From Thiotrichaceae bacterium (GTDB lineage: Bacteria > Pseudomonadota > Gammaproteobacteria > Thiotrichales > Thiotrichaceae), in contig WFWY01000054.1 in assembly GCA_015490895.1 (NCBI GenBank), positions 1-36,747 of the forward strand: a stretch of 36,747 nucleotides of DNA, given 5' to 3'. The notes under the pieces are model-generated. The model did not search any database and had not been told where the DNA came from. It saw only the letters and a program-made list of their open reading frames with translations. The position numbers and the translations under genes were made by a program. Numbering within the stretch: position 1 is the first letter of the stretch; every line of letters starts with the position of its first letter. This document shows, one piece after another, positions 1 to 36,747 of the stretch.

Positions 1-307
1 GCTTTTCTTTTAACCAAACAGGAATTGCGGTGATAAAAGACCTGATTCCGCTCGGGACATAGGCCAGGTATGTTTCCAGTAAGCGTTCAAATTTAACCAG
101 TGGCTTGTCATAAAAAATAATATAGTCAATATCTGCCATCATCAAACCTGCCTCTTCCAGACAATAAGTGATGGCATTTTTGGGGAACCCGGGATCATGT
201 TTCTTGCGGGTAAAGCGCTCCTCCTGTGCGGCCGCGACAATCTCGCCATTACAGACGATAGCCGCAGCGCTATCATGATAATACGCTGATATACCTATAA
301 TATTCAT
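1..307 (-). CDS. Carbamoyltransferase, NodU/CmcH family (partial, N-terminal part)
   Basis: Only the first 102 residues lie in the window; the gene runs off the left edge. Translation from the ATG at 307 begins MNIIGISAYYHDSAAAIV and continues with VAAAQEERFTRKKHD and a CLEEAG segment, the typical start of NodU/CmcH O-carbamoyltransferases, which use carbamoyl phosphate to carbamoylate sugars or antibiotic precursors. The HDSAA stretch belongs to the N-terminal ASKHA-like (Kae1/TsaD-like) fold that forms carbamoyl-adenylate. In many bacteria such genes sit in polysaccharide or secondary-metabolite clusters, but the neighbours to the left are not visible, so the substrate is unknown. The gene is followed on its upstream side by a 165-bp gap that contains the inverted repeat CTAAGAAG (329-336) and CTTCTTAG (391-398). 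Confidence 0.85.
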   Translation of the reverse strand, partial: MNIIGISAYYHDSAAAIVCNGEIVAAAQEERFTRKKHDPGFPKNAITYCLEEAGLMMADIDYIIFYDKPLVKFERLLETYLAYVPSGIRSFITAIPVWLKEK

Positions 308-472
308 TTTAGTTTCTATCTCGAATTACTAAGAAGCCCGGAGCTGCAGAAGCTTGAGCCCTGTAAAAACTGCATAAAACAGAGCATAAACTTCTTAGAG
401 AGTGATTCTACCCCTCACCATGTTTAAATCAATACTATTTACGCGACAGGTATCCATAGGGTTGCAAAAAAT

Positions 473-1210
473 TCATATCGGACACCCTTGTCCCATTAAA
501 GAAAGCATGGCTGTTCGCATACTTTTAAACAGCCCGGGGTTCTGTTTTTCTTCCATTGCCAACAACTGTTTCATATGCTCCCTTTGTGTTGGCATCTCAA
601 AGCAGGCCGGGCAGTTCTCATCAATAACTGGCAACTCAGCTACCTCTGCAAAGGCGCGAGTCTGTCTTTCGCGCACATACACCAGGGGGCGAATCACTCT
701 CAGGTCAGCAGCATCCGTCACATAATGTGCTTTCATGGTTTTTAATTGTCCACCATGGAAAGCCGACATTAAAAAACTTTCCGCCAAGTCATCCAGATGT
801 TGCGCCAGTGCCAGCACATTGTATCCCTGTTCTCTTGCCGTACTATACATGACGCCCCGTTTCATACGTGCACAAAAAGCACAATACGAATTATTATCCA
901 TGTGCTGTTCCGCCAATTCTACAATCGGCTCTTTTTGATAGTAGTAGTCAATACCCAATGACCGCATATAAGGAATAAGTAATGACGGATCAAAACTATC
1001 GGTCTGTGGATCCACTGTCACTGCACCGATGGAAAAACGGATTGGTGCATGACGCTGAAAGTGTATCAACACATGCAGCAACGACAGGGAGTCCTTACCT
1101 CCGGACAAGCCCAACAGGATACGGTCACCCTCACGAATCATCCTGAAATCGGCGATTGCCTTTCCAGCCTGACGCAATAAGGATTTCGGTGGTTTTATTA
1201 ATTTAGTCAT
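473..1210 (-). CDS. TtcA-like PP-loop tRNA thiolation protein
   Basis: 245 residues. The PP-loop SGGKDS (about residues 35-40) binds ATP and activates the target base by adenylation. Two CxxC pairs, CAFC (about 110) and CPAC (about 202), match the two cysteine pairs of E. coli TtcA, which ligate an Fe-S cluster and thiolate cytidine 32 of tRNA. The segment around HLDDLAESFLMSAFHGG corresponds to the TtcA HHRDD region. The protein is about 65 residues shorter than E. coli TtcA and lacks its C-terminal tail, so it may be a TtcA-family paralogue rather than the orthologue; I therefore leave the symbol empty. It is transcribed divergently from the peptidase gene with only about 40 bp between the starts, so the two promoters must overlap. 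Confidence 0.82.
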   Translation of the reverse strand: MTKLIKPPKSLLRQAGKAIADFRMIREGDRILLGLSGGKDSLSLLHVLIHFQRHAPIRFSIGAVTVDPQTDSFDPSLLIPYMRSLGIDYYYQKEPIVELAEQHMDNNSYCAFCARMKRGVMYSTAREQGYNVLALAQHLDDLAESFLMSAFHGGQLKTMKAHYVTDAADLRVIRPLVYVRERQTRAFAEVAELPVIDENCPACFEMPTQREHMKQLLAMEEKQNPGLFKSMRTAMLSLMGQGCPI

Positions 1211-1249
1211 AAGCTCTATACTATGATTACAAACAAAGAGATAATCTCT

Positions 1250-2200
1250 ATGAAGACACTTTACCCTTCACTTCACGCCTATCAGCATTTTTCTCTTGCA
1301 GTGGATGATATGCATGAATTGTACATTGAGGAGTGTGGCAACCCTGACGGCATCCCTATTGTCTTTCTGCACGGCGGGCCAGGTGCTGGCTGCGAATCCT
1401 ACCATCGTCGCTACTTTGACCCCGATAGTTATCGCATTATTTTATTTGATCAAAGGGGTTGCGGTCGTTCAACACCACATGCCGAGCTACAGAATAACAC
1501 GACTCAGTTTCTACTGAATGATTTGGAGCAAATACGAGAATTTCTTGGCATTGAGCAATGGGCTCTGTTTGGTGGCTCCTGGGGATCAACTCTGGCACTG
1601 GCTTATGCTCAGGCTTACCGAAACAGGGTCAGTGGCATTATCGTCCGGGGAATTTATTTTAGTAGCAGACAGGAAATCCGGTGGTTGTATCAACGCGGTA
1701 CCAGCCTTTTCTTCCCTGAGTACTGGCAAGATTTTTTGTCGCTGATCCCACACGAAGAACGTGATGACTTGTTGCAGGCATACTACAAACGATTAACCGG
1801 CGATGATGAGGTCGCCCGAATTCGTGCTGCCAAGGCCTGGGCCAGGTGGGAAGGCAGAACTGCAACTCTGGTTCCCAGCGACTCACTGCTGGATCACTTT
1901 ACCGATCCTCATACCGCGCTGAGTCTGGCCTGCATCGAGGCACATTATTTCGTCAACAACGGTTTTCTGGAAGAAAACCAGTTATTGGAACAAGCCGCAA
2001 CGCTGACTCATATCCCCGGCACCATCATCCATGGACGTTACGACATGCTCTGCCCGGTTGACAATGCCTATCGGCTGCATCAAGCATGGCCAGGAAGCAA
2101 GTTGGTTATTGTAGAAGGCAGTGGTCATGCTGGCAGCGAAGAAGGTATTATTTCGGCATTGATAGAGGCTACTGACAGCCTCATCGATACAGTTAAATGA
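1250..2200 (+). CDS. pip: Prolyl aminopeptidase (proline iminopeptidase)
   Basis: Alpha/beta-hydrolase of 316 residues that removes N-terminal proline from peptides in the cytoplasm. Visible hallmarks are the oxyanion-hole motif HGGPGAG, FDQRGCGRS, and the nucleophile elbow GGSWGS with the catalytic serine; the C-terminal part holds HGRYDMLCP (catalytic Asp region) and GSGHAG (catalytic His). I chose the ATG at 1250, preceded by AAAGAG, because the protein then begins MKTLYPSLHAY, as this family does, and matches the usual length near 315; an in-frame ATG at 1223 would add nine residues without a better ribosome site. dtd follows after 19 bp, so the two are probably cotranscribed. Confidence 0.93.
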   Translation: MKTLYPSLHAYQHFSLAVDDMHELYIEECGNPDGIPIVFLHGGPGAGCESYHRRYFDPDSYRIILFDQRGCGRSTPHAELQNNTTQFLLNDLEQIREFLGIEQWALFGGSWGSTLALAYAQAYRNRVSGIIVRGIYFSSRQEIRWLYQRGTSLFFPEYWQDFLSLIPHEERDDLLQAYYKRLTGDDEVARIRAAKAWARWEGRTATLVPSDSLLDHFTDPHTALSLACIEAHYFVNNGFLEENQLLEQAATLTHIPGTIIHGRYDMLCPVDNAYRLHQAWPGSKLVIVEGSGHAGSEEGIISALIEATDSLIDTVK

Positions 2201-2219
2201 CATGTATTAGGGAAAATCC

Positions 2220-2660
2220 ATGATTGGCTTGATACAGCGAGTCAGTTCTGCTTCAGTAGCTGTTGATTCCCGCATCATAAGCACTATCGATGAAGGCATT
2301 CTGTTGTTAGTGGGTGTGCAGAAAGCTGACACTGAAGATATCGCCAGACGCCTGGTCGAACGCGTGGTTCGCTACCGTATTTTCGAAGATGAAAAGGGCA
2401 GAATGAATCGCTCACTGCTGAATACTCAAGGGGAGTTGTTAATTGTCCCCCAGTTTACACTGGCTGCCGATACTCAAAAAGGTCTGCGCCCAAGCTTTAC
2501 TGCCGCCGCCTCTCCCGAGAAAGGGCAACAGTTATACGACTATTTCATTCAGGAGGCGAGCCAGCTCCTGGAGACCGTTAAGACTGGCCGTTTTGGTGCC
2601 GACATGCAGGTATCACTGGTCAATGAGGGGCCGGCAACGTTCACACTCACCGTCAACTAA
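2220..2660 (+). CDS. dtd: D-aminoacyl-tRNA deacylase
   Basis: 146 residues, full length for DTD. The enzyme hydrolyses D-amino acids (and glycine mischarged on tRNA-Ala) from tRNA, protecting translation from D-residues. The start MIGLIQRVSSASV is typical, and the two family signatures are present: PQFTLAAD near residue 78, where many members read SQFTL, and NEGPATF near 135, the Gly-Pro motif that gives chiral selectivity. A good ribosome site, AGGGAAAA, precedes the ATG. It lies 19 bp after pip and probably shares its transcript. The gene converges on the cyclic-nucleotide-binding gene with a gap of 14 bp; no obvious hairpin terminator is seen there. Confidence 0.95.
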   Translation: MIGLIQRVSSASVAVDSRIISTIDEGILLLVGVQKADTEDIARRLVERVVRYRIFEDEKGRMNRSLLNTQGELLIVPQFTLAADTQKGLRPSFTAAASPEKGQQLYDYFIQEASQLLETVKTGRFGADMQVSLVNEGPATFTLTVN

Positions 2661-2674
2661 CCGCTCCCTTGTAT

Positions 2675-3166
2675 TTACCTGTAACCCACCCCAGACATGG
2701 TTTTATGCATGGAAGAGATATCCTTGCTCGTGCTTCTAACCAGCTTATCCAGGCTAAGAATAACAAACTCCAGTAAATTCACTGCGATAAACGGATGCTC
2801 TATAGTAATACGCTTATACATTGGGCGATTGATCACGACCAGTTTGGCTCCTTTTTTACTCGCTCTCAATCGCACGGTACGGGGCAATTTATCAAAAAAT
2901 GACATTTCCCCAACCAGCCCGCCAGGACCTACACGCCCCACTTCAATATCCGTAGAGCCTTCCTGCTGGGATAAACGTACTTCACCCTCAAGCACAAGAA
3001 AAAACTCATCACCCACATCACCGATTTCAGCAATAACTCCCTTAGGTTCAATCTCACGAATACTGGTAAAGCGCAAAAAGGTCTCTACCTCATCTCGCGT
3101 CAGTGCCTGACAAAACTTCCCACAGGCTTGCATCATATTTTCCGACATATCACTATTGTTATTCAT
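2675..3166 (-). CDS. Stand-alone cyclic-nucleotide-binding domain protein
   Basis: 163 residues from the chosen start. The centre is a cNMP-binding beta-barrel of the CRP/PKA-R type: DVGDEFFLVLEGEVRLS, then GGLVGEMSFFDKLPRTVRLRA, which carries the Gly-Glu and Arg-Thr of the phosphate-binding cassette. No helix-turn-helix, kinase or channel domain follows; the C-terminus is a helical tail, so it could only act by binding a partner. The start at 3166 is favoured because GAGG lies five bases upstream; an in-frame ATG at 3202 has no ribosome site. It is divergent from the BolA gene across 89 bp that contains the palindrome GTATAC (3187-3192). Which nucleotide it binds cannot be told. Confidence 0.82.
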   Translation of the reverse strand: MNNNSDMSENMMQACGKFCQALTRDEVETFLRFTSIREIEPKGVIAEIGDVGDEFFLVLEGEVRLSQQEGSTDIEVGRVGPGGLVGEMSFFDKLPRTVRLRASKKGAKLVVINRPMYKRITIEHPFIAVNLLEFVILSLDKLVRSTSKDISSMHKTMSGVGYR

Positions 3167-3255
3167 CATCACCTCGACTGATCTGGTATACTCAACTTTC
3201 ATTCAAGGTGATTGTACAACGGTTTCCCTGCCAGTAAACAAAATAAGAGATTTAT

Positions 3256-3489
3256 ATGAGTATCAGTAACGACGATGTCGCCGCCATGATCACCCGTCAT
3301 ATTCCGGATGCCAACGTCACGGTTGAAGGAGATGGCTATAAATATCAGGCAACGATTACTAGCGAGGCTTTTCAGGATCTAAACACCATGAAGCGCCATC
3401 AACTGGTTTATGCTGCCCTGAACGATGCCATTACATCCGGTGAATTACACGCCCTGACCATAAAAGCCTATACTCCGGGTGAAGTATAG
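3256..3489 (+). CDS. BolA/IbaG-family protein
   Basis: 77 residues, a single BolA-like domain. The class II KH-like core is visible as VEGDGYKYQATI, LNTMKRHQLVYAAL and the terminal HALTIKAYTP, which matches the IbaG (YrbA) branch rather than BolA proper; the histidine of KRHQ is the conserved residue used with monothiol glutaredoxin to hold a [2Fe-2S] cluster. It ends soon after YTP and lacks the short tail of E. coli IbaG. First gene of a compact set: the small exported protein begins 13 bp later, then the TusA-like gene and the cation transporter. That context fits iron-sulfur or sulfur trafficking, which is inference. Confidence 0.87.
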   Translation: MSISNDDVAAMITRHIPDANVTVEGDGYKYQATITSEAFQDLNTMKRHQLVYAALNDAITSGELHALTIKAYTPGEV

Positions 3490-3502
3490 CCGGGAGAGAA
3501 AT

Positions 3503-3799
3503 ATGAAAACAGCCAGCACCCTCGTGATCATCACTTGTCTACTATCCAGCCAGACCGTATTTGCTGAGCCAGCCAAGAAGATCCAGTCAAAAAAAGAAAC
3601 TATCATTGTCAAAGGTAAACTGGGAACCATAAAGGAACAACGCGTTAAAAGCGTCCAGTCCACTATCTCCTATGCACCTTCCAGTGGTTCCGCCAGTTAT
3701 GACCTGATAGGTATTTCTGACAGCGGTTCAGAAGGTCTGAACGAACATGTGGAGTCTGATACCAGCGCTATTCCCAGCTGGACACTGTTTAGCTGGTAA
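3503..3799 (+). CDS. Small exported protein, DUF2782-like
   Basis: 98 residues from the ATG at 3503, which has GGGAGAG just upstream. Residues 1-21 form a signal peptide with a lysine, a hydrophobic core and a VFA-EP cleavage site, so the mature protein of about 77 residues should be periplasmic. The mature part is a short beta-type domain ending in SYDLIGISDSGSEG and a C-terminal IPSWTLFSW. The closing Trp-x-Leu-Phe-x-Trp and the acidic loop before it recall DUF2782 proteins, but I hold that family assignment only loosely. It sits between the BolA and TusA-like genes (13 bp and 10 bp gaps) and is probably translated from the same message. Function unknown. Confidence 0.7.
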   Translation: MKTASTLVIITCLLSSQTVFAEPAKKIQSKKETIIVKGKLGTIKEQRVKSVQSTISYAPSSGSASYDLIGISDSGSEGLNEHVESDTSAIPSWTLFSW

Positions 3800-3809
3800 C
3801 GACACCACC

Positions 3810-4058
3810 ATGGATGATCTCTATACACTGGTTAATGCCAGAAACCTTCTTTGCCCCATGCCTGTTATCCGCGTACAGGAAGCCGTTGAGCAGCTGTCAC
3901 CAGGCAGCCTGGTAAAAGTTGTTTGCAGTGACCCGGGAGCCTTGCATGATATTCCCGCATGGGTACGCATCCATGGCCACCGGCTTATCTCGACAAGTGA
4001 AAAAAAGGGGGAGTATCTGGTCGTACTGGAGGTACAAGATGAGGCACCTGCATCCTGA
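3810..4058 (+). CDS. TusA-family sulfur carrier
   Basis: 82 residues. The family signature is ARNLLCPMPVIRVQEAV, with the Cys-Pro-x-Pro motif whose cysteine (about residue 15) carries persulfide sulfur. TusA proteins pass sulfur from a desulfurase such as IscS to tRNA-modifying or molybdenum-cofactor enzymes, and in sulfur oxidisers TusA takes part in cytoplasmic sulfur transfer. The start ATG at 3810 gives the normal length; in-frame upstream sequence is coding for the preceding gene in another frame. Its stop overlaps the start of the cation transporter by one base (TGATG), a sign of translational coupling. Whether it serves tRNA thiolation or sulfur oxidation cannot be decided here. Confidence 0.88.
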   Translation: MDDLYTLVNARNLLCPMPVIRVQEAVEQLSPGSLVKVVCSDPGALHDIPAWVRIHGHRLISTSEKKGEYLVVLEVQDEAPAS

Positions 4059-5224
4059 TGTCTCACCCTCATCATCCCCTGCATACAACGCCAGAAGACA
4101 GGCAGGATTCAAATCGTTACCACGAAACCAGAAAGGTAACACTGGTGGGCGCCTTCGTGAATATCTTCCTGTCACTGGCACAATTAACCGGCGGCGTTAT
4201 TGCACAATCTCAGGCTCTGATTGCTGATGGCGTACACACCCTCTCTGATCTGGCCAGCGACATTGTTGTACTGGTAGCAGCAAAACTTGCCAGCAAGGAT
4301 GCTGATGAAGACCACCCTTATGGACACGGTCGTATCGAAACCGTTGCCACGATCATTCTGGGGCTGATGCTGTCCAGTGTAGGAATTGGCATTGCACTGG
4401 ATGCCTTCGGCCGCCTGGCACACCCCGAACTGTTGTTAAACCCCAAGCCTCTGGGTTTATTTTTCGCCCTGCTGGCGATTGTCAGCAAAGAATCCCTGTT
4501 TCACTACACCAAACGCACAGCCAGGCGGATAAATTCCCCGATGCTATTGGCTAATGCCTGGCACCATCGTTCCGATGCTATCTCCTCACTGGTTGTTTTA
4601 ATCGGCATTGCGGGCGCTATTTTTTTACACATTCACTGGCTGGACGCTATTGCAGCCATCATTGTTGCAGGCATGATCGTCTTTATGGGGCTACAGATGA
4701 TCAAGGACAGCGTAATGGAACTGGTTGATACTGCCTTAGACCCTGATCGGGTCAAGGAAATACACCAGTTCATTGAGCATATTGATGGCGTAAAAAATGT
4801 ACATATGTTACGTACCCGAAAAATGGGTGGAAACGCTCTGGCTGATGTGCATGTCCAGGTAGACTCCCATATTAGCGTATCAGAGGGACATCATATTGCA
4901 GAACGGGTGATGAACAATCTAACTACACAATTTCCAGAGCTACAGGATGTCACTGTCCACATAGACCCGGAAGATGATGAATGTGCCAGCCCTTGTGAGC
5001 ACCTGCCCTCCCGAAAAGAAGTACTGGAACATCTCTGTCCGCAGCTCAACAAGCTGGGATTAACAGAGGACGATACCATTACATTGCATTATCTGGATGG
5101 AAAAATCAGCCTCTCCATACATCTTGCTGACCATGCTTTAGCTGACAAGGCAGAGAGCATCAAAGCACTATGTAACGAAAATGAAGATATTCATAGCGTT
5201 GCTGTGTATACAAAACACGCTTAG
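4058..5224 (+). CDS. Cation diffusion facilitator (FieF/MamM-like) with extra C-terminal domain
   Basis: 388 residues, inner-membrane divalent metal/proton antiporter. Six hydrophobic segments fill residues 25-230. The metal-site motifs are ADGVHTLSDLASD in TM2, HPYGHGRIET in the TM2-TM3 loop and AWHHRSDAIS in TM5, the HxxxD arrangement typical of CDF proteins carrying zinc, iron or cobalt. The cytoplasmic domain follows (DGVKNVHMLRTRKMGG, residues about 245-305). Unlike the usual 290-310 residue members, about 80 more residues continue from a Cys-containing linker, DDECASPCEHLP, into a second alpha/beta-looking unit. Last gene of the BolA-TusA operon. The metal is unknown. Confidence 0.9.
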   Translation: MSHPHHPLHTTPEDRQDSNRYHETRKVTLVGAFVNIFLSLAQLTGGVIAQSQALIADGVHTLSDLASDIVVLVAAKLASKDADEDHPYGHGRIETVATIILGLMLSSVGIGIALDAFGRLAHPELLLNPKPLGLFFALLAIVSKESLFHYTKRTARRINSPMLLANAWHHRSDAISSLVVLIGIAGAIFLHIHWLDAIAAIIVAGMIVFMGLQMIKDSVMELVDTALDPDRVKEIHQFIEHIDGVKNVHMLRTRKMGGNALADVHVQVDSHISVSEGHHIAERVMNNLTTQFPELQDVTVHIDPEDDECASPCEHLPSRKEVLEHLCPQLNKLGLTEDDTITLHYLDGKISLSIHLADHALADKAESIKALCNENEDIHSVAVYTKHA

Positions 5225-5257
5225 TTTTAAGTGGTGTCTTGCAGAGCCAGGGCACCG

Positions 5258-5287
5258 ACCCGGAGCAGCTCCACAACATATCCGGGT
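5258..5287 (+). terminator. Possible hairpin after the cation transporter
   Basis: ACCCGGA (5258-5264) pairs with TCCGGGT (5281-5287), a 7-bp GC-rich stem with a 16-base loop, 34 bp after the stop. There is no T tract after it, so it is a weak candidate for an intrinsic terminator; it might only end or stabilise the operon message. Confidence 0.35.
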
Positions 5288-5292
5288 TAAAC

Positions 5293-5311
5293 ATGCACTT
5301 TTTCTGTGCAT
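5293..5311. promoter_or_regulatory. NtrC-like enhancer palindrome upstream of glnN
   Basis: ATGCAC-N7-GTGCAT is a perfect inverted repeat whose GCAC-N7-GTGC core has exactly the geometry of NtrC (NRI) binding sites. Its centre is about 150 bp upstream of the start predicted from the sigma-54 promoter, a normal enhancer distance. A weaker half-matching site, with GTGC at 5326-5329, lies about two helical turns closer. Confidence 0.65.
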
Positions 5312-5426
5312 GATGTATAGTTTCGGTGCATTTTGACGGATACAAGCTTTTCACATAACGAAGCCTTCACGTCTGTTACCGCAAATAAGTGAATAATCAA
5401 CACTGAACAGGCTTGCACTCCTGATA

Positions 5427-5441
5427 TGGCACGATTATTGC
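5427..5441 (+). promoter_or_regulatory. Sigma-54 promoter of glnN
   Basis: TGGCACGATTATTGC followed by T matches the RpoN consensus TGGCACG-N4-TTGCW at every defined base, with the GG and GC doublets ten bases apart. It points toward glnN and predicts transcription from about position 5453, leaving a leader near 180 bases. Confidence 0.85.
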
Positions 5442-5452
5442 TTTATAAAAGC

Positions 5453-5631
5453 TTATACTTGGCGCCTAATACGCCTAATATTTGCTTATCGTTACCACAT
5501 GTAACTATACCAGTGTACGTAACTGGATGGTTACTACCAAATGTAAGTAAACCCTGAACCTGCTCTTGCTTATCAGACTGTAACACTAAGCAGGTTCCAT
5601 TAATTTAGTATCCAAAAAGAGGAAATGGAAA
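5453..5631 (+). promoter_or_regulatory. Structured 5' leader of glnN
   Basis: The predicted untranslated leader holds several potential stems: GTTAC/GTAAC (5491-5505), CCAGT/ACTGG (5510-5526), and a 9-bp perfect stem GAACCTGCT (5556-5564) with AGCAGGTTC (5589-5597). TGCTTA (5567-5572) could pair instead with TAAGCA (5587-5592), which overlaps one arm of the 9-bp stem, so two exclusive structures are possible. The ribosome site GAGGAAA lies just before the ATG at 5632. I could not match it to the known glnA/glutamine riboswitch consensus. No gene is seen in 5225-5631. Confidence 0.45.
5463..5480 (+). repeat. Tandem 9-bp repeat in the glnN leader
   Basis: CGCCTAATA occurs twice in immediate succession, starting about ten bases after the predicted transcription start. 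Its role is unknown. Confidence 0.8.
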
Positions 5632-7809
5632 ATGAGTGGAAGTGAATCCCGCGCACAAGCGGTCCATCAGATCACCAACCGCGAACCCACTGCGGTAAAA
5701 AAACCAAAATCACTTGAAAAAATATGGGCAACTGACGTTTTTACCCTGGTAAAAATGGAAGAAGCCCTGTCAAAAAAAGCCTATAAGTCCGTTAAAAAAA
5801 CTGTAGAAACAGGTGCTCCGCTGGATCCTGCAACTGCTGACATTGTCGCAGCAGCCATGAAAGACTGGGCTATGTCCAAAGGTGCCAACTACTTCTCTCA
5901 TATTTTCTATCCAATGACTGGAGCCTCCGCAGAAAAGCACGATGGCTTTATTATTTCTGATGCCAGTGGTAAAGCGATTACAGAATTTACAGGTAGTTTG
6001 CTAATCAAGGGCGAGCCTGACGGGTCATCTTTTCCTAATGGCAGTATCCGTATGACCAACGCTGCGCGTGGTTACACGGCGTGGGACCCAACCAGCCCTG
6101 CCTACATCATGCAAACCGACAACGGTGCCACTCTCTGCATACCCAGTGTCTTTGTTTCCTGGACTGGTGAATCCCTGGATAAAAAAGTGCCTTTATTACG
6201 CTCAAATGCTGCCATGAATGAAGCAGCACAGAAGGTGCTCAAACTCATGGGTGAAAAAGAAGTCGCCACCCTGAACTCCAGCTGTGGTGCGGAACAGGAA
6301 TACTTCCTGGTTGACACCAACTTCGCGAATTTACGCCCTGATTTACTCCTGGCAGGGCGCACCCTGTTCGGTGCTCCCTCTGCAAAAGGCCAGGAGTTTG
6401 ATGACCATTATTTCGGTGCCATTCCCGAGCGCGTTCAAGTGTTTATGCAGGACGTCGAAGAGCGCTTATATCGACTGGGTATTCCTGCAAAAACACGCCA
6501 TAATGAGGTTGCACCTGGGCAATTTGAAATCGCACCTTATTTTGAAGCCGCCAACGTCGCAGCTGACCACCAACAGCTCTTAATGACGGTATTGAAAAAC
6601 ACAGCTAAAAAGCATGGCTTCACCTGCTTGCTCCATGAAAAACCTTTTGCGGGCATCAATGGCTCCGGTAAGCACGTTAACTGGTCAGTCGGTAATGCTA
6701 CACAGGGTAACTTGCTGGATCCTGGCAAAACTCCCCATGAAAACCTGAACTTCCTGCTATTCTGTGGCGCAGTTATTCGGGGTGTCCATTTATTTGGCCC
6801 ATTACTGCGTGCGGTTATTGCTTCAGCAGGTAATGATCACAGACTGGGAGCCAATGAAGCGCCTCCTGCTATTCTTTCCGTTTATCTTGGATCACAGATC
6901 GAAGAAATCTTTGACAAGATTAAGGAGGGCGAAATCAGCGGCTCCAGCGAGAGTGAAATTATGGATCTCGGTCTGTCCCAGATTCTACCTTTTGCCAGAG
7001 ACGCTGGAGACCGCAACCGGACTTCTCCTTTCGCCTTCACCGGTAACCGTTTTGAGTTCCGCGCAGTCGGCTCTGAGCAATCCGTCACCGGCCCTCTGAT
7101 CGCCATGAATACCATGTTGGCAGATTCATTAAACTGGATCGCTACGGAACTGGAAAAAGAACTGGAAAAGAGTGATGGAGAGCAAACACCTGCTGTGATC
7201 GCCGTGCTAAAGAAACTGATGAGCGAGCATGGCAATGCTGTATTCGGTGGCGATGGCTATTCAGAAGAGTGGCATAAAATGGCCGTTGATGAACGGGGTC
7301 TTAAAAATATCCCGACTACAGCAGATGCCCTGCCAGCACTGAAATCGCCAGAAGTCATTAAGCTGTTTGAAGAAACAGGTGTACTCTCCCCCAGAGAGCT
7401 AGAAAGCCGCTTTGAAGTCTATGCTGAGCAGTATATTCTCTCTATCGCGGTAGAAGCCAAGCTGGTTATTGATATCGCCAAAACCCAAATTTATCCTGCT
7501 GCCATGCGCTACCTGTCTGATCTGGCAATGGCCAGTGCCAGTATGGCTGATATGGATATCGAACTGGAGAACAGTACCGCCAAAACCGTTGCCGCGGAGG
7601 CGAATGCAATGATGGCTGCCGTTAACGAACTAAGCGATGCACTGGGCAAAGAAGATTTTGCCTCAGAAGAAGAGCATATGCAGTTCTGTGCCAACGACAT
7701 CCGTAGTCTAATGGATAAGGTTCGTGCTCATGCAGATACGCTTGAAGCAGAACTGGCTGATGAAGCATGGCCACTACCCAAGTACCAGGAAATGCTTTTC
7801 ATTAAGTAA
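5632..7809 (+). CDS. glnN: Glutamine synthetase type III
   Basis: 725 residues, the size of GSIII (about 700-730), far larger than GlnA type I (about 470). It makes glutamine from glutamate, ammonia and ATP in the cytoplasm. Key motifs in order: the GSIII N-terminal IFYPMTGASAEKHDG (about 97-112); metal-binding CGAEQEYFLVD (about 217); EVAPGQFEIAPYFE (about 290); ATP/glutamate-site NGSGKHVNWS (about 342); NDHRLGANEAPPAI (about 403); and DRNRTSPFAFTGNRFEFR (about 460). A long C-terminal helical region follows. A consensus sigma-54 promoter and an NtrC-like site lie upstream, so nitrogen control is likely. With gltBD at 24.9-31 kb it completes GS-GOGAT. GSIII is best known from Bacteroidetes, cyanobacteria and some Firmicutes, so transfer into this lineage is possible. 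Confidence 0.96.
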   Translation: MSGSESRAQAVHQITNREPTAVKKPKSLEKIWATDVFTLVKMEEALSKKAYKSVKKTVETGAPLDPATADIVAAAMKDWAMSKGANYFSHIFYPMTGASAEKHDGFIISDASGKAITEFTGSLLIKGEPDGSSFPNGSIRMTNAARGYTAWDPTSPAYIMQTDNGATLCIPSVFVSWTGESLDKKVPLLRSNAAMNEAAQKVLKLMGEKEVATLNSSCGAEQEYFLVDTNFANLRPDLLLAGRTLFGAPSAKGQEFDDHYFGAIPERVQVFMQDVEERLYRLGIPAKTRHNEVAPGQFEIAPYFEAANVAADHQQLLMTVLKNTAKKHGFTCLLHEKPFAGINGSGKHVNWSVGNATQGNLLDPGKTPHENLNFLLFCGAVIRGVHLFGPLLRAVIASAGNDHRLGANEAPPAILSVYLGSQIEEIFDKIKEGEISGSSESEIMDLGLSQILPFARDAGDRNRTSPFAFTGNRFEFRAVGSEQSVTGPLIAMNTMLADSLNWIATELEKELEKSDGEQTPAVIAVLKKLMSEHGNAVFGGDGYSEEWHKMAVDERGLKNIPTTADALPALKSPEVIKLFEETGVLSPRELESRFEVYAEQYILSIAVEAKLVIDIAKTQIYPAAMRYLSDLAMASASMADMDIELENSTAKTVAAEANAMMAAVNELSDALGKEDFASEEEHMQFCANDIRSLMDKVRAHADTLEAELADEAWPLPKYQEMLFIK

Positions 7810-7838
7810 TACAGACAACCTGTTCTGCCTCGCCACAG

Positions 7839-7868
7839 GGTGAGGTAGAATTGAGGCATTACCTCACC
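7839..7868 (+). terminator. First hairpin after glnN
   Basis: GGTGAGGTA (7839-7847) pairs perfectly with TACCTCACC (7860-7868) around a 12-base loop. There is no T tract of its own; it stands two bases before the stronger terminator and may stabilise the 3' end. Confidence 0.5.
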
Positions 7869-7870
7869 AT

Positions 7871-7906
7871 AAAAAGGCCACTATTCCATTAGTTAGTGGC
7901 CTTTTT
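7871..7906. terminator. Strong intrinsic terminator after glnN
   Basis: AAAAAGGCCACTA (7871-7883) is the exact reverse complement of TAGTGGCCTTTTT (7894-7906), giving a 13-bp stem with flanking A and T tracts. It should stop glnN transcription and could act in the reverse direction too. Confidence 0.9.
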
Positions 7907-7925
7907 ATGCTTCACGGTTCAAGCA

Positions 7926-7970
7926 CTATGAGATAACACGCCTGCTCTCATGGTTTATTATCTCGCATAG
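7926..7970. repeat. Imperfect inverted repeat
   Basis: CTATGAGATAA (7926-7936) and TTATCTCGCATAG (7958-7970) pair except for a two-base bulge. It could be an operator or a message-end structure; the remainder of 7810-8092 shows no gene. Confidence 0.4.
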
Positions 7971-8092
7971 TAAATTTATCCACTAACCGAGCCATAACCA
8001 CGCACAGCATTTAGACTGAACCAGATCCCTGATACGGCAACAGGTAATGTGATAGACAAGTCCGGACAGGAAAAATACACATACCGATCGCT

Positions 8093-8191
8093 TCACTCTT
8101 CACCAAAGATATCAGAAAAGAACCCCATGACTACTCCGAAGATAAAGGCAAGAAGCAGCCATAAAAACAGCTTTGAAAACAGGTAAATCAT
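8093..8191 (-). CDS. 32-residue single-span membrane microprotein
   Basis: Starting at the ATG at 8191, the reading frame encodes MIYLFSKLFLWLLLAFIFGV, then VMGFFSDIFGEE and a TGA. Residues 3-25 are almost wholly hydrophobic, so it should be a single transmembrane helix with an acidic C-terminal end. A strong ribosome site, AGGAGAG, sits six bases before the ATG, which is the main reason to call it real. It begins 17 bp after the stop of the BON/OmpA gene on the same strand and is probably on that transcript. I do not recognise a family; a regulator or membrane partner of the upstream envelope protein is only a guess. Confidence 0.6.
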   Translation of the reverse strand: MIYLFSKLFLWLLLAFIFGVVMGFFSDIFGEE

Positions 8192-8208
8192 GTTACTCTC
8201 CTACTGAG

Positions 8209-9366
8209 TTATTCTTTGATAATAATAAAAGTAATGCGGCGATTTTGCGCTCTGCCTTCCGCAGTATCATTACTGGCTATCGGGCTGGTTTCACCGTGCC
8301 CTACAGCTTTCATTAAATCCTTGTTGACCTGATGGTTCGCCAGATAGTTTTTTACCGCCTCGGCTCGACGCACGCTTAATGACATATTATAGGCATCATC
8401 TCCCCGTGAATCCGTATGCCCATTAATACTCACACCACCTGATATAGCATCAGAGCATTCTGCCATCACGCCTGCAATCTCGTTCAGCAACGGATAGCTT
8501 TCCTGTTTTATGACTGCCGCATTGGTGCTGAAGTGAATACTTTTTCCCTCCATCATCTCATTCAATTTACTCTGGCATGCCAACATGGCTTTTTCTTTCT
8601 CTGTTGGCTCGGGCTCTACAACTATAGTCTCTGCCTTAGCCATAGACTCAGGTTCAGGTTCAGGTTCAACGGGCTCAGGTATCACGACTGATAAACCATC
8701 CAGAACAGGAATATTAAATTCCCCCAAAAGATTTTTGGCAGTTTCCAGAATATTCTTTTGTTTGTCTTCGCTATCAACGACACCGCTGACTTTTATTCCT
8801 TCCGAAGAAACCGATATATCACCATTCTCTACACCGAGAGCCATCAAACCGGAGAGTTTGCCAAGCCACCCGGATGCTTTAACATTTTTGCTGACAGACA
8901 AATTGTTAACAACATTTTCTTCACCAACACGTTGAACGGCCGCCTGAACAATCGCATCGGCTTCTGCCTGGTTGGCTACTGTACCTTTAAGGAGAATTTT
9001 CCCATCTTTAAAAGAGACGGCCAAATCCATATCTTGTGTCGCCACATATTCCGTAAATTCACCGTCAGCAATCCGTACTCCTTGTACTGATTTAACCAAT
9101 GCCAACGCTTCAGCTCCTGCATCGCTATCTGGAGCAGTACCACCCAGCCATACGTCCCGACCTCTTTCATCCACGTCAACAGTCACCCACGACATGTCTT
9201 TGTCAATCAGGGCACTCTTAACCCGCTGTGTCAAATCCTCTTCAATCGGGTCCTTTGCCGCATTAAACATGAAAAAGTAAAGTAGCGGTAATCCCAGCAA
9301 AGCCAACAACCACCACAATGCTTTGGGCAGGGTTTTGCAGCAACAAGATCTCTTCTCTTCCATCAT
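8209..9366 (-). CDS. Inner-membrane-anchored BON/OmpA-family envelope protein
   Basis: 385 residues. A Cys-rich basic start (KRSCCCK) leads into one transmembrane helix at about 14-36, so the rest is periplasmic. Residues 40-230 contain two or three BON-like units (for example VSFKDGKILLKGTVANQAEA and GIKVSGVVDSEDK). A Pro-Glu linker at about 228-255, encoded by repeated GGTTCA units on the plus strand, leads to an OmpA-C peptidoglycan-binding domain with NGHTDSRGDDAYNMSLSVRR and the closing NRRITF; the Asp and Arg that hold diaminopimelate are in place. The layout resembles mycobacterial ArfA/OmpATb, but there is no outer-membrane barrel. It probably ties the inner membrane to the cell wall. 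Confidence 0.85.
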   Translation of the reverse strand: MMEEKRSCCCKTLPKALWWLLALLGLPLLYFFMFNAAKDPIEEDLTQRVKSALIDKDMSWVTVDVDERGRDVWLGGTAPDSDAGAEALALVKSVQGVRIADGEFTEYVATQDMDLAVSFKDGKILLKGTVANQAEADAIVQAAVQRVGEENVVNNLSVSKNVKASGWLGKLSGLMALGVENGDISVSSEGIKVSGVVDSEDKQKNILETAKNLLGEFNIPVLDGLSVVIPEPVEPEPEPESMAKAETIVVEPEPTEKEKAMLACQSKLNEMMEGKSIHFSTNAAVIKQESYPLLNEIAGVMAECSDAISGGVSINGHTDSRGDDAYNMSLSVRRAEAVKNYLANHQVNKDLMKAVGHGETSPIASNDTAEGRAQNRRITFIIIKE

Positions 9367-9455
9367 TTCATCCTAATATAAAAACTATAATAACCATTCA
9401 GTTTGTCAGTTTGACCTGTAACGGCTCAAGAGCAAGGCGAAAATACGTTGCTTAA

Positions 9456-9472
9456 GGAGCCTCTGAATAAGT
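9456..9472 (+). repeat. Solitary element end (GGAGCCTCTGAATAAGT)
   Basis: This sequence, preceded by TTAA, matches the terminal inverted repeat of the 158-bp element at 13716-13873. Similarity fades just after AAGT and no opposite-facing end is found before the next gene, so it looks like a remnant or a related element's single end. It lies in the 259-bp gap between the FNR-type gene and the start of the OmpA gene; nothing else is recognised there. Confidence 0.5.
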
Positions 9473-9625
9473 ACTTTCAACATCGCTACCGGGCTACATA
9501 GAGGGTGAGCTGAGTAGTTACGAAATATATACACACCCACTGATTATCTGGTCACCACATAAGTTATTGATTTCGTACATGACCGACATGAGTATAGTAC
9601 AAATATGGCAAGGCCGTTCTGGCGC

Positions 9626-10657
9626 TTACTTTTTCATGGACAAGAGCGTGTCCTCACTATATTCAAAGGCATCTGAAAAAAGCTGTTCATCACTTAGGCC
9701 CGCTGCTGTAAACGCTTTCACACCTGCTGTAATCATCACTGGGGGGCCACTCATATAAACATCCAGACCTGACATATCCGGAAAATCACGAGCCACTATT
9801 TCATGTACAAAACCCGTTTCTCCCTGCCAGCTATCTTCCTCGGCAGGTTCGGATAAAACAGGAATGAAATGGATATTTTTATTCTGAAATGCCCACTTCT
9901 GAGCCAGGTCGTAGTGATAAAGATCTATTTTTGCACGAACCCCCCAATACAAATAAACCTCCTGCTTATTTTCTTCGTAAATGAGCTGTTCTATCATCCC
10001 CTTAAGGGGTGCAAACCCAGTACCACCTCCCATCATAATCTTGGGTCTATCTGAGTCACGCAGGAAAAAGCTACCATGGGGGCCGTCAATACGGAGCAGG
10101 CTGTTTTCCTTTAATTCGTTAAACACCTGGGTAGTAAAAAATCCCCCTTTTACATGCCGGATATGCAGCTCCAGATACTCGTCATTAAAAGGAGCATTGG
10201 CAATAGAAAACGCACGTTTTTTCCCCATAGACAGCAAGATATCAATATATTGTCCAGCCATAAACTGCAGGCGCTCAGTCTCTGGCAACTTCAGCAACAC
10301 TTCCATAACATCCGGTGCCAGCTTTCTTAATGAAGCCACCTTAACCGGCAACGTCTTGACTTCAATTTCCCCGATCGCCTCTATCTCCGTAACCTCAATC
10401 ACCAGATCAGACTCTGCTACTGCCTGGCAAAACAATGCCTTACCCTGTGCATGGTCATACTCGGACAAGCCCATCGGCAGATCATCCGGGTAATGAATAT
10501 CACCACTGACCACTTTTCCCAGGCAGGTTCCACACACACCACTACGACAACCGTAGGGAAAAGCAATGCCGTGTCGCAACGCAGCTTCCAGTATAGGCTC
10601 GTCTTTTTGTACCTGTATGGTATGCCCGCTGGGCTGGATATGAACCTGATAGTGCAT
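9626..10657 (-). CDS. Ferredoxin-domain NAD(P)H-flavin oxidoreductase
   Basis: 343 residues with a plant-type [2Fe-2S] ferredoxin at the N-terminus (Cys 37, 42, 45 and 77; motif CRSGVCGTC) fused to a ferredoxin-NADP reductase module: FAD-binding RAFSIANAP near 148 and nucleotide-binding MMGGGTGFAPLKG near 209, ending with the YMSGPPVM motif. This is the layout of CDP-6-deoxy-glucoseen reductase-like proteins and of reductase parts of Rieske and methane/phenol monooxygenases. No oxygenase partner is nearby, so the electron acceptor is unknown. It lies 81 bp downstream of the AmpG-like gene on the same strand and may belong to that transcript. Confidence 0.88.
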   Translation of the reverse strand: MHYQVHIQPSGHTIQVQKDEPILEAALRHGIAFPYGCRSGVCGTCLGKVVSGDIHYPDDLPMGLSEYDHAQGKALFCQAVAESDLVIEVTEIEAIGEIEVKTLPVKVASLRKLAPDVMEVLLKLPETERLQFMAGQYIDILLSMGKKRAFSIANAPFNDEYLELHIRHVKGGFFTTQVFNELKENSLLRIDGPHGSFFLRDSDRPKIMMGGGTGFAPLKGMIEQLIYEENKQEVYLYWGVRAKIDLYHYDLAQKWAFQNKNIHFIPVLSEPAEEDSWQGETGFVHEIVARDFPDMSGLDVYMSGPPVMITAGVKAFTAAGLSDEQLFSDAFEYSEDTLLSMKK

Positions 10658-10738
10658 GGTGGTTTCCTGTATTTAATCCGACTTCTGATCATACCCGCTG
10701 AATTTATCAGGCTCGAATAGAGGGTACGATTTGTATGT

Positions 10739-12022
10739 CTATTGAGCTGATGCTGCGGTAGTAGAAGCATCCGATTTTCCAAACTCAGCCTCCAGCGGTA
10801 AACGTGAAATGACATAAAAAGCAGGAAGAGCTGCCAGTAACACCCATACAAAAAACCAAGGGTAACCCAGCTGTTCCTGTATCCAGCCGCTCACCATACC
10901 AGGCAACATCATACCCGCTGCCATAAAGCCCGTTGCAATAGCATAGTGAGCAGTTTTGAAAGTCCCTCGCGCGATATAGATCAGATACATCATAAAGGCG
11001 GTAAAACCAAAACCATAACCAAACTGTTCAACCGCCACCAACGGGTAAATAACCATATTGGACTGTGGCTGCTGCCATGCCATATAAACATACACCAGGT
11101 CAGGCAGGTTAATCGCCAGCGCCATCCACCAAATCCAGTATTTCAGACCCTTGCCAGCGACTGCAATACCTCCGAGAATCCCACCGACAACCAGTGCTAA
11201 AACGCCCACCGTCCCATAGATAAAACCCACCGCTTCCGTGGTTAGCCCCAGCCCGCCTTGCGTCCTGTCATCCAGCATAAACAATGGAGCGATTTTGGTT
11301 AGCTGTGCTTCTCCAAGGCGATACAACAAAATAAAAGCAATAAAAATAACACTATGGCGCTTACTAAAAAAAGTGCTCATCACCTGAAAGTAGCCTTGCT
11401 GTATTCTCCGCGCCGGAGTTTCAACTCTGGGTAGTACCCGTGCATGATAAAGTGCCACCACTATCAATATGACAGCTAATAAGCCCATGGTGATCTGCCA
11501 GGCTGTTTTCACATCATAACTATGCTGTAGATTTCCCGCCAGGATGACAATCAAACCCTGTCCGGTTATCATGGCAATCCGGTAAAACGTGGATCGAATA
11601 CCAATAAAGTATGCCTGCTGACCCTGTTCCAACGCTTCCATATAATACCCGTCTGCAGCAATATCGTGGGTTGCCGAGCTAAAAGCCAGTAACCAGAAGA
11701 AAACCAGGCTATAACGCAAATACTGATCCAGTGGTAAAGTTAATGCCACTGCCGCCAGGCCCATGCCCAGCAGCACTTGCATGGTAATAATCCAGAAGCG
11801 CTTACTGTGGTAGATATCCACAAAAGGGCTCCATAGCGGCTTAATCACCCAGGGCAAATAAAACCATGCGGTATAAAAAGCAATCTCGGGATTCGATAGC
11901 CCCAGGTTCTTATACATAATGCTGGATAGTACCACCACAGCAAAATAGGGCAGCCCTTCGGTGAAGTACAGGCTGGGAATCCAGCGCCAGGGATAATTCT
12001 GCTGCGTGATTGTAGTCTTCAT
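10739..12022 (-). CDS. AmpG-like MFS permease
   Basis: 427 residues with about 12 hydrophobic segments, an inner-membrane transporter of the major facilitator superfamily. The beginning, PSLYFTEGLPYF, and the TM5-region HDIAADGYYMEAL are signatures of the AmpG family, which imports anhydromuropeptides from cell-wall turnover for recycling. The start at 12022 is chosen because its ATG overlaps the stop of the glycerate kinase gene (ATGA), a translational-coupling arrangement; a TTG-type extension seven residues longer is less likely. Linkage to a glycerate kinase rather than to muropeptide genes leaves the substrate uncertain. Confidence 0.85.
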   Translation of the reverse strand: MKTTITQQNYPWRWIPSLYFTEGLPYFAVVVLSSIMYKNLGLSNPEIAFYTAWFYLPWVIKPLWSPFVDIYHSKRFWIITMQVLLGMGLAAVALTLPLDQYLRYSLVFFWLLAFSSATHDIAADGYYMEALEQGQQAYFIGIRSTFYRIAMITGQGLIVILAGNLQHSYDVKTAWQITMGLLAVILIVVALYHARVLPRVETPARRIQQGYFQVMSTFFSKRHSVIFIAFILLYRLGEAQLTKIAPLFMLDDRTQGGLGLTTEAVGFIYGTVGVLALVVGGILGGIAVAGKGLKYWIWWMALAINLPDLVYVYMAWQQPQSNMVIYPLVAVEQFGYGFGFTAFMMYLIYIARGTFKTAHYAIATGFMAAGMMLPGMVSGWIQEQLGYPWFFVWVLLAALPAFYVISRLPLEAEFGKSDASTTAASAQ

Positions 12023-13287
12023 TGGGGCTGTTTTTCCTGGCAATAAGCGATAACCAGATCCATCACATTGGTTCCTGTCACGCCGGTAGAAATCAAATCT
12101 CCACTAGCATACAGAAAAGAACCCGAATCTGCTTGCTGTAAGCAGCGCTGTGCCTCTATTCCATCTACCGTACCACGCTCCAGCGTTGCACCATCAACCA
12201 GGGCTCCCGCCTCATCCGTCATACCATCTGTGCCATCCGTGCCTGCTGCCAGTAACAGGCATTGACTATGAGCCATTTCAATCGCTGCTGCCAGTGCCAA
12301 ATGCTGGTTTCGTCCGCCTCTGCCGGGGTTATCAGGCAGTACAACCGTTGTTTCCGCACCCCAGATCAAGAACACACCCGGCTCTTTTTTAGCACAACAT
12401 ATACAGTGTCTGGCTGCCATTTCTGCATCACTCTGTAGAAATTCTGGCATAATCCGTGCAGCATAACCCAACTGACTGGCCTTACTAAGTGCCGCTTTAC
12501 AAGCCATGCGGTTACTTGCTACCACCTTCCAGTAGAAAGAGTCAGGCGGGTTTACCCAGGCTTTTTCTGGCAGGGCATCGCGCCATTGATCTGGTAATGA
12601 TTCTGATACCCGGAGCCTCTCTTCCGGGGGAAATAATAAACCGGACCCAATAACCACGACATCATCCTGCGGCACATCAGAAATCAGCAAGCAGACGACC
12701 TTGCGTAGTCTCAATATCCGCCACAAGCCACCACCTTTAATACATGATATACGCTGGCGCACAGCGTTAATTTGCTGGATATCATAGGCTTTACCCAGCA
12801 TCCATTGCGTTACTTCCTGTAACGTGCTCAAATCCCAGCCATCTGCCAGCACCTCAACCAGACTGGAGGCACCACCAGAAATCAGAAACAAACAGGGAGG
12901 CTGTTTCAGCGCTTGACCAGAACCTGCCTGTAAAAACTCCAGTAATGCCTGTCCCGCCAAAAGACTGCCTTGATCCGGAACCGGATGTCCCGCTTCATAC
13001 CACTGAATCCTTTTATTCTGCTTTGAGCGTACGCTAACATGCCCTGTTTTGGTAATCAGCAATGCCTTTACAGGGTATGAGTCAAGACAGGCCAAAGCAC
13101 CCTGCAACATGCTATCTGCCGCCTTACCAATGGCAATTACTCTCAGTACCTGCAACTCGTCAGCTGTAAAGTGCTGCTGCACAATACTGGGTAATTTTTT
13201 AGCGACTCTGTATTCACCTTCTACGTGCTGAATCGCTGCTGCGTAACACTCCAGAAGCACTTTTCTTATTTGTTCAATAGGTTGCAT
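12019..13287 (-). CDS. Glycerate 2-kinase (GckA/TtuD, MOFRL family)
   Basis: 422 residues. Conserved blocks are IAIGKAADSM, AGHPVPD, LISGGASSLVE (where many members have SGGGSAL), INAVRQRISCIKGGGL, LISDVPQDD and the C-terminal MOFRL domain with GGRNQHLAL and AAGTDGTDGMTDEAGA. The family phosphorylates D-glycerate to 2-phosphoglycerate, feeding glycolysis from glyoxylate or tartrate breakdown; older names such as hydroxypyruvate reductase TtuD are common. The ATG at 13287 is preferred over a TTG at 13296. It starts a minus-strand run with the AmpG-like permease (ATGA overlap) and the flavin oxidoreductase. Confidence 0.9.
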   Translation of the reverse strand: MQPIEQIRKVLLECYAAAIQHVEGEYRVAKKLPSIVQQHFTADELQVLRVIAIGKAADSMLQGALACLDSYPVKALLITKTGHVSVRSKQNKRIQWYEAGHPVPDQGSLLAGQALLEFLQAGSGQALKQPPCLFLISGGASSLVEVLADGWDLSTLQEVTQWMLGKAYDIQQINAVRQRISCIKGGGLWRILRLRKVVCLLISDVPQDDVVVIGSGLLFPPEERLRVSESLPDQWRDALPEKAWVNPPDSFYWKVVASNRMACKAALSKASQLGYAARIMPEFLQSDAEMAARHCICCAKKEPGVFLIWGAETTVVLPDNPGRGGRNQHLALAAAIEMAHSQCLLLAAGTDGTDGMTDEAGALVDGATLERGTVDGIEAQRCLQQADSGSFLYASGDLISTGVTGTNVMDLVIAYCQEKQPQ

Positions 13288-13433
13288 ACTTATCAATAAT
13301 GCCCGAGTTTTAACTAAAAAAGCCCTAAAAACATACGCCCGGTAGGTGTTTTAAACAAGCGGCTTGAAAAGCAACTATATAACCCTATGAATACCAGAAA
13401 TCCTATTGCTTTTAAAACTGGAGGAAACAGCAC

Positions 13434-13637
13434 ATGTCCGAATCAATAACTGTTCAAGAAGGCTATTATGACAAAATTGGTATTATTCATTGTGGTGTCA
13501 TTCGCGGCTTCAAGGTAAATTGTGCCGGTGAATTAAAAGTACTGGATGATGGTGAAGAGCACCTGTTTGAGCGTGTTGGGGTAACCGCCAAACGACAAGG
13601 TGGTGAGGTAACCTTTACCAAAAATGGGCAAGGGTAA
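13434..13637 (+). CDS. Conserved-looking small protein of unknown function
   Basis: 67 residues, soluble, slightly acidic, with no signal peptide or membrane helix. It reads as a small beta-rich domain: an IIHCGVIRGFKVNC segment with two cysteines eleven residues apart, then ELKVLDDGEEH and TAKRQGGEVTF. Evidence that it is a real gene: a strong ribosome site (GGAGG) eight bases before the ATG, and its own intrinsic terminator 20 bp after the stop. It stands alone between divergent gckA and a small repeat element. I do not recognise the family. Confidence 0.7.
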   Translation: MSESITVQEGYYDKIGIIHCGVIRGFKVNCAGELKVLDDGEEHLFERVGVTAKRQGGEVTFTKNGQG

Positions 13638-13656
13638 CAACCCATTCTGCACTCTC

Positions 13657-13685
13657 AGCCTTACTCTAAACAGGTAAGGCTTTTT
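13657..13685 (+). terminator. Intrinsic terminator
   Basis: AGCCTTAC (13657-13664) pairs with GTAAGGCT (13674-13681), followed by a run of T. It ends the monocistronic 67-residue gene. Confidence 0.85.
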
Positions 13686-13715
13686 AGTGTGTCAGAATGA
13701 TAGGCATTCGCTTTA

Positions 13716-13873
13716 GGAGCCTCTGATCAAGTCCCAACCGTTTTCCTGAGGCTGAAATACCACCATTTTTCGCTATAAAAGTGACCAATAGAATGGCTAT
13801 TGCTAACTTTTCTATCAAAAAACTGACGAATTTCATCTCACAGAAAATTCGACCGGACTTAATCAGAGGCTCC
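13716..13873. mobile_element. 158-bp MITE-like element with terminal inverted repeats
   Basis: The left end GGAGCCTCTGATCAAGTCC (13716-13734) and the reverse complement of the right end (13855-13873) agree at 18 of 19 bases, and weaker similarity runs inward for about 25 more. TTA flanks both sides (13713-13715 and 13874-13876), a possible target duplication. There is no room for a transposase, so it would be a non-autonomous element. Related ends occur at 9456, 21469 and 24626. TTA/TNA targets and short ends suit IS5-type transposases, but the helper is not in the window. Confidence 0.75.
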
Positions 13874-13876
13874 TTA

Positions 13877-14223
13877 AGGAGGCAGCGTGCCAGGAATCCC
13901 CTTGCTTATTATTCCACTCCCCCTTCAGGCAAGCCTGTGCAGCTCTTCTTTTCGTGGGTTTTCTTGTTTTTTGCACCCCGCCAGGCATTGACTGCTTGAC
14001 CAACCGCCTGTAAAGAGTTCAGTCAAGGTTCATCTGTTTGTTGATTAAATGGCTGCTTTAGCGGGAAGTTGTTGCTCAAAACTTATCGTTTTTTAAGGGC
14101 TTGGACTAATTGCTTATCAATAACTTATAGTATATAGTTTAGGTTGTTTGACCTTTGATTATAATAATAACTTCTAACAAATGTTCATATCATGCTATTG
14201 GGGCTATAGTAAGGTAGGTACTA
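13877..14223. other. Intergenic region upstream of fimV
   Basis: No gene is supported here. The last 120 bases are AT-rich, with TATAAT at 14159-14164 and nearby TATAGTATATAG, which could include the fimV promoter, but no well spaced -35 box is evident. The first half contains T-rich runs with no terminator hairpin I can support. Confidence 0.4.
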
Positions 14224-17067
14224 ATGATACGGAAAAGGGGAAATTTTGTGAAAAACCGAATGGCACAGCAAGTTGCACCACAGAGTACTGCACGGAAGAC
14301 TGCGCTTGGAATAGCGATTTCAATGGTGTTGACTTACCCCGCTGCCTTGCAGGCTCTGGGTCTTGGTGAATTGCACTCATCTTCTCAGTTGAATCAGCCA
14401 CTTAATGCACAAATTGATTTGTTATCCACGAATGCCAAAGAAGCCAGTCAGCTACAGGTTCGTTTGGCTTCTCCTGATGTGTTTAGCCGGGTCGGCATTG
14501 ATCGTCCTGCTTTTCTGGATAATCTTAAATTTACACCAGTGATCCAAAATGGCAAGCCAGTGATCAAGGTGACATCTGACGTGCCGATTTCAGAAACCTT
14601 TTTAAACTTTCTGCTGGAAGTTAGCTGGCCACAAGGGCAGTTGCTGAAAGAATACACGGTGTTGCTTGACCCGCCTGTACTCATGAATACCGGTAGTGAG
14701 ACAGCCGATAATGCAGCAACGGTTCGGGCAGAGCCTAGATCGGCAGGTGTGATCAAACGTGATCGGGAGGCAGAGCGTCAGCTTGCTGAGCAACAGCGTC
14801 AACGCCAAATACAGATACAGCGTCAACAGGCACAAGTCGGTCAGGAGTTTGAACAACAGGCACGAGCTGTACTCGCTGACGATACGACGCCTCCTGCACG
14901 CACATCAGGAAGTACCAGGTACCGTGTTAAGCGCGGGGATACCATAAGTCGTATTGCTTCTCGTTTACGCTATCGTGGTGTGACTAACAGTCAAATGATG
15001 GTTGCCCTGTTTAGAGCAAATCCGGATGCGTTTATTAAAGACAATATAAACTATCTTAAGTCGGGTGCTTTGTTAAGCAAGCCAGCTCGCTCTGAGGTGT
15101 CGCAATATTCATCGGCTGAATCCAGTCGGCTTGTTAAACAGCATTATGCTCAATGGAAAAAATATCGTTCCGGCCTTGCTGCGAAAACAGTAGCACAAAC
15201 ACCGGTAAAACAAGCTACAGGAGCCTCTGCGACGTCGGCTGGGCAGACACCGCAAAGCAATAATCAGGCAAACTTGAAGGTTGCCGGAGCAGACGGCAGC
15301 AAGACAGCTACCTCTGGACAGGTTTCGGCTACGGCAACTGCTGCGTTGCAAAAAGAGCTTACGCTGGCTCAGGAAGCCTTGGCAAGCAGTAAGTCCGAAA
15401 ATGCAGAGTTGCGTTCTCGTGTGATGCAGCTTGAGGCAATTATTCGCAAGAAAGAGCGTTTGATTGTACTGAAGAATGACCGCCTGGCAAAACTGGAAGC
15501 ACAGCTAGCTGGTAAGACAGCAGAATCTCCTGCTTCCGTCAAGGCTACAGGAACAGCAGCGCCACAGCCCCCCGTCAATGAACCGGAGGATCTGGCAACA
15601 CAGGTTGCTAATCAGGATCAGCAGAGCAGCAATCGCATTATACGTGGGGAAGAAGGCACGGCAGAGACACAAAAACAGGAGACGGTTTCCCAGGCAGATG
15701 TAAATACTGTACTGAATAATACAGCGGATACTGTTGATGACAAGGATGAAAAGACGGAAGCAAGTCCGTTTGTCGCGGAAGAAAAGGAGACCAAAGTCGG
15801 CATTCTGGAGTTATTATCATCACCTCTGGTTGCAGCGATTGGTGGTGGTGGTTTATTGGCCTTGTTATTAGGCTGGCTACTCATGAGAAGATCTGCGAAG
15901 GCTCCAGAAGATGATATTCAGGATGAAGCCTATGCAGATCACGAGAATGAAGATGATTCCTTTGATGAAGATATAACCTCGCAAGATAGTGAGAGTGACG
16001 CTGGTTTTGATACACAGGCTCAAGTTGCGTCAGGAGCATCCGGTGCTTTTGATAGGAGGGAAGAAGCAACGGATGGCGGAGATGCAATCGACAGTATTTT
16101 GTCGGGTGATGACACGATCGAGGAAGATGAAGTTTTGCAGGAAGCAGATGTCTATATTGTTTATGGCCTGCATGAGCAGGCTGAAGATGAGCTTAAAAAA
16201 GCCATTTCAAAAAATCCAGACAAACTGGAATACCGGTACAAGCTCATTGAGAACTATAAAGCAGCTAATGATCCAGAGTCCTTTGTATCAACGAGTAAAG
16301 AGTTTTTAAAGGCCGCAGTAGAGCATAAAGAGGATAGCGTGCGACCGCTCTGGGACAAGATTGTCAGTTGGGGCAAAGAAGTGGCTCCTGAAAATGAACT
16401 GTTTGCCGAGGGTGCTTCACTGAAACAGGCGATGGGCATGGTTGGCGGAGCAGCGGCAGCAGGTGCGGCAGTACAGATAGCCAGGGAAGCTTTTGCAGAT
16501 GATGGGGCTGATGATCAGGATCTGGATATTTCCGGTGTTGACGATGATATAGATGCGATGCTTGGTACGGATATCAGTGCAGATGATTTCGATCTGGAAG
16601 CGGATCTTGGTTTGGGTGATGATATCGACCTGGGTGACGATTTTGGTCTGGATGAGCTGGCTAGTGAAATAGAGAGCAGTGATATAGACCTGAGTGATAA
16701 TGTGCTGAGTTTTGGATCGACTGAAAAGAATACAGCACCCACAGCAGATGAGAGTGTATCCGGTCTGGATCTGGAAATTGACCAGAATACAGGGCTGGAT
16801 AAAATATTGCCGGAGGGGAATGCATATACTCCGGAAGAAAGTGGTTCTGGTGATGACAGTCTGGATGATGCCTTGTCATTCCTGGATTTATCCGATGATG
16901 ATGAAGAAATGCAGCAGGCACATATCAGTACGAAACTGGATCTGGCAAGAGCCTATCTGGATATGGGGGATGTAGAGGGCGCACGTCATACACTGGAAGA
17001 GGTGGTTATTGAAGGAAATGATGACCAGAAACGTGAAGCTGAGGAGCTGTTACAGCAAACAGGCTAA
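14224..17067 (+). CDS. fimV: FimV-like polar hub protein
   Basis: 947 residues. The N-terminus has an export signal ending near LQALGLGELH, followed by the conserved FimV periplasmic domain (SQLNQPLNAQIDLL, LKFTPVIQNGKPVIKV, LNFLLEVSWPQGQLLKEYTVLLDPP). A LysM peptidoglycan-binding domain begins YRVKRGDTISRIA at about 237; a coiled coil covers about 370-430; one transmembrane helix (GGGGLLALLLGWLLM) lies near 540-555. The cytoplasmic part is very acidic, with a TPR-like unit near 640-690 and the FimV C-terminal motif KLDLARAYLDMGDVEGARHTLEEV at the end. FimV marks the cell pole and supports type IV pilus function and c-di-GMP/cAMP signalling in Pseudomonas. A GTG at 14248 after AAAAGGGG is an alternative start. 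Confidence 0.95.
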   Translation: MIRKRGNFVKNRMAQQVAPQSTARKTALGIAISMVLTYPAALQALGLGELHSSSQLNQPLNAQIDLLSTNAKEASQLQVRLASPDVFSRVGIDRPAFLDNLKFTPVIQNGKPVIKVTSDVPISETFLNFLLEVSWPQGQLLKEYTVLLDPPVLMNTGSETADNAATVRAEPRSAGVIKRDREAERQLAEQQRQRQIQIQRQQAQVGQEFEQQARAVLADDTTPPARTSGSTRYRVKRGDTISRIASRLRYRGVTNSQMMVALFRANPDAFIKDNINYLKSGALLSKPARSEVSQYSSAESSRLVKQHYAQWKKYRSGLAAKTVAQTPVKQATGASATSAGQTPQSNNQANLKVAGADGSKTATSGQVSATATAALQKELTLAQEALASSKSENAELRSRVMQLEAIIRKKERLIVLKNDRLAKLEAQLAGKTAESPASVKATGTAAPQPPVNEPEDLATQVANQDQQSSNRIIRGEEGTAETQKQETVSQADVNTVLNNTADTVDDKDEKTEASPFVAEEKETKVGILELLSSPLVAAIGGGGLLALLLGWLLMRRSAKAPEDDIQDEAYADHENEDDSFDEDITSQDSESDAGFDTQAQVASGASGAFDRREEATDGGDAIDSILSGDDTIEEDEVLQEADVYIVYGLHEQAEDELKKAISKNPDKLEYRYKLIENYKAANDPESFVSTSKEFLKAAVEHKEDSVRPLWDKIVSWGKEVAPENELFAEGASLKQAMGMVGGAAAAGAAVQIAREAFADDGADDQDLDISGVDDDIDAMLGTDISADDFDLEADLGLGDDIDLGDDFGLDELASEIESSDIDLSDNVLSFGSTEKNTAPTADESVSGLDLEIDQNTGLDKILPEGNAYTPEESGSGDDSLDDALSFLDLSDDDEEMQQAHISTKLDLARAYLDMGDVEGARHTLEEVVIEGNDDQKREAEELLQQTG

Positions 17068-17124
17068 ATACCGTATTGATTAGTTTAGCAGCAGCCCTGT
17101 CTGTGTGCTTCCATGAAATACTGA

Positions 17125-17150
17125 AAAACCGGGGCAACCCGGTTTTTTTG
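17125..17150 (+). terminator. Intrinsic terminator after fimV
   Basis: AACCGGG (17128-17134), a GCAA loop, and CCCGGTT (17139-17145) followed by T residues form a compact terminator with a stable GNRA-type loop, 58 bases after the fimV stop. Confidence 0.92.
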
Positions 17151-17200
17151 TGCTTGCCTTTTTTGAAAATGAAGCCTGCATGCTCTACTATCCTGCCCCT

Positions 17201-17992
17201 ATGAAAATTATTGCTTGTATCGAATATGATGGAACACATTATTGTGGCTGGCAGCGCCTGAGTCATGCCCCTTCCATACAGGAAGAAGTGGAAAAAGCAC
17301 TTTCCAGTATTGCAAACCACCCCGTCGAAGTAGTGTGTGCAGGACGGACAGATAGCGGAGTACATGCCATTGGCCAGGTGATACATTTTGAGACTGAGGC
17401 ACAGCGCTTGTTGAAAGCCTGGGTGCTTGGCACGAATACCTTGTTACCGGATGATATCGCAGTAATCTGGGCTCAGGAGGCTTCAGAAGTAGAGGCGGAT
17501 GCCGGGTTTAGTGCCCGCTTTAGTGCTTATTTACGTCGTTATCGTTATGTGATTCTCAACCGTCGTGCACGTCCTGCCCTGTTAGCGAATAAAGTGGGCT
17601 GGGTGTTTGAACCCCTTGATGAGTATGCGATGCACGAAGCTGCACAGTTGTTGCTGGGGGAGCATGATTTTAGCAGCTTTCGTGCTTCGGGTTGTCAGGC
17701 AAAGCATGCTAACAGAGAACTCGTTGCCATTGAGGTTTCACGAGAGGGCGACTTTATTTACGTTGATATAGCGGCCAATGCTTTTTTACACCATATGGTG
17801 CGGAATATTGTTGGAACGTTGATCGAGATAGGTAAGGGTGAGTGGCCCATCAATTTTATGGCTGAGCTGTTGAGCCTGAAAGATCGTAAAAAAGCAGGTC
17901 CAACGGCTCCACCGGGTGGTCTGTATTTTGTGCATGTACATTACCCGGAAATTTATCAGTTACCGGACGATTATCACTTGCCTGGCTTTTAG
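17201..17992 (+). CDS. truA: tRNA pseudouridine synthase A
   Basis: 263 residues. TruA converts uridines 38-40 in the anticodon stem-loop to pseudouridine. The N-terminal MKIIACIEYDGTHYCGWQ and the catalytic motif CAGRTDSGVHAIGQ, whose Asp is about residue 51, are clear; FLHHMVRNIVGTL and the C-terminal PTAPPGGLYFVHV block are also diagnostic. The ATG at 17201 gives the usual TruA start; it has no good ribosome site, and in-frame ATGs exist upstream at 17180. The fimV-truA order is common in gammaproteobacteria. The stop lies only seven bases from the stop of the convergent gene. Confidence 0.95.
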   Translation: MKIIACIEYDGTHYCGWQRLSHAPSIQEEVEKALSSIANHPVEVVCAGRTDSGVHAIGQVIHFETEAQRLLKAWVLGTNTLLPDDIAVIWAQEASEVEADAGFSARFSAYLRRYRYVILNRRARPALLANKVGWVFEPLDEYAMHEAAQLLLGEHDFSSFRASGCQAKHANRELVAIEVSREGDFIYVDIAANAFLHHMVRNIVGTLIEIGKGEWPINFMAELLSLKDRKKAGPTAPPGGLYFVHVHYPEIYQLPDDYHLPGF

Positions 17993-17999
17993 ACGTCTT

Positions 18000-18329
18000 T
18001 TAGTTCTGGCGGGTTTCCAGGTCAAACAGGGTCATGTCGCCTTCCAGGTTGAGATGCATGGCATAGGCATTGGGTACGCGCGAAAGAATATAAGCTGCCA
18101 TTAATGTGGCGGTTTCCCGGTTGTTCGTCTCAAGTGCAGTGAGGATTCGGTCTGCTACGATCTGGCAGCGTTGTAGCTGGTTGGGGTTTTCTACCCAGGT
18201 TCTACTCATTTGGTAACCTGTATCCATGTCTTTATCCAGCATGGAAAAATATTCTTCAGCATCAGTGATGATATCGTCAGGAACGTGGATGTCCTGCACA
18301 TGTTCATCCACAAAAATTTTTAATATCAT
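18000..18329 (-). CDS. Conserved hypothetical protein
   Basis: 109 residues from the ATG at 18329; the frame stays open further upstream but that part lies antisense to the dioxygenase gene and is low in quality. The protein is soluble and acidic, mostly helical, with the notable segments EEYFSMLDKDMDTGYQMSR, WVENPNQLQRCQIVADR and AAYILSRVPNAYAM. I have the impression of similar short proteins in other gammaproteobacteria, without a named function. It is convergent with truA and divergent from the PKHD-type dioxygenase gene, sharing a 37-bp start region. No signal peptide or membrane helix. Confidence 0.75.
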   Translation of the reverse strand: MILKIFVDEHVQDIHVPDDIITDAEEYFSMLDKDMDTGYQMSRTWVENPNQLQRCQIVADRILTALETNNRETATLMAAYILSRVPNAYAMHLNLEGDMTLFDLETRQN

Positions 18330-18366
18330 GGTAAGCTTCGCTATCTGTCGGAACGGGGTATTGTAC

Positions 18367-19041
18367 ATGCTGTTTGCCATAAAAGAAGTCCTGAATGAAC
18401 AACAACTTTCAGTAGTACAGAAACTACTGGAAAAAGCGCACTTTGTGGATGGAAAGTTATCTGCCGGAAAGGAAGCGGAAAAGGTCAAAAATAATGAGGA
18501 ATTAGCACAGCAAAGCCCTTTGCATCAACAGCTTAACCAGATCATTATGACCACACTGTTACAACATGAAGAATATCAGCGGGTGGTGTTACCCCATCGT
18601 GTTGCTACTCCCTTTTATGCTCGATATACCGCGGGAATGGGCTACGGCTTTCATGTAGACAACCCTGTTATGGGGCCAGCAGGGCAACAGTATCGCAGCG
18701 ATGTTGCGACTACGGTTTTTCTGAACCAGAAAACAGCGTACAAGGGTGGGGAGATTTGTATTAAAACGGCCTTTGGAGAGCAACAGGTAAAACTGGAGGC
18801 AGGTGATGCGGTCGTTTATCCGGCGAGCAGTTTGCATCAGGTTAATAAAATAACAGAAGGTCAGCGCCTGGTCGCTGTGATTTGGGCACAAAGCCTGGTT
18901 AGGGATGACCAGAAAAGAACCTTGTTGTATGAGCTATCCCGCGCTCGTGATGTCTTGCTGGAGAAGCAGCCAGAAAATGACGAAACCCGGCATGTTAGCC
19001 ATGTATATTCCAATCTGGTAAGGATGTGGAGTGAGCTGTAA
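18367..19041 (+). CDS. PKHD-type Fe(II)/2-oxoglutarate dioxygenase (PiuC/YbiX-like)
   Basis: 224 residues, full length for the PiuC/YbiX family. The iron ligands are seen in FHVDNPVMG (His 96, Asp 98) and SLHQVNKITEGQR (His 157), with Arg 167 as the 2-oxoglutarate anchor; HRVATPFYARYTAGMGYG precedes the iron site as in relatives. In other bacteria these genes accompany TonB-dependent iron receptors and respond to iron, and the substrate is not settled. Here no iron receptor is adjacent. The ATG at 18367 gives the family start MLFAIKEVLN; an open frame extends upstream but overlaps the divergent gene. Confidence 0.92.
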   Translation: MLFAIKEVLNEQQLSVVQKLLEKAHFVDGKLSAGKEAEKVKNNEELAQQSPLHQQLNQIIMTTLLQHEEYQRVVLPHRVATPFYARYTAGMGYGFHVDNPVMGPAGQQYRSDVATTVFLNQKTAYKGGEICIKTAFGEQQVKLEAGDAVVYPASSLHQVNKITEGQRLVAVIWAQSLVRDDQKRTLLYELSRARDVLLEKQPENDETRHVSHVYSNLVRMWSEL

Positions 19042-19090
19042 GGTAAGGGAAGAGACTTCTAAAACACATCCGGTAATTGAGGCCGCCACG

Positions 19091-19276
19091 TTATTTTCCG
19101 GTTCTAAAGCCACCACCACCGCCACCATAGTAGACACCACCATAGCTGCCTGCACGCACACTTTTATCTTCTTGCACTGTTGTTACTTTTTTAAGGCCTG
19201 TGCCAACATCGAAATAGGTAAATCCGGCAGCGCCCAGGGTAAGTGCTGCAAATAAAAGTGTAAAGGCACGTGTCAT
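19091..19276 (-). CDS. Small glycine-rich exported or membrane protein of the DUF4178 operon
   Basis: 61 residues. Residues 3-18 are hydrophobic (a signal peptide or membrane anchor), a short charged middle follows (TTVQEDKSVRAG), and the tail is a glycine/tyrosine run, GSYGGVYYGGGGGGFRTGK. AGAGG lies ten bases before the ATG, and the start is 15 bp after the stop of the 405-residue DUF4178 gene, so it is the third gene of that operon. The tail is low in complexity, which makes family searches hard. I do not recognise a function; the placement suggests an exported partner of the larger protein. Confidence 0.7.
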   Translation of the reverse strand: MTRAFTLLFAALTLGAAGFTYFDVGTGLKKVTTVQEDKSVRAGSYGGVYYGGGGGGFRTGK

Positions 19277-19291
19277 GTTTTTAGATACCTC

Positions 19292-20509
19292 TTAATGCAA
19301 GCTTGCCCAGCGTTTGCTAGTAAAAAAGTAACGGGAAACATAAAATATCAGGAAGCCAAGCATGCTAAGAAAAAACAGGTAGTTGAAATAACGGCTGCTG
19401 ATAACACCTTCCCGTACTATGAATTCAATCCCCGCCTGGAGCATGTTTGCAGGTGATTTTTTCTGCAGTACGGTGATTCGCAGTGAGTAGTTTCCTGGGT
19501 GGTCCAGCTTAAATCGTGCCTGGCCTTTTTGTTCCCGGCTATTGTCCTTTTTTTGCGACAGTTTGTCGGCAAAAGAAAAAACTTCTTTTTCTTCATCAAA
19601 CAAGGTGATATCGGTAATTTGCCAAAGAGAGGCATAGGGATTGTTAAAGGTGATTTCGGTAAGGTGTCTGGTCGTGTTAATTTGAAAGTCAAAAACAGTA
19701 ATGCCTGACGATAGTGATTGGGGTTTTTCATAGAGTACAGTGTTTCCGCCACCAAATAATGACAGGGCGAGCATAATAATGAGTGACAGCGCCAGAAATG
19801 GACGGCTGGCTTTTGAGAGTGTCTCACGCAATGGCGCCCGGAAAGGTTGAGCCGGGTGTATGAAGCTGCGGTGTGTCGTGTCTGTTACCGTGAAGCCGTT
19901 TTGGATGTCTTCAGGTTCAAGATACTCTGTAAGGTAGTACTCAAGCTCATTCTCCGTTTCTTCCAGCGTAAACAGATAGGGGGGCGAGATAGCATCACGG
20001 ATCAGGCTGGTGTCGCCGACCTTGGCAATCCAGGTTAGCTCACCGGCTACATAGGTTATTGTTGCCTGGTAGGCTTCAAAAAAAAGATAAGAGCGGTTAT
20101 TGACGTGCAGGCCTGTTTTGGGGCTTAAGTTTCGCATGTCCCGATCAGGCAAATAACGAACTCGCCGGGTAAAGGTGAAGTGCCCCAGTTGGTAGCTAAG
20201 CCAGGCATACCCATGAGTCTCTGAGTACAAATGCAAGTCTGTCCAGCGGTCGCCATAGGTAGAGACATAGGCGACCATGCCAATGATAGTAAAATGGACG
20301 CCCTTGATCTCACCTTCCATGCCGATTTCAAGAGGGCAGCCCTGAGGTTTGTTTTGTTCACTAAATTGTGCCAGTACCGCGTAGTCCTTGCGGGTATCCA
20401 TGACAGCACCGCAATATTCACAGTTCAGGGTGCGAATACGATGCCCTCCACCATATAAATTCAGGGGAGCCCCGCATTGTGTACACTGGATGCTTTTTAC
20501 TTTATCCAT
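19292..20509 (-). CDS. DUF4178 protein with zinc ribbon and two membrane helices
   Basis: 405 residues. A zinc ribbon is formed by Cys 9, 12, 30 and 33 (CTQCG ... CEYCG). DUF4178-like beta domains follow at about 55-115 and 130-190 (for example GDRWTDLHLYSETHGYAWLS). One hydrophobic helix lies at about 239-257 (FLALSLIIMLALSLF) and another near 375-397, separated by a beta-rich, probably periplasmic, region. The function is unknown; genes with DUF4178 domains have been noted next to PspA-like, polyamine-synthesis and DUF350 genes in other bacteria, none of which is seen here. It is the second gene of a minus-strand operon, 27 bp after the smaller DUF4178 gene. Confidence 0.8.
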   Translation of the reverse strand: MDKVKSIQCTQCGAPLNLYGGGHRIRTLNCEYCGAVMDTRKDYAVLAQFSEQNKPQGCPLEIGMEGEIKGVHFTIIGMVAYVSTYGDRWTDLHLYSETHGYAWLSYQLGHFTFTRRVRYLPDRDMRNLSPKTGLHVNNRSYLFFEAYQATITYVAGELTWIAKVGDTSLIRDAISPPYLFTLEETENELEYYLTEYLEPEDIQNGFTVTDTTHRSFIHPAQPFRAPLRETLSKASRPFLALSLIIMLALSLFGGGNTVLYEKPQSLSSGITVFDFQINTTRHLTEITFNNPYASLWQITDITLFDEEKEVFSFADKLSQKKDNSREQKGQARFKLDHPGNYSLRITVLQKKSPANMLQAGIEFIVREGVISSRYFNYLFFLSMLGFLIFYVSRYFFTSKRWASLH

Positions 20510-20536
20510 TGTTTATCGCTTGGTTTGCACCGCCTC

Positions 20537-21160
20537 TTATAGCGCGCTTCTAATCTCAAAAGGGTCAACCCATTCTCCCTTATAGGCTCGGGTCGTTTGC
20601 TCATAGTATTCCAGTGTTAATAATTGTCCACGCTTGTCGGAGAGGTGGGCATAGGGAAGAGACTCATTGACCCGAATAATTTCGGGCAGCTCACCTTCGA
20701 AACCTTCACATTGGCCTTCTCCAGTTTCGGTGACTTGCCAGTCAGTCTCATAAAGCTGTATGGATGCTCCAGGCTGGATGTCTGTATGTGAGGGTAATGC
20801 ATCTGCGGCAATATTCAGCGGTTTTTCAAAGGCAAAATCCCCCTCATCGACACTGATCCAGAATCCCTGTCCGCTATTGTCAACAGCCCACCATTCTTCC
20901 CAGAAGCCAACAGGGTGGCGATAGCGAACTTTTCCTACCGGGGTAAAAGAAGTGTGTTGATACTGAAACGGAGTCCCTAACTGGAGTAAACTGGGAATCT
21001 CACTGAGGACGGATTGTTTGCCAGCCAGTCTGACGGCATCATCCTCCAGAAATAATGTTGATCCACACGAGTCGCACACGGCTAACTTAGCGTATCGAAA
21101 GCTCAGTGGCAATTGGTTGCCACATTGTGGGCAGTTAATGACCCTGTTTTTTTTGTTCAT
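20537..21160 (-). CDS. Short DUF4178 protein with zinc ribbon
   Basis: 207 residues. Cys 10, 13, 29 and 32 (CPQCG ... CDSCG) form a zinc ribbon like that of the next gene. The remainder has the DUF4178 pattern: FTPVGKVRYRHPVGFWEEWW, then a second half with QLYETDWQVTETGEGQCEG and LTLEYYEQTTRAYKGEWVDP. No membrane segment. It and the 405-residue protein look like a soluble and a membrane-bound version of the same design. First gene of the operon, with its promoter presumably in the 361-bp gap upstream. The family function is not known. Confidence 0.8.
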   Translation of the reverse strand: MNKKNRVINCPQCGNQLPLSFRYAKLAVCDSCGSTLFLEDDAVRLAGKQSVLSEIPSLLQLGTPFQYQHTSFTPVGKVRYRHPVGFWEEWWAVDNSGQGFWISVDEGDFAFEKPLNIAADALPSHTDIQPGASIQLYETDWQVTETGEGQCEGFEGELPEIIRVNESLPYAHLSDKRGQLLTLEYYEQTTRAYKGEWVDPFEIRSAL

Positions 21161-21521
21161 TCAGGCAGTATAGCAAAAAGCACAGGGGAATCTGTTTGTC
21201 AGAAAGATCATTTTGGTTTTCTCAACCTGAAGCTATGATTTCAGTGAGGATAATAGGGAATAAGAGATTGGCTTAGCACGAGATTTTAAAAAATTCTGAC
21301 GTCATCCACAGGTTTAGTGAGCACTATTGTACTCAATTACCTTAGTGTAAGCGGGTGTTTTTTCAACCCGTGACAAATCAATATTTCACCCTCATGTATA
21401 CCGTCGTGAAGTCACGGATTCAGGATCAGGTTAATACTTGAATATTTATTCTTTGGTATACTGCTGCATTCAGAGGCTTCTCAATAGACTATTTCAATTT
21501 TAAACGAAGGAGTAAAAAAAG
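21161..21521. other. Divergent intergenic region
   Basis: No gene is supported in these 361 bases. It must hold promoters for the DUF4178 operon to the left and the DUF2853 gene to the right. A small hairpin CGTG-AAGT-CACG lies at 21405-21416, and a sequence resembling the dispersed element end lies at 21469-21484. Confidence 0.45.
21454..21462 (+). promoter_or_regulatory. Extended -10 promoter of the DUF2853 gene
   Basis: TGGTATACT fits the extended -10 pattern TGnTATAAT with one mismatch. It would start a transcript near 21469, about 53 bases before the ATG. No good -35 box is seen at normal spacing, as is usual for extended -10 promoters. Confidence 0.45.
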
Positions 21522-21851
21522 ATGAGTGATGTATATGATAAGGGTTTAGCGGATATCAAGCGTTATGATAATAATGTAGATACAGCGCTTGTCGCGGCCT
21601 TGGCTAAAAACTATGCTTTAGTAATGAACAATCGGGATGCTAGTGGCATAGCATGTAGCGACAAGAAAGAGCTGGAAACAGTAAAAAACAATTTCTTAAA
21701 GAAGAAACTGGGCTTGACGCTTGGTGATAGCGAGCTTGACGCCGCCATCGAAGAAGTCTGTAAAGTCATGTCGGCTGACAAGAAAAAATCCCGTTTGACT
21801 GCCTATTATCTTCTTGCAAAAAAGTTTGGCAAGGAATCGGTGTTTGTATAA
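21522..21851 (+). CDS. DUF2853 family protein
   Basis: 109 residues, a complete DUF2853 member: small, lysine-rich, helical. The family pattern is clear in DIKRYDNNVDTALVAALAKN, the NRDAS-x(8)-DKKELETVKNNFLKKKLGL stretch, the ELDAAIEEVCKVM helix and the closing KSRLTAYYLLAKKFG. No enzyme motif is present and the function is unknown. A good ribosome site (CGAAGGAG) and a plausible extended -10 promoter precede it. It is followed 50 bp later by coaE on the same strand. Confidence 0.92.
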   Translation: MSDVYDKGLADIKRYDNNVDTALVAALAKNYALVMNNRDASGIACSDKKELETVKNNFLKKKLGLTLGDSELDAAIEEVCKVMSADKKKSRLTAYYLLAKKFGKESVFV

Positions 21852-21901
21852 GGCGGTAATTTGTCGCAGGGTTTGAGTCGGAATTCCTGACAGTACGAGT
21901 G

Positions 21902-22495
21902 ATGAAAAAGATAGGGTTGACAGGTGGTATGGGCTGTGGGAAAAGTACCGCCGTGCGGTTTTTTCGGCAATATGATACTCCCATTATTGATGCTGATCAG
22001 ATTGCGCGACAGTTGGTAGAGCCGGGTGAACCACTATTGCAACGCATCACAAAGGTATTTGGGGAGCAGATTATCCGGCCCGGTGGAAAGCTTGACCGGG
22101 TGTTGCTCAAAAAACAGGTTTTTGCTCATAGTCACTTGCTGCACCAGTTGGAATCCATTCTGCACCCTGCTATTCGTCAGCGTATTATCCAGCAAATGCA
22201 ACAATACGGGGCCATGAACATTCCCTATATCATTGTGGATGTGCCACTGTTAGTGGAAAAAGGTTACGAAAACCTGTTTGATGCTGTTATTGTCGTAGAC
22301 TGTGAGCCTGAACAGCAGTTAGAAAGAATTGCTAAAAGGGATTTGCTGGACAAAGAACAAATTACGTCAATTATTGCGAAACAGGCAAGCCGAAAAGAAC
22401 GTCTGGAAATCGCCACGGAAACATTAGATAATAGCGGTTCAGTTGAGGCGCTTGCTGCTCAGGTAAAAGCATTGCATGTCAGGTTTTCCCGGTAA
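21902..22495 (+). CDS. coaE: Dephospho-CoA kinase
   Basis: 197 residues. CoaE performs the last step of coenzyme A synthesis, phosphorylating the ribose 3'-OH of dephospho-CoA with ATP. The P-loop GLTGGMGCGKST is at residues 5-16, the substrate-lid region DADQIARQLVEPGEP follows near 31, and VDVPLLVEKGYE and the CEPEQQLERIAKRD segment are typical. The ATG at 21902 is preferred; a GTG directly before it is possible. In many gammaproteobacteria coaE sits between pilD and zapD-yacG; here zapD is kept but pilD and yacG are not next to it. Confidence 0.95.
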   Translation: MKKIGLTGGMGCGKSTAVRFFRQYDTPIIDADQIARQLVEPGEPLLQRITKVFGEQIIRPGGKLDRVLLKKQVFAHSHLLHQLESILHPAIRQRIIQQMQQYGAMNIPYIIVDVPLLVEKGYENLFDAVIVVDCEPEQQLERIAKRDLLDKEQITSIIAKQASRKERLEIATETLDNSGSVEALAAQVKALHVRFSR

Positions 22496-22706
22496 ATTCA
22501 CAGGTTGCTCATAAAAGGAGTCTTTTCTGTTTTTTGGCATAGGTTAGACAGTAAGCTAACAAAGAGTGTTTGGTCGCTGGTGAGTTAACTGATAAAACAT
22601 AAAACAACAAAATACCTTTACGATTGCACTGTTGCCAGGGCATTTATCTAACTATAAATTAGGCGCAGTATTGAGAGGGTTATTAATAATAAGGATACCT
22701 TGAAGT

Positions 22707-23480
22707 ATGATCACCTATGAACAACCGTTAAATGAAAAAATACGCCTGTTTATGCGGCTCGAGCATATGTTTGAACGGTTTGATTATTATATTTCAAATC
22801 CATCGAGAGAAAATAGCCAGACAGCCATTGAATTATTGCTGGAAATTCATGAAATGTCATCACGGCTGGATGTAAAAAGTGCCATACTGAAAATTATTGA
22901 CCATCAGGCTACGGTTATAAAAAACTATCATGGCGAAGTGGATGATGTTGCTGAAGCACAAAAAAATACCATAGTCAGTGTACTGGAAGAGAAAACCAAA
23001 GAGCTGTACGGGTTTCATGGCAAGTTTGGCCAGCATATGAATCAGCATTACTTTTTGAATTTTGTAAAGCAGCGACTTTCCGTGAGTGGTGGTTTGAATG
23101 GTTTTGATGCACCTATCTTTAACTTATGGATTAATCAGCCGGTAGAGACTCGTACTGAACAGTTGCTGGAGTGGGTAGAGCCCTATGAGAAATCTCGGGA
23201 GGCGATTGTTCTGGTGATGGATATCATCCGAAAAAGTACCGAAGAGGTAGAGAGTATTGCCAAAAATGGCTTTTATCAGGCTACATTGAGTGAGCGAAAT
23301 AAAAATAAGGATTTTCAGTTGTTACGTGTACATATTCCCAACAGCTATTCCTGTTACCCGGAAATTAGTGCAGGGCGGCAACGTTTCTCGGTGCGTTTTG
23401 TTGCAGTCGAAGCACTGGAGACCCGAAGTAAGCAGGTGCAGGATGATGTCCCCTTTTCATTAAGTATTTGCGGATTCTAG
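22707..23480 (+). CDS. zapD: Cell division protein ZapD
   Basis: 257 residues. ZapD binds the C-terminal tail of FtsZ and crosslinks its filaments at the Z-ring. Family features are the start YEQPLNEKIRLFMRLEHMF, the all-helical N-terminal half, NFVKQRLSVSGGLNGFDAPI in the middle, and the C-terminal beta domain with PEISAGRQRFSVRFV. The basic residues in the latter are the kind used to bind the acidic FtsZ tail. It follows coaE after a 211-bp gap with a possible promoter (TATAAA near 22662). The first coiled-coil membrane gene starts two bases after its stop. Confidence 0.94.
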   Translation: MITYEQPLNEKIRLFMRLEHMFERFDYYISNPSRENSQTAIELLLEIHEMSSRLDVKSAILKIIDHQATVIKNYHGEVDDVAEAQKNTIVSVLEEKTKELYGFHGKFGQHMNQHYFLNFVKQRLSVSGGLNGFDAPIFNLWINQPVETRTEQLLEWVEPYEKSREAIVLVMDIIRKSTEEVESIAKNGFYQATLSERNKNKDFQLLRVHIPNSYSCYPEISAGRQRFSVRFVAVEALETRSKQVQDDVPFSLSICGF

Positions 23481-23482
23481 TG

Positions 23483-24052
23483 ATGCCGTTGAATGTAGAG
23501 CAAGCCACGGATCAGGAGCTGTTTGGCGATACCTTTGAAAAATTGAAAGAAGGTGTTTTAAAGCAGGGTGCTGCACAGAGAAGGGTTGCGGTGCGGGTAA
23601 AATACCTGATTCGCTCCATCACGGTTGCGATTGTTACCAGTTTGCTGTTTATCTTTTATCTCATTCACCTGTTGACACGTCAGGTTGATGTGTTGACGGA
23701 ACAACTGGATGTGATCTCAGTTGAAGGTGAGCGGGTACTGCACAGTGTCAGGAATATCGATACTGTTATGATGAAGTTTGAAGCGCAGATGAATACCTTG
23801 CCGGATATTACGGATTCGGTTGTTAGTATAAACCAGAATTTGTCGCTGGTTACGAGGAACGTGGCAGGCGTGTCTGATAATATCGGTACGATCAATCGTG
23901 AAGTGTATGAGCTGCGGCAGACCATGAATTATGTTTCCCAAAATATCCAGAAACTGGAATATACGGTTTATCAGGTAAATCAGGATGTTAATTCTGCCAC
24001 AAAACCGATAAAGCGCTTTAATGACTTAAACCCGTTTAATTATTTACGCTGA
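23483..24052 (+). CDS. Membrane-anchored coiled-coil protein A (downstream of zapD)
   Basis: 189 residues. The N-terminal 38 residues are hydrophilic with basic residues just before the membrane (QRRVAVRVKYLIR), then one helix at about 43-64 (ITVAIVTSLLFIFYLIHLLT). By the positive-inside rule the C-terminal 125 residues should be periplasmic; they form heptad-like coiled coil rich in Val, Ile, Asn and Ser, ending in a proline-containing tail, TKPIKRFNDLNPFNYLR. No enzymatic or known signalling motif is seen. The ATG at 23483 begins two bases after the zapD stop, so translation may be coupled. It matches the following gene in size and layout. Similar genes in other bacteria may be misannotated; function unknown. 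Confidence 0.8.
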   Translation: MPLNVEQATDQELFGDTFEKLKEGVLKQGAAQRRVAVRVKYLIRSITVAIVTSLLFIFYLIHLLTRQVDVLTEQLDVISVEGERVLHSVRNIDTVMMKFEAQMNTLPDITDSVVSINQNLSLVTRNVAGVSDNIGTINREVYELRQTMNYVSQNIQKLEYTVYQVNQDVNSATKPIKRFNDLNPFNYLR

Positions 24053-24068
24053 TGGATACCATTGAGTG

Positions 24069-24611
24069 ATGAAAATTTCCCGACCCGAGATAGAACAAGT
24101 TCATGCGAGCATGGTGGATTTACTGGAAAATGCCAACCAGCAAGATGCTCTGAACAGGGAAAACATCCATGGGACCAATCGGGTTATTTTAGTCTTCACA
24201 TTAATTGGCGCGATATTGACGTTGTCGATTTTTTTCATGTTTGTTGGTCTGGCCAAGGCAATTAATCATTCGGTAGACAGTATGATTACCATGAAGTCTC
24301 AAGTGGTTGAGCTTCGCAATACCATGGATAGCATTACTGATCATGTGGAAAGCATGGGGCGAGATGTAGAAACCTTGTATGACATGAATGAAAGTGCTGG
24401 AGAAATTGCACTTAAAACAGGTATTATCAATACCTATATTGCGAAGCTGAATGACCAGTCTAGCTTGCTTGGTTCTGAAGTATCCTATGTGCGATACCAT
24501 ATTGGTGAAATGAATCAACGTTTTTCACGGATTAATCAGTCCATGGGAGGAGTTGCATTTTCCATGCACGAAACCGCCTTGCCTATTCGGCAGTTCATCC
24601 CTCTGCCCTGA
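24069..24611 (+). CDS. Membrane-anchored coiled-coil protein B
   Basis: 180 residues, laid out like its upstream neighbour: a hydrophilic start of about 38 residues, one transmembrane helix at about 40-62 (VILVFTLIGAILTLSIFFMF), and a coiled-coil stretch of about 110 residues (ELRNTMDSITDHVESMGRDV, LNDQSSLLGSEVSYVRYHIG). The tail ends ALPIRQFIPLP, recalling the proline tail of protein A, which suggests a duplicated pair that could form a hetero-oligomer. The ATG at 24069 lies 16 bp after the first gene; a GTG one codon earlier is possible. No known domain is recognised. Confidence 0.8.
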   Translation: MKISRPEIEQVHASMVDLLENANQQDALNRENIHGTNRVILVFTLIGAILTLSIFFMFVGLAKAINHSVDSMITMKSQVVELRNTMDSITDHVESMGRDVETLYDMNESAGEIALKTGIINTYIAKLNDQSSLLGSEVSYVRYHIGEMNQRFSRINQSMGGVAFSMHETALPIRQFIPLP

Positions 24612-24625
24612 GTCAATACAGTTAA

Positions 24626-24700
24626 GGAGACTCTGAATAAGTCGTGAGCGGTTTTCTCGAAGCTAGAATCGCCCATTTTTTGTAGCTATCACACTTGCTC
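24626..24700. mobile_element. Partial copy of the MITE-like element
   Basis: It starts GGAGACTCTGAATAAGTC after TTAA and continues with CGGTTTTC, GAAGCT, CCATTTTTT and GCTAT at the same order and spacing as the left 75 bases of the element at 13716. No matching right end follows, so it is a fragment or an internally diverged copy. Confidence 0.6.
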
Positions 24701-24925
24701 TTCCCTGTGTTTTCAAGACGCATATACAGGGTGATTTATGTGCCTGAAAGAGATATACTGTGCCACCTTTGCTTTGCCTGCGTGGCAGGCGTAGCTCACA
24801 TGGTCAGGATTTTTCAAGTGCATCCCTAAATGGAGTATTGTAATGACGACAGTACGGGATTTGCTTGGGTAACACTTTTCTGGTCAGTGAATAATTCTAT
24901 TAGCTAATTATGAGGTTTAGTGTTA
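24701..24925. other. Intergenic region upstream of gltB
   Basis: Together with the element fragment this makes a 314-bp gap between protein B and gltB. GCCTGC-GTG-GCAGGC (24776-24790) is a perfect 6-bp hairpin that might end upstream transcription, although no T tract follows. I see no sigma-54 promoter with correct spacing. Confidence 0.4.
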
Positions 24926-27900
24926 ATGCACCCTGGAGTTCTACCTTCCCCTAAAGGACTATACGACCCCGCGAATGAACATGACGCGTGTGGCGTTGGT
25001 TTTGTTGCACATATCAAGGGCGAGAAATCGCATGACATCATTCAGCAAGGCCTGACTATTCTGAATCGCCTTGAACATCGTGGTGCTGTGGGCGCAGACC
25101 CGCTTGCTGGAGATGGCGCGGGTTTGTTGATGCAGATTTCTGATGATTTCTTTCGGGCGAGTATTGATTTTGAATTGCCACCAGAGGGTGAATACGGTAT
25201 CGGGATGCTGTTTTTACCACAATCTGATGCCGAACGTGCCAGCATAGAAGAAGAAATAGCGGGGGTCATTAACGAAGAGGAGCAGCAGTTACTGGGGTGG
25301 CGCGATGTTCCGGTTGATAACTCAGGGCTTGGAGAAAGTGTATTGCCAACTGAGCCTCGCATCCGCCAGGTTTTTATCGGCAAAGGTGAGACGACAGCTG
25401 ATCAGAATGCCCTGGAGCGCAAGCTGTTTGTGATCCATAAGCGTGTGACTACCCGTATTGCAGAGATGCCTGGCGCAGACTATTTTTATGTGAACTCCAT
25501 GTCAACGCGCACCATTGTTTATAAAGGCATGTTGCTTGCAGGGCAGGTGGGTGAATTCTATAAAGATCTAAACGATGAGCGTATGGTCTCTGCACTGGCA
25601 CTGGTGCATCAGCGCTTTTCAACGAATACATTTCCTACCTGGGATTTGGCACACCCGTTCCGCATGATTGCCCATAATGGAGAAATTAATACCAATCAGG
25701 GCAATGTCAACTGGATGGCGGCACGCCGTCACTCCATGGCGTCGGATATTCTGGGTGATGATCTTACTAAAATCTGGCCGTTGATTCCCGAAGGACAGTC
25801 GGACTCCGCCTGTTTTGATAATGCGTTAGAGTTGCTGGTTGCCGGTGGTTATAGTTTGACTCATGCCATGATGATGCTGATACCTGAAGCCTGGTATGGC
25901 AATGATTTAATGGATAGCAAACGCCGCGCTTTTTATGAATATCATGCTGCATTGATGGAACCCTGGGATGGCCCCGCAGCTGTTGCTTTTACGGATGGGC
26001 GTCAGATTGGTGCCACACTCGACAGAAATGGCCTGCGTCCGGCGCGTTATCTGATTACTGATGATGATCTGGTCGTGATGGCGTCAGAAATGGGAGTGCT
26101 GGAAATCCCTGAAGAAAAGATTATAAAAAAATGGCGTTTGCAGCCCGGCAAGATGTTTCTGATTGATATGGAGCAGGGATGTATTATTGATGATAAGGCA
26201 TTAAAAGATGAGCTGGCTTCCAGAGCACCTTATACCGAGTGGCTGGAACAGACCCAGCTTCTGGTATCCGAGCTGGAAACCGGGAGTGAAGAAAGCCTTC
26301 CTGAGGCTCTGACAGGTAACGCACTGTTGAATGCACAACAGGCCTTTGGTTATACCCAGGAAGACATGAAATTTATCCTCGAGCCAATGGTACAAAAAGG
26401 TGAAGAAGGGTTAGGTTCTATGGGAGCGGATAACCCGCAAGCCGTCCTTTCCAGTCGTCCCCGGCATTTGTCAAACTACTTCAAGCAGAATTTCGCACAG
26501 GTCACAAACCCCCCTATTGATCCTATTCGTGAAGAGATCGTTATGTCCCTGGTGTCACTGGTAGGGCCAAAGCCCAACCTGTTAGGTATGAATGATGCCG
26601 GATCCCAGCAGAGACTTGAGGTGACACAGCCAGTATTATCAAACCGGGATCTGGACAAAATCCGCCATATCAAGGCTTCCGGAGATGCCTTTCGCACAAA
26701 GACACTGGATATGACCTATGATGCCCAGATGGGTGCAGAGGGGATGGAGCGTGCACTTGAGGACTTATGCCAACAGGCCGAAAAAGCAGTGTGTGGCCAT
26801 TATAATATTTTGATTCTGTCGGACAGGAATGTAGCCAGTGGACGCCTGGTGATTCCAGCCTTACTGGCCACTTCTGCTGTACATCAACACCTGATTCGTG
26901 AGGGCTTGCGTACTGAAACAGGTTTGGTGGTTGAGACAGGAGCTGCCTGGGAAAATCATCATTTTGCAACCTTGGCAGGTTATGGTGCAGAAGCTGTAAA
27001 CCCGTGGCTGGTTTTTGAGACCATCAATGAGAAAGTTGACAAGTTGGCACCGGGTATGACAGCCGAAACAGCCAGGAAGCACTACATCAAGGCTGTGGGT
27101 AAAGGTCTGAAAAAAGTCATGTCCAAAATGGGTATTTCAACTTACCAGTCTTATTGTGGCGCGCAGATATTCGATGCGGTGGGGCTCTCAACAGCATTTA
27201 TTGACAAGTATTTCACGGGGACTTCCAGCAAAATTGAAGGTATTGGCTTATCAGAGATTGCAGCTGAAGCAGCCCGTTTGCACGACAATGCCTACGGCGA
27301 TAGTGAAATTTATATTGATCATCTGGATGTTGGTGGTGATTACGCTTACCGGGTTCGTGGTGAGGCACATGCCTGGACACCTGAGACCATTGCTAAATTG
27401 CAACATGCTGTACGCGGTAATAATGCCAAAACCTATGAAGAGTTTTCACGCATTATAAATGAACAAAACAAGGCTTTACTTAATTTCCGTGGTTTAATGG
27501 AGTTTAACTGGACAACGACTCCCATCCCTCTGGAAGAAGTCGAACCTGCCAGTGAAATAGTGAAACGCTTTGCGACTGGAGCGATGTCGTTCGGCAGTAT
27601 TTCCTATGAAGCACATTCCACACTGGCTATTGCCATGAATGCAATTGGTGGTAAATCCAACACCGGCGAGGGCGGTGAGGAACCGGAGCGTTTTAATCCG
27701 CTCGCGGATGGTTCCCCCAATCCGGAGCGCTCTGCCATCAAGCAAGTAGCATCTGGACGTTTTGGGGTAACGACAGAATACCTGGTGAATGCTGATGATA
27801 TTCAGATAAAAATGGCGCAGGGCGCCAAGCCCGGTGAAGGTGGGCAACTGCCAGGGCATAAAGTAGATGAGCGTATTGGTCGGGTACGTCACTCCACCCC

Positions 27901-29491
27901 GGGTGTAGGTCTGATTTCGCCACCACCACACCATGACATTTATTCTATTGAGGATCTTGCACAACTTATTCATGACCTGAAAAATGTCAACCCCGGGGCG
28001 CGTGTGTCGGTAAAACTGGTTTCAGAAGTTGGTGTGGGTACGGTTGCAGCAGGTGTTTCCAAGGCTCATGCGGATCATGTGACAATCTCCGGTTATGACG
28101 GAGGCACGGGCGCCTCACCACTGACTTCACTAAAACATGCCGGGTCATCCTGGGAACTGGGGCTGGCCGAGACCCATCAAACATTGGTACTCAACAAGTT
28201 ACGTAGCCGAATCAGTGTGCAGGCAGATGGTGGTATGCGAACGGGGCGTGATGTGGTGGTTGCTGCATTGTTGGGGGCAGATGAGATTGGTTTTGCCACG
28301 GCACCACTGATAGCTGAAGGCTGCATTATGATGCGTAAGTGTCACCTGAACACCTGCCCGGTAGGGGTTGCTACCCAGGATCCCGATTTACGCAAGAAGT
28401 TTATGGGTAAACCTGAGCACGTTATTAACTACTTCTTCTTTGTGGCAGAAGAAGTCAGGCAGTTAATGGCGAAGCTGGGTTATCGTCGTTATGATGAAAT
28501 GGTTGGTCAGTCAGATCGTCTGAATATGAAAAAAGCCATAAAGCACTGGAAAGCGCAGGGGCTGGATTATACCAATATCCTGTACAAGCCGGAAGCCGGT
28601 GAGGGCGTGGGTATTTACTGTTCTGAAGCACAAGACCACGGGTTGGACAAGGCGCTGGATAACCAGTTGATTGAACAGGCGAAAGCTGCATTGCAATCAG
28701 GTGAAAAAGTTGAAATTGACATATCTATTCAGAATTCAAACCGTACGTTTGGCACTATGCTTTCCGGGCGGGTTGCGGAAAAGTACGGTCACTCGGGGTT
28801 GCCGGAAGATACCATTACCGTTAATGCAACGGGTACAGCGGGGCAATCCTTTGGTGCCTGGGTTGCCAGGGGGGTTACTATCAAGCTGGCAGGTGAAGGC
28901 AATGATTATGTCGGCAAGGGCTTATCCGGTGGCAAGCTTATTATTGCGCCGCCTGCGAACTCTGCACTGAAGAAAGCCGAAGATAATATTATTGTTGGTA
29001 ATACCGTGTTATATGGTGCCATTGCGGGTGAGTGCTACTTCCGTGGTGTAGCCGGTGAGCGTTTTGCAGTAAGGAACTCGGGAGCAACAGCAGTGATTGA
29101 AGGTGTTGGGGATCACGGCTGTGAGTATATGACAGGTGGTATCGTGGTCTGTCTGGGAGAAACCGGGCGTAATTTTGCTGCGGGTATGTCAGGTGGAATA
29201 GCCTATATATTTGATGCCTCTGGTGAATTTAACAGGCGTTGTAATACCGAAATGGTCGAACTGGAAAACATTAAGCCGGACTCTGCAGCTGCGGATATTA
29301 ACGACCTGACCCAGGCAGATGAAACACGCCTTAAGGGATTGATCAAGAAACACCTGGGCTATACAAACTCCGCCGTAGCGAAAACCATGCTGGATAACTG
29401 GGATGAAGTGTTAGGCAAGTTTATCAAAGTGATGCCAGTGGATTACAGGCGAGCACTTGAGCAGATGAAACAACAGAAAAAAGCAGCATAA
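24926..29491 (+). CDS. gltB: Glutamate synthase (NADPH) large subunit
   Basis: 1521 residues from the ATG at 24926 (TGAGG ribosome site). GltB and GltD convert glutamine plus 2-oxoglutarate to two glutamates. A short propeptide ends before Cys 22 (DA-CGVGF), the N-terminal nucleophile of the class II amidotransferase domain (about 22-420). The FMN-binding synthase domain contains [13 protein letters not shown] (about 885) and [13 protein letters not shown]; the [3Fe-4S] cysteines are 1133, 1139 and 1144 (CHLNTCPVG). The C-terminal GXGXG helix domain (about 1270-1480) carries [14 protein letters not shown] and [19 protein letters not shown]. gltD follows after 15 bp. With glnN this gives a GS-GOGAT pathway. 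Confidence 0.98.
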
Positions 29492-29506
29492 GGAATAATA
29501 AAAGGA

Positions 29507-30958
29507 ATGGGTAAAATAACTGGATTTAAAGAATTCAAACAGGTTGATCGTCGTTATAAAGGTGTAGAAGAACGACTCAAGCACTTTAAAGAATTTGTCA
29601 TTCCGCTGGATGAGGAGGAACTTTCCCGTCAGGGTGCACGATGTATGGACTGCGGTATTCCGTTTTGCCATAGTGGTTGCCCGGTAAATAACCTGATTCC
29701 AGACTGGAATGATCTGGTGTATAACGATGACTACAGGGAGGCACTCAAAGCCCTGCATCTCACCAACAATTTTCCCGAGATTACGGGGCGTATCTGTCCC
29801 GCGCCCTGTCAGGAATCCTGTACGCTGAACCTCATTGATGAACCGGTCACTATCAAAAGCATTGAATGTGCGATTATCGACAAGGGTTTTGAAGAAGGTT
29901 GGGTTGAACCTGTTCTTGCCAGGGAGAAAACCGGTAAAAAGGTTGCTGTTGTAGGCTCAGGCCCTGCAGGTATGGCCGCCGCACAACAACTGGTGCGAGT
30001 AGGGCATGAGGTAGCGTTGTTTGAGAAAGAGTCCAAAGTAGGTGGTTTAACCCGTTTTGGTATTCCCGACTTCAAGCTGGAAAAAGATGTGGTAGAACGC
30101 CGTGTTCAGCAAATGGTGACTGAGGGTGTGGAGATCCATACCCATACCCACATTGGCAAAGATATCCCGGGGCAGCAGCTACTGAATGATTACGATGCTG
30201 TGGTGCTCAGTGGAGGCTCCGAGCAGCCCCGTGATTTGCCGGTACCAGGACGTGAGCTGGAAGGCATTCATTTTGCAATGGATTTTCTGAAAGCCAATAC
30301 AAAATGGGTGCAGGGCATACACGGTGAAGATCAGGTGATTTCTGCTAAAGACAAACACGTTATCGTTATTGGCGGTGGTGATACGGGTTCCGACTGTATT
30401 GGTACATCCTCACGCCATGGCGCAAAATCGATCACCCAGTTGGAGATACTGCCCAAACCTCCAGAACAGGAAGACAAACCATTGGTCTGGCCTGATTGGC
30501 CTAATAAACTGCGTACTTCTACCTCTCAGGAAGAAGGGTGTGAACGCCTGTTTTCGGTTGCGACCAAAGCCTTTATTGGTGATGATAAGGGTCATTTAAA
30601 AACCATTCGTTGTATCAAGGTCGAGTGGGATCAGGATGACAACGGCAGATGGCAAATGTCTGAAGTGGCAGGTTCTGAATTTGAACTGCCTGCTGATCTG
30701 GTCACTCTGGCTATGGGTTTCGTACACCCTGTACATGAAGGTATGCTCGAAGAGCTGGGTGTAGAACTCGATGCAATGGGCAATGTGAAGGGTGATACTG
30801 AAGGCGACAAGGCTTATGCTACCTCGCTTGATAAAGTATTTGCGGCAGGTGATATGCGAAGAGGTCAATCGCTGGTTGTCTGGGCCATTCGTGAAGGGAG
30901 ACAGTGTGCTCATTATGTTGATAAATATTTAATGGGTGAAACTGCGTTGCCACTTTAA
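29507..30958 (+). CDS. gltD: Glutamate synthase (NADPH) small subunit
   Basis: 483 residues, full length. It passes electrons from NADPH through FAD and two [4Fe-4S] clusters to GltB. Cluster cysteines are visible at 46, 49, 54 and 58 ([13 protein letters not shown]) and in [10 protein letters not shown] near 97-105. The FAD Rossmann motif [12 protein letters not shown] lies near 149, the NADPH motif [11 protein letters not shown] near 287, and the C-terminal [16 protein letters not shown] near 445 closes the FAD site. It starts 15 bp after gltB, with AAAGGA directly against the ATG and an earlier AAGGA, so it is cotranscribed. Confidence 0.98.
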
Positions 30959-31015
30959 AGGCCACATTACTTTCCTTATTGCGGATGTTTTTACACTACA
31001 CTCAAGGATGTCAGG

Positions 31016-31408
31016 ATGAAAAATCTCATTATTGGAACGCTTGCTGTCTTTATCTCATGGATGGCGTTGGACTTTGTCTTTCATGGCAACCTGTTAAAGG
31101 ATGCTTATATGGCGACAGCTAATCTCTGGCGTCCAGAAAATGAAATAAAGATGGGAGTGAATGCTGTCGTTGTACTGATTGCAGCCGCTATGTTTACCGC
31201 CATCTATGTATTTCTGGTAGCCAACAAGGGAATCAAAACCGGCCTGATTTATGGTCTGTTATATGGCATAGCTGTCGGTGTCGGTATGGGGTTTGGCACA
31301 TTCTCCTTTATGCCATTACCCTACAGTCTGGCTCTATCCTGGTTTGGTATTATGGTTGTAGAGGCTGTTGTGGCTGGTGGCTTGCTTGGTCTGGTTGCCT
31401 CCCGCTAG
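31016..31408 (+). CDS. Small four-helix membrane protein
   Basis: 130 residues with four hydrophobic segments: about 3-22, 46-67, 76-97 and 103-126. The first loop, LDFVFHGNLLKDAYMATANLWRPE, is the most distinctive part and recalls unnamed DUF1761-like membrane proteins, an assignment I hold loosely. Polar residues inside the helices (His, Asp, Asn) may line a small cavity. A ribosome site AAGGATG precedes the ATG. It lies 57 bp downstream of gltD on the same strand and could be cotranscribed. Function unknown. Confidence 0.75.
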   Translation: MKNLIIGTLAVFISWMALDFVFHGNLLKDAYMATANLWRPENEIKMGVNAVVVLIAAAMFTAIYVFLVANKGIKTGLIYGLLYGIAVGVGMGFGTFSFMPLPYSLALSWFGIMVVEAVVAGGLLGLVASR

Positions 31409-31539
31409 GAGGCTGTCCGAAAACCAGGAAGCTACTGCATATCACAGGAGTGCCATAAACTCGGGTTTAGGGTGCCTCATGGGGTTTGAGCAGTCTCTCT
31501 TTTAGCCATTCTTAGATCATTCCTTGCAAGTCTCTCTTG
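31409..31539. other. Convergent intergenic gap with small hairpin
   Basis: TAAAC-TCGG-GTTTA (31456-31469) forms a short stem with a tetraloop between two convergent genes. It has no T tract and is a weak terminator candidate. The start of the gap, GAGGCTGTCCGAAAACC, looks like an insertion-sequence end but has no partner. Confidence 0.35.
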
Positions 31540-32724
31540 TCAACAGCGCTCGAATACTCCTGCAGCACCCATCCCTGTACCGATACACATGGTTACCATG
31601 CCATAGCGTCCGCCAGTACGTTGCAAACCATGCAGCAGGGTAGTGGTACGGATTGCACCCGTTGCACCCAATGGGTGTCCCAGAGCGATGGCACCTCCCA
31701 GAGGGTTAACTTTTTCAGGATCCATATTGAGATCACCAATAACAGCCAGGGCTTGAGCAGCGAAGGCCTCGTTGAGTTCGATCCAGTCCATGGCATCCAG
31801 ATCAAGACCGGTTTGTTTCATGACTTTAGGAATGGCTTCTTTAGGGCCGATACCCATGATCTCGGGAGGAACGCCTGCAACATTGAAACCCAGGAATCTT
31901 GCTATAGGCTCCAGGTTGAGTTCCTTGAGTTTACGTTCACTCATGAGTACGACGGCAGCTGCGCCATCACTGGTTTGCGAGCTATTGCCTGCGGTCACGC
32001 TACCTTTGGCATTAAATACCGGACGTAGCCTGCCAAGCGCTCTCATACTGGTATCTTTGCGTGGGCCCTCGTCATGTTCTACCCAGTGTCTGGCTAATTT
32101 TATGGTGCCATCTTCGGCGGGTAAATGATGGTGAACTTCATAAGGTAGCATTTCACGGCTGAAGTGCCCGGCAGTAGTTGCTGCAAGGGCGCGTTGATGA
32201 CTTTGTAGTGCAAATTCATCCTGCGCTTCGCGGGAGACTTTCCAGCGTTCGGCCACATTTTCAGCCGTAATACCCATACCGTAGGCAATAGCAACATTTT
32301 CATTTTCAAAAATAGCAGGATTCATGGCAACTTTATTGCCCATCATGGGAACCATGCTCATGCTTTCTACACCGCCTGCGATCATGATGTCCGCCTCACC
32401 CAGACGTATCCGGTTAGCAGCGGTGGCAATACTTTGCAGGCCGGAGGCACAAAAACGGTTAACAGTGAAACCAGGTACGCTGACAGGGAGACCAGCCAGC
32501 AAGGCGGTGACGCGGGCTATATTGAGCCCCTGTTCAGCTTCCGGCATGGCACAGCCAATAACGACATCATCAATCGACTGACCGTCTAGCCCGTCACAAT
32601 CCTGCACGACCCCTCGCAATACATGGGCGAGCAAATCATCAGGACGGGTCAGGCGAAAGACACCACGCGGCGCTTTACCAACAGGGGTACGGCGTGCAGC
32701 GACAATATAGGCTTGTTCGGTCAT
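31540..32724 (-). CDS. fadA: Acetyl-CoA C-acyltransferase (thiolase)
   Basis: 394 residues. It cleaves 3-ketoacyl-CoA with CoA to acetyl-CoA and a shortened acyl-CoA, the last step of beta-oxidation. Active-site residues are the nucleophile Cys 92 (NRFCASGLQS), His near 351 (GGAIALGHPLGATG) and the second Cys near 381 (TMCIGTGMGAAG); GGVESMSMVP and NEAFAAQALAV are also conserved. The start lies two bases after the stop of the multifunctional enzyme gene, so the two are cotranscribed and perhaps translationally coupled. Confidence 0.95.
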   Translation of the reverse strand: MTEQAYIVAARRTPVGKAPRGVFRLTRPDDLLAHVLRGVVQDCDGLDGQSIDDVVIGCAMPEAEQGLNIARVTALLAGLPVSVPGFTVNRFCASGLQSIATAANRIRLGEADIMIAGGVESMSMVPMMGNKVAMNPAIFENENVAIAYGMGITAENVAERWKVSREAQDEFALQSHQRALAATTAGHFSREMLPYEVHHHLPAEDGTIKLARHWVEHDEGPRKDTSMRALGRLRPVFNAKGSVTAGNSSQTSDGAAAVVLMSERKLKELNLEPIARFLGFNVAGVPPEIMGIGPKEAIPKVMKQTGLDLDAMDWIELNEAFAAQALAVIGDLNMDPEKVNPLGGAIALGHPLGATGAIRTTTLLHGLQRTGGRYGMVTMCIGTGMGAAGVFERC

Positions 32725-32726
32725 GG

Positions 32727-35111
32727 TTAGTTCCTCAATGGCTTGCCGGTATCCAGCATATGCTTGACTCGTGCATGGGTTTTCAGGTTTTTGATCAGGG
32801 CACGAAAACCTTCACGTTCATGGCGTAAAAACCACTCTTCATCGACTTCAGTGCCTGTATCAATAGCACCTCCACACAAGGCATTAGCAATGTATTCACC
32901 AATTTTCATATCGTAATCAGAAATAAAATGACCGGCGTGCATATTCACCATGGCACCTTTAAAGTTGGCAATGGCGGCGATGCCACCGGCCTTGATACGT
33001 GTTTTGGGAGGTGGTCGATAGTTTGCTGCATCCAGTGCCTTTACCTGTGCAATCGCGGCATGCAGGACTTCGTGCTTATTCATGACAACAATGTCACTTT
33101 CACGCATAAAACCGTACTCTTTTGCCTGTTGAGCGCTTTCGGCAACTTTGCCCATTGCCACCACTTCAAAGACTTTTTTCAGGTGCGGGAACAGATCATC
33201 TTCACCTGCCAGAAGGCTGGCACGGCGTGCCAGTTCCATACAGCCACTACCGGCAGGTATCAGGCCGACACCAACTTCTACCAGGCCGATATAGCTTTCC
33301 AGTGCAGCGACAACACGATCCGTTTGCATCATTAATTCACATCCACCACCTAGCGTCAGACCCTTGACGGCCGCAACGACAGGGATATCGGAATGACGCA
33401 TACGGGTACAGGTTTGCTGAAAACGCTTTAGCAAGTCGTCCAGTGCGGTATTGCCTGGCAGGATGCTTTTCATGGCAACCGGCATGAAAGATTTCAAATC
33501 CGCACCAGCGCTAAAGGGCTCATCAGGGTGCCAGATGATCATACCCCGTAGCTGGTTTTCAGCGAGGTCAACAGCCTGTTGAAGACTATTGAGTACGGGG
33601 TCACCGATGGTGTGCATTTTGGTTTTAAAACTTAATACACCAATATCGTTATCGGTTAACCAAAAACGGGTGGCCTCATTCTCGAACAGGGTTTTATGCT
33701 GTGGTATGGCTTCACCCAGCAAGGTTTCTGACCAGCGCTGCCGTTGATAGACAGGCAAGGAGGAACGTGGCTGGTAACAGGCAGCAGAGGCTGACCAGGA
33801 ACCCTGTTCGGAATGTGGTGACTCAATAGTGTCTACCCATTCGGGTAATGGCGTAGGGCTGGGGGTCTTTCTGGCTGTAATATCTTCACGAATAGCCCGA
33901 GCGACCTTCTGCCAGCCGGAGAATTGCCAGATCTCAAAAGGCCCCTGTTTCCAGCCAAATCCCCAACGAATGGCAAAATCAATATCACGTGCATTATTGG
34001 CGATTTGCTCCAGCAAATGAGCGCTATAATGGAAGGTGTCGCGATGGATTGCCCACAGGAATTCAGCATGTGGGTCATTAATAGCACGTAGTGCAGTCAG
34101 GCGTTGAGGGTTCTTGTAATCCTTAAGTATCTTTTCCACTTTACGAGGGATTTTCACCTTACGTTTGCGGTAGTCTCCTGTGGCAGGGTCGAAAACGAGA
34201 ATCTCCGATTTTACTTTTTTGTAGATACCCTGGCGGTTTTTTTGCCCCAGTGACCCCTGTTCAACCAGTTTGTTGAGCCAGTCAGGAATCGCAAAAATAT
34301 CTGCCCAGGGATCATCTGGCAAGTTATCAATGACACCTTGCAGGACATGACGCATGGTATCCAGCCCGACAATATCGGCTGTACGCAGAGTTGCACTTTT
34401 GGGTCGTCCTATTTTTGTGCCCGTCAGGGCATCGACAGTTTCAAAGTTCAGCCCCAATCGTTGTGCATGATGCAGGGTTGTCATCATCGAGAAAATACCA
34501 ATACGGTTGGCGATAAAATTGGTGGTGTCTTTGGCACGTACTACGCCTTTGCCCAGGGTGCTGACAAAAAAAGCTTCCATCTGATTCATGACATGGCTAC
34601 TGGTATCGGGATGGGCGATGAGTTCCAGTAACTGCATGTATCGGGGCGGGTTGAAAAAATGTACCCCCAGAAAGCGTGAGCGCAAGGAGCCGGGTACGCC
34701 TTCTGCCAGGCTGGATATTGAAATGCCTGAAGTGTTGGTAGCCAGTATACTATTGGCTGAAAGATGGGGTGCTATCTTGTGATACAGGTCGATTTTCCAG
34801 TCACGGCGTTCAGCAATGGCCTCAATGATGAGTTCACAGTCACGAAGTTTTTCCAGGTCATCGTCATAGTTACAAGCGGTTAGACGTGAGCAGAAACTGG
34901 CACGTGCAAGAGGTGCCGGTTTTTGTTTCGCCAGTGCGGTGATGGCTGTCCTGGCTGTTGCGCTTTTGTCTGCCTGATCTGCAGGAAGGTCAAACAGCAG
35001 TGCCTTAATCCCGGCATTGGCAAAGTGTGCTGCGATCTGGGCACCCATCACACCGGCACCCAGTATGGCAACGTGATGGATAACAGGGATTTTGTTGCTG
35101 TTCTTATTCAT
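32727..35111 (-). CDS. 3-hydroxyacyl-CoA dehydrogenase / enoyl-CoA hydratase, FadN-type
   Basis: 794 residues carrying hydration and NAD-dependent dehydrogenation of beta-oxidation. The order is dehydrogenase first, hydratase last: NAD-binding ILGAGVMGAQIAAHF at about 14-28, NTSGISISSLAEG near 128, HFFNPPRYMQLLE near 155, then a middle region, and the crotonase part from about 475 with EPFSAGADLKSF and GLTLGGGCELMMQTD. It ends HMLDTGKPLRN. That is the layout and the tail of Bacillus FadN, opposite to E. coli FadB/FadJ, where the hydratase comes first. It lies between fadE (25 bp) and fadA (2 bp). Confidence 0.92.
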   Translation of the reverse strand: MNKNSNKIPVIHHVAILGAGVMGAQIAAHFANAGIKALLFDLPADQADKSATARTAITALAKQKPAPLARASFCSRLTACNYDDDLEKLRDCELIIEAIAERRDWKIDLYHKIAPHLSANSILATNTSGISISSLAEGVPGSLRSRFLGVHFFNPPRYMQLLELIAHPDTSSHVMNQMEAFFVSTLGKGVVRAKDTTNFIANRIGIFSMMTTLHHAQRLGLNFETVDALTGTKIGRPKSATLRTADIVGLDTMRHVLQGVIDNLPDDPWADIFAIPDWLNKLVEQGSLGQKNRQGIYKKVKSEILVFDPATGDYRKRKVKIPRKVEKILKDYKNPQRLTALRAINDPHAEFLWAIHRDTFHYSAHLLEQIANNARDIDFAIRWGFGWKQGPFEIWQFSGWQKVARAIREDITARKTPSPTPLPEWVDTIESPHSEQGSWSASAACYQPRSSLPVYQRQRWSETLLGEAIPQHKTLFENEATRFWLTDNDIGVLSFKTKMHTIGDPVLNSLQQAVDLAENQLRGMIIWHPDEPFSAGADLKSFMPVAMKSILPGNTALDDLLKRFQQTCTRMRHSDIPVVAAVKGLTLGGGCELMMQTDRVVAALESYIGLVEVGVGLIPAGSGCMELARRASLLAGEDDLFPHLKKVFEVVAMGKVAESAQQAKEYGFMRESDIVVMNKHEVLHAAIAQVKALDAANYRPPPKTRIKAGGIAAIANFKGAMVNMHAGHFISDYDMKIGEYIANALCGGAIDTGTEVDEEWFLRHEREGFRALIKNLKTHARVKHMLDTGKPLRN

Positions 35112-35136
35112 GTGTTTTTCCGTCGTAGTACAGGGT

Positions 35137-36747
35137 TTAGCTGGCCTTTAGCCAGGGCTCTTTTTGTGGAGTCTTTTCCCGCGCTTTTTCTTGCGTGTAC
35201 ACTCCTGCCTTTGCTGTGGTTTTATTTTCTGGCACATCGCGGGTGGTGTCATCTTCATAGGGGATACGAATCAGCTCTGACTCATCAAAGTCATCGACGG
35301 CGATAATGGTTGCCAGTTGTGTTTCAAAGGCGCTCAGTTGTTTGGCTTCATCCGTGGAGATGATGGCTTTTTCAAGGGCATGATCAATCAGTGCCTGTCC
35401 GTGTCGTTTGGATAAATGTCCGGCTTTTATGGCATCACGCAACTTTTGTTGTAGAGGTTGTATATTGAGCATGTGTAAAAAAACCTGGTTGACTTCAGTC
35501 AGCGGGTTGTGGGGAACCTGTTCCTCATAAATACCCTCAAGCAGACGTTGCCGGGCTTTGCTGTTGGTACTGATAGTACTGACTACCTGCTGTACCAGTT
35601 TGTCTTTGGGAGCTTTAAATGATTGTCCCAACGGGAAAGCAGTAAGTTTCAGAAAGCGGGCAGCGATCCGGACGGGAAAGTTTTCGATAAACTGGCTGAA
35701 GGCCATCTGGTATTCATACAGTAAATAATCCAGTGACCATTGTACTATTGGCCACTCACTATCCTCACAATTTGCATCTTCGTGATGTTTGATGACCATG
35801 CTGGAGAGGTACAGCATGCTGAGCATGTCACCGAGGCGAGCCGAGAGCATCTCCCTGAATTTGAGCCTGGCTCCCAGACCCAGCATGGCAATATCGGCTG
35901 TCATGGCAAATACACTGCTCAGTCGGTTGAGCTGCTGGTAGTAGGGTTGCAGGCGTGGATGGCTGTTCGCCTCACTCGCCTTGACAATGCCGAGACCCAA
36001 TACCAGTGAGCGGACTATATTGCGGATACTAAAGCCAATATGTGCGCTCAGTGTTTGGTCGAAAAGATCAGGATCTGGCCGTTCAGCCTGTGCCAGCTGC
36101 ATTTCCTGAAGCACATAGGGATGGGCACGTATGGCACCCTGGCCAAAGATCATCAGGTTACGGGTCAGAATATTTGCCCCCTCGACTGTAATGCCGACAG
36201 GGATAGATTCAAACAGAGGGGTAATATAATTTTTGGGTCCTTTCATAATGGCCTTGCCGCCGTGAATATCCATGGCATCTAGCGTGGCTTGCCTGCCCAT
36301 TTCCGTACAATGGTACTTGATGATAGCAGAGGGGACACTGGGTTTTTCGCCATTTACAACAGCCTGTATCGTTTGCAGGCGTGCCGCATTCACGATATAG
36401 CTGAAGCCGGCAATGCGTGCAAGCGGCTTCTGAATCCCCTCAAACCGGGCGATAGGCACACCAAATTGCTGCCGGAGATTGGCATAGGCGCTGGTACCCA
36501 TTAGACTGCGCTTGCTGACGACTGTACCGGTGGTGGGCAAGGTGACGGCACGACCTACCGAGAGGCAGTTAACCAACATGCGCCAGCCCTTGCCGGCCAT
36601 ATCTTTTCCGCCAATGATAAAGTCCAGCGGGACGAATACATCTTCACCCTGGATAGGACCATTTAAAAACGTATCGCCGATGGGTAGATGGCGGCGTCCG
36701 ATTTGTAATCCCTCAATATCACGGGGAATCAGTGCACAGGTAATACC
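35137..36747 (-). CDS. fadE: Acyl-CoA dehydrogenase, E. coli FadE type (partial, N-terminus missing)
   Basis: The frame stays open to the right edge of the window, so at least 536 C-terminal residues are present and the true start lies beyond it. It catalyses the FAD-dependent first oxidation of acyl-CoA. From the edge it reads ITCALIPRDIEGLQIG, then GEDVFVPLDFIIGGKDMAG and GWRMLVNCLSVGRAVTLP, which is FadE-like; MDIHGGKAIMKGPKN is also typical. The C-terminal 200 residues, with PLTEVNQVFLHML and DFDESELIRIPYED, form the DUF1974-like extension of FadE. First gene in view of the fadE-fadN-fadA run. Confidence 0.93.
   Translation of the reverse strand, partial: GITCALIPRDIEGLQIGRRHLPIGDTFLNGPIQGEDVFVPLDFIIGGKDMAGKGWRMLVNCLSVGRAVTLPTTGTVVSKRSLMGTSAYANLRQQFGVPIARFEGIQKPLARIAGFSYIVNAARLQTIQAVVNGEKPSVPSAIIKYHCTEMGRQATLDAMDIHGGKAIMKGPKNYITPLFESIPVGITVEGANILTRNLMIFGQGAIRAHPYVLQEMQLAQAERPDPDLFDQTLSAHIGFSIRNIVRSLVLGLGIVKASEANSHPRLQPYYQQLNRLSSVFAMTADIAMLGLGARLKFREMLSARLGDMLSMLYLSSMVIKHHEDANCEDSEWPIVQWSLDYLLYEYQMAFSQFIENFPVRIAARFLKLTAFPLGQSFKAPKDKLVQQVVSTISTNSKARQRLLEGIYEEQVPHNPLTEVNQVFLHMLNIQPLQQKLRDAIKAGHLSKRHGQALIDHALEKAIISTDEAKQLSAFETQLATIIAVDDFDESELIRIPYEDDTTRDVPENKTTAKAGVYTQEKAREKTPQKEPWLKAS

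Follow-up and report, generated by a model that had tools for sequence, protein, structure and literature searches.

Gene organization of the locus

The window analysed here is a stretch of 36,747 nucleotides from a Thiotrichaceae bacterium whose assembly comprises 171 contigs. On its + strand the genes coaE (21899-22495), zapD (22707..23480), A (23483..24052), B (24069..24611) and gltB (24920-29491) follow one another in this order, coaE and gltB being named from sequence. The neighbour upstream of A was confirmed as zapD, which encodes an FtsZ crosslinker, by both Pfam (PF07072, E 6e-54) and the NCBIfam equivalog NF003656 (E 2e-69). As the preliminary description of this DNA had stated, zapD is followed by two consecutive open reading frames of 189 and 180 residues, and A starts from the ATG at 23483, two bases past the zapD stop. 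The ATG at 24069 was taken as the start of B, with the GTG at 24066 as an alternative. In the window genome, A and B probably share transcription with zapD. A 109-aa gene was located upstream of coaE (21522-21851, +), and a similar gene precedes coaE-zapD in four loci of genus g7 (L122-L125). On the - strand, two adjoining genes (19292-21160) encode proteins with zinc-ribbon-like N-termini, one of which has hydrophobic segments in its C-terminal half.

The plan described earlier for both products, in which one transmembrane (TM) segment is followed by a long coil and then by a short tail containing proline, was confirmed, and the tail sequences given for them are present. In A, hydropathy placed the TM segment at about residues 46-66 (23618..23680, +), behind the juxtamembrane Arg44 (codon 23612..23614, +, computed from the A start). 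This residue and the mid-coil Pro107 (codon 23801..23803, +) were invariant in 18/18 aligned sequences, as were P175, F179, N180 and P184 of the tip motif P175-x8-P184 with F185 (24005..24037, +), in which F185 was almost invariant. In B, the TM segment lies at about residues 38-60 (24180..24248, +), and P172, F176, P178 and P180 of its tip motif (24582..24608, +) were invariant in 15/15 aligned sequences. The distance from tip Pro to C-terminus was 15 residues in A and 9 in B.

Topology and predicted structure

Thirty tandem pairs from 10 families (15 family orthologues, 2 from genus g2 and 13 from other families) were aligned, and the Lys and Arg residues on both sides of the TM segment were counted. 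In the 15 residues before versus after it, the mean was 4.6 versus 0.8 for A and 3.2 versus 1.1 for B, with the excess on the N-terminal side in 30/30 A and 27/30 B. Cytochrome c assembly takes place in the periplasm, and two coil relatives carry a fused C-terminal cytochrome c domain (PF13442; L154:1177-2070 in G001 and L171:2071-2988 in G021). Because of the charge bias and these two fusions, the coil of A and B is predicted to lie on the periplasmic side. A coil periodicity of 3.48-3.51 residues was determined, and each of the six stretches examined lay above the 99th percentile of its shuffles. The proposal of an inner-membrane-spanning pair with a periplasmic coil was supported, as a prediction.

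Single chains were modelled by AF2 with family alignments. Two helices (10-103 and 109-182; pLDDT 77.0, pTM 0.26) were predicted for A, and the break between them (104-108) coincided with the conserved Pro107, while one helix (5-176; pLDDT 77.7, pTM 0.29) was predicted for B. The profile alignment of A with B covered most of their length, and its hhalign score of 111.2 was above all 100 heptad-block shuffles used as control (mean 64.6, sd 10.2, max 93.7), so that the two proteins apparently share a common ancestry.

Comparison with known families

Scans of A and B against Pfam, NCBIfam and PADLOC gave only low-scoring matches to assorted coil families. No cut-off of Pfam or NCBIfam was reached, for A among the best 25 of 30 Pfam rows and for B among 14 of 14 rows (E <= 1), in agreement with the earlier statement that neither protein has a recognised domain. 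The PDB profile searches returned 17 sequences for A and 12 for B, largely chemoreceptor coils, designed coiled coils and fibre-type proteins, which were read as generic coil hits. A chemoreceptor (MCP) fragment, the known family that the preliminary description had named as a possible match, was rejected. The MCP coil is a heptad coil as in A and B and provided the best PDB matches of A, but PF00015 scored 14.8 bits for A against a cut-off of 34.6 and was not among the 14 rows of B, and the coil of A and B is predicted to be periplasmic. DUF948 (PF06103; 23.7 bits for A and 13.9 for B, cut-off 37.2) was rejected as well; no clear match to a known family was obtained from the profile searches.

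Several known proteins resemble A and B in build. FtsL and FtsB are a bitopic pair with periplasmic coiled coils, shorter than those of A and B, and were not among the best 25 of 30 Pfam rows for A or the 14 of 14 for B. AcrZ, a small membrane protein accompanying an RND pump, as A and B may also be, is a single short helix, whereas A and B have long periplasmic coils. The coil of ZapG/YhcB is cytoplasmic, whereas that of A and B is predicted to be periplasmic from the charge bias, with which the cytochrome c fusions of relatives agree. ZapG/YhcB, a small bitopic coiled-coil protein tied to division according to an extract of PMC8163987, was therefore rejected; its domain DUF1043 was also absent from the same rows of A and B (E <= 1).

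Membership in the Lpp family was rejected at 15.5 (A) and 13.5 (B) bits for PF04728 against a cut-off of 29.1. Lpp is an outer-membrane lipoprotein, whereas A and B are paired bitopic proteins of the inner membrane; the likeness lies in a periplasmic coil, whose length in Lpp sets an envelope distance (extract of PMC5736177). In the same extract, lengthening of Lpp by 14 or 21 residues made the E. coli periplasm 3 and 4 nm wider. No Lpp (PF04728) match was detected in any of the 19 A-bearing genomes searched, which is not special to them because only one of 14 controls, E. coli, had a match. Among the titles and abstract openings listed from open-licence PMC papers, none describes the A/B family.

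Distribution within the family

With a threshold of E below 1e-77, A orthologues were found in 16 of 63 family genomes (g1 4/6, g6 3/3 and g8 9/9), and two genomes of genus g2 (G018 and G073) carry more distant A-B pairs. B adjoins A in 15 of these 16 genomes, and the contig ends in the 16th. All 15 aligned family orthologues of B are 180 aa long and ungapped, so the conservation of both genes beyond chance was borne out. The distribution of the pair in the family is patchy, and it is therefore no universal spacer. In a named collection, the records matching the A profile were Thiotrichaceae, Cocleimonas and Leucothrix MAGs and one labelled Aquificaceae; the locus of the latter (L054, QOAQ01000077.1) is typical of family genus g8 and probably comes from a mislabelled MAG.

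The conservation of zapD-A-B synteny, proposed as a check in the preliminary description, was limited. A lies behind coaE-zapD, or behind zapD at a contig end, in seven genomes of two genera (G000, G001, G002, G003, G010, G015 and G021), with a zapD-A spacing of 0 to ~40 bases in all seven. In all nine g8 genomes, the place of zapD upstream of A is taken by an ExbB-like gene together with two small genes, D1 and D2, whose products have one TM segment each. Such a set was noted at L033:6882-9131 and its relatives. zapD itself is present in 58 of 63 family genomes, of which 14 have A; the other 44 are without full-length A, two of them having a distant pair. These two observations, A away from zapD in 9 of 16 genomes and a phylogenetic profile that is not shared (58/63 against 16/63), are largely those that the preliminary description had itself named as speaking against a coupling to zapD, and such coupling as the key to function was not supported. 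Of the division-site or envelope scaffold suggested there, the inner-membrane-spanning pair stood, and the division link was not conserved. When A and B were combined for tree building, the clade with ExbB linkage fell inside a set of zapD-linked lineages. Linkage to zapD may therefore be the ancestral state within the family, but the A-only tree disagrees with this nesting, and the position of G001 is weak.

Occurrence and neighbouring genes outside the family

Matches to the A profile were found in 60 of 369 genomes of the class, own genome included (E <= 1e-6), and among the best loci a script called 13 tandem pairs, which come from 12 genomes and nine other families. Their neighbours within a few kb vary: one pair has maf directly upstream, another a dCache-type protein, and a third an HlyD-type adaptor and RND gene; among the matches listed, thiC (named from sequence), an OmpA-family gene or a FecR-family gene lies near other pairs. 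The order MFP-RND-A-B was seen in one genome of the class (G293). In the phylum, 37 of 398 genomes had matches (E <= 1e-12), the own genome and 36 outside the class, and the script called 16 tandem pairs among the best 18 loci outside the class. In 15 of these 18 loci, tblastn placed the end of an AcrB-type RND gene just before A, with PF00873 confirmed in two (L252 and L257), and in L252 the OEP, HlyD-type and RND genes stand in a row ahead of A-B. By tblastn, the stretches around the family loci with A, 18 in total (7 zapD, 9 ExbB and 2 dCache-type), gave no RND gene, and neither did those around 12 of the 13 other pairs of the class; the RND-linked pairs fell mostly in one clade of the tree. 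The commonest neighbour is the RND pump outside the class, and zapD and ExbB-type genes within the family.

The ZapD of the window, used as tblastn query at E 1e-8, had no match around the 13 class pairs of other families or at the 18 loci outside the class, 12 of which were also covered in wider stretches. In three genomes (L036:9644-10747, L166:3887-6095 and L202:7101-9339), the gene immediately before an A-B-like pair encodes a dCache/PDC-type protein in which Pfam found no output domain, and the three B proteins with such a neighbour are without the tip Pro.

Constancy of length

Length was measured as the span from the juxtamembrane Arg44 to the tip Pro175 after alignment to the A model. 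In all 30 pairs, the span of A was 132 residues with zero indels. The span of B was 132 in 15 pairs and 130 to 137 in the other 15; zero indels were found in model columns 68-173 of B in 30/30 pairs, the differences being confined to columns 44-67, in or beside the TM segment, plus the tip in three cases. The spread of length before versus after the TM centre was sd 11.2 versus 2.5 for A and 7.2 versus 3.2 for B, and within the family the N-terminal part of B was also nearly constant (sd 0.6). The mid-coil Pro and the tip Pro were 68 residues apart in 25 of 30 A, which are all those having both. Since some pairs are closely related (e.g. G254/G118, L228 to L230), the pair counts do not represent independent events.

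In 16 of 16 further pairs from outside the class, which were detected once the model had been fixed, both proteins spanned exactly 132 residues with Pro in place. Another 12 hits of this test were not called as pairs; in L232 and L233, A has 0 indels and RND upstream with the mate not called, and the other ten have indels. Among the relatives not called as pairs, 54 of 55 differed from 132, by a net -54 to +11, 28 of these being firm values (Pro at the model column) and 26 rough ones (Pro not at the column). The 55th, L007, with 0 difference, is a pair member cut by a contig end; L007, L232 and L233 were left out of the pair counts.

Single-gene relatives of the same plan

Single-gene proteins of the same plan occur in these genomes, many of them with a pair of prolines close to the tip, spaced nine residues apart. 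A survey of same-plan proteins retained 104 by a heuristic among the matches listed, including some outside the A/B family, and duplicates and rows with a weak TM segment were left out when the single-gene proteins were compiled. Within a subfamily, their length changes were mostly multiples of seven. In the 36 proteins whose motif before the TM segment could be recognised, to which this count was restricted and which include L157 with a probably wrong motif pick, the remainders mod 7 were 3 in 23, 0 in 7, 6 in 4 and 2 in 2. The related L197 and L198 are an exception, differing by 8 and not by 7.

The neighbourhoods of these relatives were also inspected. The own genome (C158) has, at about L037:755-11030, an adaptor-like gene (by eye), an RND gene (PF00873), one without Pfam match, a ParA/MipZ-like ATPase, a TPR-type membrane protein whose TPR match is below cut-off, a single coil relative and a dynamin-type GTPase (PF00350). 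Runs resembling this one were seen by inspection in nine other loci (L041, L043-L046, L048, L050, L165 and L167). An MMPL-type transporter is followed by a single coil relative at L209:4302-7649 and L213:4066-7416, that of L209 having a C-terminal cyclic-nucleotide-binding domain. Single coil relatives were further noted ~1.2-1.3 kb from rsmH-ftsL-ftsI-like genes (L216:6590-9670) and from mraY-murD-ftsW-like genes (L219:6329-11782), all named by eye.

Discussion

The conserved feature of this locus is the pair and its exact length, not the division link. The claims on the architecture and length of A and B are well supported, and the families, tandem pairing, topology signs, periodicity, constant length and neighbourhoods were obtained by computation. 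From the tandem genes, the equal and invariant coil length and the apparent common ancestry, we infer a heteromeric strut whose tip is held at a set height. A and B would be paralogues that together build one inner-membrane-anchored periplasmic strut, each of the two subunits having a cytoplasmic N-terminus, one TM helix, a fixed-length heptad coil and a proline/aromatic tip. Parallel, in-register pairing as a heterodimer or higher heteromer is most likely, given the tandem genes and equal coil length; the AF2 models, being single chains of low pTM, leave pairing and register as putative features. Helices rise 1.5 A per residue, and the ~109 residues from TM end to tip Pro would give a strut of ~16 nm from membrane to tip. 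The tip may dock on a partner that lies at the peptidoglycan layer or close to it, or else on a trans-envelope machine, and hold this partner at a set distance as a spacer. The varied contexts, with an RND pump, ExbB-type genes, zapD or a dCache-type protein nearby, suggest that the module is reused together with several envelope machines. We give roughly even weight for and against A and B being such a heteromeric, inner-membrane-anchored periplasmic strut of fixed length, used with several envelope machines.

The constant length could also arise with no ruler role, if an old heteromeric coil with strict layer packing tolerates no indels. The fixed 68 residues between mid-coil Pro and tip Pro are consistent with such packing, but the unpaired relatives do vary in length, often by whole heptads within a subfamily, and we consider this explanation somewhat unlikely, albeit the most credible of the alternatives. 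Slightly less probable is a role of A and B as accessory subunits of a tripartite RND efflux pump, in which case the copies at zapD and ExbB loci would be displaced relatives that serve an unlinked pump. The RND gene directly before A in most loci outside the class, the OEP, HlyD-type and RND genes ahead of A-B in L252 and the order in G293 fit this idea. So do an RND of the same type in the window genome (42-44% identical over long alignments), in an operon with a single-gene coil relative, and the MMPL-type gene directly before a single-gene relative in L209 and L213 and ~1.5 kb away in L211. It is weakened by the finding of no RND by tblastn around the 18 family loci with A and 12 of the 13 other class pairs, and by the concentration of RND-linked pairs mostly in one clade.

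A division-site scaffold coupled to ZapD appears very doubtful. The close zapD-A-B order in seven genomes of two genera speaks for it. The maf family was named in Bacillus for septum inhibition, and a maf gene (PF02545) precedes the pair of G192, the nearest one outside the family; the two single-gene relatives near division-cluster genes (L216 and L219) point in the same direction. However, the linkage is missing in 9 of 16 family genomes and at the other pairs examined, and 44 of the 58 zapD-bearing family genomes are without full-length A. A TolA/TonB-like energy transducer with an ExbB-type motor is the least probable reading and is regarded as highly improbable. The likeness consists in a bitopic periplasmic protein beside ExbB-type genes, A following the ExbB-like gene and the two small one-TM proteins in 9/9 g8 genomes, with PF01618 confirmed in one. 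But this linkage of A and B was seen in g8 only, 9 of the 16 family genomes with A, and a TolA/TonB identity based on conserved ExbB/ExbD linkage was rejected; no TolA or TonB domain was present among the Pfam rows listed. The D2 profile occurs in 27 of 63 family genomes (g8 9/9, g7 7/7, g4 10/12 and one g1 genome), 17 of them without full-length A, and the window genome has A and B and no D2 match. Instead of A, a ~500 aa membrane protein follows D2 in most g4 loci and in G001, usually in those g4 and g1 loci that extend far enough, and unrelated genes follow it in g7. An ExbB-D1-D2 operon as general partner of A-B was rejected because its profile does not follow that of A. D1 and D2 matched no Pfam model (in one g8 genome) and no NCBIfam model at E <= 0.001; 'ExbD-like' would be a label taken from their plan. 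A defence reading of the ExbB-like protein was dropped because its ZorA matches, confined to this protein, were weak.

Returning to the strut, a more specific role can be proposed with less confidence. A-B would be a ~16 nm ruler, anchored in the inner membrane, by which the spacing between this membrane and the peptidoglycan, or a trans-envelope machine, is set or sensed. It would correspond to Lpp but work from the opposite side of the wall, in bacteria without an Lpp match. We hold this to be speculative and on balance doubtful. Coil length as the setter of an envelope distance has a known precedent in Lpp (extract of PMC5736177), and the regulator of the distance between inner membrane and peptidoglycan was called unknown in a 2018 primer (PMC5771553). 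The two-gene family of A and B is widespread and unnamed, and with a periplasmic length fixed to the residue it offers a concrete candidate for an envelope spacer; A and B may also represent unrecognised subunits added to a set of RND pump operons.
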